Source of the DNA: Microbispora bryophytorum
Lineage (GTDB): Bacteria > Actinomycetota > Actinomycetes > Streptosporangiales > Streptosporangiaceae
DNA length: 64,000 bases
Direction of reading: 5' to 3'
Assembly (NCBI RefSeq): GCF_006874465.1
Contig: NZ_VIRL01000002.1
Coordinates: 80,092-144,091 of the forward strand
How positions within the stretch are numbered: position 1 is the first letter of the stretch; each line of letters opens with the position of its first letter. Under the pieces are notes generated by a model, which saw only the letters and a list, made by a program, of their open reading frames with translations, was not told where the DNA came from and made no database searches. Made by a program: the position numbers and the translations under genes. Below are positions 1-64,000 of the stretch, piece after piece.

Positions 1-258
1 GGTGCTGGGGGGCGGGCCGCTGGATCCGGAGGTTCGGGCGCTGGCGTTGGAGCGGGCGGTCGGCGACGACGATGAGGATGTGCGTCGGGCGGCGCTGGAG
101 GTGCTGGGGACGGGGCCGCTGGATCCGGAGGTTCGGGCGCTGGCGTTGGAGCGGGCCGCTGGCGACGATAACGCTGTCGTTAGGCGGGCGGCGCTGGAGG
201 TGCTGGGGACGGGGCCGCTGGATCCGGAGGTTCGGGCGCTGGCGCTGGAGCGTGCCGC
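1..258 (+). repeat. 99-bp tandem repeat coding for HEAT units
   Basis: Copies begin at 1, 100 and 199 and are nearly identical at DNA level. The third diverges after about 258. Each copy encodes one 33-residue HEAT-like unit (core GPLDPEVRALALERA). Such identity, synonymous positions included, implies recent duplication or gene conversion. The array continues off the left edge. Confidence 0.9.
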
Positions 259-493
259 AACCGATCAGGATGAAAGCGTGAGAATGCAAGCAGCCATAAC
301 GATCTTGAGTTTTGAGGTCGATAGCCCTGCATTGGATGCGCTAGAAGCCCGAGGAGGAGTTGACCGGGACTGGATGATGGCGATGCGCGCACATGCAATG
401 TCTCTCTCTCCGGAATTTGTTCCCGATAGCCTCCCGGACCTAGGTTTGGAGTCATGGTGGTTGAGAGGTGGGCTAACTCGTCGAGAGAAATAA
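2..493 (+). CDS. HEAT-repeat protein, 5' end missing
   Basis: The reading frame is open at the left edge of the window, so the true start lies upstream. The first 90 or so residues are 33-residue alpha-helical repeats with the pattern PLDPEVRALALERA...VRRAALEVL, typical of HEAT or PBS-lyase-like scaffolds that bind proteins or nucleic acids. The last 70 residues are not repetitive and their codons are less GC-rich than the repeats, ending LRGGLTRREK. No catalytic motif is visible, so the function is unknown. It lies beside genes of a probable integrative element and could be cargo of that element. Confidence 0.7.
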   Translation: MLGGGPLDPEVRALALERAVGDDDEDVRRAALEVLGTGPLDPEVRALALERAAGDDNAVVRRAALEVLGTGPLDPEVRALALERAATDQDESVRMQAAITILSFEVDSPALDALEARGGVDRDWMMAMRAHAMSLSPEFVPDSLPDLGLESWWLRGGLTRREK

Positions 494-560
494 CCGCTAG
501 CGCGAGGCCGGTCAATTCATTAAGCAGAAGGATCAACCGCCCCCGCTGCTCGATTGTTCG

Positions 561-669
561 TGGCCCTTGGTCGGTGTCAACGCCGTCTGTGCGGGTTGGG
601 TGTGGGGCTGCGGTGTACGTCGTTGGTGGACGGACACGCGAAGACGGCATTGACACCTCGGTCGGGCCA
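561..669. repeat. Long imperfect inverted repeat
   Basis: The 16-bp arms GGTGTCAACGCCGTCT (573-588) and AGACGGCATTGACACC (642-657) are complementary except at one position. Outside them, after six unmatched bases on each side, TGGCCC (561-566) pairs with GGGCCA (664-669). The whole 109-bp structure lies in the gene-free stretch 494-769, in which I see no convincing gene. It could be a cruciform or origin-type site, a recombinase or plasmid-transfer recognition site, or the ends of a very small element. Confidence 0.75.
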
Positions 670-730
670 CTGATGTCGGCAGCTATCGGGGGCGGGGAGA
701 AGTGGCGCGGATCGTAGACAGAAGTGCGGC

Positions 731-748
731 CCCGCCCGAGTGGGCGGG
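731..748 (-). terminator. Hairpin after the 99-aa gene
   Basis: CCCGCCC, the loop GAGT and GGGCGGG form a perfect 7-bp stem 22 bases past the stop of the minus-strand gene ending at 770. No T tract follows, as is common for actinobacterial terminators. Confidence 0.5.
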
Positions 749-769
749 ACCGCGTGAGTGCTGGGTCGT

Positions 770-1069
770 CTATCGCATCTCGCCGAGCAGCAGGGCATGC
801 CACACCCTGCGGGCCTCCTCGATGGGCCAACGGTGTGTTTCCTCGACCTCTGGTATCGGTTCGGCCTGGGTGGTCTTGCGGATGAACGCCTGCCCGCCGG
901 CCTGGAGCAGTTCGTAGACGACGGCCCGGCAGTCGCAGGTCCAGGCGAGCGCTCGCACGCGCCCGACCCCCTCGAACGGCTTATGCCAGACGAGTTCTAC
1001 CTGATCTCTTCGGCGCATCTCCCAGTGCGGACTCAGGCATTCGTCCGGGTCTACGACGATGGCCCGCAT
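770..1069 (-). CDS. Conserved hypothetical protein, 99 aa
   Basis: This small soluble protein begins MRAIVVDPDECLSPHW and has two cysteines in the stretch TCDCRAVVYELLQAGGQAFIRK. It has no signal peptide or membrane segment. Its composition and context, next to a plasmid-type replication initiator and a GntR regulator, suit the small uncharacterised proteins of actinobacterial integrative elements. I do not recognise a catalytic family. It starts 14 bases past the stop of the next minus-strand gene, so the two are probably co-transcribed from the promoter region near 1425-1470. Confidence 0.6.
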   Translation of the reverse strand: MRAIVVDPDECLSPHWEMRRRDQVELVWHKPFEGVGRVRALAWTCDCRAVVYELLQAGGQAFIRKTTQAEPIPEVEETHRWPIEEARRVWHALLLGEMR

Positions 1070-1082
1070 CGCACCCGCCGCC

Positions 1083-1424
1083 TCACCGTGCCCCGCCGTT
1101 GGCCCAGCCGACGATCCACCGGATGGCGGACTGCGGTTGGTCGACCGAGGGCAACGGAACCACGGTCCCGGACTTCGGCAGCTTGATCAGAAAGCGGCGC
1201 GGCTTGTTCTCCTGATCGATGGTGACCGTCGCGACCTGTCCACCGAAGCCGTAGACGTCCAGCTCAGAGCCCGCCTTCTCCTGCACCGGGAACCCGGTCA
1301 TCCGCAGGGTGATGTGGCTGATGAGCCGTGTACGGACGCCTCGGGAGCGGAGGAGGTCGCCGAGGGCGGCCAGGATGCCCGCCTGTTGGTTGGCGGTTCG
1401 GTTGCCGTTGGTGATCTGGCGCAT
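1083..1424 (-). CDS. Hypothetical protein of the integrative element
   Basis: The chosen start, MRQITNGNRTANQQAG, is preceded by GGGAGAACC, a usable ribosome site. An in-frame start 42 bases further upstream would lie in the probable operator region. The 113-residue protein mixes a helical N-terminus with a beta-rich centre (VATVTIDQENKPRRFLIKLPK) and has no membrane segment. I do not recognise the family. It is transcribed divergently from the GntR regulator and is therefore a likely target of it. Confidence 0.55.
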   Translation of the reverse strand: MRQITNGNRTANQQAGILAALGDLLRSRGVRTRLISHITLRMTGFPVQEKAGSELDVYGFGGQVATVTIDQENKPRRFLIKLPKSGTVVPLPSVDQPQSAIRWIVGWANGGAR

Positions 1425-1470
1425 GGTTCTCCCATCTGTCTCGCTGACGGGTTGAGCGTACGCCAACCTT

Positions 1471-1548
1471 CCTAGTCCTACCTAGCCCTTCTCCTAGGTA
1501 CCTCTAGGTACCTGTGGTAACGACATGGAACGCTTTCGTTCCTACTCT
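1471..1548. promoter_or_regulatory. Operator and promoter region of the GntR regulator
   Basis: CTAGGTACCT occurs twice head to tail (1494-1503, 1504-1513). Related CCTAG units precede it in the same 10-bp register from 1471. A perfect inverted repeat, GGAACG-CTTT-CGTTCC, spans 1527-1542. It lies just upstream of a -10-like TACTCT (1543-1548), which itself sits seven bases before the GTG start. The phasing of one helical turn suggests cooperative binding on one DNA face, probably autoregulation by the adjacent GntR protein. Confidence 0.6.
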
Positions 1549-1555
1549 TGAGCCC

Positions 1556-1825
1556 GTGATCGAGTTCCGGCCTGACCAGCTCAAATGGGAAGCCGTCCTC
1601 GAAGAGATACGACGGCGTATCCGGACGGGCGAATACCAGGTGGGGCACCCCATCCCTGGTGAACCCCGCATGGCCGAGGAGTTCGGCATCGCCAAGGGCA
1701 CCGCACGCCGCGTCATCAACGAACTGCTCAAGGCCGGAGACGTCTACACCGTGCTCGGCAAGGGAACCTTCGTCGCCGACCCCGAGACCGGCGGCCCGCC
1801 CAGGAGAGACACCGAAGACGAGTGA
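1556..1825 (+). CDS. Short GntR-family regulator (KorSA-like)
   Basis: The 89-residue product is almost only a winged helix-turn-helix: EEIRRRIRTGEYQVGHPIP, then the recognition helix region MAEEFGIAKGTARRVINEL and the wing VLGKGTFVAD. It lacks the C-terminal effector domain of typical GntR proteins, as do the KorSA-type repressors that control replication and transfer of integrative plasmids such as pSAM2. The GTG start was chosen because a -10-like TACTCT lies seven bases upstream, so the mRNA is probably leaderless. An upstream in-frame GTG at 1514 would place the operator inside the gene. Expected role: repressor of its own gene and of the divergent genes. Confidence 0.8.
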   Translation: MIEFRPDQLKWEAVLEEIRRRIRTGEYQVGHPIPGEPRMAEEFGIAKGTARRVINELLKAGDVYTVLGKGTFVADPETGGPPRRDTEDE

Positions 1826-1853
1826 AGGCCCCCGAACGAATCCGGAGGCCTTC
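1824..1853 (+). terminator. Terminator of the GntR gene
   Basis: GAAGGCC (1824-1830) and GGCCTTC (1847-1853) form the stem, extended by further CCG pairing, and a pyrimidine-rich stretch follows. The stem overlaps the stop codon. From here to 2023 I see no gene. Confidence 0.6.
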
Positions 1854-2023
1854 TGCCTTCTATCGGTTGTCAGCGAGACGATGGAAGGCGCACCAAGCGT
1901 AGAGCCGATGGGTCGAGGTCAGTAGCGTTCTGCCGTGGCGCCGCCGGCCCAACCGCTTCGCGGCCCTTCGGGTGCCTACGGCATTGCGCCAGCCGCACCG
2001 CTTTCGCCCACGATCTGGCAAGG

Positions 2024-3421
2024 TCAGGCCGACTCTCCCCGTTCACGGGCGATCCGGCGGGCGGTGGCGATGCGTTGCCGGATCAGCTCGGCCCACAGGT
2101 ATTCGCCGTTGCGGTAGCCGCTTCCGGCGTAGCGCCACTGGCCGACTGCGACCGTCTTCCGCTCGGCAGGATCAGGTAGGCCGCGCCGTTCCCGAGCCCG
2201 CTCGGCCTGGTGATCGGCCCGCACCTGCCGCAGCGCGCCGAGCGTGGTCGAGTAGTGGCGGCTCTTGGTCGAGAAGTGGCCCCGGTAGCCGAGCATGTGC
2301 GCCCACTGCCGCAACGGGATCAGCCGGTAGGCCGGATCGTTCCCCAGGGCGAAGCAGGTGTAGATCATGCGCCGGGCATGCTCGGTCACGTCCAGGCGCA
2401 CGACATCGGACACCTCTCGGATAGGCCGGTCCACGGTCCCGGCTGACTCTGCCCCCTTCGTCGCGTACTTCGCGATGTAGGCCGCCACCCGCTGATCCGC
2501 GATGCCCTCAAGCGAGGTCGCGACGTAGATGGGGTCCACGTCGAGCTGCGTGCCCCACCGGCCGACGAACGACGGGTCACCGTCCGGCACGGGAACCGAG
2601 ACCGCAGCCGCGGTTTCCCGAATCGCCTCCTGGAGCACGGGCACGGTCGCCCAGTACGGCGGACGATCGGACGGCCCGTCCGGTCCGTCGAGGCGGATCA
2701 CGGCGTGGAAGTGGACCAGGCCCCGCGCCTGATACTCGGCCACCTTGGCGTAAGACAGCCGAAGTCGCCGTCGAAGCGCGGCCCGCGAGAGGCCGAGGTG
2801 CCGGGCGAAGGTCGCCGGTAGCGCCTGGGTGAAGCGCCGCCACAGCTCACCGGCATGGGCGTTCCACAGGACCGCGCCCCGGTAGTCGTAGCAGTCCCCG
2901 CAGATCGGTTGCCCGACCCGGGGATCGTCGTCTCCGTGCCGGACCCCGCAGCCTTCCGGCCTGCCGTGCTCGCACACCGGGTTGTCCCGCCGAGGACGGC
3001 ACGGCAACACCTTGTCTCCCTTCATACGACGCGCGTGGACCGCGCCGAACGAGGGGGCCGTGAACGTGGCGAAGACGCGGGGATGAGCGCTGACGTCCTC
3101 GGGTACGCCCTTGCCGCCGCGCAGGCCGGACAGGATCAGGTGGTAAGTGTCGTCCCGGTAGACCTCCGAGCAGGCCGGGCACCGGGACGCGCGCCGGTTG
3201 CCGCACGCGGTCAGCAGGTAGCCGGTCGGCTCGTCGGCCGTCCAGTAGACGTCCAGCACTTCCAACCCGGCGTCGAAGGTGATCCGGCGTCCCTGTAGCC
3301 GGATCGGCTGGGCACAGCCGCCCGTCGCGCGCACCATCTCCTGCCACCGGGCGAAGTCCGGCATGGCGGCGCGTTGGGCGGCGGCCAGAACATCGGGGGA
3401 GAGGGGAGGAAGCTCGCTCAC
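2024..3421 (-). CDS. repSA: RepSA-type replication initiator (HUH endonuclease)
   Basis: This is a plasmid replication initiator of the kind found in actinobacterial integrative and conjugative elements, which nicks its origin for rolling-circle replication of the excised circle. The 465-residue protein has cysteine pairs that may bind zinc (CPACSEVYRD near residue 84, CGDCYDY near 180), and the metal-binding HUH signature as VHFHAVIRLDG near residue 242. Candidate catalytic tyrosines follow, for example VAAYIAKYATKGAES. The GTG start (VSELPPLSPD) has GGAGG eight bases upstream and overlaps the stop of the preceding small gene. No integrase, excisionase or TraB translocase is visible nearby, so the element is incomplete in this window. 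Confidence 0.85.
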   Translation of the reverse strand: MSELPPLSPDVLAAAQRAAMPDFARWQEMVRATGGCAQPIRLQGRRITFDAGLEVLDVYWTADEPTGYLLTACGNRRASRCPACSEVYRDDTYHLILSGLRGGKGVPEDVSAHPRVFATFTAPSFGAVHARRMKGDKVLPCRPRRDNPVCEHGRPEGCGVRHGDDDPRVGQPICGDCYDYRGAVLWNAHAGELWRRFTQALPATFARHLGLSRAALRRRLRLSYAKVAEYQARGLVHFHAVIRLDGPDGPSDRPPYWATVPVLQEAIRETAAAVSVPVPDGDPSFVGRWGTQLDVDPIYVATSLEGIADQRVAAYIAKYATKGAESAGTVDRPIREVSDVVRLDVTEHARRMIYTCFALGNDPAYRLIPLRQWAHMLGYRGHFSTKSRHYSTTLGALRQVRADHQAERARERRGLPDPAERKTVAVGQWRYAGSGYRNGEYLWAELIRQRIATARRIARERGESA

Positions 3422-3597
3422 GCGGCGTCCCTCCCACTGTCGGAGGCGGTGTCGTGCGCGTCGCCGACGTACTCGGCACCGTGGATGGCGGCGAGCCGCC
3501 GCCACTTGTTGACGCCCCACCGGGGCGAGCGTTCGAGCTGCCGCTTGCACCACTCCTCAGCCAGCGCAGCCATTGGACCCAGTTCCTCGGGTACCAG
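3418..3597 (-). CDS. Small hypothetical upstream of repSA, possible CTG start
   Basis: The product is about 59 residues (VPEELGPMAALAEEWCKRQLERSPRWGVNKWRRLAAIHG...), basic and helical, and could bind nucleic acid. Its stop overlaps the repSA start by 4 bp, so the two are translationally coupled. The start is uncertain. A very strong Shine-Dalgarno, AAAGGAGGT, lies six bases before a CTG at 3595-3597 and before no ATG or GTG, so I choose CTG. Alternatives are the ATG at 3651, which would place the Shine-Dalgarno inside the gene, and an ATG at 3573 with no ribosome site. Confidence 0.55.
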   Translation of the reverse strand: MVPEELGPMAALAEEWCKRQLERSPRWGVNKWRRLAAIHGAEYVGDAHDTASDSGRDAA

Positions 3598-3651
3598 CGG
3601 AGACCTCCTTTCCTCGTAGGAAGCCCCCTCGCGCGAACCCGGGAAAGACAA

Positions 3652-4394
3652 AGCACCAGCGCAGAGCAGACCGAAGGCAGGTCTGTAGTGCGGTGGTGCT
3701 TTCAGCGAGGCGATATGTGGAGTGTTTTATGCGACGGTGAACCGGTGAGCACGTCCAGGGGGCCTACCGCTGGGCCGGGTCCCTCCAGCGGAACGGCTTA
3801 TCTGTTTTGTCGTTTGCCCGGTGGTTCCCCTGTGCTCGAATCTGTCGCGGCCGGTAGCTCGCTGTTGTGAACGTCTTTCCGCCCTGTCGCGGACGGAGCC
3901 CTTGCCCTTTCAGATGTACCACCCGGAGAACGTATTTAGCCAGGTCAGCGTTCCGCGCATGGCCCTTCTCGTGACTGTCCACCGTTGTTTGCTGGCGTTC
4001 ACTGGCGTCCATTGGCGTTCGCTGGCGTATGTCTGCAGCCTTGAGTTTCCCCAGGAAAGATTGGCACCCTCGCCCAGGGCGCTGCGAGAATCGCCGGATG
4101 TTCGGCTCCCGGGCGTGCACGGCGACTGGTCTCGATGGGGAAGCGATTTGTCATGGCGTTGCGCGGCGGCCGAGTGGGGGCGCATTAGAATAACCCGGAA
4201 TAACAAATTATGCGATATTCGGGCGAGTGTGATAAAGGTGGATATGGGGCCCATGCACAGATAGGGCCGGAACCCTCGGAAGCCTGCCGTGATCGTAGAT
4301 CGGGTGATCGCGTGATCGGGTTGGTCCCCGTGGTCGCCGTCGTCGGTGATCGGGGCGTCGAGGGCAGCGCGCGAGTGACGGCAGACTGGGGAGC
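3652..4394. other. Gene-free junction between element and core chromosome
   Basis: No reading frame here has convincing actinobacterial codon bias, and I could not find a tRNA or a clear attachment repeat. Base composition falls around 4185-4240 (ATAACAAATTATGCG). Several GTGATCG units lie between 4289 and 4355, just upstream of hemW. The stretch probably holds the repSA operon promoter, the end of the mobile DNA and the hemW promoter. Confidence 0.5.
3991..4030. repeat. Four 10-bp tandem repeats (TGGCGT)
   Basis: The units GCTGGCGTTC, ACTGGCGTCC, ATTGGCGTTC and GCTGGCGTAT are contiguous and share TGGCGT at exact 10-bp intervals. Helical phasing of this kind is typical of iterons or multi-site operators. 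They lie some 400 bp upstream of the replication gene pair. Confidence 0.8.
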
Positions 4395-5615
4395 GTGCCT
4401 TCAGTGCTTCCCGACGGCGACCCCGTCCCCCCGAGCGGCGAGTTGCCGTCCGAGGCCCTCGACGGGCTCGGCTCCCGTCCGTTCGGCTTCTACGTCCACG
4501 TGCCGTTCTGCGCGACGCGCTGCGGCTACTGCGACTTCAACACCTACACCGCGGCCGAGCTGGGCCCTGGCGCCGCGCAACGCGACTACGCGGCCACGGC
4601 GGTCGAGGAGATCCGGCTGGCCAGGCGCGTGCTGGGAGACGCCGCGCCGCCCGTGGAGACCGTCTTCTTCGGCGGCGGCACGCCGACCCTGCTGCCCGCC
4701 GCCGACCTCGTACGGATCCTCGACGCCATCGGCGAGGAGTTCGGCCTGCGGCCGGACGCCGAGGTGACGACCGAGGCCAACCCCGAGTCCGTGGACCCGA
4801 CCTACCTGAAGGAGCTGCGAGCCGGCGGGTTCACCCGCATGAGCTTCGGCATGCAGAGCGCGGGCGAGCACGTCCTCGCCGTCCTCGACCGGCGGCACAC
4901 CCCCGGCCGCCCCGCCGAGGCCGTACGGGAGGCCCACGCGGCCGGGTTCGAGCACGTCAACCTCGACCTGATCTACGGCACGCCGGGGGAGAGCGACGAC
5001 GACTGGCGTGCCTCGCTGGAGGCCGCGCTGGCCGCCGGGCCCGACCACGTCTCGGCGTATTCCCTCATCGTCGAGGACGGCACCAGGCTCGCCGCCCGGA
5101 TCCGTCGCGGCGAGCTGCCGATGACGGACGACGACGTGGCGGCCGACCGTTACCTGATCGCCGAGGAGATGCTGACGGCCGCGGGCCTGAACTGGTACGA
5201 GATCTCCAACTGGGCCGCGGGCGACGAGGCCCGCTGCCGCCACAACCTGCTCTACTGGACCGGCGGCGACTGGTGGGGGGCCGGGCCGGGGGCGCACAGC
5301 CATGTCGGCGGCACCCGCTGGTGGAACGTCAAGCACCCCGTCGCGTACGCCGCCCGCCTGGCCGCCGGGGCCTCGCCCGCGCACGCCCGCGAGGTGCTGC
5401 GGGCGGAGGACAGGGCTGTCGAACGGGTCATGCTGGAGCTGCGCCTCGTCTCGGGCCTCCCGCTCGCGGACATCGCCCCCGAGGCCCGTACGGCCTGCGC
5501 GCGGGCGCTGGCGGACGGGCTGTTCGAGGTGGAGGCGTTCAAGGCCGGACGGGCCGTGCTCACGCTGCGCGGCAGGCTGCTCGCCGACGCCGTCGTCCGC
5601 GATCTGACCCCGTAG
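4395..5615 (+). CDS. hemW: HemW-like radical SAM heme chaperone
   Basis: The 406-residue protein is a radical SAM enzyme of the HemN/HemW group. The iron-sulfur motif CATRCGYCDF appears near residue 37 after FYVHVPFC, then GGGTPTLL, and ESVDPTYL within the SAM-binding barrel, followed by the HemW C-terminal domain (RCRHNLLYWTGGDWWGAGPGAHSH). Such proteins bind heme and are thought to deliver it rather than oxidise coproporphyrinogen. The start is ambiguous: GTG at 4395 sits almost on top of the only GGGGAG, while GTG at 4404 has better spacing. It opens the conserved block ending in hrcA-dnaJ, where this gene normally resides. Confidence 0.93.
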   Translation: MPSVLPDGDPVPPSGELPSEALDGLGSRPFGFYVHVPFCATRCGYCDFNTYTAAELGPGAAQRDYAATAVEEIRLARRVLGDAAPPVETVFFGGGTPTLLPAADLVRILDAIGEEFGLRPDAEVTTEANPESVDPTYLKELRAGGFTRMSFGMQSAGEHVLAVLDRRHTPGRPAEAVREAHAAGFEHVNLDLIYGTPGESDDDWRASLEAALAAGPDHVSAYSLIVEDGTRLAARIRRGELPMTDDDVAADRYLIAEEMLTAAGLNWYEISNWAAGDEARCRHNLLYWTGGDWWGAGPGAHSHVGGTRWWNVKHPVAYAARLAAGASPAHAREVLRAEDRAVERVMLELRLVSGLPLADIAPEARTACARALADGLFEVEAFKAGRAVLTLRGRLLADAVVRDLTP

Positions 5616-5778
5616 GACGGTCGGAAGACGGTCAGAAAATGGTCGCAGTGAGGGGATATCGGAAGCTCTTCCCGCTCCGGGCGGCGACCGCCCACCGGCG
5701 ACGGCTGACCAGGTAGATCGCCGGCGTGCCCGCCATGCCCAGCGGCCAAGTGCGCGGTCAGGACGGCGAGGCGGACGC

Positions 5779-6582
5779 TTATGGAGCCGTGACGAAGTCG
5801 ATCAGTTGTTCCACGCGGCCGAGCAGCTCGGGCTCCAGGTCGGCGTAGGTCGTGACCCGGCCCAGGATGTGCCGCCACGTCTCCTGGGGGTCCATCCGCC
5901 AGCCGAGGGCGTCGATCACGCCCTCCTTCCAGGGCACGCCCCGCGGCACGTCCGGCCAGGCGGCGATGCCCAGCGCCCGGGGCTTGACCGCCTGCCAGAT
6001 GTCCACGAACGGATGCCCGACGACGAGCACGTCGTCGCCGGACACCCGGGCGGCGATGCGGCTCTCCTTCGAGCCGGGCACCAGGTGGTCCACGAGCACC
6101 CCGAGCCGCCTGCCCGGCTCGGGGCCGAACTCCTCGACGATGGCCGGGAGGTCGTCCACGCCCTCCAGGTATTCGACGACGACCCCCTCCACCCGCAGGT
6201 CGTGGCCCCAGATCTTCTCCACCAGCGAGGCGTCGTGGACGCCTTCGACGTAGATGCGGCTCTCCCTGGCGACCTGCGCGCGCAGGCCCTCGACCGCGAT
6301 CGACCCCGAGGCGCTGCGCAGCGGCCCCTTCGGACCGGCCTGGGGGCGCACCAGCGTCACCGGCTTGCCGTCGAGGAGGAATCCTGCGGGCGTCAGCGGG
6401 AACACCCGGCGCCGGCCGAACCGGTCCTCCAGCGTCACGGCCTCCTTGTCGCAGGCCACCACGGCGCCGCAGAAGCGGCCCTCGGCGTCTTCGACCACGA
6501 GGTCGGGCTCGGCCGCGATCTCGGGGATCTGCCCCCGCCGTGGCCGCCGCCAGTCTCCGGAAAGCACGTCCCGCCCGTACAT
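5779..6582 (-). CDS. DUF3097 family protein
   Basis: This 267-residue actinobacterial protein of unknown function begins MYGRDVLSGDWRRPRRGQIPEI and matches the DUF3097 family, normally encoded between hemW and hrcA. The centre reads IYVEGVHDASLVEKIWG and, some 40 residues later, LVDHLVPGSKESRIA. This arrangement of an acidic residue, then an aspartate and a GSK loop, resembles a TOPRIM-like fold and may bind metal and nucleic acid (inference). The N-terminal part looks like a small beta-barrel. There is no membrane segment. It is convergent with hemW, and the 163 bp between them show no gene. Confidence 0.85.
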   Translation of the reverse strand: MYGRDVLSGDWRRPRRGQIPEIAAEPDLVVEDAEGRFCGAVVACDKEAVTLEDRFGRRRVFPLTPAGFLLDGKPVTLVRPQAGPKGPLRSASGSIAVEGLRAQVARESRIYVEGVHDASLVEKIWGHDLRVEGVVVEYLEGVDDLPAIVEEFGPEPGRRLGVLVDHLVPGSKESRIAARVSGDDVLVVGHPFVDIWQAVKPRALGIAAWPDVPRGVPWKEGVIDALGWRMDPQETWRHILGRVTTYADLEPELLGRVEQLIDFVTAP

Positions 6583-6600
6583 GCGGGGAACGCTAGCAAA

Positions 6601-7218
6601 TCACGCCGGGCGGCGGCGGGCCGTGGAGCGGCGCGCGAGCACGACGACGGTCACGATCAGCGCGGCCAGGAAGCCGACGGTGGGCAGCGCCAGCAGCGCG
6701 ACGGCGCCGCCCGCCAGCAGGCCGGCCACGCCGGTGAGCTGCTTGCCGACGCCGAAGCGCACCTCGTCGCCCTCGCAGGAGAGCTGATAGGTGCCCGCCT
6801 CGGGGACACCGGCCTCGAACAGCAGCTCCCAGGTCGTCCCGTTCAGCGTGAGGGTCTGAGAGACGGCCGGCGGGGTCAGCCGCACCCGCGGGTCGGCGCC
6901 GTCGCCGAGCTGACAGCGGACGTCGGTGGGCTGGTCGACGGCCGCGTAGATCGCGGGCTTGTCCGCCGGGTCGAGCGCGACGGTCACCGACTGCCCGCCG
7001 GAGAAGATCGTGGTGGGCGCGGCGTCGCCGAGCGTGGAGAACAGGCCGCCGGTGAACCCGCCGGCGCCCGCCACCAGCAGGACGACGAAGAGCACCCAGG
7101 AAAGGAGGATCCACAGCAGCCGGGGCCGGATCGGCAGGGGGCCGGCGTACGGCGAGGCAAAGGGGTGCGGCATCCGCAGGGTAACGTCGGCCGGCGAGGA
7201 GGTCTGGTTCTCGTGCAT
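6601..7218 (-). CDS. Membrane protein with extracytoplasmic domain
   Basis: About 205 residues. A short proline-rich N-terminus leads into a first transmembrane helix (LLWILLSWVLFVVLLVAGAG). An extracytoplasmic beta-rich domain follows with two cysteines that could pair (VRCQLGDG, YQLSCEGDE). A second helix (FLAALIVTVVVLA) ends in a basic tail. Function is unknown; similar two-pass proteins are common beside DUF3097 in actinomycetes. The start is weak: ATG at 7218 is taken, and ATG at 7236 is an alternative. It is divergent from hrcA, with the CIRCE element between. Confidence 0.7.
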   Translation of the reverse strand: MHENQTSSPADVTLRMPHPFASPYAGPLPIRPRLLWILLSWVLFVVLLVAGAGGFTGGLFSTLGDAAPTTIFSGGQSVTVALDPADKPAIYAAVDQPTDVRCQLGDGADPRVRLTPPAVSQTLTLNGTTWELLFEAGVPEAGTYQLSCEGDEVRFGVGKQLTGVAGLLAGGAVALLALPTVGFLAALIVTVVVLARRSTARRRPA

Positions 7219-7314
7219 GGGTGAAGAGTCGACCATGCGGCTTGTGGTCGATTTGCAGCTCGCTTGTCCTGGTGCCGTCGCGTTATCGCACCACGTGGGG
7301 TGGTAGCCGTACAC

Positions 7315-7341
7315 TTGGCACTCGGGAACACAGAGTGCCAG
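7315..7341. promoter_or_regulatory. CIRCE operator for HrcA
   Basis: TTGGCACTC, a nine-base spacer and GAGTGCCAG reproduce the CIRCE heat-shock operator, whose consensus is TTAGCACTC-N9-GAGTGCTAA. It ends 32 bases before the hrcA start, so HrcA should repress its own operon. Confidence 0.95.
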
Positions 7342-7373
7342 AGTCGGTGTTTCCAGGCACAGGGAGGTGACGA

Positions 7374-8387
7374 TTGCTCGACGACCGCAAACTCGCCGTC
7401 CTGCGCGCCATCGTCGAGGACTACGTGTCCACCAACGAGCCCGTGGGATCCAAGGCCCTGGTGGACAGGCACAACCTCGGCGTCTCCCCGGCGACGATCC
7501 GCAACGACATGGCGGCGCTGGAGGAGCAGGGATACATCACCCAGCCGCACACCAGTGCGGGCAGGGTGCCGACCGACAAGGGATATCGCCTCTTCGTCGA
7601 CCGGCTGTCGCAGATCAAGCCGCTGTCGGGCGCGGAACGCAGGGCCATCGAGACCTTTCTCGCCGGGGCGGTGGACCTCGACGAGATCGTCATGCGCACG
7701 GTGCGGCTGCTCGCGCAGCTCACCCGGCAGGTCGCGGTGGTCCAGTACCCCTCGCTCACCAGGTCGTCGGTGCGTCACGTGGAGATCGTCCCGCTCGCGG
7801 AGCGCCGGGTCATGCTGGTGCTGATCACCAACACCGGGCGGGTCGAGCAGCGTGTGGTCGACCTGCCGGAGGACATCGCCGACGACCGGGTCGCGAACCT
7901 GCGCGCCGTGCTCAACGCGTGCCTGGACGGCTGCGGCCTGTCCCGGGTGCCGGAGACCGTGGCCGACGTTCCCGAACGCCTGCCTCCCGAGGACAGGCCC
8001 GTGGCGGTCACGATCCTGTCCGTGCTGCTCGAGACGCTCGTCGAGCGGCACGAGGAGAAGATTGCTTTTGGTGGGACGGCCAACCTCGCCGCCGCCGACT
8101 TCAGCATCGGCCTGCGGGACGTGCTGGAGGCGCTGGAGGAGCAGGTCGTCCTCATCCGCCTGCTGGGAGAGACCGGCGGGCTGTCCGGACTGACCGTCCG
8201 CATCGGATCCGAGAACCCCTACAGCGGGCTACGTGGCACCTCTATCGTGGCCGCGGGATACGGTGCGGGCGACAGAGAACTGGCCCGGCTCGGAGTGCTG
8301 GGCCCGACACGAATGGACTATCCGGTGACGATGGGTGCGGTGCGCGCGGTGGCGCGTTACGTCGGCCAGATCCTGGCGGGGTCATAA
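7374..8387 (+). CDS. hrcA: Heat-inducible repressor HrcA
   Basis: HrcA binds CIRCE operators and represses chaperone genes until heat stress engages GroEL. The 337-residue protein opens with its winged helix ([28 protein letters not shown]), with the recognition segment [19 protein letters not shown]. Then come the insertion domain and the GAF-like dimerisation domain ending [14 protein letters not shown]. The start is a TTG: GGGAGG lies seven bases upstream and no ATG or GTG fits. Transcription should be autoregulated through the CIRCE element just upstream. The stop codon directly abuts the dnaJ start. Confidence 0.96.
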
Positions 8388-9524
8388 GTGTCCAACGACT
8401 ACTATGCGACCCTTGGCGTACGGCGCGACGCCAGCCAGGAAGAGATCAAGAAGGCGTACCGCCGTCTCGCTCGTGAGCTGCACCCGGACGTCAACCCCGA
8501 TCCGGAGACCCAGGAGCGGTTCAAGGAGATCAACCAGGCGTACGAAGTGCTGTCCGACGCGGGCAAGCGCCGCATGTACGACATGGGCGCCGATCCGTTC
8601 GGCGGCGGCGCCGCGGGGGCCGGAGCAGGCGGCTTCGGCGCGGGCTTTCCGTTCAGCGACATCATGGACGCCTTCTTCGGCTCGGCGGGCGGCACGCGGG
8701 GGCCCAGGTCCCGTGCCCGCCGTGGCCGCAACGCCACCATCAGGGTCGAGCTCGACCTGTCGGAGGCGGCCTTCGGCACGACCCGCGAGATCGTGGTCGA
8801 CACGGCCGTGGTCTGCGAGGTCTGCCAGGGCTCCGGGGCGGCGGCCGGCACCCACCCCGACACCTGCGACATGTGCCACGGGCGCGGCGAGGTCTCGCAG
8901 GTGACCCGTTCGTTCCTCGGCCAGGTCATGACCTCCCGTCCCTGCCCCCAGTGCGGCGGCTTCGGCAGCGTCATCCGGCACCCCTGCATGGAGTGCTCGG
9001 GCGAGGGACGGGTCAGGACCCGGCGCACGATCAAGGTCAGGATCCCGGCCGGCGTCGAGGACGGCACGCACATCCAGCTCGCCGGCGAGGGCGAGGTCGG
9101 CCCCGGTGGCGGGCCTCCCGGCGACCTGTTCCTGGAGATCGCCGAGCGGCCGCACGAGATCTTCGAGCGACGCGGCGACGATCTGCACTGCACGGTCCAC
9201 ATCCCGATGACCGCAGCCGCGCTCGGCACCCTGATCACGGTCGAGACCCTCGACGGACCCGAGGAGATCGACGTGCGGCCCGGCACCCAGGCCGGTCAGG
9301 TCATCCCCCTGTACGGCAAGGGCGTTCAGCGGCTCAACGAGACCGGCAGGGGCGACCTGCTGATCCACGTGAACGTCGAAACGCCGACCAAGCTTGACCC
9401 GCCGCAGGAGGAACTACTGCGCGAGCTGTCGAAACTGCGTGGGGAGGAGCGGCCGGCCGGCAAGTTCTCCCCGGGGCAGCAGGGCTTCTTCTCCCGCCTG
9501 CGGGACGCCTTCAACGGCCGCTGA
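8388..9524 (+). CDS. dnaJ: Chaperone DnaJ (type I)
   Basis: This is the J-domain co-chaperone of DnaK. The 378 residues comprise the J domain with the HPD motif (ELHPDVNPD), a Gly/Phe-rich linker ([18 protein letters not shown]), and a zinc domain with four CxxCxGxG repeats ([32 protein letters not shown]). The C-terminal substrate-binding domains follow. The GTG start immediately follows the hrcA stop, so translation is coupled. This is the second actinobacterial DnaJ, the one paired with hrcA rather than with dnaK-grpE. Confidence 0.97.
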
Positions 9525-9533
9525 GCTGATCGC

Positions 9534-10268
9534 ATGAGTGTTCCCGTGTTCCTGTCGGACGCGGCCGGCCAGGCGGCGGACACGATCGTCCTCGACGGTC
9601 CGGAGGGGCGGCACGCCGCCGCCGTACGCCGCCTGCGCCCGGGGGAGCGGATCGACCTGACCGACGGCGCGGGGCGGGTGGCCGAGTGCACGATCACGGC
9701 GGCCGGCCGGGACTCGCTGACCGCGGAGGTGCTGCGCCGGTTCGAGGTCCCGCCGCCCCGGCCCAGGCTGGTCGTCGTCCAGGGCCTGCCCAAGGGCGAC
9801 CGGGGCGAGCTCGCGGTCGAGATGATGACCGAGGCGGGGGTCGACGTGATCGTCCCCTGGGCCGCCTCCCGTTGTGTGACCCAGTGGAAGGGCGACCGGG
9901 CCGCCAAGGCCCTCGCCCGCTGGCGCGGCACGGCCCGCGAGGCGGCCAAGCAGGCCCGGCGCTTCCACCTGCCCGTGGTGACCGAGCAGGCCACGACCAC
10001 GGCGGTCGGCTCGCTCGTCTCGGCGGCGGCGCTCGCGGTCGTCCTGCACGAGGAGGCCGCCGAGCCGCTGAGCCGCCTGCCTCTGCCGGAGGAACCGGGC
10101 GACATCGTGGTGATCGTCGGCCCGGAGGGCGGCGTCACCGACGAGGAGATCGCCACGTTGCGGGCCGCGGGAGCCACGCCGGCCCTGTTGGGGCCGACGG
10201 TGCTGCGCACCTCGACGGCGGGCGTGGCCGCGGCGGCCGTCCTGCTGTCCCGCTGCGGGCGCTGGTGA
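9534..10268 (+). CDS. rsmE: 16S rRNA m3U1498 methyltransferase
   Basis: The 244-residue SPOUT-class enzyme methylates N3 of U1498 in 16S rRNA. The N-terminal PUA-like domain (DGPEGRHAAAVRRLRPGERIDLTDG) precedes the SPOUT knot with IVGPEGGVTDEEIATL and LGPTVLRTSTAG, which form the SAM pocket. It starts nine bases after dnaJ, as in other actinobacteria. Confidence 0.95.
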   Translation: MSVPVFLSDAAGQAADTIVLDGPEGRHAAAVRRLRPGERIDLTDGAGRVAECTITAAGRDSLTAEVLRRFEVPPPRPRLVVVQGLPKGDRGELAVEMMTEAGVDVIVPWAASRCVTQWKGDRAAKALARWRGTAREAAKQARRFHLPVVTEQATTTAVGSLVSAAALAVVLHEEAAEPLSRLPLPEEPGDIVVIVGPEGGVTDEEIATLRAAGATPALLGPTVLRTSTAGVAAAAVLLSRCGRW

Positions 10269-10338
10269 GAGCCGGTTGAGACGGCGCCGGTGATCGGGCG
10301 GGGCGCCGGTCGTATCCCCGGATGAGCGGCGGGCCGGG

Positions 10339-11007
10339 TCAGGGCGAGGGCGACGGGCTCGCCGACTCGGGGGTGGCCGTCACCGTGGGCGCCGTGGTCG
10401 TCGGGGTGACCGGGGGCGCGGACCTGGTGGGCGGAGCCGTCGAGGGACGGCGCGAGGCCGAGGGCGTCACCGCGGGCGGCTGCGTCACCGACGTCGGTGA
10501 GCACGTCGGCGGGACGACCGCGTCGGGCTCGATCACCCCGGGCTGGGGGGTGGGCGTGACGCAGGGATCGGACGGCGACGGCGACGGCCTGGTGGTCACG
10601 CCCACCCTGTGCGTCGGCGACGGAGTGGGCCGTTCGCGGGACGGGCTCGGCATGACGGGCACGATCACGACCGGACGCGAGGGCGGCAGGTTGGGGGGCC
10701 GGGTCACCGACGAGGTGTCCGTCTGGTCCTCGCGCTCGTCACCGGCGGGGGCGATGCCCGTGGACTGCGCCACCTGGTCGCGCAGGCTGGGGACGATCAT
10801 CACGACCGTGCCCGCGACGAGCACGGCCCCCGCGGCGGCCGCTCCGATGCGCCACCACAGCATGTTCCGCAGGCCGCGCAGACCGCGCCGGTCGATGCGC
10901 CCGCGGATGATTTCGAGTCCTTCGGGAGACGGCACGACCGAGTCCGCCTCCGCGCGCAGGGCACGGCGGAGCAACTCGCCGTACTCGTCGTCGGGCGGGA
11001 AGGTCAT
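10339..11007 (-). CDS. Putative anti-sigma-type membrane protein
   Basis: About 100 N-terminal residues form a cytoplasmic helical region (MTFPPDDEYGELLRRALRAEADSV...) followed by one transmembrane helix (IGAAAAGAVLVAGTVVMIV). The rest is an extracytoplasmic tail rich in Pro, Thr and Ser with many PSPS-type stretches. Its start overlaps the stop of the sigma factor gene by 4 bp, the standard arrangement for a sigma/anti-sigma pair. The zinc motif HxxxCxxC of ZAS anti-sigma factors is absent, so the role as anti-sigma factor is inferred from position and topology. Confidence 0.7.
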   Translation of the reverse strand: MTFPPDDEYGELLRRALRAEADSVVPSPEGLEIIRGRIDRRGLRGLRNMLWWRIGAAAAGAVLVAGTVVMIVPSLRDQVAQSTGIAPAGDEREDQTDTSSVTRPPNLPPSRPVVIVPVMPSPSRERPTPSPTHRVGVTTRPSPSPSDPCVTPTPQPGVIEPDAVVPPTCSPTSVTQPPAVTPSASRRPSTAPPTRSAPPVTPTTTAPTVTATPESASPSPSP

Positions 11008-11609
11008 GAGAACTGCTCCAGTGCCATCCGTAGTGCGGCCATGCCGCGGGCCGTGTGACTCTTCACCGCGCCCTTGCTGATCCCCATCGCGTGTGCGATC
11101 TCGGCCTCTGACAGATCGCCGTAGTATCGCAGCACCAGCGCCTCGCGCTGGCGGGTCGGTAAACCTCGGAGTGCCTCGATGACGGCGGAACGCTCCAGCT
11201 CACCGATCGCGCCGTTCTCCGCGCTCGGCGCGTCCGGCAGCCCCTTGGGCGCGTACTTCTCGACGACCGCGCGGTGCCGCAGCACGGAACGCGAGCGGTT
11301 CACGACCGATTGGCGAAGGTAGGCCAGTGCCTTGTCGGTGTCTCTCAGCCTGCGCCAGGCGCCGTGAAGGGCGACGAACGCATCCTGAACGACCTCTTCC
11401 GCGCTGGCGACATCACGCACCAGCAGCACGGCGAGACGCACCAATGACCGATAGTGGGCGCTATAAAGCGCCGTCACGGCCATGTCGGCATCCCATCCGA
11501 CGGGCACCGTTCCCAACGACCTGTCGGCCACGAGGGTCTCGGTGGTCACATCAATAGGACGCTCGTCATCCCCGGGGGGTTTACGTTCTTCCGAATCATT
11601 AGGGGGCAT
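11004..11609 (-). CDS. Extracytoplasmic-function sigma factor (SigE-family)
   Basis: The product has region 2 (LYSAHYRSLVRLAVLLVRDVASAEEVVQDAFVALHGAW) and region 4 (LRGLPTRQREALVLRYYGDLSEAEIAHAMGISKGAVKSHTARGMAALR), the plan of ECF sigma factors of the actinobacterial SigE-like group. I take MPPNDSEERK as start, giving about 201 residues. A GTG at 11666 would add 19 poorly conserved residues. It is co-transcribed with the membrane protein downstream, which presumably holds it inactive. No target promoter is identified. Confidence 0.85.
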   Translation of the reverse strand: MPPNDSEERKPPGDDERPIDVTTETLVADRSLGTVPVGWDADMAVTALYSAHYRSLVRLAVLLVRDVASAEEVVQDAFVALHGAWRRLRDTDKALAYLRQSVVNRSRSVLRHRAVVEKYAPKGLPDAPSAENGAIGELERSAVIEALRGLPTRQREALVLRYYGDLSEAEIAHAMGISKGAVKSHTARGMAALRMALEQFS

Positions 11610-11727
11610 GGCCCAGCGGTGTCCTCGCCCGACACTAGGGGGGTTTTCTGGTGCAGTCTCGCACACTCACACTAGCCGGGGGGATCATTGCAGTCATCGA
11701 TTACCGTCAACGGCTAGGCTTTCGCGC

Positions 11728-12072
11728 GTGAGCGACTGCCTCTTCTGCAAGATCGTGGCCAAGGAGGTTCCGGCGGACATCGTCCTGGAGGCCGGACGGG
11801 CGCTGGCCTTCCGCGACATCAACCCGCAGGCCCCCACCCATGTCCTCGTCGTGCCCAAGGCTCACCATGAGAACGCCGCCGTGCTGGCGGCGGCCGACGA
11901 CGGCCTGACCGACGACCTCCTCAAGACCTGCCATGCGGTGGCCGTGCTGGAGGGCGTGGCCGAGACCGGCTACCGGATCGTGTTCAACACCGGGGCGGGG
12001 GCAGGGCAGGAGGTCTTCCACGTCCACGCGCACGTTCTGGGCGGCCGGGACCTCACCTGGCCCCCCGGCTGA
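11728..12072 (+). CDS. HIT-family nucleotide hydrolase
   Basis: This 114-residue histidine-triad protein begins SDCLFCKIVAKEVPADIVLE. It has an N-terminal CxxC and the catalytic triad HVHAHVLGG near the C-terminus. HIT proteins hydrolyse nucleoside phosphoramidates or dinucleotide substrates; the exact substrate is unknown. The GTG start has no ribosome site but has a -10-like TAGGCT (11715-11720) seven bases upstream, so the transcript is probably leaderless. Its position before phoH is conserved. Confidence 0.92.
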   Translation: MSDCLFCKIVAKEVPADIVLEAGRALAFRDINPQAPTHVLVVPKAHHENAAVLAAADDGLTDDLLKTCHAVAVLEGVAETGYRIVFNTGAGAGQEVFHVHAHVLGGRDLTWPPG

Positions 12073-12231
12073 GCGGCAGTGCCCGGCCCCCAGGATTCGC
12101 CCGGACGGGGCGGTGTCCGCAGTGGTGCGCCGCGAGGCGCCGCTCCGGGTGACGCGACGGGGCGGAGATTGGGGGGAGGGCACTACCATGAGAAGGAACT
12201 AGGGAGGCGATCAGGGCCGCAAGGGCCGCCC

Positions 12232-13254
12232 ATGTCCGAGTCACAGCACATCCACAAGACCCAGGCCAAGGTAGTCATCCCAGAGGGGCAGCCGATGGTC
12301 AGCCTCCTCGGGTCGGGTGACGAGCTGCTACGGGTCATCGAGAGCGCCTTCGGCGCTGACATCCACGTGCGGGGCAACGAGATCACTATCACCGGCAGTC
12401 CGGAGGAGAGCGGCGTCGTCGTCCGCCTCTTCGAGGAGCTGGTGGAGTTGGTCGGCTCGGGTGCCGAGCTGTCCCCAGACGCGGTCGAGCGCAGCATTCA
12501 CATGCTGCGGCAGGCCACCGACCGTCCGGCCGAGGTGCTGTCCCTGGACATCCTGTCCTCGCGGGGCCGCACCATCCGCCCGAAGACGGTCAACCAGAAG
12601 CGGTACGTCGACGCGATCGACAAGCACACCATCGTCTTCGGCATCGGTCCCGCCGGCACCGGCAAGACGTACCTGGCGATGGCGAAGGCCGTGAAGGCCC
12701 TGCAGAACAAGCGGGTCAACCGGATCATCCTCACCCGCCCCGCCGTCGAGGCGGGGGAGCGGCTCGGCTTCCTGCCCGGCACGCTCTACGAGAAGATCGA
12801 CCCGTACCTGCGGCCGCTGTACGACGCGCTGCACGACATGCTCGACCCCGATTCGATCCCCCGCCTGATGTCGGCCGGGACGATCGAGGTCGCGCCGCTC
12901 GCCTACATGCGCGGCCGGACGCTCAACGACGCCTTCATCATCCTGGACGAGGCGCAGAACACCTCGCCCGAGCAGATGAAGATGTTCCTGACCCGGCTCG
13001 GCTTCAACTCGAAGATCGTGGTCACCGGCGACGTGACCCAGATCGACCTGCCCGGCGGGCAGGACAGCGGCCTGAAGGTCGTCCAGCACATCCTCGAGGG
13101 CATCGAGGACATCCATTTCAGCAGGCTGACCAGCGCCGACGTCGTTCGGCACAAGCTGGTGAGCGACATCGTCGACGCATATGGCCGTTACGACGCCGCG
13201 ATGGCCTCGGAGCCGCGCGTGATCAACAAGCGGCCGCGGAACAACCGGCGGTGA
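12232..13254 (+). CDS. phoH: PhoH-family ATPase
   Basis: The 340-residue protein has an N-terminal KH-like region ([32 protein letters not shown]) and a P-loop ATPase domain with Walker [16 protein letters not shown] and Walker [10 protein letters not shown], then [12 protein letters not shown]. PhoH-like proteins are RNA-associated ATPases that, with YbeY, take part in RNA processing. The start [11 protein letters not shown] follows GGGAGG at a long distance. The 159 bp upstream hold only a four-codon frame (ATG at 12188). It is followed by ybeY after 28 bases. Confidence 0.95.
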
Positions 13255-13282
13255 GCGCGACCATGACGGGTGAGGAGACCCC

Positions 13283-13756
13283 GTGAGTATCGAGGTGGCC
13301 AACGAGTCCGGCGTCGAGGTCGACGAATCGGCGCTGGTCGAGCTGGCCGGGCACGTCCTCGGCCGGATGGGGATCAACCCGCTGGCCGAGCTGTCGATCC
13401 TGGTGATCGACGAGGCGGCGATGGCCGAGCTGCACGAGCAGTGGATGGGGGAGCCGGGCCCGACCGACGTGCTGGCCTTCCCCATGGACGAGCTGCGGCC
13501 CAACGTCGGCGGCCGGGACGAGGACGCGTCTCCCGACCCGGCGCTGCTCGGCGACGTGGTGCTGTGCCCCCAGGTGGCGGCCAAGCAGGCCGCCGAGGCC
13601 GGGCACGGCGCGCAGGACGAGCTGGAGCTGCTGTGCACCCACGGCATCCTGCACCTGCTCGGCTACGACCACGCCGAGCCCGAGGAACACGCCGAGATGT
13701 TCGGTCTGCAGGACGAACTGCTCAGTGCGTGGCGGGAGGTGCGGCGTAAGCCGTGA
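13283..13756 (+). CDS. ybeY: Endoribonuclease YbeY
   Basis: YbeY is a metal-dependent RNase that matures the 3' end of 16S rRNA. In this 157-residue protein the zinc motif is [20 protein letters not shown]. The segment [11 protein letters not shown] is also typical. The start is GTG. The stop overlaps the next gene's GTG by 4 bp, so the two genes are translationally coupled. Confidence 0.96.
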
Positions 13757-15048
13757 ACGACGGCTGGCTGCTCTCCGCTGTCTTCCTGATCGTGGCCGGC
13801 GGCCTGCTGGCGAGCGCGGAGACGGCGCTGACCCGCATCTCCAGAGTGCGCGCGGAGGAGTTCGTCAAGGAGGGGCGGCGCGGCGCGGTGCGGCTGCAGG
13901 CGATCGTCGCCGACCCCCCGCGCTATCTCAACCTGGTGCTCCTGCTGCGTCTGAGCTGTGAGCTCGTCGCGACGGTGATCACCACGCTGCTGTTCATCGA
14001 CTGGCTCGGCGACCGCGGGCAGGCGTACACCCTGGCGGCCGTGGTGATGATCCTGGTGAGCTACGTCATCGTCGGGGTCATGCCGCGTACGCTCGGCCGC
14101 CAGCACGCCGAGCCGGTGGCACTGGCGGGCGCGCCCATCGTGTACGGCCTGACCCGGATCTTCGGCCCGCTGCCCGAGCTGCTGATCCTGCTGGGCAACG
14201 CGCTCACCCCGGGCAAGGGCTTCCGCGAGGGTCCGTTCACCTCCGAGGCCGAGCTGCGCGACCTCGTCGACCTGGCCGAGCAGCGCCGGGTCATCGAGCC
14301 CGACGAGCGGGAGATGATCCACTCGGTCTTCGAGCTCGGCGACACGCTGGTGCGCGAGGTCATGGTGCCGCGCACCGACATGGTCTTCATCGAGCGCGGC
14401 AAGACGCTGCACCAGGCGCTCTCGCTGGCCCTGCGCAGCGGGTTCTCCCGCGTCCCGGTGGCGGGCGAGAACGAGGACGACGTGGTCGGCATCGCCTACC
14501 TCAAGGACATCGTCCGCCGGATTCAGGACACCGGCGACGGCGGCGTGCGGGTGGACGAGCTCATGCGGCCCGCGACGTACGTGCCGGAGAGCAAGCCGAT
14601 CGACGAACTGCTGCGTGAGATGCAGGCGCGGCAGATCCACCTCGCCATCGTCATCGACGAGTACGGCGGGACCGCCGGCCTCGTCACCATCGAGGACGTC
14701 ATCGAGGAGATCGTCGGCGAGATCGCCGACGAGTACGACCAGGAGGCCCCGCGGGTCGAATGGCTGGACGAAGGGGCGGTGCGGGTGACCGCGCGGCTGC
14801 CGGTCGACGAGCTCGGCGAGCTGTTCGACGCGGAGATCGAGGTCGAGGACGTCGACACGGTCGGCGGCCTGCTGGCGCACGCCCTGGGCCGGGTGCCGAT
14901 CGCGGGTTCCGAGGCGGTGGTCGGCGGCCTGCGCCTGACGGCCGAGAACCTGGCGGGGCGCCGCAACCGGATCAGCACGGTCGTCGTGCGCCGCGAGGAG
15001 CTCGCGACGGGCGACGAGGTCGTGGCCGCCGGCGCCGACCACGAGTGA
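13753..15048 (+). CDS. CNNM/CBS-domain membrane protein (CorC-HlyC type)
   Basis: The 431-residue protein has the DUF21/CNNM membrane region with about four helices ([25 protein letters not shown] at the N-terminus). A CBS pair ([17 protein letters not shown]..., [18 protein letters not shown]) and a CorC/HlyC C-terminal domain ([22 protein letters not shown]) follow. This family is linked to magnesium or cobalt homeostasis and is usually labelled hemolysin without evidence of hemolysis. It is coupled to ybeY. The 277 bp downstream show no gene. Confidence 0.92.
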
Positions 15049-15325
15049 CCCGTCGCCGGGACTGCAAGCGTTTTTCAACCGAGCTGCAAGCGCCCCCGGT
15101 CACTGTTGTCCCAGGCGCTCAGAAGGGGTTCGGGGCGTCTCGTCGGGGAGTCCGGCGCGTCGGGAGGGGGTTCGCGGCGCACCGGAGCCTCCCGTGGGGG
15201 ATCCGTATTCAGTGCGGGGCTCTCACCCGGCTCGGGCTCGGGTGAGGGCCCTGTATTGATTACGCAAAGTGATTACCCGCTCGCGGTCGGGGGAAGGAAA
15301 CCTCCGGCAAAGCGGGGAGGCGGGT

Positions 15326-15985
15326 ATGCGCATCGTCTACACGGCCGTCGCGGGCTGCCTGGTCCTGGTCACCGGTGCCTGTGGCACGGGCGAGGTCACG
15401 TACGCCGCCGTCCGGGCAGCCGGCAAGGCGGCGGACGCGAACCGTCCGCGGACGGTGCTCGGCAAGATGGACGGCCTTCCCGAGGGGTTCTTCAGCCACG
15501 CGCGGGCGCCCTGGCGTCCGCCGTTCCGTCCCCGCGCCCGCGCGTGCCGCCTGCTGTTCGACGCGGCCGCGGGCAAACCCCCGAGTGAGGGGCTCAGCGG
15601 CACGACCGCCGCCACCTACCAGGGCGCGCACGCGGGTGAGCTCGCCGGGGTCGCGGTTGCCGTCTACGACGGCGGAGAGGCGGCCGGGCATCTCGCCGCG
15701 CTCCGCGACGCCCTCTCCCACTGCGCGACGGCCGACGGCGGCACGCCGTACGACCGGCTGGCGGCCGCGCGGACGCCGCTGCCCGGCGTCGGCGGACCGG
15801 ACGCGGCGGGACGGTCCCTGTCCGGGAGGGTCGGCGGCTACCCCTACCGCATGCACGTGGTCGTCGCCCGCTCCGGCCACGCCCTGATCGCGCTCGTGCA
15901 CGCGGGCCTGACCCCGCCCGACCCGGCCCGGACGGCCGAACTGGCACGGCTGCTCGTCCGTGAGGTCGGTACCCTTGACGCGTGA
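15326..15985 (+). CDS. Putative secreted lipoprotein
   Basis: MRIVYTAVAGCLVLVTGACGTGEV is a short lipoprotein signal with the lipobox VTGAC, so the mature protein should be anchored outside the membrane. The chosen ATG has GGGGAGG seven bases upstream; the open frame extends 19 codons further 5' without a ribosome site. The 219-residue product has two further cysteines (ACRLLFDAAAG, LSHCATADG) that could form a disulfide, and an alpha/beta character. Function is unknown. Its end overlaps the next gene by 4 bp. Confidence 0.75.
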   Translation: MRIVYTAVAGCLVLVTGACGTGEVTYAAVRAAGKAADANRPRTVLGKMDGLPEGFFSHARAPWRPPFRPRARACRLLFDAAAGKPPSEGLSGTTAATYQGAHAGELAGVAVAVYDGGEAAGHLAALRDALSHCATADGGTPYDRLAAARTPLPGVGGPDAAGRSLSGRVGGYPYRMHVVVARSGHALIALVHAGLTPPDPARTAELARLLVREVGTLDA

Positions 15986-16317
15986 CACAGACGCTGGACC
16001 CCGAGGACAACAAGATCATCACGCTGGCCAGGTCGGCGCGGGCGCGCGGCGGCACCTCCGAGGGCGCCGCGGTGCGCGACGAGACGGGCCGGACGTACGC
16101 CGCGACCACGGTGGCGCTGCCCTCGCTCCGGCTCTCCGCCCTCCAGGCGGCCGTGGCCATGGCCGTGTCCAGCGGAGCGAAGTGCCTGGAGGCGGCGGCG
16201 ATCGTCTCCGAGGCCGACGACCCGGCCGAGCAGGACCTGGCCGTCGTCGAGGACATGGGCAACGGCACGCTGTTCCTGGCCGCCCCGGACGGCTCGCTGA
16301 AGGGCCGGTACATCTGA
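15982..16317 (+). CDS. Cytidine-deaminase-like protein without active-site residues
   Basis: This 111-residue protein occupies the place before era where actinobacteria encode a protein usually annotated as cytidine deaminase. The fold markers are recognisable (GGTSEGAAVRDETGRTYAATTVALPSLRLSALQAAVAMAV). However, the zinc-binding and catalytic motifs of the family (CAE and PCxxC) are replaced, and no cysteine is present where they should be, so catalysis is unlikely. The GTG start overlaps the lipoprotein stop. TACCCT lies six bases upstream, which could also give a leaderless message. Confidence 0.8.
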   Translation: MTQTLDPEDNKIITLARSARARGGTSEGAAVRDETGRTYAATTVALPSLRLSALQAAVAMAVSSGAKCLEAAAIVSEADDPAEQDLAVVEDMGNGTLFLAAPDGSLKGRYI

Positions 16318-16318
16318 C

Positions 16319-17230
16319 ATGGACGCCGAATCGAGCGGTTTCCGTGCGGGTTTCGCCTGCTTCGTCGGCAGGCCCAACGTCGGCAAGTCCACGCTGATGA
16401 ACGCCCTGGTCGGCACCAAGGTGGCGATCACCTCGTCCAAGCCGCAGACCACGCGGCGCGCCATCCGCGGCATCGTCCATCGGCCGGACGCCCAGCTGGT
16501 GATCGTGGACACCCCCGGCCTCCACCGCCCCCGCACGCTCCTGGGGGAGCGGCTGGACAGCCTGGTGCTGTCCACGCTCACCGAGGTCGACGTGATCGGG
16601 TTCTGCGTCCCGGCCAACGAGCCGATCGGCAAGGGCGACCGGTTCATCGTCGACAAGCTCACCGCCGTCAAGAAGACCCCGGTGGTGGCGGTCGTCACCA
16701 AGTGCGACCTGGCCACCCGCGAGCAGGTCGCGCACCAGCTTCTCGCGGTGTCCGCGCTGGCCGAGTTCGCGGAGATCGTCCCGGTGTCCGCGCAGGGCGG
16801 CGAGCAGCTGGACGTCCTCGCCGACGTGCTCGTCAAGCGGCTGCCGGAGTCGCCCCCGCTGTACGTCGGCGGGGAGCTGACCGACGAGCCGGAGCAGGTG
16901 CTGGTCGCCGAGTTCATCCGGGAGGCGGCGCTGGAGGGCGTGCGCGACGAGTTGCCCCACTCGATCGCGGTGGTCGTGGAGGAGATGAACCCCCGGGAGG
17001 GCCGCGACGACCTCCTCGACGTGTACGCCCACATGTTCGTCGAGCGCCCCTCGCAGAAGGCGATCGTGATCGGCCCGGGCGGCGCGAGGCTCAAGGACGT
17101 GGGCACCCGCGCCCGGCAGCAGATCGAGGCGCTGCTCGGCACCCGGGTCTACCTCGACCTGCGGGTCAAGGTCGCCAAGGAGTGGCAGCGCGATCCCAAG
17201 CAGCTGCGGCGTCTCGGCTTCTACGACTGA
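16319..17230 (+). CDS. era: GTPase Era
   Basis: Era is an essential GTPase in 30S subunit assembly. G1 is GRPNVGKSTLM, G3 DTPGLHRP and G4 TKCD. The C-terminal KH domain contains IGPGGARLKDVGTRARQQIE, the 16S-rRNA-binding loop. At 303 residues it has full length. It starts one base after the preceding stop. Confidence 0.97.
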   Translation: MDAESSGFRAGFACFVGRPNVGKSTLMNALVGTKVAITSSKPQTTRRAIRGIVHRPDAQLVIVDTPGLHRPRTLLGERLDSLVLSTLTEVDVIGFCVPANEPIGKGDRFIVDKLTAVKKTPVVAVVTKCDLATREQVAHQLLAVSALAEFAEIVPVSAQGGEQLDVLADVLVKRLPESPPLYVGGELTDEPEQVLVAEFIREAALEGVRDELPHSIAVVVEEMNPREGRDDLLDVYAHMFVERPSQKAIVIGPGGARLKDVGTRARQQIEALLGTRVYLDLRVKVAKEWQRDPKQLRRLGFYD

Positions 17231-17236
17231 CGGCCG

Positions 17237-17719
17237 TCACCGGCGGCGCAGCAGCGCGGCGGCGGCCAGGACGGCCAGCGCGACCGAGGCCAGCAGGCCG
17301 GCGAACCAGCCGTACTGGATCGTCGGATGCACCCGCAGCAGCCCGGAGACCTGGAAGTCGAGCCGCCCCACGAGGTCGCGCGGGTCGGCGAGGAACATGG
17401 CCAGTGCGAAGGCGGCCACCGAGCCGGGCAGGATCGCCAGCCCGGTGAACAGCCAGCTCCGCGCCGCGCCGAGCACACCGAGCAGCATCGCGGTGATGCC
17501 GGCGCCCAGCACGAACCAGCCGGCGCCGGCGTCCACGCCGCGCACGGCGTGGGTGAGCGACGCGTCGAGGATGCCGAACTCGGCGGTGAGGCCCGCCCAC
17601 GGGAGCAGCGCGGTCACGGCCAGCGCGAACCCCGCGACGAACACGCCGGTGGCCCGCAGGACACCGGCCGCGCTGGTGCCTCGCCGCGGCCTGCCGGGAT
17701 GCTGCGTGGGTTCCGACAC
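17237..17719 (-). CDS. Four-helix membrane protein, unknown function
   Basis: The 160-residue product has a short polar N-terminus and four predicted membrane helices, for example VFVAGFALAVTALLPWA, WFVLGAGITAMLLGVLG, FTGLAILPGSVAAFALAMF and GLLASVALAVLAAAALL, then a basic tail. I do not recognise the family. GTG at 17719 is preferred over GTG at 17725. It has a -10-like TAGCCT exactly seven bases upstream and no ribosome site, consistent with leaderless translation. It is convergent with era, six bases apart. Confidence 0.65.
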   Translation of the reverse strand: MSEPTQHPGRPRRGTSAAGVLRATGVFVAGFALAVTALLPWAGLTAEFGILDASLTHAVRGVDAGAGWFVLGAGITAMLLGVLGAARSWLFTGLAILPGSVAAFALAMFLADPRDLVGRLDFQVSGLLRVHPTIQYGWFAGLLASVALAVLAAAALLRRR

Positions 17720-17780
17720 GATCACCAGGCTACGGCCCGAGGCGGCCGGTTTCAGCCCTTGCCGTGCCCCGGAACCCGGT

Positions 17781-17820
17781 CCGAGCCGGTCCGAGCCGGT
17801 CAGGGCCGGTGAGGGCCGGT
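17781..17820. repeat. Four 10-bp tandem units ending CCGGT
   Basis: CCGAGCCGGT occurs twice, followed by CAGGGCCGGT and GAGGGCCGGT. The array spans the ureD stop codon. It is probably a slippage product. Confidence 0.7.
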
Positions 17821-18594
17821 TGGCGGCGCTCCGGGAGCCGAGGCGGTCGCGGCCTCCTCGCCGTGCCGCAGCCGCACCCTGAGCTGGACCGCGTCCGCGC
17901 CGAGCGCGCAGACCTGCACGCCCGGACCGGCCAGCGGCAGCGCCGCCCAGCCGTCGCCCAGCACGGCCCGCCGCTCGCGCTTGACGTCCGTCACGGCGGG
18001 CGGGGCCCAGGCGGGTCCCGCGATCAAAGTTGAGCCGACGCACCGGGCGTCCCCGTGGACGGCCGGACTGTCGTCCACCGTCTCCTCGCCCACCAGGAGG
18101 TCCTGGCGCAGCAGGGGCCGCCCGGCCACGGTCGCGTCGAACCGCGCGTGGCCGCGTCCCGGCCGTTCGCCGTGCCGCCCGAAGACGATCTCCTCCCGCC
18201 AGAAGACATTGGCGTCCTCGGCGAGCGAGAGCCGTACGACGAGGCGGTGGGCGCACCCGGCGGCGAGGACGGTCGGCTCGGGGGAGAAGTGCAAAGTGGC
18301 GCCCGCGCCGACCCGCGCCCGCACGACCATGACCGAGGGGGCGTCGGCGAGACCCGGCAGCACCAGCGTGGCGCCCACCGAGCGGACCTCCAGCGAGGTG
18401 CCGGGGGCGACGTCCACGCCGAGTTCGAGGTGGTCGCCGCGCAGCGGGCCGGCGCCCGTCGAGACGAGGTGGACCCGCCGCGGGCCGGTCTGCCGCAGCG
18501 TCAGCGGAGGATCGGACCGCAGCGTCTCCAGCCGGGTCCGGCCTCCGCCCGCGGCCTCCGTTCTGATCAGCGCACGCGCGGTGACGGTCGTCAT
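17800..18594 (-). CDS. ureD: Urease accessory protein UreD
   Basis: UreD (UreH) is the scaffold that carries UreF-UreG to apo-urease for nickel insertion. The 264-residue product starts MTTVTARALIRTEAAGGGRTRLETL and contains the family features LRQTGPRRVHLVSTGAGPL, GDHLELGVDVAPGT and SPEPTVLAAGC. The frame stays open far upstream, but that part is antisense-like and overlaps ureG and ureF. The ATG six bases after ureG fits operon spacing. It is last in ureABCFGD. Confidence 0.9.
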   Translation of the reverse strand: MTTVTARALIRTEAAGGGRTRLETLRSDPPLTLRQTGPRRVHLVSTGAGPLRGDHLELGVDVAPGTSLEVRSVGATLVLPGLADAPSVMVVRARVGAGATLHFSPEPTVLAAGCAHRLVVRLSLAEDANVFWREEIVFGRHGERPGRGHARFDATVAGRPLLRQDLLVGEETVDDSPAVHGDARCVGSTLIAGPAWAPPAVTDVKRERRAVLGDGWAALPLAGPGVQVCALGADAVQLRVRLRHGEEAATASAPGAPPTGPHRP

Positions 18595-18599
18595 GCCGG

Positions 18600-19337
18600 T
18601 CAGGACGCCGGAGCCTGCTGGGCGGCCTGCTCGGTGGCGTTGCGGGCGGTGTGGTGGGCGGCGTGGTGGTGCGGCTCGCCGTGCTCGCGCTGCCAGGCGT
18701 CGACCATGTGCGTCGCCCACTCCGCCACGCTGTGAGCGCCTCTGTCCTCCCTGATCGACGTGAACAGCACCGGCTTGCCGTCCCGTACGGCCGCGGCGTC
18801 GCGGGACATCACGGTCAGGTCGGCGCCGACCATCGGCGCGAGGTCGGTCTTGTTGACGACGAGCAGGTCGGCCGAGGTCACCCCCGGCCCGCCCTTGCGC
18901 GGCACCTTGTCGCCGCCCGACACGTCGAGCACGAAGATCTGCCGGTCGGCCAGGCCCCGGCTGAACGTGGCGGTGAGGTTGTCGCCCCCGCTTTCGACGA
19001 TCACGAGGTCGAGCGGCCCGAACCGCTCCTCCAGCGTCTCGACGGCGTCCAGGTTGGCCGCGATGTCGTCGCGGATGGCGGTGTGCGGGCAGCAGCCGGT
19101 CTGCACGGCGAGGATCCGCTCCGGGTCGATGACCCCCGCGCGCCGCAGGAAGTCGGCGTCCTCGGTGGTGTAGATGTCGTTGGTCACGACCGCGAGCCGC
19201 AAAGACGGCCCGAGACTGCGGCACAGCGCCGCCACCAGGGCGGTCTTGCCGCTGCCGACCGGCCCGCCGATGCCGAGGCGGAGCGCCCGCCCGTGTGGCT
19301 CGGCCGCGTCGTGGAGGTCGTCGTGGTAAGCGCCCAT
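18600..19337 (-). CDS. ureG: Urease accessory GTPase UreG with His-rich tail
   Basis: UreG hydrolyses GTP to drive nickel transfer into urease. The P-loop GGPVGSGKT is near residue 23, the metal-binding CPH motif appears in TGCCPHTAI, and NKTDL gives guanine specificity. The 245-residue protein is longer than most UreG because of a C-terminal extension containing [15 protein letters not shown], a likely nickel or zinc buffer. No ureE is present in the cluster, so such histidine segments may substitute for it (inference). Confidence 0.95.
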
Positions 19338-19379
19338 GCTGGGTACCTGCTCTTTCTCTGCGGTGGCCGGTGCGGAGCG

Positions 19380-20429
19380 TCAGGAGACGAAAAGCTTCAT
19401 CGGGTTGGTCAGGTGTCCCTCCGCCAGGAGGTCGAGCGCGGGCGCGCTGTGCCCCGGCAGCGCGTGCCATCGTGCGTGCCATCGCGCCTGCCACGCGGCG
19501 TGCCCTGCCACGTGCCCGGCCGCGTGCTCTACGGCGTGCCCGGCCGCGTGCCCGGCCGCCTGCTCCGCCGCCTGCTCGGCCGCGTGCCCAGCCGGGGGCC
19601 GTCCGGGCTGGGGTCCCTGATGGCCGCACTCCTCCGGCTCGTCGTCCTCCGGGATCGCGTCGTCGAGCGACGCGCAGGCGGCGCGGGCCGTGTCGTCGAG
19701 CGCGGTGGCGAGATCGGCGAGCAGGCGGTGCACGGTGACCGGGTCGAGGCCGAGGAGCCGCACGGCCGCCGTGGCCGGGCCGGTGACCGAGGTGTACGCG
19801 GCGGCCAGCGCGGCCTGGCGGGGAGCGCAGCCCGCCGAGGCCGCCGCCGCGCCGAGCGCGACGGGATGGTGCGGTCCCTCCGGCACGGCCCGTGCGAGCG
19901 TGTCGAGGGCGGCCGAGGGCCACATCCGGCGGGCCGTGCGCAGCAGGAGCCGCCCCTGTAGGCGGGCGGCTTCCCGCTGGGCGGGCGAGGCGGTCCGGGC
20001 GTCGGCCTCGGCGTCCAGCCGCCGCCACAGCGAGACGGTGTCGGCGGTGTCACCCGGTGGCGGTGCCCCGGGGTCATGGGCGGCGCCCAGTTCCCAGCCG
20101 TCCTGGCCGTCCCGGCCGCCGCCGTCCATGGCGGTCCCAGGCCCGGTCGCAGGCCCGGTCGCAGGGCCGGTCGCAGGGCCGGTCCTAGGGGCGGTCCCAG
20201 GCCCGGCCACAGGGGCGGTTTCCGAGGCGGCCAGTTCGCACGCGGCGGCGGCGAGGGCGGCGGTGACGAGGCCGGCGGTGGCGAGTCTGCCGCGCAGGAA
20301 CCGCGCCAGGTCCCCGGCGCCGGTGACCGCGCCCCGTCGCACGGCCTCCTCCACGCCGCCCGAGTGGGCGTGCCCGCCGGCCGGGAGCCGGGAGTCGGCA
20401 AGCAGCAGCAGCGCCGCGTCCCCGTTCAC
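19380..20429 (-). CDS. ureF: Urease accessory protein UreF with two repeat insertions
   Basis: UreF works in the UreD-F-G complex and gates nickel delivery. Family landmarks are LLLADSRLPAGGHAHSGGVEEAV at the N-terminus and NPMKLFVS at the end. At 349 residues it is clearly longer than the roughly 225 usual. Two insertions explain this. One is a GPATGP-type Gly/Pro/Thr repeat at residues 76-99. The other is an Ala/His repeat at residues 281-327 (AAGHAAGHAVEHAAGHVAGH and similar) with nine histidines. The second would lie near the C-terminal contact with UreD and UreC. The GTG start is one base after the ureC stop. Confidence 0.93.
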   Translation of the reverse strand: MNGDAALLLLADSRLPAGGHAHSGGVEEAVRRGAVTGAGDLARFLRGRLATAGLVTAALAAAACELAASETAPVAGPGTAPRTGPATGPATGPATGPGTAMDGGGRDGQDGWELGAAHDPGAPPPGDTADTVSLWRRLDAEADARTASPAQREAARLQGRLLLRTARRMWPSAALDTLARAVPEGPHHPVALGAAAASAGCAPRQAALAAAYTSVTGPATAAVRLLGLDPVTVHRLLADLATALDDTARAACASLDDAIPEDDEPEECGHQGPQPGRPPAGHAAEQAAEQAAGHAAGHAVEHAAGHVAGHAAWQARWHARWHALPGHSAPALDLLAEGHLTNPMKLFVS

Positions 20430-20430
20430 G

Positions 20431-22149
20431 TCAGAACAGGAAGTAGCGCTGCGCCATCGGCAGCGACTCGGCCGGGGCGGGCTCGATCAGCTCGCCGTCC
20501 ACGTGGACGGCGAAGGTGTCGGGGTCCACCCGGATGTCCGGCAGGGCGTCGTTGAGGGGCATGGCGTCCTTGCGCCGGGCGCGTACGTCGGCCACGGGGA
20601 CCAGCCGTCTGCGCACGGCCAGGCGGTCCGCCAGGCCGTCCTCCAGCGCGAGCGGCGCGACGAAGTGCAGCGAGGTCGCCGCGGCGGTGGCGGGGGCGGC
20701 GCCGAACATCGGCCGGGGGAGCACGGGCTGCGGCGTCGGGATCGACGCGTTCGCGTCGCCCATCTGCGCGTAGGCGATGACGCCGCCCTTGACGACGAGG
20801 TCCGGCTTGACCCCGAAGAAGGCCGGGCTCCACAGGACGAGGTCGGCGAGCTTGCCGGGCTCCACCGAGCCGATCTCCGCGTCCAGGCCGTGTGCGATCG
20901 CGGGGTTGATCGTGTACTTGGCGACGTAGCGGCGGGCGCGGAGGTTGTCGGCCGGGCCGTCGCCCGGCAGCGCCCCGCGGCGCCGCCTCATCACGTGCGC
21001 CGTCTGCCACGTGCGGATGATGGTCTCGCCGACCCGGCCCATGGCCTGGGAGTCCGAGCCGATCATCGAGATCGCGCCCATGTCGTGCAGGACGTCCTCG
21101 GCCGCCATCGTCGTCGGCCGGATCCGCGACTCGGCGAAGGCCAGGTCCTCCGGGATGGCGGGGTTGAGGTGGTGGCACACCATGAGCATGTCCAGGTGCT
21201 CGTGGTGGGTGTTGACGGTGTGCGGCCGGGTCGGGTTGGTGGACGACGGCAGCACGTTGGCGTGGGAGGCCACCGTGATGATGTCCGGAGCGTGGCCGCC
21301 TCCGGCGCCCTCGGTGTGGTAGGCGTGGATCGCCCGGCCGCCGATGGCCCGCAGGGTCGACTCCACGAACCCCGCCTCGTTGAGCGTGTCGGTGTGGATG
21401 GCGACCTGCACCCCTGTGGCGTCGCACACCCGCAGGCACGCGTCGATGGCGGCCGGGGTGGTGCCCCAGTCCTCGTGCAGTTTGAAGCCCGACGCCCCGG
21501 CCCTGAGCTGTTCGAGCAGCCCCTCCTCGCCGACCGTGTTGCCCTTGCCGAGCAGGGCCACGTTGACCGGGTAGCCGTCCAGCGACTCCAGCATCCGGCC
21601 GAGATACCAGGTGCCGGTCACGGTGGTGGCCTTCGTGCCCTCGGCGGGGCCGGTGCCGCCGCCGACGATCGTGGTGACGCCCGAGGCGAGCGCCTCGTCG
21701 AGGATCTGCGGGCAGATCAGGTGGACGTGGGAGTCGACGGCGCCCGCCGTGACGATCTTGCCGTTGGCCGCGAGGATCTCGGTGGACGGGCCGATGACGA
21801 GGTCCGGGTGGACGCCGTCCATGGTGTCGGGGTTGCCGGCCTTGCCGATGGCGGCGATCCGGCCGTCGCGCACGCCGATGTCGGCCTTGACCACACCCCA
21901 GTGATCGAGGATCACCGCGCCGGTGATGACGAGGTCGGCGGCCCCCTCGGCTCTCGTGGTGCGCGCCTGCCCCATCGACTCGCGGATGACCTTGCCGCCG
22001 CCGAACACGGCCTCGTCGCCGGCCCCGGCGGGCCCCATCGACAGGTCCTCGGTCACCTCGACGTACAGGTCGGTGTCGGCTAGGCGCACCCGGTCGCCGG
22101 TGGTCGGGCCGTACAGCGCGGCGTAGCGGGCGCGTTCGAGGCTAGACAT
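20431..22149 (-). CDS. ureC: Urease alpha subunit
   Basis: This is the catalytic subunit of urease, 572 residues. Visible active-site elements are the carbamylated lysine in [12 protein letters not shown], nickel-ligand histidines ([24 protein letters not shown]), the flap [20 protein letters not shown] with the mobile cysteine, and GSDSQAMGR with the terminal aspartate. It overlaps ureB by 8 bp. All key residues are present, so an active enzyme is expected. Confidence 0.98.
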
Positions 22150-22486
22150 CGGTCCTCCCGTCGAGGGGTCCGGCCCACTCGGGGCGAAGGCCGGGAACGA
22201 CGCGGTTCCCCGCGAGCGGGACCAGCGTGACGTCGCGCTCCACCCCGGGCTCGAACCTGATCGCGGTTCCCGCGGGGATGTCGAGGCGGGTGCCCCAGGC
22301 CGCCTCGCGGTCGAACTCCAGGCCGGGGTTGGCGGCGGCGAAGTGGTAGTGCGACCCGACCTGCACGGGCCGGTCGGCGGTGTTGACGACTCTCAGGACG
22401 ATCCGCTCCCTGCCGGGGTTCAGCGGCACGTCGCCTTCGCCGCACAGGATCTCGCCCGGAACGCCCTCGAAGCTCGGCGTATTCAT
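22142..22486 (-). CDS. ureB: Urease beta subunit
   Basis: The 114-residue beta subunit starts [25 protein letters not shown] and contains [18 protein letters not shown] and the end [20 protein letters not shown], both family-typical. A start 20 codons upstream is possible but not conserved. About 100 bp separate it from ureA, more than is usual. Confidence 0.95.
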
Positions 22487-22589
22487 GCCACCCCCTCGCC
22501 TGGCGGCTCGGGGTTTCGTCGTGCCGGAGGCGCGCAGATGACCCATTCGCGAATCGCGCTGTGCTGACTGATTCGCTCGCTCCGCTCGC

Positions 22590-22892
22590 TCATGTGATCG
22601 GGTTGTGGACGGTGACGAGCTTGGTGCCGTCGGGGAAGGTCGCCTCGATCTGCACGGACTCCAGCATCTCGGGCACGCCCTCCATGACGTCCTCGCGCCG
22701 CAGGACCTTGCGGCCGGCGTCCATCAGGTCGGCGACGCTGCGGCCGTCGCGGGCGCCTTCCAGGAGGAAGGACGCGATGAGGGCCGTCGCCTCCGGATGG
22801 TTGAGGCGAAGGCCACGCTCCTTGCGCTCGCGGGCCACGCCCGCGGCGACGTGGATGAGGAGCCGTTCGGATTCGTGTGGAGTGAGCCGCAT
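22590..22892 (-). CDS. ureA: Urease gamma subunit
   Basis: The 100-residue gamma subunit starts [35 protein letters not shown] and ends [14 protein letters not shown], the expected full length. It is the first gene of the urease operon. A GlnR-like box ends 23 bases upstream of its start, so expression should rise on nitrogen limitation. Confidence 0.96.
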
Positions 22893-22914
22893 GGCGGGAC
22901 GATAAGTACCCGCC

Positions 22915-22952
22915 GTTTCCCCTGCGTTACCCGCTGATTTCGTACGCGTATC
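22915..22952 (-). promoter_or_regulatory. GlnR-type nitrogen box before ureA
   Basis: Read on the minus strand, four 5-mers follow each other with exactly six bases between each: GATAC, GAAAT, GTAAC, GAAAC. This matches the actinobacterial GlnR pattern gTnAC-n6-GaAAc repeated twice. The second pair is perfect and the first imperfect. The box lies between ureA and the divergent urtA, so it could act on both. Confidence 0.75.
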
Positions 22953-23074
22953 CGGACGGCGGTGATCCTTCGCTAATGAGTTGTTAACGGCCGGGATTTC
23001 GGCGGGAAATACCGCGCGCTCACCTTGACGGCAGACGGATCGGCGCGGGGACCGTAGCGGCAAGGGAGAGGCAT

Positions 23075-24301
23075 TTGCGTAACTCATTATGGCGCACCGG
23101 AGCGGCGTTCACGCTCGCGGCCGTGACGCTCGCGGCCTGTGCCGGGCAATCCTCCACGAATGACACGGCCGCCTCGTCCGGCGGCTCTGACACCATCAAA
23201 GTGGGCATCCTTCACTCACTCAGCGGCACGATGGCCATCAGCGAGGTCACGGTCAGGGACGCGGAGCTGCTCGCGATCGAGGAGATCAACGCGGCCGGCG
23301 GCGTGCTGGGCAAGAAGCTGGAGCCCGTCGTGGAGGACGGCGCCTCCGACTGGCCGACGTTCGCGGAGAAGGCCACCAAGCTCATCGCGCAGGACAAGGT
23401 CGCCACCGTCTTCGGCGGCTGGACGTCGGCGAGCCGCAAGGCGATGCTCCCCGTCTTCGAAAAGCGCAAGGCGCTGCTCTGGTACCCGGTCCAGTACGAG
23501 GGACTGGAAAGCTCGCCGTACATCTTCTACACGGGCGCGACGACCAACCAGCAGATCGTTCCCGGGCTCGACTATCTGAAGGAGAAGGGCAAGAAGAAGC
23601 TGTTCCTCGTGGGCAGCGACTACGTCTTCCCGAGAACCGCGAACAAAATCATCAAGGCGTACGCCGCGGCCAACGGGATGGAGGTCCTCGGCGAGGAGTA
23701 CACCCCGCTCGGGCACACCGAGTACAGCACGCTCGTCAACAAGATCGTCGAGGCGAAGCCGGACGCGGTCTTCAACACCCTGAACGGCGACAGCAACGTC
23801 GCCTTCTTCAAGCAGCTCAAGAGCGCCGGGATCAGCGCCGACCAGATGCCGGTCATGTCGGTGTCCGTGGCCGAGGAGGAGGTCAGGGGCATCGGAGTCG
23901 ACAATGTCGCCGGACACCTGGTGGCCTGGAACTACTACCAGACGACCGACACCCCGGCCAACGAGAAGTTCGTCGCCGCGTTCAAGGCGAAGTACGGTGC
24001 GGACAAGGTGACCTCCGACCCGATGGAGGCCGGATACAACGCGGTCTACCTGTGGGCCGAGGCCGTCAAGAAGGCCGGGACCAGCGAGGTGGAGGCCGTC
24101 AAGAAGGCCGCCGGCGGCGTGTCCCTGGACCGCCCCGAGGGCGAGGTCACCATCGACGGCGACAACCAGCACGTCTACAAGACCGCGCGCATCGGGGTCG
24201 TCCAGCCGGACGGCCAAATCAAGGAGGTCTGGAACTCCGGCGAACCGATCAAGCCGGATCCCTACCTCAAGACGTACTCCTGGGCCGGCGGCCTGGTCTG
24301 A
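23075..24301 (+). CDS. urtA: Urea ABC transporter, substrate-binding lipoprotein
   Basis: This is the extracellular urea receptor. The signal peptide [18 protein letters not shown] carries the lipobox LAAC. The mature part is a Leu/Ile/Val-type binding protein with [33 protein letters not shown] and [18 protein letters not shown], as in UrtA and FmdD. The start is TTG with GGGAG upstream. A -35-like TTGACG lies at 23025-23030. The five urt genes follow with tiny gaps or overlaps, and urease is divergent, so import and hydrolysis are linked. Confidence 0.93.
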
Positions 24302-24308
24302 CGCCGAC

Positions 24309-25163
24309 ATGGAGGGAGTGCTCAACCAGCTGCCGATCGGGCTGTCGATCGGAGCGGTCCTGCTGCTCATCGCGCTCGGCCTGACGTTCACGTTCGGGCA
24401 GATGGGCGTGGTCAACATGGCCCACGGCGAGTTCATCATGGCGGGGGCCTACACGGCCTACCTGCTCCAGGGCGTGGGCTTCCTGATCGCCCTCCCGGCC
24501 GCGTTCGTGGTCGCCGGGCTCATGGGCCTGGTCCTGGAACGCACGCTGATCCGGCGCTTCTACGGCCGCCCGCTCGACACGCTGCTGCTCACCTGGGGCG
24601 TCAGCCTGCTGCTGCAGCAACTGGCCCGGGACCTGTTCGGGGCGCCCAACGTGCAGGTCGCCTCGCCCGCCTGGCTGCGCGGCGGCATCGGGATCCTGCC
24701 GTACAACCGGCTGTTCATCATGGCGCTCGCCGCTGCGTCGGTGCTCGCGATCTGGGCGTACATGAACAGGACCGGGCAAGGGCGGCGCATGCGGGCGGTG
24801 ATGCAGAACAGGAGGCTCGCGGCGACGAGCGGCATCGACACCGGGCGGGTCGACCAGCGGACGTTCTTCATCGGCTCCGGGCTCGCCGGGGTCGCGGGGG
24901 TCGCCCTCACGCTGATCGGGCCGGTCGGCCCGACGCTCGGGACCTACTACATCGTGGACGCGTTCCTCGTGGTCGTCGCGGGCGGCCTGGGCCAGCTTCG
25001 CGGCGCGGTGCTGGCCGCGGCCGGCCTCGGCCTGCTGAACTCCTACGCCGAGTTCTGGAGCGACGCCAGCCTCGCCAAGGTGGTGGTCTTCATGGCGATC
25101 ATCGGCTTCCTGCAGGTCCGGCCGCAGGGGCTGTTCTTCGTCCGATCGAGGGCGCTGTCATGA
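24309..25163 (+). CDS. urtB: Urea ABC transporter permease UrtB
   Basis: The 284-residue branched-chain-type permease (LivH fold) starts MEGVLNQLPIGLSIGAVLLLIALG. It contains the family segments GQMGVVNMAHGEFIMAGAYTAY and GVRPQGLFFV-like ends. About eight membrane helices are apparent. It lies seven bases after urtA and overlaps urtC by 4 bp. Confidence 0.93.
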   Translation: MEGVLNQLPIGLSIGAVLLLIALGLTFTFGQMGVVNMAHGEFIMAGAYTAYLLQGVGFLIALPAAFVVAGLMGLVLERTLIRRFYGRPLDTLLLTWGVSLLLQQLARDLFGAPNVQVASPAWLRGGIGILPYNRLFIMALAAASVLAIWAYMNRTGQGRRMRAVMQNRRLAATSGIDTGRVDQRTFFIGSGLAGVAGVALTLIGPVGPTLGTYYIVDAFLVVVAGGLGQLRGAVLAAAGLGLLNSYAEFWSDASLAKVVVFMAIIGFLQVRPQGLFFVRSRALS

Positions 25164-26212
25164 CGGCGCCGGAGCGGTCCGTACGCCGATGGCAGGGCCC
25201 CGCGGTGTTCACGGCCGTGGCGGTGCTCGCCCTGGTGGCGGCTCCGCTGCTGCTGGAGCCGTTCCGCCTGGGCCTGCTGGCCAAGTATCTCTGCTACGCG
25301 ATCGTGGCGCTGGGCATCGGCCTCGCCTGGGGACAGGGCGGCATGCTCACGCTCGGGCAGGGGGTGTTCTTCGGCCTCGGCGGCTACGCGATGGGCATGT
25401 ATCTCAAGCTCAACGACGCCGCCGGGGACCTGCCCGACTTCATGGTCTGGAGCGGGGTGGAGAAGCTGCCGGCGCTGTGGACGCCGTTCGGAAACCCGGT
25501 CTTCGCGCTGGCCATGGTCGTTGTGCTGCCGGCCGCGGTCGCGCTGCTCCTCGGCGCGCTGGTGTTCCGCCAGCGCGTACGCGGGGCGTACTTCGCGATC
25601 CTCACCCAGGCGCTGGCGGCGGCGCTGGTGATCCTGCTGGTCGGGCAGCAGGGGCTGACCGGCGGCACGAACGGCCTGACCAACTTCTTCGACTTCTTCG
25701 GCCGCGACGTGGCGGCCGACGAGACCCAGCGCGGCCTCTACCTGCTCGTCGCGGTCGTGCTCGGGGCGCTCTACCTGGGCGCGAGGCAACTCGTCCGCAG
25801 CCGGTTCGGGCGGCTGCTGCTGGCGGTCAGGGACGGCGAGGACCGCGTGCGCTTCCTCGGCTACAACCCGGCCACCGTGAAGACACTGACCTTCGCCGTC
25901 TCGGCGGGCATGGCCGGCATCGCGGGGGCGCTGTTCGTGCCGGTGGTCGGCATCATCTCGCCGGCCCTGCTCGGTGTCGTCCCCTCGCTCGAACTCGTCG
26001 TCGCGGTCGCGGTCGGCGGCCGGTTCGCGCTGGCCGGCGCGGTGCTCGGCGCGGTCGTCATGGGATACGCGCGGACGTACTTCAGCGAGGAGCTTCCGGA
26101 CGCCTGGCTCTATCTGCAGGGCGCCCTGTTCGTGCTCGTCATGGCGCTGGCGCCCAAGGGCATCGCGGGCCTGGCCGCCAATCTCGTACGACGAAGGGAG
26201 GCGCGGGCGTGA
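25160..26212 (+). CDS. urtC: Urea ABC transporter permease UrtC
   Basis: The 350-residue LivM-type permease pairs with UrtB to form the channel. It has the signature GLAWGQGGMLTLGQGVFFGLGGYAMGMYLK near residue 55 and the coupling segment VRDGEDRVRFLGYNP. Around ten membrane helices are visible. It overlaps both neighbours by 4 bp. Confidence 0.93.
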   Translation: MTAPERSVRRWQGPAVFTAVAVLALVAAPLLLEPFRLGLLAKYLCYAIVALGIGLAWGQGGMLTLGQGVFFGLGGYAMGMYLKLNDAAGDLPDFMVWSGVEKLPALWTPFGNPVFALAMVVVLPAAVALLLGALVFRQRVRGAYFAILTQALAAALVILLVGQQGLTGGTNGLTNFFDFFGRDVAADETQRGLYLLVAVVLGALYLGARQLVRSRFGRLLLAVRDGEDRVRFLGYNPATVKTLTFAVSAGMAGIAGALFVPVVGIISPALLGVVPSLELVVAVAVGGRFALAGAVLGAVVMGYARTYFSEELPDAWLYLQGALFVLVMALAPKGIAGLAANLVRRREARA

Positions 26213-27000
26213 CCGAGGCATTGCCGGAGACCGCGTTGCCGGAGACCGCGTTACTGGAGATTCGCGGGCTGGAGGTCGCCTTCGACGGCTTCCGGGCGCT
26301 CGACGGCGTGGACCTGACCGTCGGCCGGGGCGAGCTGCGCTTCCTCATCGGGCCGAACGGCGCGGGGAAGACCACTCTCATCGACGTGATCACGGGTCTG
26401 ACCAGGCCCACCGGGGGCTCGGTGCGGTTCGAGGGGCACGATCTCGTGGGCCGCAGGGAGCACGAGATCGTCCGGCTCGGCGTGGGCCGCACCTTCCAGA
26501 CCTCGGTGGTCTTCGAGGAGCTCACCGTGCTGGAGAACATCGACCTGGCCGCGTCGTTCCGCCGCCCGCTGTGGTCGCTGCTGCGGCGCAGGCGCGGGGT
26601 GTCGGAGGAGGTCACCGCGGCGCTGGAGACGACCGGCCTGGCCGGGCTGGCGGGCAGCAGAGCCGGGGTGCTGTCCCACGGGCAGCGGCAATGGCTGGAG
26701 ATCGGCATGCTGATCGTCCAGCGGCCCCGGCTGCTGCTGCTCGACGAGCCGGTCGCCGGCATGTCCTCCGGCGAGCGCGAGCGCACCGGCGAGTTGCTCA
26801 CGGAGGTCGCCCGCGACCACACCGTGGTCGTGGTCGAGCACGACATGGACTTCCTGCGTCGCTACGCCTCCCAGGTCACCGTGCTGCACGAGGGCAGGGT
26901 GCTGACGGAGGGCTCGGTCGAGCAGGTGCGGGCCGACCCGCGCGTGCAGGAGATCTACTTGGGACGGGCGCGGGAGGGTGCCGAGGATGCTGTCCGTTGA
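26209..27000 (+). CDS. urtD: Urea ABC transporter ATPase UrtD
   Basis: The ATPase has 263 residues. Walker A is GPNGAGKTTLIDVI and Walker B is LLLLDEPVAGM. The signature is in VLSHGQRQWLEIGM, in which the usual LSGGQ reads LSHGQ, as is common in UrtD and LivG proteins. Near the N-terminus the hexapeptide LPETAL occurs twice, a small duplication. The GTG start overlaps the urtC stop, and the 3' end overlaps urtE. Confidence 0.93.
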   Translation: MTEALPETALPETALLEIRGLEVAFDGFRALDGVDLTVGRGELRFLIGPNGAGKTTLIDVITGLTRPTGGSVRFEGHDLVGRREHEIVRLGVGRTFQTSVVFEELTVLENIDLAASFRRPLWSLLRRRRGVSEEVTAALETTGLAGLAGSRAGVLSHGQRQWLEIGMLIVQRPRLLLLDEPVAGMSSGERERTGELLTEVARDHTVVVVEHDMDFLRRYASQVTVLHEGRVLTEGSVEQVRADPRVQEIYLGRAREGAEDAVR

Positions 27001-27679
27001 GGGAGTGGAGTCGGGGTACGGCCGGGCCCGGGTGCTCTTCGGCGTCTCGCTGGAGGTGCCGGCCGGTCGCCTCGTCTGTGTGATGGGCCGCAACGGGGTT
27101 GGCAAGACGACCCTGCTCGACACCGTCATGGGCGTGATCCCGGCGACCGGCGGGAGGGTGACGTTCGAGGGCAGGGACGTCACCCGGCTGCGCCCGGACC
27201 AGCGCGTACGGCTCGGGATGGGCTACGTGCCGCAGGGACACGACACGTTCCCCCAGCTCAGCGTGGTGGACAACCTCCTGGTCACGCTGGAGGCGTCCGC
27301 ACACCGGGACCGGGCGGCGCTGGAGGAGGCACTGGAGGTCTTCCCCCGGCTCAAGCCGCTGCTCAAACGGCCGGCGGGCTTCCTGTCCGGCGGCCAGCAG
27401 CAGCAGCTCGCGATGGCCCGGGCCCTGGTCACCCGGCCGAAGCTGCTGATCCTGGACGAGCCGACCGAGGGCATCCAGCCGTCGATCATCCTGGAGATCG
27501 AGGAGGCCGTCGAACGCCTGCACGCGACCGGCCTCGCGATCCTGCTGGTGGAGCAGTATCTGGACCTCGCGCTGCGGCTGGCCGACGGGTTCGTGATCCT
27601 CGACGCCGGGCGGGTCGTCAGGTCCGGCCCGGCACAGGAGCTCCAGGACGAGGAGGTCCACCGGCTGTTGTCCGTCTGA
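26987..27679 (+). CDS. urtE: Urea ABC transporter ATPase UrtE
   Basis: The second ATPase, LivF type, has about 230 residues: Walker A GRNGVGKTTLLDTV, signature LSGGQQQQLAMARAL and Walker B LLILDEPTEGIQP. I choose the ATG with GGGAGG ten bases upstream; a GTG nine bases earlier has no spacing. The gene starts inside the end of urtD. The 238 bp downstream show no convincing gene. Confidence 0.93.
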   Translation: MLSVEGVESGYGRARVLFGVSLEVPAGRLVCVMGRNGVGKTTLLDTVMGVIPATGGRVTFEGRDVTRLRPDQRVRLGMGYVPQGHDTFPQLSVVDNLLVTLEASAHRDRAALEEALEVFPRLKPLLKRPAGFLSGGQQQQLAMARALVTRPKLLILDEPTEGIQPSIILEIEEAVERLHATGLAILLVEQYLDLALRLADGFVILDAGRVVRSGPAQELQDEEVHRLLSV

Positions 27680-27917
27680 CCCCTGTCGCCGGTCGCGGCC
27701 CGGCGCCTACCCTGGAAGGGAGGAAGCGATCGCACGTGTGAACGCCTTCGGCCGCGCCGGAGGCTCCGCACCGCCGGATCGGTGGGGGCCGTCCGGACCC
27801 GGCACTGCGCACGGCCGACCGCTTCCTCCGTCGTCTCCGCCCCCGCGGAACCGGAGCGGTGAGCGCCTCACCGGCGCCGGAACGGATCCGTCGGCTGAGA
27901 GTGCGCACCGGTGCCGG

Positions 27918-28967
27918 TCAGCCACCCGGCCCCGCCTCGGCCCGGACGCGCCGGACGTGGTCGAGTATCACCCTGACGACCAGCTCCGGCCGGTCCCGGT
28001 GGATGTGGTGCCCCGCATGCTCCGCGACGACGTGTTCGGCGTTCGCGGACAGCCGTACCAGGTCGGCCTGGAGCGGAGACCAGACGGAGTAGAAGCGGCG
28101 CTGTTCCGCGACCGCCTTTTCATCACTGCCCGGTGGTTCGTCGGGGCCGGCGGAGACGACCGTGAGCGGAATCGCCCCCAGGCTCGGCGCCCGGCGGCGG
28201 ACCTGCACGGGGTTGACGGTGATCGCGGCCGCCGCCTCACGCAGGTCCGCGCGGCGTTGCCGGTCGCTGAGATCGAAGGCGATCCTGGTGGACAGGAGCG
28301 TCGTCGGCAGGCGCCGGGCCTCGGCTTCGCGGCGGGCGCGGTCGCTCCAACCGGCGTCGTAGGCCAGGCGCCGAAGTCCCAGCGGCGTGAGGCGCGAGCG
28401 GAGCATTTCCCGGGCGATGGCGGCTCTCGTCCGGTGCAGCAGGCGGATCTGCTCGGGATGGCTGGAATCGACGAGGACGACCGCTGCCACGGCGCCGGGT
28501 CTTTCCGCCGCGAACAGCCGGGCGATGTTCCCCCCGGCCGAATGCCCCACCAGCACGTACGGCGGAGCGATCCCCGCCTTGTCCAGCGCGCGCCACAGGT
28601 CGCGGGCGGCTCCTCGCGCCGTTCCCGCCAACGGGGACGGGTCGCTCCACCCGAGACCGGCGCGGTCGTACAGGACGACCGACGACTCCACGGCCAGTTC
28701 GGGTAACAGCGCCGCCCAGTTCAGACCCGGCTCGCCCAGCCCGGGGACGATGACGACGGCCGGCGAGCCCGTGCCCGCGGTCCACAGGTGGATCCGGCGG
28801 CCGCCGACGTCGACCATCCGTCCGGGGGGCGGAAACCGGCGGCGATCACGCCGGGCTCCGTAGGTCTGGTAGACGGCGCTCGCGGTGGCGGCGGCGATTA
28901 CTCCTGCGACCAGCCCGGCCGACGCCTTGACGATGATCCCCCTGCTGCGGGTCCAGCGGTTCATCAC
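27918..28967 (-). CDS. Alpha/beta hydrolase with N-terminal membrane anchor
   Basis: The 349-residue protein has a single N-terminal hydrophobic helix (GIIVKASAGLVAGVIAAATASAVYQ), so the catalytic part is probably outside the membrane. The hydrolase core shows VVIVPGLGEPGLNW (oxyanion region), the nucleophile elbow VGHSAGG, and the late catalytic histidine in HVVAEHAGHHIH. The substrate is unknown. It stands alone. Confidence 0.85.
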   Translation of the reverse strand: MMNRWTRSRGIIVKASAGLVAGVIAAATASAVYQTYGARRDRRRFPPPGRMVDVGGRRIHLWTAGTGSPAVVIVPGLGEPGLNWAALLPELAVESSVVLYDRAGLGWSDPSPLAGTARGAARDLWRALDKAGIAPPYVLVGHSAGGNIARLFAAERPGAVAAVVLVDSSHPEQIRLLHRTRAAIAREMLRSRLTPLGLRRLAYDAGWSDRARREAEARRLPTTLLSTRIAFDLSDRQRRADLREAAAAITVNPVQVRRRAPSLGAIPLTVVSAGPDEPPGSDEKAVAEQRRFYSVWSPLQADLVRLSANAEHVVAEHAGHHIHRDRPELVVRVILDHVRRVRAEAGPGG

Positions 28968-29129
28968 CCTCCACCTGCGCCGGCTCTTCGCTGATTCCCG
29001 TAGGAGGGACGAGAGCGGCGATCGCGTCCTGGATCACCTTGACTCCGCTATTCGTACAGCGGATTCCGGCACCGAATCAATGACGGGTGAAAGGGCGGAC
29101 GCCCGACGCGGTCGTGGCGCGCAGGCGCC

Positions 29130-29158
29130 GGCCGCCGCCGACCAGGCGGACGGCGGCC
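29130..29158 (-). terminator. Hairpin after the acetyltransferase gene
   Basis: GGCCGCCG (29130-29137) and CGGCGGCC (29151-29158) form a perfect 8-bp stem 11 bases beyond the stop codon at 29169. Confidence 0.5.
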
Positions 29159-29168
29159 GTATCCGTGC

Positions 29169-30269
29169 TCAGATGTCGAGCTGCCACTGATGCCAGGTGT
29201 CGAAGACCTCGAAGCCCATCGCCTCGTTGATCGCCCGCATGTGGGGGTTCGCGACGGAGATCCACGTGATCACACGCTCGGCGGACGGCTCGCACGCACG
29301 GAACCAGGTGATGTTGGCGAGCTTGAGCACCAGGCCGAGCCGCCGGCCGCGGTGCGGCGCGAGGACGGTGGTCGAGCTCTGGCGGGCCCATCCCTCCGGC
29401 CGCTCGGCGTCCACCACGAGCTGGGTGAACCCCGCCGGCTCTCCGCTGGCCGTGTGCCGGGCGATCATCGTGTACGTCCGCTGGCCCGCCCGCGCGAGCA
29501 TCTCCTCGCGGGCGCGCACGCGGCCGGCGCTCCACCGCTGGTCCTCCATCGCGAGGTCGCCCAGCGGCTCGTCGTTCATGCCCTCCGTCAGGCCGGCCAT
29601 GTCACCGAGCAGGTCGTCGGGGGTCGGCCCGGCCCACCGTTCGAGGGAGTAGCACGTGGCGTGCCGTACGGCCCGGGCGCGGAGGAGTTCGAGGCCGGAC
29701 CAGTCGGCCGTGCGCAGGTCGAGCACCAGCCGGGTCTCCGTGGAGGCGGGGGAGAATCCGCGGGCCTTGGCGAACGCCGTGCCCGGACCGTCCGCGGCGG
29801 CCTCGGCGATCAGGACGCGCCTGCCCTCGTCGCGCGCGCGGCCGATCGCGTGGTCGAGCAGCGCGCCGCCGATTCCCTCGCGCCTGCGGTCCGGATGCGT
29901 CATCAGCCGGAGCAGGGCGAGGTGGGTGTTGTCGTCCTGCGGGAAGTGAAGGATGTGGCCACCGGCGACCTGGTCAGCGCCGGCGACCTGGTTGCCGGCG
30001 ACCTGGCTGTCGATGATCTGGCTGCGCTCGCCTTGGCCGCCGCTGGTTCGGCCGCCGTCGCACGCCACCCACGCCTCGCCCCGCTCGCCGCCGGACCCGC
30101 TCAGGACGCTCGCCGTGAAGTGCCGCCACGACATCGCCGGACCCGGAAGGTCGCAGGCGCGCGCGATGCCGTACAGACCGGCCAGAGGGGAGCGCCCCGC
30201 CGGGCCGTCCGGGTCGTCTTCCCCCGGCTCGGCGTCGTTCTCGACAGGGGCGACGCGCGTTATTTGCAT
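29169..30269 (-). CDS. Tandem GNAT acetyltransferase
   Basis: The 366-residue protein has two GNAT units. The first contains the acetyl-CoA motif THPDRRREGIGGALLDHAIG and the second APHRGRRLGLVLKLANITW, ending with NPHMRAINEAMGFEVFDTW. This is the plan of MshD-like and related actinobacterial N-acetyltransferases, but the substrate is not evident. A linker carries the repeated peptide VAG (SQVAGNQVAGADQVAGG), encoded by GCCGGCGACCTGG repeats at about 29960-30010, probably a slippage expansion. The start at MQITRV is chosen; an in-frame ATG 48 bases upstream is less likely. Confidence 0.8.
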   Translation of the reverse strand: MQITRVAPVENDAEPGEDDPDGPAGRSPLAGLYGIARACDLPGPAMSWRHFTASVLSGSGGERGEAWVACDGGRTSGGQGERSQIIDSQVAGNQVAGADQVAGGHILHFPQDDNTHLALLRLMTHPDRRREGIGGALLDHAIGRARDEGRRVLIAEAAADGPGTAFAKARGFSPASTETRLVLDLRTADWSGLELLRARAVRHATCYSLERWAGPTPDDLLGDMAGLTEGMNDEPLGDLAMEDQRWSAGRVRAREEMLARAGQRTYTMIARHTASGEPAGFTQLVVDAERPEGWARQSSTTVLAPHRGRRLGLVLKLANITWFRACEPSAERVITWISVANPHMRAINEAMGFEVFDTWHQWQLDI

Positions 30270-30345
30270 GCCGACAAGAATTCCGCACCACTTGTCAGGA
30301 GCGCGACTGATTTTCACATCGTGGAACGGCGGTGGGTGAGGGCTT

Positions 30346-30591
30346 TTATTGCATGTAGTTCTCTACCTCGTCGACGGGGCGGGGGGCGGCGAAGTCGGGG
30401 TCCTCGCCCACGTCGCGCCGGGCGCGGCGCTGGCGCAGCAGATCCCAGCAGCGGTCGAGCTGCTCCTCCAGCGAGGCGATCCTGCCGTGCTCCTCCTGCG
30501 AGGTCAGCTCGCCCGCGACGAGCCGTTCCCGCAGGGAGTGCTCCTCGTCCACCAGCTCGTTGATGCGCTTGAGGATGTCGTCGTCCTTCAT
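30346..30591 (-). CDS. DUF2630 family protein
   Basis: This small charged helical protein starts MKDDDILKRINELVDEEHSLRERLVAGELTSQEEHGRI and is about 81 residues long. It matches DUF2630, found across actinobacteria with unknown function. The heptad pattern suggests a coiled coil. GGAGG precedes the ATG by six bases. Confidence 0.88.
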   Translation of the reverse strand: MKDDDILKRINELVDEEHSLRERLVAGELTSQEEHGRIASLEEQLDRCWDLLRQRRARRDVGEDPDFAAPRPVDEVENYMQ

Positions 30592-30696
30592 CTGGCCTCC
30601 TTCGCCCTTCGTCACGAGTCACCCTAACCTGGAGCTCCGTCTCGACATGTGATCGGGTGTCTCGGCCGGTCGAAGGCGTCTGCTAGGGTGCTTGAC

Positions 30697-30741
30697 ATGC
30701 TGCGCGGACTCCTTCTTATCCGCCGCGGCGAGGGCCTGTAA
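30697..30741 (+). CDS. leuL: leuA leader peptide
   Basis: A 14-codon frame reads MLRGLLLIRRGEGL, with three adjacent leucine codons followed by isoleucine. A -10-like TAGGGT lies seven bases upstream of the ATG, so the leader is probably translated from a leaderless message. Its stop lies inside the hairpin at 30723-30763. Scarce leucyl-tRNA should stall the ribosome on the leucine codons and change the fold downstream, controlling leuA by attenuation. Confidence 0.8.
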   Translation: MLRGLLLIRRGEGL

Positions 30742-30763
30742 GAGGCCGGCTCCCTCGTCGCGG
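30723..30763 (+). promoter_or_regulatory. Attenuator-type hairpin upstream of leuA
   Basis: CCGCGGCGAGGG (30723-30734) pairs with CCCTCGTCGCGG (30752-30763) over 12 bp including one G-U. An inner stem, GGCC with GGCC, lies inside. The left arm overlaps the last codons of the leader peptide, so ribosome position would decide whether it forms. CTCGTCGCGG can alternatively pair with a CGAG downstream. The further leader up to 30877 could hold the terminator or an anti-terminator. Confidence 0.65.
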
Positions 30764-30823
30764 TGCGAGAGGCATGCGCGTCGGCCGCCCTGGTTTCTTC
30801 CAACGGCGCCCCCTTCCCAATGA

Positions 30824-32602
<1,779 letters not shown>

Positions 32603-32712
32603 CAGCCTCTGAATCTCGCGGTGGTGCCGCAGGACCTGCGGTCTCACTGCCCGTGACCTTGCACAAAAGCGCAAGCGTCCACCCAGACCAGCCCAAAAGG
32701 CTGTTGTGAATA

Positions 32713-32757
32713 TGCGGAAGGCGGCACCCGGGAGATCCCCGACTGCCGCCTTTCGCA
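32713..32757. terminator. Bidirectional terminator between leuA and sulP
   Basis: TGCGGAAGGCGGCA (32713-32726) pairs with TGCCGCCTTTCGCA (32744-32757) over 14 bp with one G-U. It lies between two convergent genes, 111 bases after leuA and 81 bases after the sulP stop in its own direction. Confidence 0.8.
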
Positions 32758-32837
32758 TGTCCACCCCTCGACGGCGACGTGGGCGAGGCCATCCGGGACC
32801 GGCGGGGACGGCCACGCCTTCCGCCGACCTCAGGGCG

Positions 32838-34364
32838 TCAGTGGCCGCCGGTGAGCTGCCCGGCCAAGGTCTTGTGGAGTTCGGCGCTGGGCTTGTTGAG
32901 CCCGACGACGGTGACCTTCTTGCCGCGCGCGGCGTACTTGTTCTCCACCGCGTCGAGGGCGGCGACCGAGGAGGCGTCCCAGATGTGCGCGTCGGTCAGG
33001 TCGATGACGACGTCGCCGGGATCGCCGCTGTAGTCGAACTGGTAGACCAGGTCGTTGCTGGAGGCGAAGAACAGTTCGCCGGTGACGGCGTAGACGACCT
33101 GCTTGCCGTCCGGGTCGAGGCAGGCGGTGACGTTGGCCAGGTGTGCCACCCGCCGTGCGAAGATCACCATCGCGGCGATGCTGCCGACGACGACGCCGAT
33201 CGCCAGGTTGTGGGTGGCGACGACGACGGCGACCGTCGTCACCATGACGACGGTCTCGCCGTACGGCATGCGCCGCAGCGTGGCCGGGGCGATCGAGTGC
33301 CAGTCGAAGGTACCGAACGACACGAGGACCATCACCGCGACGAGAGCGGCCATCGGGATCTTCGAGACCCAGGGACCGAAGGCGATGCAGAGCACCATGA
33401 GGAAGACGCCGGCGGCGAAGGTCGACAGCCGGGTGCGGGCGCCGCCGTTCTTCACGTTGATCATCGTCTGACCGATCATCGCGCAGCCGCCCATGCCGCC
33501 GAACAGTCCGGTGACGATGTTGGCGATGCCCTGCCCGATGGACTCGCGGGTCTTGCCGGAGCGGGTGTCGGTGATGTCGTCGACCAGCTTGGCGGTCATG
33601 AGCGACTCCATCAGGCCGACCAGCGCGAAGGCGAGCGCGTAGGGCGCGATGAGGGTGAGCGTGCCGAGCGTGAAGGGCACGTCGGGCAGACCGGGGACGG
33701 GGAGCGAGGACGGCAAGCTGCCCTTGTCTCCGACGGTGGGCACGGCCAGACCGGCGCCCAGGGTGACGGCGGTGAGGATCGCGATGGACACCAGCGGCGC
33801 GGGAACCACCCGGGTGATCCTCGGGAACAGGACCATCAGCACCAGGCCGGCGGCGACCAGCGGATAGACCGCCCACGGTACGTCGACCAACTCGGGCACC
33901 TGGGCCATGAAGATGAGGACGGCCAGGGCGTTGACGAAGCCGACCATCACGCTGCGCGGCACGAACCGCATCAGCCGGGCCACCCCGAGCGCGCCGAGCA
34001 CGACCTGGAACAGGCCGCCGAGGATGACGGTGGCGATCAGGTAGCCCAGCCCGTGCTCCCGCGCGAGCGGGGCGACGACCAGGGCGATCGCGCCGGTGGC
34101 GGCCGAGATCATCGCCGGGCGGCCGCCGACCACGGCGATCGTGACCGCCATGGTGAACGACGCGAACAGGCCGATACGGGGGTCGACGCCGGCGATGACC
34201 GAGAACGAGATCGCCTCGGGGATCAGGGCGAGCGCGACGACCAGGCCGGAGAGCAGCTCGGTGCGCAGGACCCGGGGGGTGAACGCGCGAAGCGCGTCGC
34301 GGGGGTCGAGACGGCCGGCGACCACCCAGGGGTGAAGAGACAAGACAGTGCCAATCCAGGACAA
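32838..34364 (-). CDS. SulP-family anion transporter with STAS domain
   Basis: The 508-residue membrane protein has the SulP N-terminal signature ([33 protein letters not shown]) and about eleven hydrophobic helices. A C-terminal STAS domain follows ([44 protein letters not shown]). SulP proteins move sulfate, bicarbonate or related anions; the substrate cannot be read here. The absence of sulfur or nitrogen genes nearby leaves it open. Confidence 0.9.
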
Positions 34365-34739
34365 AAGGTCAGGTGCACACAGGCGTGCGGCAAGGCAAGG
34401 GGGTCGTCGCGCGCTGAGACGGGATCAGACGTGGCGCGCGGCAGGAGTGGCGGCGCCCTGTTGCGACGACGGGTGCCGCGGAGGGCTACCGGGCGCCGTC
34501 CAGGCCGGCGTACGGACGGACAAGCTGGACGCGCACGATCGGATCCCCCGGAAGGAGCGTGAGTGAGGAGACCTGGCACTGCCATGAGCCAGGGGACGCG
34601 GCCCACGTCGAGGCTGTGAGCACATCCGTCCAACTTACAGTTACGTGAGGTAAGCCTCTTGCGCGCAGGAGGCGTGAGAAAGATCTCACCCTGCGAACCG
34701 GCCCTCGACGCCGGCGAACGTCCGGCTGCCGGAGGCCGC
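34365..34739. other. Leader region between tetR and sulP
   Basis: No convincing gene lies in these 375 bases. It contains the perfect hairpin GTGAGA-AAGA-TCTCAC (34674-34689), which could end the tetR transcript. It also contains the imperfect inverted repeat CTTAC/GTAAG (about 34634-34655), close to a probable sulP promoter. Short frames starting near 34625-34633 lack ribosome sites. Confidence 0.45.
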
Positions 34740-35438
34740 CTACTCGGGCAGGCCCAGGAGGCGGGCCAGGCAGGTCATGTTGTGGTCGAACAGCTCGGCG
34801 CGGTGGGTGATCGTGTTGTTGAACTGACCGAAGAGCTCGAAGCTGACCATCCCGAACAGGCCCGTCCAGGCGACGATCGCCCGCGTGACCACGTCGTCCG
34901 GCACGTCCGGGATCAGTGACCGCACGACCTCGGCGTCCTCCGCCATGATCGCGGGCGGCGGCGGGCAGATCGGGGGAGGGGTGAGCCTGCCGGCTCGGTG
35001 GGCCTCGGCGACGATCCGTCCGTACACGGCCGTGTCCCGCACCGCCGCCGCGACGGTGTCCTGCGGGGCGGCGTAGCCCGGCACGGGTGAGCCGTACAGC
35101 AGGGCGTACTCGTGCGGATGGGCCAGGGCCCACGTGCGCACGGCCCGGCACACGGCGAGCCAGCGTCCGGCGAAGTCGTCGCGCGCGCAGGCGGCGTCAG
35201 CGTGCTCGACGGCCTCCCCGAGGGCGTTGTATCCGTCGATGATCAGCGCTGTCAGCAGGTCGTCGCGACTGGGGAAATAACGGTAGATCGCCGAGGAGAC
35301 CATCCCCATCTCCCGGGCCACCGCCCGCAGGGACAGGCCCACGGCCCCCTCGGTCGCCAGCTGCCGCCGGGCGATGTCCGTGATCTCCCTGATCAGCTCC
35401 GCTCTCACCCGCTCCCGCGCGGTACGGCTCGCGTTCAT
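34740..35438 (-). CDS. TetR-family repressor
   Basis: The 232-residue regulator has the helix-turn-helix LSLRAVAREMGMVSSAIYRYFPSRDDLLTALI near residue 36. The C-terminal half is of the type found in many actinobacterial TetR proteins with a WHG-like domain (YALLYGSPVPGY). It is divergent from the DUF2568 gene, and two 15-bp palindromes between them fit its operator, so it probably represses both directions. The ligand is unknown. Confidence 0.88.
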   Translation of the reverse strand: MNASRTARERVRAELIREITDIARRQLATEGAVGLSLRAVAREMGMVSSAIYRYFPSRDDLLTALIIDGYNALGEAVEHADAACARDDFAGRWLAVCRAVRTWALAHPHEYALLYGSPVPGYAAPQDTVAAAVRDTAVYGRIVAEAHRAGRLTPPPICPPPPAIMAEDAEVVRSLIPDVPDDVVTRAIVAWTGLFGMVSFELFGQFNNTITHRAELFDHNMTCLARLLGLPE

Positions 35439-35470
35439 ACGGCCAGGTTATCAGAGCACCTGAGCGATTA

Positions 35471-35520
35471 GAGAGCAGTGCTCTTGACGAATGCTGCTCC
35501 AATGAGAGAGCATCGCTCTC
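35471..35520. promoter_or_regulatory. Two operator copies for the TetR regulator
   Basis: GAGAGCAGTGCTCTT (35471-35485) and GAGAGCATCGCTCTC (35506-35520) are two versions of one palindrome, 35 bp apart. The first abuts a -35-like TTGACG for the rightward genes. The pair sits between the divergent starts. Confidence 0.75.
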
Positions 35521-35550
35521 ATAACGGAGCGATGAACGCAAGGAGTGCCG

Positions 35551-35898
35551 ATGCTTACCGTGATCAAGGGAACGGCCGCCGCAGCGATGTTCTTCCTGGA
35601 GCTGGGTGTGCTGATCTCCCTGGCCTACTGGGGGTTCACCAGGGAGGCGCATCTCCTGGTCAGGATCATGGTGGGGCTCGGCACGCCCGCGGTGTTCGCG
35701 ACGCTCTGGGGGTTGTTCATGGCGGGCGGCAAGGCGCCGCACCAGTTGCACGGGCTCGCCCGGGCGGCCTTCGAGGTCGTGTGGTTCGGGGCGGGGGCGG
35801 CCGCGCTGGCGGCCTCCGGGCTCGTCACCGCGGGCGTCGTGTTCGCGGTGGTGTACGTCGTGGACGCCGTGCTGCGGCTGCTGACGGATCAGGTCTGA
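35551..35898 (+). CDS. DUF2568 (YrdB-like) membrane protein
   Basis: The 115-residue protein has four hydrophobic helices (AAAAMFFLELGVLISLAYWGF and others) and matches the DUF2568/YrdB family, of unknown function. AAGGAG lies five bases before the chosen ATG. It is first in a probable operon with the epimerase-like and oxidoreductase genes and is controlled by the divergent TetR. Confidence 0.8.
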   Translation: MLTVIKGTAAAAMFFLELGVLISLAYWGFTREAHLLVRIMVGLGTPAVFATLWGLFMAGGKAPHQLHGLARAAFEVVWFGAGAAALAASGLVTAGVVFAVVYVVDAVLRLLTDQV

Positions 35899-35908
35899 AG
35901 GAGAGGTC

Positions 35909-36838
35909 ATGGGCAAGCATGTGATCGTCGGGGCGGGACAGGTCGGCGGAGGGCTGGCCGAGTCGCTGGCGGAGCGGGGACACGAGGTGATCCTCGTCAC
36001 CCGCTCGGGCTCGGGCCCGAAGCGTCCGGGAATCTCACCGGTCGCGGCGGACGCGGGCGACGCGTCCGCGATGCGGCGGCTCGCCGAAGGGGCCGACGCG
36101 CTCTACAACTGCGCCAACCCGCGCTACCACCGGTGGCCCGTGGACTGGCCGCCGATCGCGGCCTCGCTGCTGGGCGCCGCCGAGTCGTCCGGGGCCGTCC
36201 TGGTCACCCTGGGCAACCTGTACGGGTACGGCCCGGTGGACGGTCCGATGACCGAGGATCTGCCGCTCGCCGCGGCGGGCACCAAGGGCATGGTCAGGGC
36301 GCGGATGTGGGAACAGATGCGGGCCGCCCACGAGGCCGGCCGGGTGCGGGTCACCGAAGTGCGCGGCTCGGACTACTACGGGCCGCGGTCGTCCGGCCAG
36401 TCGTACGTGGGGCCGCGGCTCCTGGAGCCCCTGCTCGCGGGCAAGCCGGGCACCGTTCTGAGCGACCCCGACATCCCGCACAGCTGGACGTACCTGCCCG
36501 ATGTGGTGCGGGCGCTGGCGGCGGCCGCGGAGGAGGAGCGCGCGTGGGGCCGGCCCTGGCACGTCCCGACCGCGCCGCCCTTCACGATGCGGCAGTACGC
36601 CGAGATGGTGTGCGAGGTCGCGGGCGCCCCGGCACCGCGCCTGCGGCGGCTGCCGGCCTGGGTGCTGAAGGCGGGGGGCCTCGCGTCGCCGTTCCTGCGC
36701 GAGCTGGGGGAGACCCGTTATCAGTTCGACCGGCCGTACGTGCTCGATTCGTCCGCCTCCCAGGCGGTCCTCGGGTTCGGGCCGACGCCCGTCGAGGACG
36801 GGGCGAAGGAGACGGTGGCGTGGTGGTGGGGGCGCTGA
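35909..36838 (+). CDS. NAD-dependent epimerase/dehydratase-like protein
   Basis: The 309-residue Rossmann protein begins KHVIVGAGQVGGGLAESLAERGHEV with the dinucleotide loop GAGQVGGG. The extended SDR serine region appears as LVTLGNLYGYGPVDG, and DYYGPRSSGQSY follows. The typical YxxxK is not clean (GTKGMVRARMWEQM), so it may be an atypical SDR used for binding or reduction. It follows the DUF2568 gene by ten bases. Confidence 0.8.
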   Translation: MGKHVIVGAGQVGGGLAESLAERGHEVILVTRSGSGPKRPGISPVAADAGDASAMRRLAEGADALYNCANPRYHRWPVDWPPIAASLLGAAESSGAVLVTLGNLYGYGPVDGPMTEDLPLAAAGTKGMVRARMWEQMRAAHEAGRVRVTEVRGSDYYGPRSSGQSYVGPRLLEPLLAGKPGTVLSDPDIPHSWTYLPDVVRALAAAAEEERAWGRPWHVPTAPPFTMRQYAEMVCEVAGAPAPRLRRLPAWVLKAGGLASPFLRELGETRYQFDRPYVLDSSASQAVLGFGPTPVEDGAKETVAWWWGR

Positions 36839-36872
36839 CAGGCGCCGGAGTGGCGGCGGTAGTCTCCCCGGC

Positions 36873-37796
36873 ATGAAAGTCGGAATCATCGGCCTGGGAG
36901 ACATCGCGGAAAAGGCGTACCTGCCGGTGCTGGCGGCGACGCCGGGCGTCGAGCCGCTGCTGTGCACCCGCGACCGGGCGGCCCTGGACCGGCTCGGCGA
37001 CGCCTACCGCATCGGCGCGCGCTTCACCTCCGTGGACGCCCTCGCCGAGGCCGGGATCGACGCGGCGTTCGTGCACGCGGCCACCAGCGCGCACGTCCCG
37101 ATCGTGACCACGCTGCTGGAGGCGGGCGTCCACGTCTACGTGGACAAGCCGCTCGCCTACGACGCCGCCGCCTCCGCCGGGCTCGTACGGCTGGCACGCG
37201 AGCGGAACAGGTCGCTGATGGTCGGGTTCAACCGCAGGCACGCCCCCGCGTACGCGGCCCTGCGCGGCCTGCCGCGCGACGTGGTCGTGATGCAGAAGAA
37301 CCGGCGCGGCCTGCCCGCCGACCCGCGGACCGTGATCTTCGACGACTTCATCCACGTGGCCGACACGCTGCGCTTCCTCGCCCCCGGGCCGGTCACCGAC
37401 ACCGCGATCAGGACCAGGGTGCGGGACGGCCTGCTCGAACACGTGGTGCTGACGCTCGGCGGCGACGGGTTCACCGCCGTCGGCGTGATGAGCCGCACCA
37501 GCGGCGCGGCCGAGGAGACCTGCGAGGTCATGGGAGGCGGCGGGAAGCGGCGGGTCGTCAACCTCGGCGATGTGGTCGAATTCGGCGGGGACGAAACCCT
37601 TGTGAGGCGGGGCGACTGGGTCCCGGCCACCCGGCAGCGCGGCATCGAGCAGACCTGCGGGGAGTTCCTCGCCGCGGTCCGCGAGGGCCGGATCCTCACG
37701 GCCGACGACGCCCTGGCGACCCACGAGCTGTGCGAGCGGATCGTGCTGGCCGCCACGGAAACGGCGGAGACCGCCGAGACGGCGGCGACGGCCTGA
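36873..37796 (+). CDS. Gfo/Idh/MocA-family oxidoreductase
   Basis: The 307-residue protein has the N-terminal NAD(P) domain MKVGIIGLGDIAEKAYLPVLAA and the conserved EAGVHVYVDKPLAYD (lysine of the EKP-type motif as DKP). A GFNRRHAPAY segment precedes the C-terminal domain. The substrate, usually a sugar or inositol derivative, is not identifiable. A -10-like TAGTCT seven bases before the ATG suggests its own leaderless promoter. Confidence 0.85.
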   Translation: MKVGIIGLGDIAEKAYLPVLAATPGVEPLLCTRDRAALDRLGDAYRIGARFTSVDALAEAGIDAAFVHAATSAHVPIVTTLLEAGVHVYVDKPLAYDAAASAGLVRLARERNRSLMVGFNRRHAPAYAALRGLPRDVVVMQKNRRGLPADPRTVIFDDFIHVADTLRFLAPGPVTDTAIRTRVRDGLLEHVVLTLGGDGFTAVGVMSRTSGAAEETCEVMGGGGKRRVVNLGDVVEFGGDETLVRRGDWVPATRQRGIEQTCGEFLAAVREGRILTADDALATHELCERIVLAATETAETAETAATA

Positions 37797-37831
37797 CCGC
37801 CTCCCGGAAGCCGCATATTCCCGGGAGGCGG
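37797..37831. terminator. Bidirectional terminator
   Basis: CCGCCTCCCGG (37797-37807) and CCGGGAGGCGG (37821-37831) form a perfect 11-bp stem directly after the oxidoreductase stop and before the convergent dehydrogenase gene. Confidence 0.85.
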
Positions 37832-37862
37832 TCGTCATCGCCGTCTCTCTCACAGGGGGGCG

Positions 37863-39185
<1,323 letters not shown>

Positions 39186-39440
39186 TCTGATGTTCTCCTT
39201 CGGAAAGGCCGGTCGTCCCCCGGACCTCGCGCGCCGTCGTCGTTGACGGGTGCGAAAGGCGGACCGGATGAGCGACATCTGGATCAAACCGTGCGCCGGG
39301 TGATCGCGAAATAGGCCAATACGGAGATCGACGGGCGGGATTTCGCCGTTCCGGCGTACAGCCCGCGCACGGACGGTGAACGGCGCGGGACAGATGGACA
39401 CAAGTCGCGCTTTGCCGCCCTTTTGCAGTAGACAAGTCTC

Positions 39441-41024
39441 GTGCCGGAACTTGTGCTTGGCCCGTTGCTGCGCCACGTGGACGCGTCCGCCGCGACCGTC
39501 TGGGTGGAGACCTCCGAACCCTGCACCGTCCGAGTGCGGGCCGGTGACGCCTGCTCGGAGGAGCACACCTTCACCGCGCACGGCCACCACTACGCCCTGC
39601 TCGACGTCGGCATCGAGGGCCCGGTGGCCTACGAGGTGGAGCTCGACGACCGGCGGGTGTGGCCGGAAGAGGGCCTGCCGCCGAGCGTGATCCGCCCGCT
39701 GACCAGCCTCGACCGGCTGATCTTCGGCTCCTGCCGCACCAGCGTCCCGCACGAGGAGCCGTACGTGCGCACGCACGGCCCGGACGTCCTGCGGGCCTAC
39801 GGCCTGCGCCTGATGGAGTCGCCGGACGAGCGGCCCGACCTGATCCTGCTGCTGGGCGACCAGGTGTACGCCGACGAGCTCACGCCGGGCATGAAGGAGT
39901 TCATCGCCGGACGCAGGGACGAGGGCCCCGAGGAGGTCGTCGACTTCGAGGAGTACGCCGAGCTGTACCGGCAGGCGTGGTCCGATCCTGCGGTCCGCTG
40001 GCTGATGGCCACGGTCCCCACCCTGATGATCTTCGATGACCACGACGTCAGGGACGACTGGAACACCTCGAACGTCTGGCGCGAGCAGATGGCCGAGGTG
40101 CCCTGGTGGGAGCGGCGCATCGTCTCCGCGCTCGGCTCGTACTACGTCTACCAGCACCTGGGCAACCTGCCCCCGGCCGAGCGGGCGGCCGATCCCGTGC
40201 TCGCCGCGCTGAAGGCCGACGGGGGCGACGAGGTGCTCGACACCTTCGCCCGGCGGGCCGACCGGGATCCCGACTCGGTGCGCTGGAGCTACCACCGGGA
40301 CCTGGGCGGCACCCGGCTGATCGTGCTGGACAGCCGCAGCGCCCGGGTGCTGGAGCCGGGACGCCGGCGGATGCTCGACCCCGGGGAGTGGGAGTGGTTC
40401 GACAAGCACGCCACCGGCGACTTCGACCACCTGCTCGTCGGCTCCTCGCTGCCGATCCTGCTGCCCTCCGGGATCCACCACGTGGAGAGCTGGAACGAGG
40501 CGGTCTGCGACGGCATCTGGGGCCGCAGGGCGGCGCGGTGGGGCGAGCGGGTGCGGCAGTTCCTCGACCTGGAGCACTGGGGGGCCTTCCGCCGGTCGTT
40601 CGAGGAGCTCGCGCAGGTGGTGCTGGAGGTCGCCTCGGGCGTTCGGGGGAGGCCGCCCGCGAGCGTCCTGCTGCTGTCGGGCGACGTCCACTACTCCTAC
40701 ATGGCGTCCGTACGGCGCCGGGGCGGCGGGCGGGTCCACCAGATCGTCTGCTCACCGATCCGCAATCCGCTGAGCCGCACGCTGCGCTTCGCCAACATCG
40801 TGGCGTCGTTCGGGCTCGCGGGCGTGCTCGGCGGGGTGCTGGCCAGGGCCGGGGGCCTTCCCCGGCCGCCGTTGCGGTGGCGCATCACCAAGGGACCCTG
40901 GTTCCCCAACATGATGACCGCCATCGAGCTGGCGCCCGGGGAGGCCGCGGTGACGTGGTTCACCGACACCGGCGATCAGGACTCGGTGCGGATCAGGCCC
41001 GAGCCTCCCGCAGCACCGCGCTGA
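39441..41024 (+). CDS. PhoD-like alkaline phosphatase family protein
   Basis: The 527-residue protein has an N-terminal fibronectin-like domain and a PhoD metallophosphatase domain: FGSCRTS, LILLLGDQVYADE, IFDDHDVRDDWNTS and LLLSGDVHYSY. No signal peptide is visible, unlike secreted PhoD, so it is probably cytoplasmic. The GTG start has TAGACA six bases upstream (leaderless). Its last 32 bases overlap the end of convergent rocD. Confidence 0.85.
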   Translation: MPELVLGPLLRHVDASAATVWVETSEPCTVRVRAGDACSEEHTFTAHGHHYALLDVGIEGPVAYEVELDDRRVWPEEGLPPSVIRPLTSLDRLIFGSCRTSVPHEEPYVRTHGPDVLRAYGLRLMESPDERPDLILLLGDQVYADELTPGMKEFIAGRRDEGPEEVVDFEEYAELYRQAWSDPAVRWLMATVPTLMIFDDHDVRDDWNTSNVWREQMAEVPWWERRIVSALGSYYVYQHLGNLPPAERAADPVLAALKADGGDEVLDTFARRADRDPDSVRWSYHRDLGGTRLIVLDSRSARVLEPGRRRMLDPGEWEWFDKHATGDFDHLLVGSSLPILLPSGIHHVESWNEAVCDGIWGRRAARWGERVRQFLDLEHWGAFRRSFEELAQVVLEVASGVRGRPPASVLLLSGDVHYSYMASVRRRGGGRVHQIVCSPIRNPLSRTLRFANIVASFGLAGVLGGVLARAGGLPRPPLRWRITKGPWFPNMMTAIELAPGEAAVTWFTDTGDQDSVRIRPEPPAAPR

Positions 41025-42198
41025 GCTGGTCCACCGCCCAGTCCAGGTCGTCCCGCGAGACGACGAGGGGCGGCGCGAGGCGGATCGTCGAACCGTGCGT
41101 GTCCTTGACGAGCACGCCGCGGCGCATGAGCGCCTCGCTGATCTGCCGGCCGGTGCCGAGCGACGGGTCGATGTCGATGCCCGCCCACAGCCCGCGCCCG
41201 CGCACGGCCACCACACCGGGGCCGAGGTCCGCCAGCCGCGCGTGCAGGAACGCGCCGAGCTCGCGGGCCCTGGCCTGGTACTCGCCGGTCCGCAGCAGCC
41301 CGATCACCGCGTCGCCGACGGCGCACGCCAGCGGGTTGCCGCCGAAGGTGGACCCGTGCTGGCCGGGCCCGATCACGCCCATGACATCGGCGTCGGCGAC
41401 GACCGCGGAGACCGGGACCACGCCGCCGCCGAGGGCCTTGCCCAGGACGTACAGGTCGGGGACGACGCGTTCGTGGTCGCAGGCGAACGTCTCGCCGGTG
41501 CGGCCGAGGCCCGACTGGATCTCGTCGGCCACCATCAGCACGTTGTTGTCGGTGCAGATCTCCCTGACCGCGGCGAGGTAGCCGTCCGGCGGGACCAGCA
41601 CGCCGGCCTCGCCCTGGATGGGCTCCAGCAGCACGGCCACCGTGTTCTCGTCGATCGCCTCCCTGACCGCTTCGGCCGAGCCGTACTTGACGACCCGGAA
41701 GCCGGGGGAGAAGGGACCGAAGCCGTCGCGCGACTCGGGGTCGGTGGAGAAGCCCACGATGGTCGTGGTGCGGCCGTGGAAGTTGTCCTCCATCACGACG
41801 ATGTTGGCCTGGCCGGGGGCGACGCCCTTGACCTCGTAGCCCCACTTGCGGGCGACCTTGATCGCGGTCTCGACGGCCTCCGCGCCGGTGTTCATCGGCA
41901 GGACCATGTCCTTGCCGCACAGCTCGGAAAGGCCGGTCACGAACTCGGCGAACCGGTCGTGGTAGAACGCCCGGCTGGTCAGCGTCAGCCGGTCGAGCTG
42001 CTCGCGGGCGGCGGTGAGGATCTCCGGGTTGCTGTGGCCGAAGTTCAGCGAGGAGTAGCCGGCCAGGCAGTCGAGATACCGCTTGCCCTCCACGTCGGTG
42101 ACCCAGGCGCCCTCGGCCGAGCTGATCACGACGGGCAGCGGGTGGTAGTTGTGCGCGCTGCGGCTCTCGCTGAGCCGGATCAGTTCCTCGCTGTTCAT
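40993..42198 (-). CDS. rocD: Ornithine aminotransferase
   Basis: This PLP enzyme converts ornithine plus 2-oxoglutarate to glutamate semialdehyde and glutamate. The 401-residue class III aminotransferase shows MNTGAEAVETAIKVARKWGY, ADEIQSGLGRTG (pyridine-ring aspartate) and the Schiff-base lysine in LGKALGGGVVPVSA. The start overlaps ddaH by 4 bp, so the two are coupled. It probably serves arginine and ornithine breakdown. Confidence 0.93.
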   Translation of the reverse strand: MNSEELIRLSESRSAHNYHPLPVVISSAEGAWVTDVEGKRYLDCLAGYSSLNFGHSNPEILTAAREQLDRLTLTSRAFYHDRFAEFVTGLSELCGKDMVLPMNTGAEAVETAIKVARKWGYEVKGVAPGQANIVVMEDNFHGRTTTIVGFSTDPESRDGFGPFSPGFRVVKYGSAEAVREAIDENTVAVLLEPIQGEAGVLVPPDGYLAAVREICTDNNVLMVADEIQSGLGRTGETFACDHERVVPDLYVLGKALGGGVVPVSAVVADADVMGVIGPGQHGSTFGGNPLACAVGDAVIGLLRTGEYQARARELGAFLHARLADLGPGVVAVRGRGLWAGIDIDPSLGTGRQISEALMRRGVLVKDTHGSTIRLAPPLVVSRDDLDWAVDQLSAVLREARA

Positions 42199-43049
42199 CG
42201 AATCTCCCTGTTCGGCCGGATCTCGAGGGTGCAGCACTTGGGCCCGCCGCCGGCCTTGCGCAGCTCGCCGAGGTCCACCGGGACGACCTCGAAGCCGCGG
42301 CGCTTGAGTTCCAGGGCCAGCTCGGTCGCCTCGGCGTTGACGACGACGTTGCGGCCGTCGCTCACCGCGTTGAGGCCCAGCACCTCCGCGTCCGCGGACG
42401 TGGCGATCACGGCGTCGGGGAACAGCCGCCGCAGCACCTTCCTGCTGCCTTCGCTGAACGCCTCCGGATAGTACGCGACGTTGTGGCCGTCCAGCGGGAA
42501 CAGGGCGGTGTCGAGGTGGTAGAACCTCGGGTCGACCAGGCGCAGCGTGACGACCGGCCGGCCGAGGAACTCCTGGGCCTCCATGTGCGCCGCCACGTCG
42601 GTGCGGAAGCCCGTCCCGGCCAGGATCATCTCGTCGAGCGTCAGGTAGTCGCCCTCGCCCTCGTTGGTGAAGGACGCATCCAGTGTCTCGTATCCCTGTT
42701 CGGCGAACCACCGCAGGTAGGCGGGGCCCTCGGCGGCGCGCTCCGGGTGCGCGAACCTCGCCCCGTAGACCCGTCCGTCCACGACCAGCGCGCCGTTCGC
42801 GGCGAACACCATGTCCGGCAGGCCCTCGATCGGGTCGATCAAACTCACGGTGTGGCCCAGGCTCTCGTACGCCTGCCGGAGGGTGTCCCACTGCCGCAAC
42901 GCCCTGGTCGTGTCGGTGTCCCTCTCGGGATGCATCCAGGGGTTGATGGAATACGAGACCGTGAAGAACTCGGGCCGGCACATCAGGAAATGCCGGACCG
43001 TTCCCGTACGACCACTGTCGGTGGTCTCGGTGGCTGGCGCGAGCGTCAT
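42195..43049 (-). CDS. ddaH: Dimethylargininase-like (DDAH/amidinotransferase fold) hydrolase
   Basis: The 284-residue protein belongs to the guanidino-modifying superfamily. DMVFAANGAL and FTNEGEGDYL carry substrate-binding acids, FYHLDTAL the catalytic histidine, and GGGPKCCTLEI the nucleophilic cysteine near the C-terminus. Such proteins are annotated dimethylargininase in actinobacteria, but activity on arginine or another guanidine cannot be excluded. ATG at 43049 is chosen because GGAG precedes it; a TTG 12 bases upstream is alternative. Confidence 0.82.
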   Translation of the reverse strand: MTLAPATETTDSGRTGTVRHFLMCRPEFFTVSYSINPWMHPERDTDTTRALRQWDTLRQAYESLGHTVSLIDPIEGLPDMVFAANGALVVDGRVYGARFAHPERAAEGPAYLRWFAEQGYETLDASFTNEGEGDYLTLDEMILAGTGFRTDVAAHMEAQEFLGRPVVTLRLVDPRFYHLDTALFPLDGHNVAYYPEAFSEGSRKVLRRLFPDAVIATSADAEVLGLNAVSDGRNVVVNAEATELALELKRRGFEVVPVDLGELRKAGGGPKCCTLEIRPNREIR

Positions 43050-43156
43050 CGTCGACTCCAAGCGGAAAACCGGGTGAACGGGACTTCAGCGTAGGAATCG
43101 GAAGCCGACAATCCAATGCGCCCACGTTGCGATCACGTGTGGATCGGTTGCGTCCT

Positions 43157-43606
43157 TCACCCGTTTTGCAGCGATCCGTTAACCAGCCGCGACAGCACGA
43201 TCGAACTCTTGGTGCGCACCACGAAAGGTTCGGCCGCCAGGCGCTCGATCACCCGCTCGACGTGCCGTACGTCGGTCGCGCGGATGTGCAGCAGCGCGTC
43301 GGCCTCGCCGGTCACCGTGCAGGCGGAGACGACCTCCGGGTGCCGGGACACGGCCATGCCGATCTCCGCCGGTGAGGTCTTGCCCCGGCAGTACAGCTCG
43401 ACGTACGCCTCGGTGGTCCAGCCGAGGGCCGAGGGTTCCACTCTGGCGCTGAATCCGGTGATCGCGCCGCTGGCGACGAGCCGGTCGACCCGCCTCTTCA
43501 CGGCCGGAGCCGACAGCCCCACCTGAGCGCCTATCTCGGCGTAGGTCGCCCGGGCGTCCTCGACAAGGGCCCGGATTATGGCGCGGTCAAGCTCGTCCAA
43601 CCTCAC
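43157..43606 (-). CDS. Lrp/AsnC-family regulator
   Basis: The 149-residue protein starts VRLDELDRAIIRALVEDARATYAEIGAQVGLSAPAVKRRVDRL, the Lrp helix-turn-helix, followed by a RAM ligand domain (VVSACTVTGEADALLHIRA). It is upstream of ddaH-rocD on the same strand and probably controls them in response to arginine or ornithine. The GTG has a -10 TATACA exactly seven bases upstream, giving a leaderless transcript. Confidence 0.9.
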   Translation of the reverse strand: MRLDELDRAIIRALVEDARATYAEIGAQVGLSAPAVKRRVDRLVASGAITGFSARVEPSALGWTTEAYVELYCRGKTSPAEIGMAVSRHPEVVSACTVTGEADALLHIRATDVRHVERVIERLAAEPFVVRTKSSIVLSRLVNGSLQNG

Positions 43607-43780
43607 GTGGACCTGTATACAGCCGCGGGACCCGGCCTGCTCCCACGCCCGCCCCGCGCCGTGCCTGCTCCCGCGCCTGCGCCGGGCTGGCGCCGTGGCT
43701 GCTCCCGAGCCCGTGCCGGGGGCACGCGCAGGGCGCGGACCCCCTCGCCTGGCCCGCGCCCTGTCGCCGACGGCGGGTGG

Positions 43781-44494
43781 TCAGGCCGCCTCGCAGATCA
43801 GCTCGGCCGCCCTGGCCAGCAGATCCGTGTAGACGGTCGGGTCATCGGCGTCGATGACCGGGAACCCCACGCCGAAGTCGCCGTTGACCCACCGTGCTCG
43901 CACGCCGGGATTCGCGACGTCGGTCCCGTCGTACAGGAACACATGGGGGCTGCAGTTGACCCGGCCGTGCCGGGCCGTCTCGAACTGATCCATCACCGCC
44001 CGCCGGGCACGGCCGTCGTCGAGCGCCTCGGCCAGCGCCCCGACGTCGACCACCCCGGTGGAGGCCGCGACGTCGAGGATCTCGTGCCGCAGCGAGATGC
44101 ACCGGCCCTCGGCCCAGAAGGCCCGGCGCAGCCCCAGGTCGAGCTGTTCCGAGGCGTGCAGGCTCTGCGCCTTCGCCGCCTGCACGGCCTCCAGGGGCGG
44201 CAGCATCGTGACCGGATAGGTCCAGTCGGGCCCCTGCCACAGCCGCCAGCCGGCGCCGGGGTCGAGCGCGCCGACCACCGACACCTCCGAGTCCACCCCC
44301 GGACGCTCGTTCACCGTCCGGTTGAACAGCTCCAGCGGGAAGCAACGGTGGTCGAACCACAGCCGTCCCTCCAGGCCGAGCCGCCGGCGCGCCTCGTGCA
44401 GGCGGTAGACGGCCAGGTGGGCGAAGGAGCAGTTGAGGTCGGAGAAGACCACGATCGTGTCGAGCGAGTCGGGCAGCCGCGGATCCCTGTTCAT
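43781..44494 (-). CDS. DsbA-fold protein without CxxC, copy 1
   Basis: The 237-residue thioredoxin/DsbA-fold protein has TIVVFSDLNCSFAHLAVYRLHE at the N-terminus, where the redox CxxC is reduced to CSFA. A helical insert with WAEGRCISLRHEILDVAASTGV follows, and a cis-proline-like region VNCSPHVFLYDG. It resembles HCCA-isomerase/FrnE-like members rather than disulfide oxidases. It overlaps the permease stop by 4 bp and ends the nitroimidazole-type operon. A clear paralogue is encoded at 50186-50872. Possible roles are thiol conjugation, isomerisation or product protection (inference). Confidence 0.8.
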   Translation of the reverse strand: MNRDPRLPDSLDTIVVFSDLNCSFAHLAVYRLHEARRRLGLEGRLWFDHRCFPLELFNRTVNERPGVDSEVSVVGALDPGAGWRLWQGPDWTYPVTMLPPLEAVQAAKAQSLHASEQLDLGLRRAFWAEGRCISLRHEILDVAASTGVVDVGALAEALDDGRARRAVMDQFETARHGRVNCSPHVFLYDGTDVANPGVRARWVNGDFGVGFPVIDADDPTVYTDLLARAAELICEAA

Positions 44495-45942
44495 CTCGTA
44501 TCACCTCCGGTCGGTACGGCCGTCCGCTCGGGGAACAGCCGGCACAGCACGGCGTAGAGCAGCGCCGCCGTGCAGAACGGCACCAGGCAGCTCAGGTCCA
44601 CCCCGCCCGCCAGCCGGGCGAACGGGCCGGTGTAGATCGTGTTGTCCACGAACAGCAGCCCGAGGACCACCGCGGGCGCGAACGCCCCAAGGGCCCGGAG
44701 GTTGAACCCCCCGGTGAACCAGTACCTGCCCCGGTCGGCGGGCCGGGCGAAGCCGTACAGGTCATCGGGGTGGTACCGGCCCCGACGCAGGGCGAGTCCG
44801 ACCAGCATGATCGCGGTCCACGGCGAGACGAGGACGAGCAGGATCAGCACGAACGTCGAGATCGACTCGATGGCGTCGAAGACGATCGCCCCGACGTAGA
44901 GGGTGGCGACGCCGAGCGCCCACATCAGCCACGTCGCGGCGGCGCGGGGGAGCCGCCACAGGAGGGAGTTGGCCGACAGCCCCGCCGCGTACAGGCACAG
45001 TGCCGCCTGCGGCAGCGTGCCGGCGAACCCGAAGGCGATCACCACGACCGCGAACCAGCGGGGCACGGCGTCGGCCACCCCGAGGATCCAGGGCGCCGAG
45101 CCGTCCGTCAGCATCGTCGTGACGTAGGCGCCGCCGACAAGGGCGATCGCGTTGCTCACGTACATCGCCGCGCCGTTGTACACCACCGCCGTCCGGTCGC
45201 GGACCTGGGGCGACAGGTAGCGGCTGTAGTCGCCCTGGAACGTCGAGTACGACACCGGCAGCGTGGCGCTGAAGGACACGGCCAGCAGCCAGGTCCGCCA
45301 GAAGTCGCCCAGCGCGTACTGCCCGCCCGCGTACGCCGGGTCGAAGTCGGGCAGCAGCACCACGACCAGCGCCAGCAGCACCAGTCCGCCGATCACCGTC
45401 ATGACTTTGTACGTCGCCAGCAGCGCGCCGTATCCGAACACCGCGACCACCACGACGGCCAGTGCCATCAGCGGCATCGTGACGGCCAGCCCGGCCGGGC
45501 CGGCCGGGGTGCCGAGCACCCGCTGGGCGGCCGCGAGGATGGCCGTCGCGCCCGTCCACACCGCGATCGAGAAGAACCCGATCGCGACCACGATCGTGAT
45601 GACGTTGGCGACGACCCGGCCGCGCACGCCGAAGTGGGCGCCGCTGGACACCGCGTCGTTGGCGCCGGTGCGCTTGCCGAACAGCACGAGCGGTGCGAAC
45701 ACCGCCGTGCCGATCAGCAGCCCCACCAGGATCGCGGTGACGGAGGCCGTCCAGCTCAGGCCGAAGCTCACCGGCACCGAGCCGAGCACCACCGTGCCGA
45801 AGGAGAACTGGGCCGAGTGCCAGATCCACAGGAACTCGCGCGGCGAGGCGGTCCGCTCGCCGTCCGGGATCCGGCCGACGCCGTGCGTCTCCACCCGCGT
45901 GCTCTGCCCGGTGACCGGGGCGGGCAGCTCGCGGGTGGTCAC
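44491..45942 (-). CDS. NCS1-family permease (purine/cytosine type)
   Basis: The 483-residue transporter of the nucleobase:cation symporter-1 family has about twelve membrane helices. An N-terminal WIWHSAQFSFGTVVLGSVPVSFGLSW leads into the typical first pair of helices, and FQGDYSRYL is diagnostic of NCS1 loops. In this operon it probably moves an imidazole such as 2-aminoimidazole or the nitroimidazole product, because NCS1 carriers take similar heterocycles (inference). The start GTG overlaps the Rieske gene by 4 bp. Confidence 0.88.
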   Translation of the reverse strand: MTTRELPAPVTGQSTRVETHGVGRIPDGERTASPREFLWIWHSAQFSFGTVVLGSVPVSFGLSWTASVTAILVGLLIGTAVFAPLVLFGKRTGANDAVSSGAHFGVRGRVVANVITIVVAIGFFSIAVWTGATAILAAAQRVLGTPAGPAGLAVTMPLMALAVVVVAVFGYGALLATYKVMTVIGGLVLLALVVVLLPDFDPAYAGGQYALGDFWRTWLLAVSFSATLPVSYSTFQGDYSRYLSPQVRDRTAVVYNGAAMYVSNAIALVGGAYVTTMLTDGSAPWILGVADAVPRWFAVVVIAFGFAGTLPQAALCLYAAGLSANSLLWRLPRAAATWLMWALGVATLYVGAIVFDAIESISTFVLILLVLVSPWTAIMLVGLALRRGRYHPDDLYGFARPADRGRYWFTGGFNLRALGAFAPAVVLGLLFVDNTIYTGPFARLAGGVDLSCLVPFCTAALLYAVLCRLFPERTAVPTGGDTR

Positions 45943-46271
45943 GGAGCACCCGCCTCGGGCAGGACGGCCTCGGCGTACGCCGCCGCCTCCGCCGCCGACC
46001 GAGGAGACGCGGCGTCCTCGGGCAGTAGCGTGACGCGCAGCGATCCGCACGGCGGGCCGGCCACCTGCTGCCCGGTGAGCAGGTCGAACGTGGAGTGGTG
46101 CAGCGGGCAGGTGATCCGCAGCGTCCGCCCGTTGAGGTAGCCGTAGCGCAGCCGCCCCTTGCGGTGGGGACACTCCGCCTGGGTCAGCACCCGCCTGCCC
46201 GCCACCTCGATGAGCAGGAGGTCGGGCGCGATCTGGCGCAGCGAGACGGGCCGGCCCGTGTCCTGGGTCAT
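45939..46271 (-). CDS. Rieske [2Fe-2S] ferredoxin of the cluster
   Basis: This 110-residue soluble Rieske protein has C34-P-H36 and C55-P-L-H58 (AECPHRKGRL and ITCPLHHSTFDLLTG) as cluster ligands. It is probably the electron donor to the adjacent diiron oxygenase, which needs external reducing power for N-oxygenation. It overlaps both neighbours by 4 bp. I believe the azomycin cluster also encodes such a ferredoxin (RohT), but I am unsure of the name. Confidence 0.88.
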   Translation of the reverse strand: MTQDTGRPVSLRQIAPDLLLIEVAGRRVLTQAECPHRKGRLRYGYLNGRTLRITCPLHHSTFDLLTGQQVAGPPCGSLRVTLLPEDAASPRSAAEAAAYAEAVLPEAGAP

Positions 46272-47116
46272 GCGGGCACCTTCCTCGCCCTGCCCACCGC
46301 GGCCTCCGTCGCCTCCGCGATGACGGCGCTGGTCAGCGTGACGCCGGTCCACACCTTGGCCAGGTCGACCTCGCGGTGCTCGCCCAGCGCCCGTATCGCG
46401 GTCTGCATCTGCTTGGAGTGGAAGCTGTCGATGTACAGATGTTCTGTGTAATAGCGGTCGTTGCTGATGCCGAGCCGTTTCGCCGCGGCCGCGAAGGGCT
46501 TAAAGGCGTACAGCACGCTGGCCTCGAAGTAGGCGTACGCGCCGAGGAAGTACTCCGGCTCCGGCGCCCGATCGGCCAGCCAGTGGAACAGGTTGACGTA
46601 CGCGAAGCTGGCCTCCCCGGCCCGGTCCACGTAGTGCTGTAGATCGGCGGGCATGCCCAGCTCGGTCACGAGGTCGCGGTAGAGCCGCGAGTGCTCCATG
46701 TCGTCGTTGCCGCAGCCGAACTCGTCGATGAGCACGCGCAGCACGGCCATGCGCGCCTTCGACGGCAGGCGCCGCAGGATCCCGATGTGGGACTGCGACT
46801 CCACCAGGCCGTCGACGGCGAACTCCGCGACCACCGTCTTGAACTGGTCGAGGGTGGCCTCCTCCGCCAGGAAGCGCTCGTCGCCGGAGGGGTTGGCCTG
46901 CTCCTTGCCCAGCAGGTCGTGGAGCGCGTCGATCAGCTCGATGCGGAACCCGAAGCGGGGAGCGCGCTCCTCGTGCTCGGCGGCGAGAGGCACCACCCAG
47001 TCGCGCTCGATCTCGCACAGCTCGGCGTACCTCTCGGGGGTGAGGACCGAGCGGTTGTAGACGTAGAGCCGCTTCTGGACGGAGTCTCCGGGCCGGACCT
47101 CCAACATCCCGCTCAC
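46268..47116 (-). CDS. rohS: Heme-oxygenase-like diiron N-oxygenase (RohS-like)
   Basis: The 282-residue helical protein belongs to the heme-oxygenase-like diiron oxidases. All seven ligand positions can be placed: E106, E132, H142 (in DDMEHSRLY), E198 (YFEASVLYAF), H226, D230 and H233 (TEHLYIDSFHSKQM). The spacing fits the pattern of N-oxygenating members such as SznF. By analogy to RohS of the azomycin pathway it would oxidise 2-aminoimidazole to 2-nitroimidazole. The GTG start overlaps the aldolase stop by 4 bp; ATG three codons later is possible. Confidence 0.88.
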   Translation of the reverse strand: MSGMLEVRPGDSVQKRLYVYNRSVLTPERYAELCEIERDWVVPLAAEHEERAPRFGFRIELIDALHDLLGKEQANPSGDERFLAEEATLDQFKTVVAEFAVDGLVESQSHIGILRRLPSKARMAVLRVLIDEFGCGNDDMEHSRLYRDLVTELGMPADLQHYVDRAGEASFAYVNLFHWLADRAPEPEYFLGAYAYFEASVLYAFKPFAAAAKRLGISNDRYYTEHLYIDSFHSKQMQTAIRALGEHREVDLAKVWTGVTLTSAVIAEATEAAVGRARKVPA

Positions 47117-47922
47117 CCCGCTTCCTCGACGACCGCATCGGTGTCGATGACCCCGCGGCGGTGCAGTTCCTTCTTCAGGTGCCGGTACCAGTCGTCGTGG
47201 AACAGGCCGTACCGCTCGCAGGTCGCGTCGATCTCCCGCTGCCGCTCCGTGGACGGCTGGGCCAGCATGGCGTTGGCGAGGCCGGGCTCCAGGTTGGCCA
47301 GGGGACCGATGAAGCCGGCGACGCCGCCGGGTCCCGTCACCTCGTGCAGGAGGTTCTCCCAGCCCTCGAACACCGGGATCTCGGGGACCGCGGCGACGAG
47401 CTTCCTGGTGAACTCGGCCGACCCGCTGGACTCCTTGATGCCGACGACGCCGGGCAGGGCGCAGACGCGCACCAGCGTGTCCAGTTCGATCTGGTTGCCC
47501 GACAGGGCCTTCTCGTTGTAGATGAACAGCGGGACCGGCACGGCCTCCCGGATCGCCCGGTAGTGCTCGTAGATCGCCTCCTGCGCCAGGTCCGGCGAGA
47601 AGGGGGTGGTGACGGCGATGGCCGCGACGCCGAGGGCCTGGGCCTCCTTCGCCCTGGCGATCACCTCCTCGGTGGTCGGCGACTGCACGCCGGCCAGGAC
47701 GGGCAGCCCGTCCGCGTGGCGGACGGTGTAGGCGACCACGTCCTGCCACTGCCGATCCGACAGCTTCCACCCCTCGCCGGTGGACAGGGCGGGCATCAGC
47801 CCGGTGACCTCGCTCCCGAGAGACCCGACGAGCCGCCGTACGCTCTGCTCGGACACCTCGCCCGCCTCGGTCAGGGGCGTGACCATGGGGACGATCGTCC
47901 CCGAGTGCTTTGCTGGATACAC
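47113..47922 (-). CDS. rohR: DapA-fold aldolase (RohR-like)
   Basis: The 269-residue protein of the dihydrodipicolinate synthase/N-acetylneuraminate lyase family has the Schiff-base lysine K163 in VVGIKESSGS and the tyrosine in LFIYNE. The usual GTTGE loop is altered to LSTGEG, so it is not a lysine-pathway DapA. In the azomycin pathway RohR cleaves 4-hydroxy-2-ketoarginine to guanidinoacetaldehyde and pyruvate, a reaction this fold suits. The start is GTG. Confidence 0.85.
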   Translation of the reverse strand: MYPAKHSGTIVPMVTPLTEAGEVSEQSVRRLVGSLGSEVTGLMPALSTGEGWKLSDRQWQDVVAYTVRHADGLPVLAGVQSPTTEEVIARAKEAQALGVAAIAVTTPFSPDLAQEAIYEHYRAIREAVPVPLFIYNEKALSGNQIELDTLVRVCALPGVVGIKESSGSAEFTRKLVAAVPEIPVFEGWENLLHEVTGPGGVAGFIGPLANLEPGLANAMLAQPSTERQREIDATCERYGLFHDDWYRHLKKELHRRGVIDTDAVVEEAG

Positions 47923-47930
47923 GGGTCACC

Positions 47931-48437
47931 TCACAGGTCGTCGACGTCGACTCGCAGGGCCAAGGACCGCTCGTAGAGCCGTTCGAGCGGCGCCGGGAAC
48001 ACCGGTTCGTCGTCGGACGGCTTCACGGGCTCCACCGGCAGGACCGGCAGGTCGGGGCGCAGGCTCAGCCGGGGGCTGGCCGTGACCACGACCGTGTCGC
48101 GGCGCATCGCCATCGCCACGAGCAGCCGCTCGTGCAGCGGAAGGCCCGACAGCACCCCGGCATCGAGGGCCAGGCGCAGGTCCTGCTCGTCGTAGCCGAT
48201 GCGGTCGATGGCCATGTCGGAGTGCAGGTTGTCCATGAACGGGTAGTACTCGTCCTGCACCTGGCGGGGGTACCGCCAGACCAGGTCGTCGCACCGCCCC
48301 ACGTGCTCCAGGCTCATCAGGACGTGGCCGCCGGACAGCCGCTCGGTGAAGAAGCGCTTGCACCCCCGCCGGACCTCGTCGTCGCGGTTGTGCATGCCCA
48401 TGAACAGGGCGGCGTCGAGGAAGGGCTCACCGCTCAT
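47931..48437 (-). CDS. rohQ: DUF6190-like protein, probable cyclodehydratase (RohQ-like)
   Basis: The 168-residue protein begins [30 protein letters not shown] and continues [35 protein letters not shown]. It resembles proteins labelled DUF6190. An N-terminal FLDAALF resembles a PIN-type acidic start, but the fold is unproven. By position between PLP enzyme and aldolase it corresponds to RohQ, thought to cyclise guanidinoacetaldehyde to 2-aminoimidazole. The ATG is preceded by GAGGTG and lies 11 bp inside the upstream gene. Confidence 0.72.
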
Positions 48438-49641
48438 AGCCGAGCAGCACCTCACGCATCCGGTGCATGGCGCAGGAGAAGGTGCCGGGCCGGCGGGCGA
48501 GGGCGACGCGGATGTAGCGCTCGCCCTTCGCGGGGTCGTTCCAGTAGAAGTACGTGCCGGGCAGCACGTAGACCTCGTCCTGCAGCAGCCGCTCCTGCAA
48601 CTCGCTCGCGGTGAGGTCCTCCGGCTTGATGCGGAACCACGCGACGCTCGTGTTCACCACGGGCTCGACGTACTCGAGGATGGTGCCCTGGACGGCCTTG
48701 ACGGCCATCGCCCGGTTGTCGGTGATCACGTCGCGTACCGAGGCGAAGTTGTCCTCGATCGAGTCCTCGACGTACTGGGTGAGGAAGTTGAGGACGAACG
48801 GCGAGACGTTCAGCAGGACGGCCGTCTGGATGTTGTAGACCTCCTCCTTGATGTCGTCGCTGACCGTGAGCATCGCGCACTTGGCGTCCTGCACCGGCCA
48901 GGTCTTGCCGGTGTCCTCCAGCGCCATGTAGGAGACGCCCGACTCCTCCAGCAGCTTGTAGATGTCGATGCGCCCGATCTTCTCGTCGCACAGCGCGAAC
49001 GAGGCGAAGCACAGGTCGAGCATCAGCAGCTTGCCGTGGTCCTTGCAGTAGCGGATGACCTCGCGGAACCCGTCCATCCCGTACTGCAGGAGGCTGAATC
49101 CGGTCGGGTTGTTCGGGTCGACCAGATAGAGCGCGTCTGTTTCCAGCGTGCTCAGGTTCGAGTAAATGCGCGCCGGATCGGCGAGCGACTCCTCAGGCAG
49201 TGCGGTGAGCTCGACCTTCATGTGCTTGAGCAGATCGACGAGATTGTCGAAGCACGGCTCGATGAGGCCGACCGACATGTTCCGCTGCATCAGGTACATG
49301 GCGGCGACCATTGTGGACACGCTGGCCGAATACGACAGCCAGGTTTTGCCGGCGGCGGCCGCGGTGGGCTGCTTGTGCAGGCGGAAGAAGGCGTCGATGA
49401 ATCGGCGCTCGAAATACGCCTGCTGGTTTTCCTCGGACTCGTACCACAGGTCGGGGAGACGGGCGACGATCTTGTCCTGGCCGGCCGACTGACGCTGGTG
49501 GGTGTGGGCGTCGGCGAGGTTCCATCGAGTTTTCAGGGCCTGGATCTCGTGCTGGGTGAGGTCGACGAACCCGGCCACATCCGGTGCCGTACCGGACGCG
49601 CTGAGGGGCGTCTCTTCGATTTCCGAACCGACATTGTTCAT
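48427..49641 (-). CDS. rohP: PLP-dependent arginine hydroxylase-like enzyme (RohP-like)
   Basis: The 404-residue fold-type I PLP protein has NNPTG (178-182), the pyridine-binding D209 in LMLDLCF and Schiff-base lysine K246 in LEDTGKTWP. It differs from ordinary aminotransferases and resembles the oxygen-using arginine oxidase/hydroxylase group (RohP, MppP, Ind4). RohP turns L-arginine and O2 into 4-hydroxy-2-ketoarginine. ATG at 49641 follows AAGGGA; a GTG five codons upstream is alternative. It heads the operon, with a promoter about 170 bases upstream. Confidence 0.83.
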
Positions 49642-49806
49642 GACAGATCCCTTCACTGGTGCGGAACATGGAGTAGCGCAAGAGTGGTGCGGGAAGACAT
49701 GCGTCAGAGGCGGCGGCTTCGCCGCGAGCTCCTTCTTACGGAGAAGCAGGGAGGGGATTCACTCCCGTGTTTTGCCCGTGCTGGGGTGCCGGGCGATTGC
49801 GTTAGA

Positions 49807-49874
49807 AAGGTACGTTCTCACTCACAGTGGAGTCAACGGTGAGACGGGAAATCAATCTTTCTGGATTTCCAGAA
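49807..49874 (-). promoter_or_regulatory. Promoter and palindromic operator of the roh-like operon
   Basis: On the minus strand TTGACT (49831-49836) and TACCTT (49807-49812) form -35 and -10 elements 18 bases apart. Upstream, TTCTGGA-TT-TCCAGAA (49859-49874) is a perfect palindrome, a candidate activator or repressor site. The resulting 5' leader is about 155 bases and includes the hairpin-forming GCGGCGAAGCCGC. Confidence 0.65.
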
Positions 49875-49962
49875 TTGCTTCGGTTCGGCGTCATCGGACG
49901 CTGACTGTGAGTAGTGGAAATTCGCGTTGAATATCTCGGTAATGAGGGTCGTCCATAAAGAA

Positions 49963-49994
49963 TCGGCGCGCGTCGACGTCCCGGCGCGCGCCGA
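49963..49994 (-). terminator. Terminator of the exporter/MBL/DsbA transcript
   Basis: TCGGCGCGCG (49963-49972) and CGCGCGCCGA (49985-49994) form a perfect 10-bp stem. On the minus strand it is followed by TTCTTTAT, a U-rich tract, so it should stop transcripts from the genes at 50186-52796 before rohP. Confidence 0.75.
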
Positions 49995-50044
49995 CGAAAA
50001 TACCGGTCGCGTGCTGCGCCGGCGGGCCGTCCGGGTCCGCCGGC

Positions 50045-50181
50045 GTTCTGTGTCCCCGTGAGAGGACCGTTCTGTGCGTCGGGAATAAGGCTGCTATGTG
50101 CCCCCGCGATGCTCTGTGCCCCAGTAGAGGGGTGTTCTGTGTTTTCGGATGAGGGGTGTTCTGTATCCCCGGGAGAGGGCT
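50045..50181. repeat. Degenerate 24-bp tandem repeats
   Basis: GTTCTGTG or close variants begin at 50045, 50069, 50093, 50111, 50134 and 50158, mostly 23-24 bp apart. Each is followed by CCCC and GAGAGG-like segments. The array lies just beyond the stop of the DsbA-like gene and before the terminator. It would code for RTPL-type 8-residue repeats in one minus frame, but nothing supports translation. Confidence 0.65.
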
Positions 50182-50185
50182 TCGG

Positions 50186-50872
50186 TCAGGCGGCCGCGCG
50201 CTTGAGGATGTCCTCGTACACGCTCGGATCGTCTGAGGAGACGACGGGCCAGCCGATGCCGTACGAACCCACCCAGCCGACCTCGATTCCGGGGTTGGGG
50301 TGGTCGGTGCCGTCCGGCAGGAACAGGTGCGGGCTGCAGTTCACCCGGTCGGTCGCCGAGATGGCGGCCTGTTCGGACAGCGTCCTGCGGGCCCGGCCGT
50401 CGTCGAGCGCGGCCGCCAAGGCGTCCACGTCCACCACGCCGGTGGACGCGGCGGCGTCCAGGATGACCTTGCGATGGCTGATGCACCGGGACTCGGCCCA
50501 GAATGCCTTCCGCAGCGCCAGGTCGAGCTGCTCCGACGCCGTGAATCCCTGCTCCTTGGCCGCCTGGACGGCCTCCAGCGCGGGCAGCGTGGTGGACGGG
50601 TAGAGCCAGTCCTTCGCCTGCCACAGCTGCCACCCCGCGTCGGGCTCCAGCGCGGCCATCCGGCCCACCTCGCTGTCGGTCCCCGGCCGGGGACTGGGCG
50701 CGTCGTTGAGGAGCTCCAGCGGGAAGGCGCGGTGGTCGAACCGGACCCGGTCGGTCAGGCCCAGCCGCTCCCGGGTCCTGTGGAGCCGGTGTACGGCTAT
50801 GTGCGCGAAGGAGCACCAGATATCCGAGAAGATAACGATGGTGCCGGGTTCCGGGGTCAGTGTCGTCGTCAT
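50186..50872 (-). CDS. DsbA-fold protein without CxxC, copy 2
   Basis: The 228-residue paralogue of the protein at 43781-44494 shares long blocks such as CSFAH, FDHR-FPLEL, LEAVQAAK-Q, ASEQLDL and ALDDGRARR. The active-site region reads IFSDIWCSFAHIAVHRLH, so again only one cysteine of the redox pair remains. VNCSPHLFLPDG near the C-terminus is also kept. It lies in the second transcript of the cluster, 32 bases after the metallo-hydrolase gene. Confidence 0.8.
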   Translation of the reverse strand: MTTTLTPEPGTIVIFSDIWCSFAHIAVHRLHRTRERLGLTDRVRFDHRAFPLELLNDAPSPRPGTDSEVGRMAALEPDAGWQLWQAKDWLYPSTTLPALEAVQAAKEQGFTASEQLDLALRKAFWAESRCISHRKVILDAAASTGVVDVDALAAALDDGRARRTLSEQAAISATDRVNCSPHLFLPDGTDHPNPGIEVGWVGSYGIGWPVVSSDDPSVYEDILKRAAA

Positions 50873-50904
50873 CGACGTTCTCCTTGTGTCGTGCCTCGTG
50901 TCGC

Positions 50905-51729
50905 TCAGGCCGCGCCGGCGCTGAGCGTCGCCCCCTCGTGCTTGGCGAGCACGGCCTCCACCAGCACGTCCTCATCCGGCAGCCACGGGGTCATGGAAGG
51001 CACCTCACGCAGCGTCTTCACGAGCGTCTCGGTGCCCTCCACGACGGTGGCGCCGTGCGAGCTGAGGATGTGCCGGGGGGCGAGCCGGAGCAGGTCGTCG
51101 AGCACGATGTCGAACTTGGCCGGGTCGGCCAGTGCGGTCCAGGGGGCGTTGGCCCTGGTGAACAGGGCCATCCCGGCGAGGTAGTCGCTCTCCGGGATGT
51201 CCTGGGCGTCCTCCGCCAGTGTCGGCAGGATCGCGCCGAAGCTGTCCGCGCTGAACAGCGAACGGGTGGCGTGATCGTAGAGGGCGAGAGTTGAGGGGGA
51301 GTCGTAGGCGGGCGGGCGCAGCAGGGAGACGATCCTGCCCCCGAGGTCGAGCGTGCGGCCGGGGTTGACCTGCAGGACGCGGTTCGGGGGCACGTCCCAC
51401 TCCTCGCCGAGCCGCGCGACGGCCAGGCCGTTCGTGATGACCTTGGCCTGCGGCGCCGCCATGAGGACTTCCTTGAGGTTGCCCGCGTGGTCCCTGTCGT
51501 CGTGCGTGAGCACGATCCAGCGCAGGTCGGCCGGGTCGACCAGGGACCACAGGGCCTGCTCGAAGTAGCCGCGGTCGATCGCCATGCCGGTGTCGACGAG
51601 GATCGGCTGCGGGCCGCGGATCAGGTAGGCGTTCACCGGCAGCAGGCCGGCGCCGTTGATCGGGAGGGACGACGGCAGCGTGGTGATGCCGGGTGTCGCC
51701 TCATATGAGTTGCGCAGATAGGAGGTCAT
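50905..51729 (-). CDS. Flavodiiron-type metallo-beta-lactamase-fold protein
   Basis: The 274-residue protein has the metal loop LTHDDRDHAGN. Its third position is Asp instead of the His of ordinary hydrolases, recalling the H-x-E-x-D-H of flavodiiron proteins. STLALYDHATRSLFSADSFG and LSSHG are also flavodiiron-like. The FMN-binding flavodoxin domain is missing, and one ligand histidine position reads Asp (YDSPST). It may reduce O2 or NO with an external donor, or be a hydrolase (inference). It lies between exporter and DsbA-like genes. Confidence 0.8.
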   Translation of the reverse strand: MTSYLRNSYEATPGITTLPSSLPINGAGLLPVNAYLIRGPQPILVDTGMAIDRGYFEQALWSLVDPADLRWIVLTHDDRDHAGNLKEVLMAAPQAKVITNGLAVARLGEEWDVPPNRVLQVNPGRTLDLGGRIVSLLRPPAYDSPSTLALYDHATRSLFSADSFGAILPTLAEDAQDIPESDYLAGMALFTRANAPWTALADPAKFDIVLDDLLRLAPRHILSSHGATVVEGTETLVKTLREVPSMTPWLPDEDVLVEAVLAKHEGATLSAGAA

Positions 51730-51773
51730 GGAGGGGGGTCCTTTCCGCGGTGAGCTGACTCAGGTGAGGTGAA

Positions 51774-52796
51774 TCAGGTGAGCTGGACCAGCACCGAGCC
51801 GACGATGAGCAGGGCGAGACCGGACAGGCGCGGCGCGTTGAGCGGGCGGCGGGGCAGTCGCAGGAAGCCGTAGTTGTCGATCACCGCCGAGGCGACCTGC
51901 TGGCCGGTCACGGTCAGCGCCACGGTGGTGGCGGCGCCGATCGTCGGGATGAGCGTGAAGGTCGCGGTGACATACGCCGCGGCGCAGGCGCCGCCGAGCC
52001 AGCCCCACCAGGGCATCGTGCGCAGCCCGCCGAGCTGCGGCCGGGGGGTGCGGCGCGTCGCCAGCAGGACGAGCAGCACCACGGCGATGGTGATCGTGGC
52101 CACGATGAAGCTGATCATCGCGGTGGTCACCGGCTCGTGGATGTCCTTGCGCAGCTCGGCGTTGACCGCTCCCTGCACCGGCAGGACCGCACCGGCCACG
52201 ATGCCCAGCAGGATCCAGCCGCTCTGGCCGAGGCTCCCGCTGCTGCGTACGGCCGTAGGCGCCGCGGCGGTGACGGTGGCCGTCCCCCCACGGGCGGCCG
52301 TGCCGGCCGCGCCGCCGGGCGCCGGTCCAGCCGCGGGCGGCGACTGGGCCGGGCGCTGTCCCCGGATGATGACCGTGATGCCGGCGAGGACCGCGAGCGC
52401 GCCGAGCGCGATGCCGACGCTGAGCGGCTTGCGCGTGATGCCGAACAGGCCGAACAGGTCGAGCCCCAGCGACGCGAACATCTGGCCGGTCACGAACAGG
52501 CCCGCCGCGGCCAGCGCGCCGAGGCGGGGGAAGAGCAGGATCCCGCTGGTGATGTAGAGCGGGCTGGCCAGACCCCCGAGCAGGTGCCAGAAGGGTACGC
52601 CGGGAATGAAGCGGACCGCGCCGATCGCGCCGACGGCGACCGCGAGGAGGGCCAGCAGGGCCGTCGCCACGCCCAACTGCAGGGTCGAGGCGCCGTACGG
52701 CGTCCCCACGGCCTTGTTGAGCTGGAGATTCACCGAGGCTTGCACTGCTAGTAAGCAGCCGACCAGCAGCGCCGAGGCGAGGAACAGGGCATGCAT
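51774..52796 (-). CDS. Fused DMT-type exporter (DUF606/YdcZ repeat)
   Basis: The 340-residue membrane protein contains two homologous halves. Each opens with a similar helix and an N-L or N-E motif (LLAVQASVNLQLNKAVGTPYG and VLPVQGAVNAELRKDIHEPV). They are joined by an Ala/Pro/Gly-rich linker of about 50 residues. Ten membrane helices are likely. The halves match DUF606/YdcZ drug/metabolite transporters, usually encoded as one five-helix unit. It heads the second transcript of the cluster, controlled by the divergent TetR, and is a good candidate for product export. Confidence 0.82.
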   Translation of the reverse strand: MHALFLASALLVGCLLAVQASVNLQLNKAVGTPYGASTLQLGVATALLALLAVAVGAIGAVRFIPGVPFWHLLGGLASPLYITSGILLFPRLGALAAAGLFVTGQMFASLGLDLFGLFGITRKPLSVGIALGALAVLAGITVIIRGQRPAQSPPAAGPAPGGAAGTAARGGTATVTAAAPTAVRSSGSLGQSGWILLGIVAGAVLPVQGAVNAELRKDIHEPVTTAMISFIVATITIAVVLLVLLATRRTPRPQLGGLRTMPWWGWLGGACAAAYVTATFTLIPTIGAATTVALTVTGQQVASAVIDNYGFLRLPRRPLNAPRLSGLALLIVGSVLVQLT

Positions 52797-52845
52797 CGCG
52801 ATCCCTCTTCTAGAGAACCGGATTTCGAGAAGCCGGATCAGAACC

Positions 52846-52891
52846 GGACATGGTGTCCGGATGAGCGTAAGACAAAGTGGACGCGATGTCC
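52846..52891. promoter_or_regulatory. Two phased operators GGAC-N5-GTCC
   Basis: GGACATGGTGTCC (52846-52858, inside the longer palindrome CCGGACATGGTGTCCGG) and GGACGCGATGTCC (52879-52891) are 33 bp apart centre to centre, three helical turns. They lie between the divergent exporter and TetR genes and probably bind that TetR. Confidence 0.75.
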
Positions 52892-52923
52892 ACATAGTTC
52901 TGGCAGGGGGCTACCATGGCCTC

Positions 52924-53610
52924 ATGGCCAACGGGTTGATGGATCCCGGCGGGAATCGGAGGAACGGCCGCGTTCCGTCGGAGGGGACCATCCCGGCCGG
53001 CGCCGGCCGGGAACTGCCCGTGCTCGACCTCGAACCGGGTCCCCCGGCGCCGGTACGGGAACGGGCCGACGCCGCGCGCAACCGCATGCGCGTGCTGAAG
53101 GCGGCCGAACAGCTCTTCGCGACGAGGGACGCGCGGCACGTCACGATGGACGAGATCGCCAAGGCGGCGGGGGTGGGACGGGCCACGCTCTACCGGCGCT
53201 ATCCGGACCCCGCGTCGATCGCGACGGCTCTCCTCGACGAGCACGAGCGGCAGGTGCAGGGACACATCCTGAACGGCCCGCCGCCGCTCGGCCCGGGGGC
53301 CTGCCCGGCCGACCGGCTGGCCGCGTTCTATGTCGCCATGATCGACCTACTGGAGCGTCACCTGCACCTCGTGCTAGGAGCCGAGATCGGGAGCGCGCGG
53401 TTCGGCACCGGCGCCTACCGCTTCTGGCGCGCGCACGTGCGGATGCTGATGACCGAGGCGCGGGTGCCGGACCCGGAGGGGATGGCGGACGCCGCGCTGG
53501 CGCCGCTCGCGCCCGAGGTCTACCAGTTCCAGCGGCACACCTTGGGCCTGTCGCAGGCCCGCATCACCGAGGCGCTGGTGTGGAGCGCTCGGCGACTCGC
53601 GGGAGGCTGA
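52924..53610 (+). CDS. TetR-family regulator of the exporter
   Basis: The 228-residue protein has a roughly 45-residue disordered N-terminal extension rich in Gly and Pro. The helix-turn-helix VTMDEIAKAAGVGRATLYRRYPDPASIATALL follows, and then a ligand domain. The ATG is weakly preceded by GGGGG. It diverges from the exporter, with two operators between, and likely senses the cluster product or an intermediate. Its last 47 bases overlap the convergent TetR gene. Confidence 0.85.
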   Translation: MANGLMDPGGNRRNGRVPSEGTIPAGAGRELPVLDLEPGPPAPVRERADAARNRMRVLKAAEQLFATRDARHVTMDEIAKAAGVGRATLYRRYPDPASIATALLDEHERQVQGHILNGPPPLGPGACPADRLAAFYVAMIDLLERHLHLVLGAEIGSARFGTGAYRFWRAHVRMLMTEARVPDPEGMADAALAPLAPEVYQFQRHTLGLSQARITEALVWSARRLAGG

Positions 53611-54256
53611 GCGTTCCCGGCTCGGGCCGCGGGCAATAGCCGCCGACCCCGCGCTCCAGGAGGTCGAAGGCGCGCTCGGCGTGCTCCCTGACGTCCGCCC
53701 TGATCAGCGCCGCGTCCTCGCCTGCCGTCTGCCGCATGGCGAAGTGGCGGGTCAGCGTGCGGACGGCGGCGCAGATCTGCGCCGCCACCAGACGGGGGGT
53801 CAGGTCGTCGGGATCGGCGTCGGTCTCCTCGGCGAGCGTCCGGGCCAGCCGGTCCTCCCGGTTGACATCGAGCATGCGCACCCGTGACTGGAGCGCCAAG
53901 CTTTCCCGCACCCGCTGCGTGAACAGGTCCAGGCCCTCGCTCATCCCGTAACGCCAGTCGCCGGCGTCGAGGGCCTCGAAGAAGTCGCGCCGCACCGCCT
54001 CGACCGCCGTCTCGCCCGCGCGGCGCTCGCGCACGGCCCGGGCCAGCATGTCCTCGCTCTCCTCGCCGCGGTCGAGGAACAGGTCCTCCTTGGTGCGGAA
54101 GTAGTTGAACACCGTGTTGACCGACACGTCGGCGGCTCTGGCCACCTCGGCCACGGTGACGTTGTCGAACCCGCGTTGCAGGAACAGCCCCATCGCCACG
54201 TCGGCGATCCGCTGCCGGGTCTCCCGCTTCTTCCGCTCCCGCAGGCCCTCTGCCAC
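53564..54256 (-). CDS. TetR-family repressor of the ABC exporter
   Basis: The 230-residue regulator begins VAEGLRERKKRETRQRIADVAMGLFLQRGFDNVTVAEVARAADVSVNTVFNYFRTKEDLF, a standard TetR DNA-binding domain. The GTG has TACAAT six bases upstream, so the message is probably leaderless; an ATG 22 codons upstream would cover the promoter. It is divergent from the ABC exporter genes across a strong palindrome. Confidence 0.87.
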   Translation of the reverse strand: MAEGLRERKKRETRQRIADVAMGLFLQRGFDNVTVAEVARAADVSVNTVFNYFRTKEDLFLDRGEESEDMLARAVRERRAGETAVEAVRRDFFEALDAGDWRYGMSEGLDLFTQRVRESLALQSRVRMLDVNREDRLARTLAEETDADPDDLTPRLVAAQICAAVRTLTRHFAMRQTAGEDAALIRADVREHAERAFDLLERGVGGYCPRPEPGTLSLPRVAERSTPAPR

Positions 54257-54288
54257 GCCTCGATTGTAAGGGCGAGCACAAACTTTAA

Positions 54289-54310
54289 GTGACACCAAAT
54301 TTGGTGTTAC
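54289..54310. promoter_or_regulatory. TetR operator before the ABC exporter
   Basis: ACACCAAATTTGGTGT is a perfect 16-bp palindrome, and flanking bases extend it to 22 bp with one mismatch. It overlaps the -10-like TACTCT (54308-54313) of the exporter ATPase gene, so binding would block transcription. Confidence 0.82.
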
Positions 54311-54320
54311 TCTACCCGGC

Positions 54321-55064
54321 ATGATTCACGCCAGAGGGCTCACCAAGACCTTCGGCCCGGTCGAGGCCGTCCGGGGGATCGATCTCGACGTCTCCGCGGG
54401 GGAGATCGTCGGCTTCCTCGGACCGAACGGCGCGGGCAAGACCACCACGCTGCGCATGCTGACCACGCTGCTGCGCCCCACGTCCGGCACCGCCACGGTC
54501 GCCGGCGCCGACCTGTTCGCCGACCCCACGGCCGTACGCCGCCGCATCGGCTACGTCGCCCAGGGCGGGGCGTTCGCGCCGTTCTCTCCGGTGGGGGAGG
54601 AGCTCGTGCTTCAGGCCCGTCTGTACGGCCTGAACAGGGAGCAGGCCCGCGAACGGGTGACCACCCTGCTCGCCGAGCTGGACCTGCCCGAGGTCGAGGA
54701 GCGTACGACGGCCACGATGTCGGGCGGCCAGAAGCGCCGGCTGGACATCGCGATAGGCCTGCTCCACCGGCCCGAGCTGCTCTTCCTCGACGAGCCCACG
54801 ACCGGGCTCGACCCGCAGAGCCGCGCCAACCTGTGGGAGCACGTGCGGCGGCTGCGCGAGCGGGACGGCCTGACGGTCTTCCTCACGACCCACTACCTGG
54901 AGGAGGCCGACGCACTCTGCGACCGCGTCCTGATCATCGATCACGGCCGGATCGTCGCCGAGGGCACCCCGGACGAGCTGAAGTCCGAGCACGGCGCGCG
55001 CACGCTCGACGACGTCTTCCTCGCGGTCACCGGCCGCGAGTTGCGCGAGGCGGCCACCGCGTGA
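54321..55064 (+). CDS. ABC exporter ATPase (DrrA-like)
   Basis: The 247-residue ATPase of the daunorubicin-resistance type has Walker A GPNGAGKTTTLRML, signature MSGGQKRRLDIAIGL, Walker B LLFLDEPTTGLDPQ and the C-terminal TLDDVFLAVTGREL. It pairs with the permease whose GTG overlaps its stop. The ATG has TACTCT seven bases upstream and no ribosome site. The substrate is unknown. Confidence 0.93.
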   Translation: MIHARGLTKTFGPVEAVRGIDLDVSAGEIVGFLGPNGAGKTTTLRMLTTLLRPTSGTATVAGADLFADPTAVRRRIGYVAQGGAFAPFSPVGEELVLQARLYGLNREQARERVTTLLAELDLPEVEERTTATMSGGQKRRLDIAIGLLHRPELLFLDEPTTGLDPQSRANLWEHVRRLRERDGLTVFLTTHYLEEADALCDRVLIIDHGRIVAEGTPDELKSEHGARTLDDVFLAVTGRELREAATA

Positions 55065-55789
55065 CCGCCCTCGCCGCCCTGACGGGGCACTATCTGCGCG
55101 TCGCGTTCGGCAACAGGTTCAGCCTGGTCTTCAGCGCCCTGCAGCCGTTCCTCTACCTCGTGTTGTTCGGCCCGCTGTTCGACCGGAGCGGCGTGGGCTC
55201 GTGGGCCGTCCTCGTGCCCGGCCTGCTGGTGCAGCTCGGGCTGACGAGCGCGGGAATGTCGGGCTTCAGCATCGTCTTCGACCAGCGGTTCGGCGTGCTC
55301 GAACGGCTGCGGGTCACGCCGGTGAGCAGGGTGACGCTGCTGCTCGGCCGGGTGCTCAAGGACAGCGTCGTGCTGCTGGTCCAGGCGGTGGCCATCATCG
55401 TGGCCGCGTACGCGCTGGGCCTGCGGGCGCCGCTCGCGGGGGTGCTGACGGCGCTGCTGCTGACCACCGTGCTGTCGGTCGGCATGGCGTCGCTGTCGTA
55501 CACGGCGGCTCTCACGCTGCGACAGGAGCTGTTCGCGCCCGTGATGTCCACGCTGGTGGTCCCCCTGATGCTGCTGTCGGGCGCACTGCTGCCGATGTCG
55601 CTCGCCCCCGCCTGGCTCGACGTGGTGTCGCGGCTCACGCCGTTCCGCTACGCGGTCGAGGGGCTGCGCGCGCTTTTCGCCGGTTCCTACGCCTCGCCGG
55701 CCCTGTTGTGGGGGGTCATCGTGTCCCTGGCCTTCGCCGTCCTGGGCGTTACCCTGGGCACCAGGCGTTTCCAAAAGGAAAACGCCTGA
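55061..55789 (+). CDS. ABC-2 type permease (DrrB-like)
   Basis: The 242-residue permease has six membrane helices. It shows the family segment LVPGLLVQLGLTSAGMSGFSIVFDQRFGVLERLRVTPVSR, with an amphipathic coupling helix, and later MLLSGALLPM. It forms an exporter with the preceding ATPase and is translated from an overlapping GTG. Confidence 0.9.
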   Translation: MTALAALTGHYLRVAFGNRFSLVFSALQPFLYLVLFGPLFDRSGVGSWAVLVPGLLVQLGLTSAGMSGFSIVFDQRFGVLERLRVTPVSRVTLLLGRVLKDSVVLLVQAVAIIVAAYALGLRAPLAGVLTALLLTTVLSVGMASLSYTAALTLRQELFAPVMSTLVVPLMLLSGALLPMSLAPAWLDVVSRLTPFRYAVEGLRALFAGSYASPALLWGVIVSLAFAVLGVTLGTRRFQKENA

Positions 55790-55867
55790 TCAGGGGTAGG
55801 AAAAGGCATTCGAAGTTGATACCCGTTTGCGGGGGCCGCCGGACACGGGGACGGTCACAATGGGTGC

Positions 55868-56767
55868 GTGGCGGACGTCAACTTCACCCTCGTCCAGCTG
55901 CGTTACTTCGTAACCGCGGCCGAGCTCGGCAGCATGACCGCGGCCAGCAGGGAACTCATGGTGGCGCAGTCGGCGATCTCGGCCGCCATCGCCCAGGTGG
56001 AGCGGGAGCTGGGCGTCCAGCTCCTGATCCGCCACCACGCCCGCGGCCTGTCGCTGACCCGCGCGGGCGAGCGCTTCCTCGTCGAGGCCAGGGAGTTCCT
56101 GTCCCACGCCGCGGCGCTCGCCCAGTCGGCGCGCGGCCTCGCGGGATCGCTGACCGGTGAGCTCGCCGTCGGCTGCCTGACCACGCTCGCGCCGTTCTAC
56201 CTGTCCCGGCTGCTGCGCGAGTTCGCCGAGAAGTATCCCGGGGTGCGGGTCAGCGTCGCGGAGGGCGAGATATCCGCCATGGAGTCGGCCCTGCTCGACG
56301 GGCGGTGCGAGGTCGCGCTCGTCTACGCCATCGACCTCGCCCTCGACCTCGACATCCGGACGCTCACCCGGGCCAGGCCGTACGCGTTGCTGCCGCCGGA
56401 GCATCCCCTGGCCCGGGCGGAGGCGGTGTCGCTGACGGACCTGGCGGGCGAGCCGATGATCCTGCTGGACCTGCCGCGCAGCCGCGACTACTTCCGGGCC
56501 ATCTACCCCACCGAGCCGCGCGTGCGGTTCCGCACGTCGAGCTACGAGACGGCGCGCTCACTGGTGGCGGGCGGGCACGGCTACTCGATACTCAACCAGC
56601 GGGCCGACAACGACCAGACCTACGACGGCGGCCGGGTCGCGTGCGTCCCGATCAGCGACGACGTGCCCACGCTCGACGTCGTGCTCGCCTCGGTGCGCGG
56701 CGTGCGGCCCACCGCCCGGGCGGTCGCCTTCGCCGAGACCTGTCAGGCGTTCTTCTCCAGGAGGTAG
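55868..56767 (+). CDS. LysR-family regulator
   Basis: The 299-residue protein has the LysR N-terminal helix-turn-helix (LVQLRYFVTAAELGSMTAASRELMVAQSAISAAIAQVERELGVQLL). The periplasmic-binding-like effector domain starts GELAVGCLTTLAPFYL. The effector and target are not evident, because the neighbours are convergent or unrelated. The GTG has CACAAT six bases upstream. Confidence 0.9.
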   Translation: MADVNFTLVQLRYFVTAAELGSMTAASRELMVAQSAISAAIAQVERELGVQLLIRHHARGLSLTRAGERFLVEAREFLSHAAALAQSARGLAGSLTGELAVGCLTTLAPFYLSRLLREFAEKYPGVRVSVAEGEISAMESALLDGRCEVALVYAIDLALDLDIRTLTRARPYALLPPEHPLARAEAVSLTDLAGEPMILLDLPRSRDYFRAIYPTEPRVRFRTSSYETARSLVAGGHGYSILNQRADNDQTYDGGRVACVPISDDVPTLDVVLASVRGVRPTARAVAFAETCQAFFSRR

Positions 56768-56772
56768 CTCAC

Positions 56773-57672
56773 TCACCCGAGGTCGGCGAGCAGCGTCTCC
56801 AGGAACGCGCCGGTCTGCGTGGCCGGTCGGGCGTCCACACACACCGCGTTCATCACCTGCGTGTACGCCTCGGTGTCCTCGGGCTTGTCCAGATAGAGGG
56901 CGCTGGTGAGCTGCTCCAGGTAGACGACGTCGGGCAGCTCGGGCGCTTCGAAGCGCAGGATCGTGAAGGGCCCTCCGCACGTGGCGTGCCCGCCGTGGTC
57001 GAACGGCACGATCTGCAGCGTGATGTTCGGCTGCTTCGTCACCTCGACGAGGTGTTCCAGCTGGGCCCGCATCACCTTCCGGCCGCCGATCGGACGGCGC
57101 AGCGCCCCCTCGTCCATCACGGCCCACAGGGTCGCCGCCTCGGGCCCGGTCAGCCGCTCCTGTCGGCGCATCCGCAGGTCCACGCGCCGGTCGACGTCGT
57201 CGGAGGACCGGCCCGCGTTGCTCCGCAGGACGAGGGCCCGCGCGTACTCGGGCGTCTGCAGCAGCGTGGGCACGAACTGCAGCTCATAGCAGCGGATGAC
57301 GGACGCCGCCTCCTCCAGCCCGACGTAGAACTCGAACCAGCCCGGCAGCACGTCGCTGTACTTGTGCCACCAGCCGGGGATGTTCGCCTGCCGCGCGAGG
57401 TCGAGCAGCACGGCACGGTCGTCGGGGTCGGTGAGCCCGTAGAGGGTGAGCAGGTCGGCGACGTCCCGCTCCTTGAAGCCGACCCGGCCGAGCTCGAGCC
57501 TGCTGATCTTGGCGTGCGACCCGCGGATGGCACGGGCCGCCTTCTCCGGGGTGATGCCGCTCTCCCGGCGTAGCCGCCTGAGCTGGGCCCCGAGCAGGAG
57601 TCGCAGGGCCGTCGGGCCGCCGCGCGCGGTCCCGGCGGGTACGGGGGCGGTGTGGCCCGCCTGTGCGTTCAC
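56773..57672 (-). CDS. XRE-family regulator with DUF5753 (Scr1-like)
   Basis: The 299-residue protein joins an N-terminal XRE helix-turn-helix (LGAQLRRLRRESGITPEKAARAIRGSHAKISRLELGRV) to the DUF5753 domain (IRCYELQFVPTLLQTPEYARAL, IVPFDHGGH, VVYLEQLTSALYLD). This combination is abundant in filamentous actinomycetes, generally with a divergent or adjacent small HATPase or DUF397 gene, as here. It probably binds the palindromes before the HATPase gene. Confidence 0.9.
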   Translation of the reverse strand: MNAQAGHTAPVPAGTARGGPTALRLLLGAQLRRLRRESGITPEKAARAIRGSHAKISRLELGRVGFKERDVADLLTLYGLTDPDDRAVLLDLARQANIPGWWHKYSDVLPGWFEFYVGLEEAASVIRCYELQFVPTLLQTPEYARALVLRSNAGRSSDDVDRRVDLRMRRQERLTGPEAATLWAVMDEGALRRPIGGRKVMRAQLEHLVEVTKQPNITLQIVPFDHGGHATCGGPFTILRFEAPELPDVVYLEQLTSALYLDKPEDTEAYTQVMNAVCVDARPATQTGAFLETLLADLG

Positions 57673-57799
57673 GATCGCTCCATTGGCGGCGCTCCCGGAA
57701 GGATTCCTGGTGAACCAATCGGATTGATCATCCTACCGGACCGGGGGGAGGCCGTCTTTTCTAGGAACTTCCACGGAAAGTCGGGGGACGCGCGACATT

Positions 57800-57829
57800 T
57801 GCACGTGCACGCGTGCTTGCATCCGCAAG
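57800..57829. promoter_or_regulatory. Cluster of three overlapping palindromes
   Basis: TGCACGTGCA (57800-57809), GCACGCGTGC (57807-57816) and CTTGC-ATCC-GCAAG (57816-57829) are perfect palindromes in direct succession. They lie 70-100 bases before the HATPase start and between it and the divergent XRE gene, and suit an XRE regulator site. Confidence 0.65.
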
Positions 57830-57898
57830 GCACAGGGCAAGATACACGACGGCAGGGAAATTCACATCATGTAATGAGTGAGACCTGAGGGATCGGCG

Positions 57899-58396
57899 AT
57901 GACAGCAGACCTGGCGGGCCCGGGAGCCGCGACAGCGCCTCCGTGGTTGACCTCGATGTTCGAGCGGGACGACGTCGCCGGTTCGTCCCTGCCTCCGCCG
58001 GCCACGTGCACCTTTCAGGGGCGGGCCGCGTCCGCCGCCGCGGCACGTGACTTCACCGCCAGGACGTTGTGCGGCTGGGGCGTCCCCGGCCTCGTGCCGG
58101 ACGTGCAGATTGTGGTGTCCGAGTTGGTGACCAACGCGTTGCGGCACGTTCCCGGTGACCCCGCGGACGCCCCGCCGATCCGGCTGAGGCTGGTGAAGCA
58201 CCGGTTTCATATCGGCTGCGGCGTGAGCGACGCCAGCGAGCGGGTGCCCGCGGTCTCGCCCTGGAACGATCTGTCGGAGTCGGGCCGGGGGCTGCACCTG
58301 GTCGAGGCGCTGACCGCGGCGTGGGGCTGGATCCTCACCCGCGGCGGCGGCGGCAAAGTGGTCTGGGCGCTGTTCGACACCTCGCGCGCCTCGTGA
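57899..58396 (+). CDS. HATPase-domain protein (anti-sigma kinase-like)
   Basis: The 165-residue protein is a single-domain GHKL ATPase like actinobacterial RsbW homologues. The N box is VVSELVTNALRHV and the G1 region GVSDASERVPAV. SGRGLHLVEAL gives the ATP lid. It may phosphorylate or sequester an anti-sigma antagonist, but no such gene is nearby. The ATG has GAGG eight bases upstream. Confidence 0.85.
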   Translation: MTADLAGPGAATAPPWLTSMFERDDVAGSSLPPPATCTFQGRAASAAAARDFTARTLCGWGVPGLVPDVQIVVSELVTNALRHVPGDPADAPPIRLRLVKHRFHIGCGVSDASERVPAVSPWNDLSESGRGLHLVEALTAAWGWILTRGGGGKVVWALFDTSRAS

Positions 58397-58527
58397 CGGG
58401 CCCCCGATCCGTCGCCGGCCGGGCGCGGGCGGAGCGGAGCGCCTGCTGGGCGGAGTGCGCCACCACTGTCATCGCGTTCGGCGTCGCGAAGACAGCGGTG
58501 GCGGTCCTGCCGCAGCGCGGGGCCTGA
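58393..58527 (+). CDS. Possible 44-aa protein coupled to the HATPase gene
   Basis: A GTG overlapping the HATPase stop (GTGA) opens a 44-codon frame (VTGPRSVAGRARAERSACWAECATTVIAFGVAKTAVAVLPQRGA). The hydrophobic second half could insert in the membrane. No family is recognised and the frame may be accidental. Confidence 0.3.
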   Translation: MTGPRSVAGRARAERSACWAECATTVIAFGVAKTAVAVLPQRGA

Positions 58528-58552
58528 CGCGGCGCGCCCGGCTCAGCCCGGC

Positions 58553-59263
58553 TCAGCCCTGCTCGGCCTCGCCGGTGACCTGCTCGGCGGCCTCCTCGGG
58601 CGACTGCTCCAGATCCTGGTCGGCCTGGGCCTGCGCGGAGGCCTTGTCCAGCCGGACCCAGCTCGTGATGCTCTCGATCGCGAACAGCACCAGCAGGTAC
58701 GCCGTGAGGACGGCCGCCACGGGGGTCAGCCATCCGGCGGCGGCGCCCACCCCCAGGATCAGCAGGCGGACCTCCCAGCCCAGCCCAGCCTGGTACAGCC
58801 AGGCAGGGGGCCAGATGCCCTGCCGGGTGCGGTAGACGGTGTCGTACGTGTGGTAACCGATCACGTAGAGCAGCACGAACAGCAGCCACTTGGGCGTGTC
58901 CTCGGCCAGCCCGAGCAGGATGATCGTCCCGAACTCGGCCGCACGCAGCAGCGGGGGAGTGAGCCAGTCGAAGCGGCCCAGGTGGTCGCGGCCGGCGGTG
59001 GGCAGGACCAGCACGAGCAGCACGGCGACGGGCACGAACAGGATCGGGCCGTCGGTGAGGGTGCCGGCGACGGCCAGCGCCACGATCGCGATCAGCGCCA
59101 CCACGGTCGCGGGCACGGGCGGCAGCAGCCGGCCCAGGGAGCCCTTCAGCGCGCCGGCGAGCGGGCCGTCGTCGCGGTAGGCGAGCAGGCGCGCGGTCTG
59201 GACGCGGCGGCGCTCCTCGTCCGGGTCCGGCAGTGGCGTGATGGTCTGCGGCTGAGTGATCAT
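58553..59263 (-). CDS. DUF5941-like membrane protein
   Basis: The 236-residue protein has about five hydrophobic helices (VVALIAIVALAVAGTL, FVPVAVLLVLVLPTAGRDH and others). A soluble charged C-terminus (DQDLEQSPEEAAEQVTGEAEQG) follows. Its sequence resembles the DUF5941 region that is fused to CDP-alcohol phosphotransferases in other actinobacteria. Here it is a separate gene whose start overlaps the phosphotransferase stop by 4 bp, supporting a common membrane-lipid role. Confidence 0.75.
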   Translation of the reverse strand: MITQPQTITPLPDPDEERRRVQTARLLAYRDDGPLAGALKGSLGRLLPPVPATVVALIAIVALAVAGTLTDGPILFVPVAVLLVLVLPTAGRDHLGRFDWLTPPLLRAAEFGTIILLGLAEDTPKWLLFVLLYVIGYHTYDTVYRTRQGIWPPAWLYQAGLGWEVRLLILGVGAAAGWLTPVAAVLTAYLLVLFAIESITSWVRLDKASAQAQADQDLEQSPEEAAEQVTGEAEQG

Positions 59264-60867
59264 GCGAGCGACCTCAGGAGACGTCCGGTGAGGGTGTAGG
59301 TGGCCGCGATTCCGCCCCAGACGATCAGCGTGAGGAACGTCACCCGGGGGTTGAAGAACGCGGCGGTGATCGCGATCGCGGCGAAGCGCTCGCCGATGGG
59401 GAACACGATCATCTTGCGGGCCCAGTGGACCAGGCGGAACTTGCCGGCCTTGGTCCAGAGCTTCAGCAGCCCGCGCACGCCGGTGTTCCGGCTCGCCCTG
59501 CGCTGCTCCAGCGCCTCCCGCAACGGACGGTCGTCGGCGACCGTCAGGTCCAGCGTCGGCAGCGGCACGGGCGCCTTGCGCCGGTTGGCCGCGCCGAACG
59601 AGAAGTCCAGCAGATGCTTGACCGACTGGAGGGCGACCGCGACCAGCGCCAGCGTCCAGACGCCCTCACCGTCGCCGAACTGTCCGGACACCGTCGCGCC
59701 GACCGCCAGGCCGACGAAGACGGCGTATTCCTTGAACCGGTCGAACGTGGCGTCCAGCCAGGCGCCGAGCACGCCGAACTTGCGCGCGTAGCGGGCGACC
59801 TGGCCGTCCACGCAGTCGAAGACGAACGCGAAGTAGATGAGCACCGCCCCGGCCACCGCCCCCCAGCGGGTGCCGGTGGCGAACGCGCCGGCCGACAGCA
59901 GACCGAGGGCGATCGAGATCAGCGTCACCTGGTTGGGCGTGAGCCCGCGGCGGGCCGCCCAGCGGGCGATGAAGCGCGAGTAGGTGCTGACGAAGAACGT
60001 GGTGAAGAAGCCGTCGGCGCCCTTCACGGCGTTGTTCAGCCGGGCCCGGTCCTCGTTGTACCCCGCCATCTCCGCCAGCGCCTCGTCGGCCTCGGCCTGG
60101 CTGCGGATGCGGCGGAAGAACAGGTCACGGCGACCCCGCCGGCCCACCGACACACCGCGGCGGATCAGGCCGAGCACGAGAAGCTCGGTCACGTCGTCCT
60201 CGGGACCGAACAGGTGGGCCATGTCCGCCAGTTCGCGGGCGACCTCGGCGAGGGTCGGCAGGTGCCGCTGGTGGAGGTGGAGCGGCCCGAGCAGTGCCGC
60301 GTTCGGCCGGGTCACCGCGTGGTAGGCGGTGCCGACCGAGACGATCCGGCTCCGGCCGATGCGCGTGCGCTGGGGAAGCCCCTCGATGACCTTTTCGCCG
60401 ATCTCGGGCTCCGCCTCCTCGATCGGCACCTCCTCCGTCTCCTCCGCCGGCGGCGCGTTCTCGTCCACTTCCTCGCGCTGCTGGCGGACGACCAGTGCGA
60501 TGGCCCCCCGCTTGGCCTTGGTGATCTGGTAGATCAGCTCGTCGTGCACCAGCGAGTCGGCCGGGAGGATCAGCAGGTTCTCCTCGGCGCCCTCGACCGC
60601 GTCGGCCAGCGCGCGCAGGTCGCCAGCGACGTCACGGCTCTGCACCACCCGGCCGTACGGCCTCTGGTAGGCGGCGGCGTCCCCCGGCCGGGCGATCGTC
60701 GTCGGCTCGGGGTCCAGAGCGGCGGCCTGCGCGAGCAGCCTGTCGTACGCGGAGGGGGCCCCGGGCAGCGATTGCAGCGTGATGTCCGCGGGCAGGGCGG
60801 GCTGACCGCCGAGCGGCGGGGGACTGATCGGGCCGGGCGGGGCGCCCAGCAGGACCACGCGGGTCAT
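59260..60867 (-). CDS. CDP-alcohol phosphotransferase-family protein
   Basis: The 535-residue protein combines an N-terminal nucleotidyltransferase-like or degenerate region (ENLLILPADSLVHDELI) with a C-terminal CDP-alcohol phosphatidyltransferase domain. The catalytic motif is complete in DCVDGQVARYARKFGVLGAWLDATFDRFKEY (D-x2-D-G-x2-A-R-x8-G-x3-D-x3-D). The plan resembles proteins making inositol or similar phospholipid headgroups. The alcohol acceptor cannot be predicted. An acidic linker with many Glu lies in the middle. Confidence 0.85.
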   Translation of the reverse strand: MTRVVLLGAPPGPISPPPLGGQPALPADITLQSLPGAPSAYDRLLAQAAALDPEPTTIARPGDAAAYQRPYGRVVQSRDVAGDLRALADAVEGAEENLLILPADSLVHDELIYQITKAKRGAIALVVRQQREEVDENAPPAEETEEVPIEEAEPEIGEKVIEGLPQRTRIGRSRIVSVGTAYHAVTRPNAALLGPLHLHQRHLPTLAEVARELADMAHLFGPEDDVTELLVLGLIRRGVSVGRRGRRDLFFRRIRSQAEADEALAEMAGYNEDRARLNNAVKGADGFFTTFFVSTYSRFIARWAARRGLTPNQVTLISIALGLLSAGAFATGTRWGAVAGAVLIYFAFVFDCVDGQVARYARKFGVLGAWLDATFDRFKEYAVFVGLAVGATVSGQFGDGEGVWTLALVAVALQSVKHLLDFSFGAANRRKAPVPLPTLDLTVADDRPLREALEQRRASRNTGVRGLLKLWTKAGKFRLVHWARKMIVFPIGERFAAIAITAAFFNPRVTFLTLIVWGGIAATYTLTGRLLRSLA

Positions 60868-61133
60868 GGCAACCTTTCACGCAACGGGGGGAGATCAGGC
60901 CCTCAGGCTTGACCGGCGCGGGGAAGTCCGCCGGAGGCCAAAGCTTAGTGACCTTTCGGTTGAACCGATGCATCCCAGGTTTACCGTACGGTCCCTGGAT
61001 GTACAGCTTGGGTGGGGTTCGTCACCCGGCATCGTCGCCGGATCATTACCGAATTTTCACCATTCATGCTCCTCGACAGGGCGAATGACCGACTGACCGG
61101 GCGACCGCTCGCGCGCACCCATACGATGGCGGG

Positions 61134-61901
61134 GTGAGCCTCTACCGGGACGAGGGCGTCGTGCTGCGCACCCAGAAGCTGGGTGAGGCCGACCGCATCA
61201 TCACGATCCTCACCCGGCGCACCGGCAAGGTCCGCGGCGTGGCCAAGGGCGTGCGCAGGACCATGTCGCGCTTCGGCGCGCGGCTGGAGCCGTTCTCCCA
61301 TGTCGACCTGCAACTCCACAGCGGCAGGTCGCTCGACGTGATCACCCAGGTCGAGACCCTGCGTCCGTACGGCGGGCCGATCGTGGCCGACTACGCCAAG
61401 TACACCGCGGGGACCGCGATGCTGGAGACGGCCGACCGGCTGACGGTGGGCGAGAAGGAGCCGGCGCTGCGGCAGTTCCTGCTGCTGGTGGGCGGACTGC
61501 GCACGCTCGCCGAGGACGGTCACGAGGCCCGGCTGGTGCTCGACGCGTTCTTCCTGCGCTCACTGGCCGTCGCGGGCTACGCCCCCGCGCTGTCGGAGTG
61601 CGCGCGATGCGGCGCGGAGGCCGTGCGCGCCTTCGCGATCGTCGCCGGCGGCGTGGTGTGCGGCGCGTGCCGCCCGGCCGGCGCCGCGGTGCCCGCCGCG
61701 GAGACGATCGCGCTGATGATCGCCCTGCTGCGCGGCGACTGGACGGCCGCCGACGCCTCCGAGCCCCGGCACCGCACCGAGTGCAGCGGCCTGGTCGCCG
61801 CATACCTGCAGTGGCACCTGGAGCACGGCATCCGCTCGCTGCGTCATGTGGAACGGGAGTGGCCGGGCCAGGTGACCGCAGGCGAGGCGAGGATCATCTG
61901 A
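61134..61901 (+). CDS. recO: DNA repair protein RecO
   Basis: RecO loads RecA with RecF and RecR. The 255-residue protein has the N-terminal OB fold (LYRDEGVVLRTQKLGEADRIITILTR). A zinc site uses CARCGAEA and CGACRP. The GTG has TACGAT six bases upstream (leaderless). The order recO, uppS, zur is conserved in actinobacteria. The 266 bp upstream show no gene. Confidence 0.95.
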   Translation: MSLYRDEGVVLRTQKLGEADRIITILTRRTGKVRGVAKGVRRTMSRFGARLEPFSHVDLQLHSGRSLDVITQVETLRPYGGPIVADYAKYTAGTAMLETADRLTVGEKEPALRQFLLLVGGLRTLAEDGHEARLVLDAFFLRSLAVAGYAPALSECARCGAEAVRAFAIVAGGVVCGACRPAGAAVPAAETIALMIALLRGDWTAADASEPRHRTECSGLVAAYLQWHLEHGIRSLRHVEREWPGQVTAGEARII

Positions 61902-62001
61902 CCGGCCTTCGCGGGGGACGCACGGAATGCGCACGCGATGCGCACGGGATCCGCACGTCTCCCGCGCCTGAGGACCGGTTCGGACGCAATACCCTCGGTA
62001 C

Positions 62002-62820
62002 ATGGTCCGTCCTCCCTCGCCGCACCCGTCCGGAGCCACCCCGCCCGCCATCCCGCGCGACCTGCTGCCGCGACACGTGGCGATCGTCATGGATGGCAAC
62101 GGCCGCTGGGCCAAGTCGCGCGGGCTGCCCAGGACCGAGGGGCACAAGATGGGCGAGGCGTCGCTGTTCGACGTCATCGAGGGCGCCATCGAGATCGGCG
62201 TCCCCTACCTGTCGGCGTACGCCTTCTCCACGGAGAACTGGAGACGCTCGCCCGACGAGGTGCGCTTCCTCATGGGGTTCAACCGTGACGTCATCCGCCG
62301 GCGGCGCGACCAGCTCAACGCGATGGGCGTACGGGTCCGCTGGGCCGGACGTCCCGGGCGGCTCTGGAAGAGCGTGATCAAGGAGCTTGAGGACGCCGAG
62401 CGGATGACGGTCGGCAACAGCACGCTGACCCTCCAGTTCTGCGTGAACTACGGCGGCCGCGCGGAGATCGTGGACGCGGCGGTGCGGCTCGCCCGCGACA
62501 TCGCCGCGGGCCGGGTCAAGGCCGACAAGGTCTCGGAGAAGACCTTCGCCCGCTATCTGGACGAGCCGGAGATCCCGGACGTGGACCTGTTCCTGCGTTC
62601 GTCCGGCGAGCAGCGCACCTCGAACTTCCTGCTCTGGCAGTCCGCGTACGCCGAGATGGTCTTCCTCAACCAGCTGTGGCCCGACTTCGACCGGCGCGAC
62701 CTGTGGGAGGCGTGCGATATCTACGCCAAGCGCGACCGCAGATACGGCGGGGCCATTCCGAACGAGGCGGCGCAGAACGTCGGCCCGGAACTCCGGCACG
62801 GCACTGAATCACGGCACTGA
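62002..62820 (+). CDS. uppS: Isoprenyl transferase (undecaprenyl diphosphate synthase type)
   Basis: The 272-residue cis-prenyltransferase makes the lipid carrier for cell-wall synthesis. [19 protein letters not shown] has the catalytic aspartate. [13 protein letters not shown] and [26 protein letters not shown] follow. The C-terminus (HGTESRH) is encoded by a 13-bp tandem repeat that runs past the stop. TACCCT lies six bases before the ATG, so the message is probably leaderless. Confidence 0.95.
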
Positions 62821-62877
62821 ATCACGGCACCGATTCCCGGTGCTGAATCACGGCACCGATTCCCCAGCACCGAGTCC
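62799..62877. repeat. 13-bp tandem repeat over the uppS stop codon
   Basis: CGGCACTGAATCA (62799-62811, 62812-62824) and variants CGGCACCGATTCC and CGGTGCTGAATCA follow each other to about 62877, six units. The stop codon is within the second unit, so repeat number changes the C-terminus of UppS. Confidence 0.8.
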
Positions 62878-62905
62878 CCGGCGCGGCGCCGAGTCGCGGC
62901 GCCGG
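62878..62905. terminator. Hairpin between convergent uppS and CGNR genes
   Basis: CCGGCGC (62878-62884) and GCGCCGG (62899-62905) form a perfect 7-bp stem, with further GGCGCC self-complementarity inside. Confidence 0.5.
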
Positions 62906-62916
62906 CGGGCCCGGTG

Positions 62917-63465
62917 TCAGGAGGCGTCTCGGCGGCGGGCCCGATACGCGGCGACGTGCATGCGGTTCCCGCAGGTGCGGCTGTCACAGTAGACGCGGGA
63001 GCGGTTCCTCGACTCGTCCACGAAGACGTTGGAGCAGTCGGGGGCCGCGCACGTCCGCAGGCGATCCCGCTCGTTCTCCACGAGCACGTGCGCGAGGGCG
63101 ACGCCGCAGTCGGCGGCCAGGTGCTCGGCGACCGACGCGCCCGGCGCGAAGTAGTGGACGTGGAGGGGGTGGCCGTCGTGCTCGGCGAGGTGCGGCGTGA
63201 TGCGGGTGCGCTGCAGCAGCGTGTTGAGCAGGCCGACCGCCGCCGACTGGTCCGGCGCGGTGAAAACGGCGTGGAACTCCTCGCGCAGGGCCCGGACCTC
63301 GCCGAGGTCACGCGAGGTCACCGCCTCGACTCCGCTGACCTCTCGCCGGCGGACGAACTCCTCCAGGTCGCCGACCTCGGCCAGCCCGTCGGGCTCGTCG
63401 GCGCCGGTGTTGATGAGGTCCACCACCGTCGCCAGCGAGTACACCATGTCATGGCTGAACGGCAC
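62917..63465 (-). CDS. CGNR zinc-finger protein (ABATE domain)
   Basis: The 182-residue protein has an N-terminal ABATE-type region (FSHDMVYSLATVVDLINT). The C-terminal zinc finger is CAAPDCSNVFVDESRNRSRVYC, then CGNR and the basic end VAAYRARRR. CGNR proteins are thought to bind DNA and regulate stress genes. The GTG start has GGGAG upstream. Confidence 0.9.
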   Translation of the reverse strand: MPFSHDMVYSLATVVDLINTGADEPDGLAEVGDLEEFVRRREVSGVEAVTSRDLGEVRALREEFHAVFTAPDQSAAVGLLNTLLQRTRITPHLAEHDGHPLHVHYFAPGASVAEHLAADCGVALAHVLVENERDRLRTCAAPDCSNVFVDESRNRSRVYCDSRTCGNRMHVAAYRARRRDAS

Positions 63466-63542
63466 GCCATCTCCCTTTTGTCGCGGCGGTCCCTGTGGCG
63501 GCGCAGGCAGCGTACCTCTCGGGCAGCCCGCGCGGGGTGGGG

Positions 63543-63953
63543 TCAGCTCTTTCCGGCCGCCTCGGCGCGGGACCTGGCCGCCTCCGCGCACGAGGAACAG
63601 GTGCCGAAGATTTCCACGGTGTGGGTGACGTCGATGAAGCCGTGCTCGGCTCCGACGACCTCGGCCCAGCGCTCGACATCCGGCCCGGCCACCTCGATGG
63701 TGCGCCCGCACTCCCGGCACACGAGGTGGTGGTGATGCGTGTCGGTCTGACAGGCCCGGTAGACCGACTCGCCCTCGTCGGTGCGCAGAACGTCGACCCG
63801 GCCGGCGTCGGAGAGGGACTGGAGCGCTCGGTACACGGTCGTCAGGCCGATCTTCGAGCCGACCGCGCGCATCTCGGCGAACACGTCCTGCGCGCTGCGG
63901 AACCCCCGGCTCTGGCAGAGGATCTCGTGAACGGCGTCGCGGCTCTTCGTCAT
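63543..63953 (-). CDS. zur: Fur-family repressor, probably Zur
   Basis: The 136-residue protein has a winged helix (GFRSAQDVFAEMRAVGSKIGLTTVYRALQSLSDAG) and metal sites HHHHLVCRECGRT and CSSC. It is most likely the zinc uptake regulator because of its size and its location beside recO and uppS, where actinobacteria encode Zur. The remaining 47 bases of the window show no gene. Confidence 0.88.
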   Translation of the reverse strand: MTKSRDAVHEILCQSRGFRSAQDVFAEMRAVGSKIGLTTVYRALQSLSDAGRVDVLRTDEGESVYRACQTDTHHHHLVCRECGRTIEVAGPDVERWAEVVGAEHGFIDVTHTVEIFGTCSSCAEAARSRAEAAGKS

Positions 63954-64000
63954 CAGGACTCCTGTGTACGGCTTCGCCCTACGACCTACCAGAGTAAGTC

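What the first reader, a model, noticed from the sequence alone, without database searches (positions are those of the whole stretch)
44491..49641. Azomycin-type (2-nitroimidazole) biosynthetic operon
Six coupled genes encode a RohP-like PLP enzyme, a DUF6190-like protein, a DapA-fold aldolase, a heme-oxygenase-like diiron enzyme, a Rieske ferredoxin and an NCS1 permease. The motifs are seen directly: K246 and D209 in the PLP enzyme, K163 in the aldolase, seven iron ligands in the oxygenase, and two CxH/CxxH pairs in the Rieske protein. The combination and order match the pathway from L-arginine to azomycin that I recall from Streptomyces cattleya. A producer outside Streptomyces would be notable.
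Basis: partly seen in the sequence, partly recalled or inferred. Interest (0 to 1): 0.92.

Follow-up and report, generated by a model that had tools for sequence, protein, structure and literature searches.

The report
Azomycin antibiotic operon in Microbispora
A soil actinomycete carries the known set of genes that turns arginine into the antibiotic azomycin, and the genes beside it look like a switchable self-protection kit that some relatives have kept after losing the antibiotic genes.

Summary
At 44491-49641 (minus strand) lie rohP, rohQ, rohR, rohS, rohT and an NCS1 permease, abutting or overlapping. RohP, RohQ and RohS match PDB 6c3a, 9c5w and 9pfx with E 1e-156, 1e-25 and 1e-48, and the named residues are in place. 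It is not novel as such: printed examples exist in Streptomyces, Kitasatospora, Saccharothrix, Actinokineospora and Pseudomonas, and one capped scan gave 80 loci. The stated borders are too narrow. The cluster extends to a divergent TetR gene with two operators, a YdcZ-type exporter, a flavodiiron-like MBL protein and a one-cysteine DsbA-fold protein (50186-53610). The DsbA-like gene lies at 62 of 69 actinobacterial roh loci and 0 of 11 others. Of 15 Microbispora genomes, five have everything, eight lack roh but keep TetR and exporter (four with DsbA), two have nothing. Best reading: known biosynthesis plus an apparently undescribed inducible self-protection module. Nothing was tested at the bench.

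The parts
48427..49641 (-). rohP: PLP- and O2-dependent L-arginine oxidase/hydroxylase (404 aa, K246, D209)
   Evidence: phmmer to PDB 6c3a E 1.1e-156; MppP only 2.4e-54; 79% mean column identity over 10 RohP
47931..48455 (-). rohQ: DUF6190 cyclodehydratase (174 aa)
   Evidence: PF19689 1.9e-64; PDB 9c5w 'Cyclodehydratase RohQ' 1.3e-25
47113..47922 (-). rohR: DapA-fold retro-aldolase (K163, Y135)
   Evidence: PF00701 1.5e-35; DapA alignments; position in operon
46268..47110 (-). rohS: haem-oxygenase-like diiron N-oxygenase
   Evidence: PDB 9pfx PbrRohS 1.2e-48, SznF 1.4e-10; seven ligands
45939..46274 (-). rohT: Rieske ferredoxin, presumed electron donor to RohS
   Evidence: PF00355 1.2e-9; CPH/CPLH motifs
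44491..45948 (-). NCS1-family permease
   Evidence: PF02133 2.9e-45; in 28 of 33 MBL-type named loci; no match at the locus of roh-less Microbispora
43781..44494 (-). second DsbA-fold protein (dsbA1), overlaps the permease gene by 4 bp
   Evidence: CSFA motif
50186..50872 (-). one-cysteine DsbA/FrnE/GST-kappa-fold protein (dsbA2; C20-S-F-A23)
50905..51729 (-). MBL-fold, ODP/flavodiiron-like protein (H76-x-D78-x-D80-H81, D162, H225 invariant)
   Evidence: PF19583/PF00753; flavorubredoxin matches; alignment A3 of 20 rows
51774..52796 (-). YdcZ-type DMT exporter
   Evidence: PF04657 3.9e-66; next to MBL in 32 of 33 MBL-type named loci
52924..53610 (+). divergent TetR-family regulator
   Evidence: PF00440
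52842..52862 (.). TetR operator copy 1 (AAGTGGACAnnnTGTCCACTT type)
   Evidence: PWM 27.3 bits; matrix trained on such sites
52875..52895 (.). TetR operator copy 2
   Evidence: PWM 29.8 bits; next best site in the 64 kb scores 7.7
49805..49837 (-). sigma70-like promoter of rohP (TTGACT ... TACCTT), by eye
   Evidence: aligned in the window and 3 other Microbispora genomes and in weaker form in G168; located

Best explanation
44491-49641 is a rohPQRST azomycin (2-nitroimidazole) operon of Microbispora with its own promoter. By the pathway known from other species, RohP oxidises L-arginine with PLP and O2 to 4-hydroxy-2-oxoarginine (intermediate recalled). RohR, a retro-aldolase, gives guanidinoacetaldehyde and pyruvate (recalled), RohQ cyclises and dehydrates to 2-aminoimidazole, and RohS, presumably fed by the Rieske protein RohT, oxidises the amine to the nitro group. 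The NCS1 permease presumably moves 2-aminoimidazole, azomycin or a precursor. Upstream lies a second unit, dmt-mbl-dsbA2, which a divergent TetR with two operators most likely represses. I read it as inducible self-protection: the YdcZ-type protein exports azomycin, and the cytosolic one-cysteine DsbA-fold protein handles thiol adducts (mycothiol in actinobacteria) of reduced azomycin or leaked nitroso/hydroxylamino intermediates. Shown: the genes, homologies, operator-like sites and presence/absence. Inferred: every substrate, the product in this strain, TetR binding, and the protection role.
Against: No expression, product or resistance data. No operator was found before rohP, so TetR does not evidently control biosynthesis. 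Double sites of this general type occur in 98 of 297 family genomes, only 11 of which can have RohQ, so regulator and operator belong to a wider group. DsbA is absent from the 11 non-actinobacterial loci and from 7 of 69 actinobacterial ones (three cut by contig ends, one whose genome has another roh cluster with DsbA), so it is not essential to the pathway. dsbA in roh-less Microbispora may reflect fewer events than it seems: those four alleles form one clade (99/78), unlike the flank-gene tree. The DsbA profile matches FrnE only at 3e-4, and the window's own DsbA2 sequence matched no PDB sequence at 0.01. The Fisher tests do not correct for kinship.
Confidence: 0.85

Rival explanations
1. 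The DsbA-like and MBL proteins are biosynthetic helpers, for example redox or maturation partners of RohS or scavengers of H2O2 from RohP, not protection proteins.
For: Both sit between exporter and rohP; MBL was seen at none of ten roh-less module loci, so it behaves like a production gene.
Against: DsbA stays at 6 of those 10 roh-less loci, and Pseudomonas strains make azomycin while no DsbA was found at any of 11 non-actinobacterial loci.
Confidence: 0.25
2. The operon makes a different arginine-derived compound (enduracididine-, guanitoxin- or capreomycidine-type).
For: RohP resembles MppP (5.7e-51) and weakly the GntC and VioD models.
Against: The MppP score of 173.7 is far under its cut-off of 450; RohQ and RohS relatives are present and the best structure match is 6c3a at 1e-156.
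Confidence: 0.04
3. The cluster is silent in this strain.
For: Roh was most simply lost at least twice within Microbispora, and two tested P. syringae strains with the genes gave no azomycin in planktonic growth.
Against: The genes are open with intact residues, a promoter aligned over relatives, and 92-97% protein identity to G097.
Confidence: 0.3
4. The neighbouring dimethylargininase-like gene (42195-43061) is an NnhA-type azomycin hydrolase, hence the resistance gene.
For: NnhA belongs to the same superfamily as DDAH and arginine deiminase (passages).
Against: It passes the dimethylargininase cut-off (426.5 against 300), is in 15 of 15 Microbispora genomes with or without roh, and had no match within the DNA held for the named roh loci outside Microbispora.
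Confidence: 0.03

Closest known systems
rohPQRST azomycin cluster of Streptomyces eurocidicus (loci L071 and L072 here)
   Same: The same five enzymes in the same order; a DsbA-like gene nearby
   Different: L071 carries MarR, rhodanese, YceI (named by reading), a PRMT-like methyltransferase and a multicopper oxidase, while the window has TetR, YdcZ exporter, MBL and NCS1 permease
Azomycin clusters of Pseudomonas (DF41, CMR5c)
   Same: rohPQRST
   Different: Next to luxRI. No DsbA or MBL at 11 non-actinobacterial loci by tblastn; for exporter and TetR only my gene finder looked, and it misses genes in lower-GC DNA
Rv2466c/Mrx2, mycothiol-dependent nitroreductase of M. tuberculosis, and FrnE of Deinococcus
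   Different: The roh-linked protein has CSFA and lacks the second cysteine; no close sequence kinship was shown

Membership tests
rohPQRST azomycin operon | RohP arginine oxidase | tested here: met
   6c3a 1.1e-156 (identity of 6c3a as RohP recalled); K246, D209
rohPQRST azomycin operon | RohQ DUF6190 cyclodehydratase | tested here: met
   9c5w 1.3e-25; PF19689
rohPQRST azomycin operon | RohR DapA-fold aldolase with Schiff-base lysine | tested here: met
   PF00701 and K163; no characterised RohR was compared directly
rohPQRST azomycin operon | RohS diiron N-oxygenase with seven ligands | tested here: met
   9pfx 1.2e-48; seven residues aligned with SznF
rohPQRST azomycin operon | RohT Rieske protein | tested here: met
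   PF00355, CPH and CPLH
rohPQRST azomycin operon | Converts arginine to azomycin | not testable with these tools
   Needs enzyme assay or LC-MS
MppP enduracididine enzyme | NCBIfam TIGR04462 cut-off of 450 bits | tested here: not met
   173.7 bits
Dithiol DsbA/Mrx2-type oxidoreductase (DsbA-like genes) | CxxC active site | tested here: not met
   C20-S-F-A23; CSFA in 71 of 72 roh-locus rows, CPFA in one; one row under 210 aa left out
DsbA/FrnE/GST-kappa fold | Fold | tested here: met
Flavodiiron/ODP MBL protein | Flavodiiron-type metal ligands | tested here: inconclusive
   H76, D78, D80, H81, D162, H225 invariant in 20 rows; the third histidine is replaced, perhaps by D143

The most novel reading that the evidence does not exclude
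Actinobacterial azomycin clusters carry a dedicated one-cysteine DsbA/GST-kappa-fold protein, a mycothiol-dependent enzyme that neutralises 2-nitroso-, 2-hydroxylamino- or nitro-imidazole. With a TetR-controlled YdcZ exporter it forms an inducible nitroimidazole self-protection system that persists, and may act, in strains without the antibiotic genes.
Probability: 0.4. Interest if true: 0.68.

Novelty: new member of a known kind. Interest (0 to 1): 0.42.

Why it matters
How azomycin producers survive their own nitroimidazole was not described in what I could see (searches; a look for resistance terms in one paper; the founding Hedges and Ryan paper was not opened and is known to me by recall and citation). 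Candidate genes are named here. One of them, the DsbA-like gene, is linked to roh at 62 of 69 actinobacterial loci, and the module shows up as a stepwise series at one chromosomal site in Microbispora, so the question becomes testable by gene removal and in vitro assay. A link to mycothiol-dependent nitroreductases would bear on how actinobacteria handle nitro compounds.

Tried and rejected
Rejected: enduracididine-, guanitoxin- and capreomycidine-type products (scores far under cut-offs). DDAH neighbour as NnhA-like hydrolase. Arginine genes ddaH, rocD, lrp as cluster parts: ddaH is in 15 of 15 Microbispora genomes with or without roh, and in named loci the three recur as a block only in Microbispora, so they are locus background. 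TetR control of rohP: no operator upstream in the window. An operator unique to roh clusters: rejected. A direct-repeat array before rohP (50119-50179) is not seen in the aligned relatives. An RNA element at rohP: the only Rfam hit in the window is elsewhere. Literature for azomycin plus DsbA, or azomycin plus Microbispora: no papers in the held library.

Limits: one search kept the best 80 of 114 loci. The gene finder is my own, was trained on high-GC genes, and misses genes in lower-GC loci (RohQ in 6 of 11 non-actinobacterial loci by it, in 11 of 11 by tblastn). Locus L139 (G002, DsbA 63%) was not resolved. Absences of MBL and permease are at the locus, not genome-wide; G221 was seen on two short contigs. 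VIA-align rows are only from Foldseek's top 1000 chains, so unlisted folds are not excluded. The loss counts on the tree are my own hand count.
Full report
WHAT IS THERE. Six minus-strand genes fill 44491-49641 and abut or overlap. Pfam names them Aminotran_1_2, DUF6190, DHDPS, Haem_oxygenas_2, Rieske and Transp_cyt_pur. Against the PDB the PLP enzyme matches 6c3a at 1.1e-156 (labelled 'Uncharacterized protein' there; that it is S. cattleya RohP is recalled) and MppP only at 2.4e-54. The DUF6190 protein matches 9c5w 'Cyclodehydratase RohQ' at 1.3e-25 and 9oq8 'RohQ'. The oxygenase matches 9pfx 'PbrRohS' at 1.2e-48 and SznF at 1.4e-10. The aldolase matches DapA-type enzymes; no characterised RohR was compared directly.

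WHERE IT IS. The genome (7.85 Mb, 137 contigs) holds one DUF6190 gene.

IT IS A KNOWN PATHWAY. I read part 1 of 4 of PMC12713392 and parts 1 and 2 of 5 of PMC10724926. They give arginine to 2-aminoimidazole by RohP, RohR and RohQ and the nitro step by RohS. They report azomycin from two Pseudomonas strains, and azomycin formation in vitro by RohS of Kitasatospora azatica, Saccharothrix sp. and Actinokineospora terrae (K. viridis only a trace, a Pseudonocardiales RohS none). One scan of named genomes gave 114 RohP relatives, of which the best 80 loci were kept: 69 actinobacterial and 11 other. A carrier outside Streptomyces is therefore ordinary.

THE CLUSTER IS LARGER THAN STATED. Gene families around the 80 loci show three main actinobacterial layouts, which largely group on a RohP tree (quick method; only one of the three is a single group there). 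The window belongs to the layout tetR < > dmt-mbl-dsbA-rohPQRST-permease. Of 33 named loci with the MBL gene, 33 have DsbA, 32 the exporter, 30 the TetR and 28 the permease. A DsbA relative also sits at most loci of the other two layouts: downstream, up to about 5 kb from rohT, beside a methyltransferase and often a multicopper oxidase (upstream in Actinokineospora), or divergent upstream. In total 62 of 69 actinobacterial loci have it and 0 of 11 others. The seven without are L030, L035, L054, L055, L066, L070 and L089; L035, L055 and L066 are cut by contig ends, and L030's genome has a second roh cluster with DsbA (L027).

IS THE LINK MORE THAN CHANCE? In 297 genomes of the family, 11 have RohQ. 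All 11 have a DsbA of at least 60% identity (in fact 73% or more), against 7 of 286 others (Fisher p 1e-15). In 394 genomes of the class, which share genomes with the first sample, it is 5 of 5 against 1 of 389 (p 8e-11). Kinship is not corrected for. DsbA proteins at roh loci read CSFA in 71 of 72 rows (one row under 210 aa was left out); the exception (L088, second copy) groups with non-roh proteins. The 12 rows from other contexts read CPFA or CPWA; seven rows that lie with the TetR module away from roh read CSFA, one of them (L149) from a genome that has roh on another contig.

A SERIES AT ONE SITE. In 15 Microbispora genomes the site between lrp-ddaH-rocD and a second TetR with an ABC transporter was compared. 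Five have everything. Four (G139, G178, G194, G211) have only tetR-dmt-dsbA. Three (G155, G200, G065) have only tetR-dmt. G221 has tetR-dmt near a contig end and no RohQ or DsbA in the searches. G119 and G216 have nothing. On a tree of six flank genes G139 is sister to the full G097 and G155 sister to the full G206, so two losses nested among carriers are the simplest account. By hand count a single origin needs five losses; equal-cost parsimony would also allow two gains and two losses. Against full independence, the four roh-less dsbA alleles form one clade (99/78). With two further genera (G072, G267), ten roh-less genomes that have the module show tetR 10/10, dmt 9/10, dsbA 6/10, mbl 0/10 and permease 0/10 at the locus. 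They were picked because they carry the module.

REGULATION. In 38 of 38 tetR-dmt intergenic regions there is at least one site of the palindrome AAGTGGACAnnnTGTCCACTT over 17 bits, and in 34 there are two, 32-45 bp apart. The matrix was trained on these sites, but plain consensus matching gives 13-18 of 18 for 72 of 76 picked sites, against a best-site mean of 9.7 and maximum of 12 in shuffled intergenics. In the window only 52842-52862 and 52875-52895 stand out. In its genome the double pattern occurs once, with none for the reversed control, yet it occurs in 98 of 297 family genomes, control 1, so this is a general operator type of a TetR group. In G267 it lies directly between tetR and dsbA without exporter or roh at the locus, which ties the regulator to dsbA itself. 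rohP has its own promoter-like sequence (49805-49837).

VERDICT. The operon is a real and correctly named member of a known kind. The new part is the conserved regulator-exporter-DsbA module beside it; I found no paper naming it, but my searches cover only the held library, and neighbours may be drawn in figures I could not see.

Noticed in passing
L055 (Streptomyces sp. UNOC14_S4), L059 (S. griseocarneus 132): roh clusters without a rohQ match between rohP and rohR.
   Followed up: no
L071 and L072 (S. eurocidicus); also L053/L078, L065/L069, L047/L057, L027/L030, L055/L081: Two roh clusters in one genome, mostly of different layout, including the classical azomycin producer.
   Followed up: partly
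L057, L058, L061, L063, L064, L066, L067, L077, L087 (open frames of 434-445 aa): In some eurocidicus-type clusters the PRMT-like methyltransferase frame is longer; in L061, the one scanned, Pfam finds Rieske and methyltransferase domains, an apparent RohT-methyltransferase fusion.
   Followed up: partly
L053, L055-L059, L061, L064, L067, L077, L087: Element CGGACnnnnGTCCGnnnACGGGGG upstream of rohP in 11 loci, not found upstream of rohP in the window.
   Followed up: partly
L036 (Nocardiopsis sp. FR4), same genome as G244: rohQ reads in two frames, so it is broken or a sequencing error.
   Followed up: no
L089 (Kitasatospora sp. GAS204B): rohP, rohQ and rohR without a rohS/rohT match, with transposase-like frames nearby (by reading): a remnant or a 2-aminoimidazole-only cluster.
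   Followed up: no
L140-L146, L150-L152: CPFA/CPWA DsbA relatives often lie beside PPOX-like, WrbA-like or glyoxalase-II-like genes (names from reading the sequences), which hints at a wider detoxification family.
   Followed up: partly
21695-21989 (+): Rfam 5_ureB_sRNA match (67.7 bits) antisense to the urease-like genes; perhaps only coding conservation.
   Followed up: no
50119-50179: 24-bp direct repeats upstream of rohP, present in the window strain but not in the aligned relatives.
   Followed up: partly
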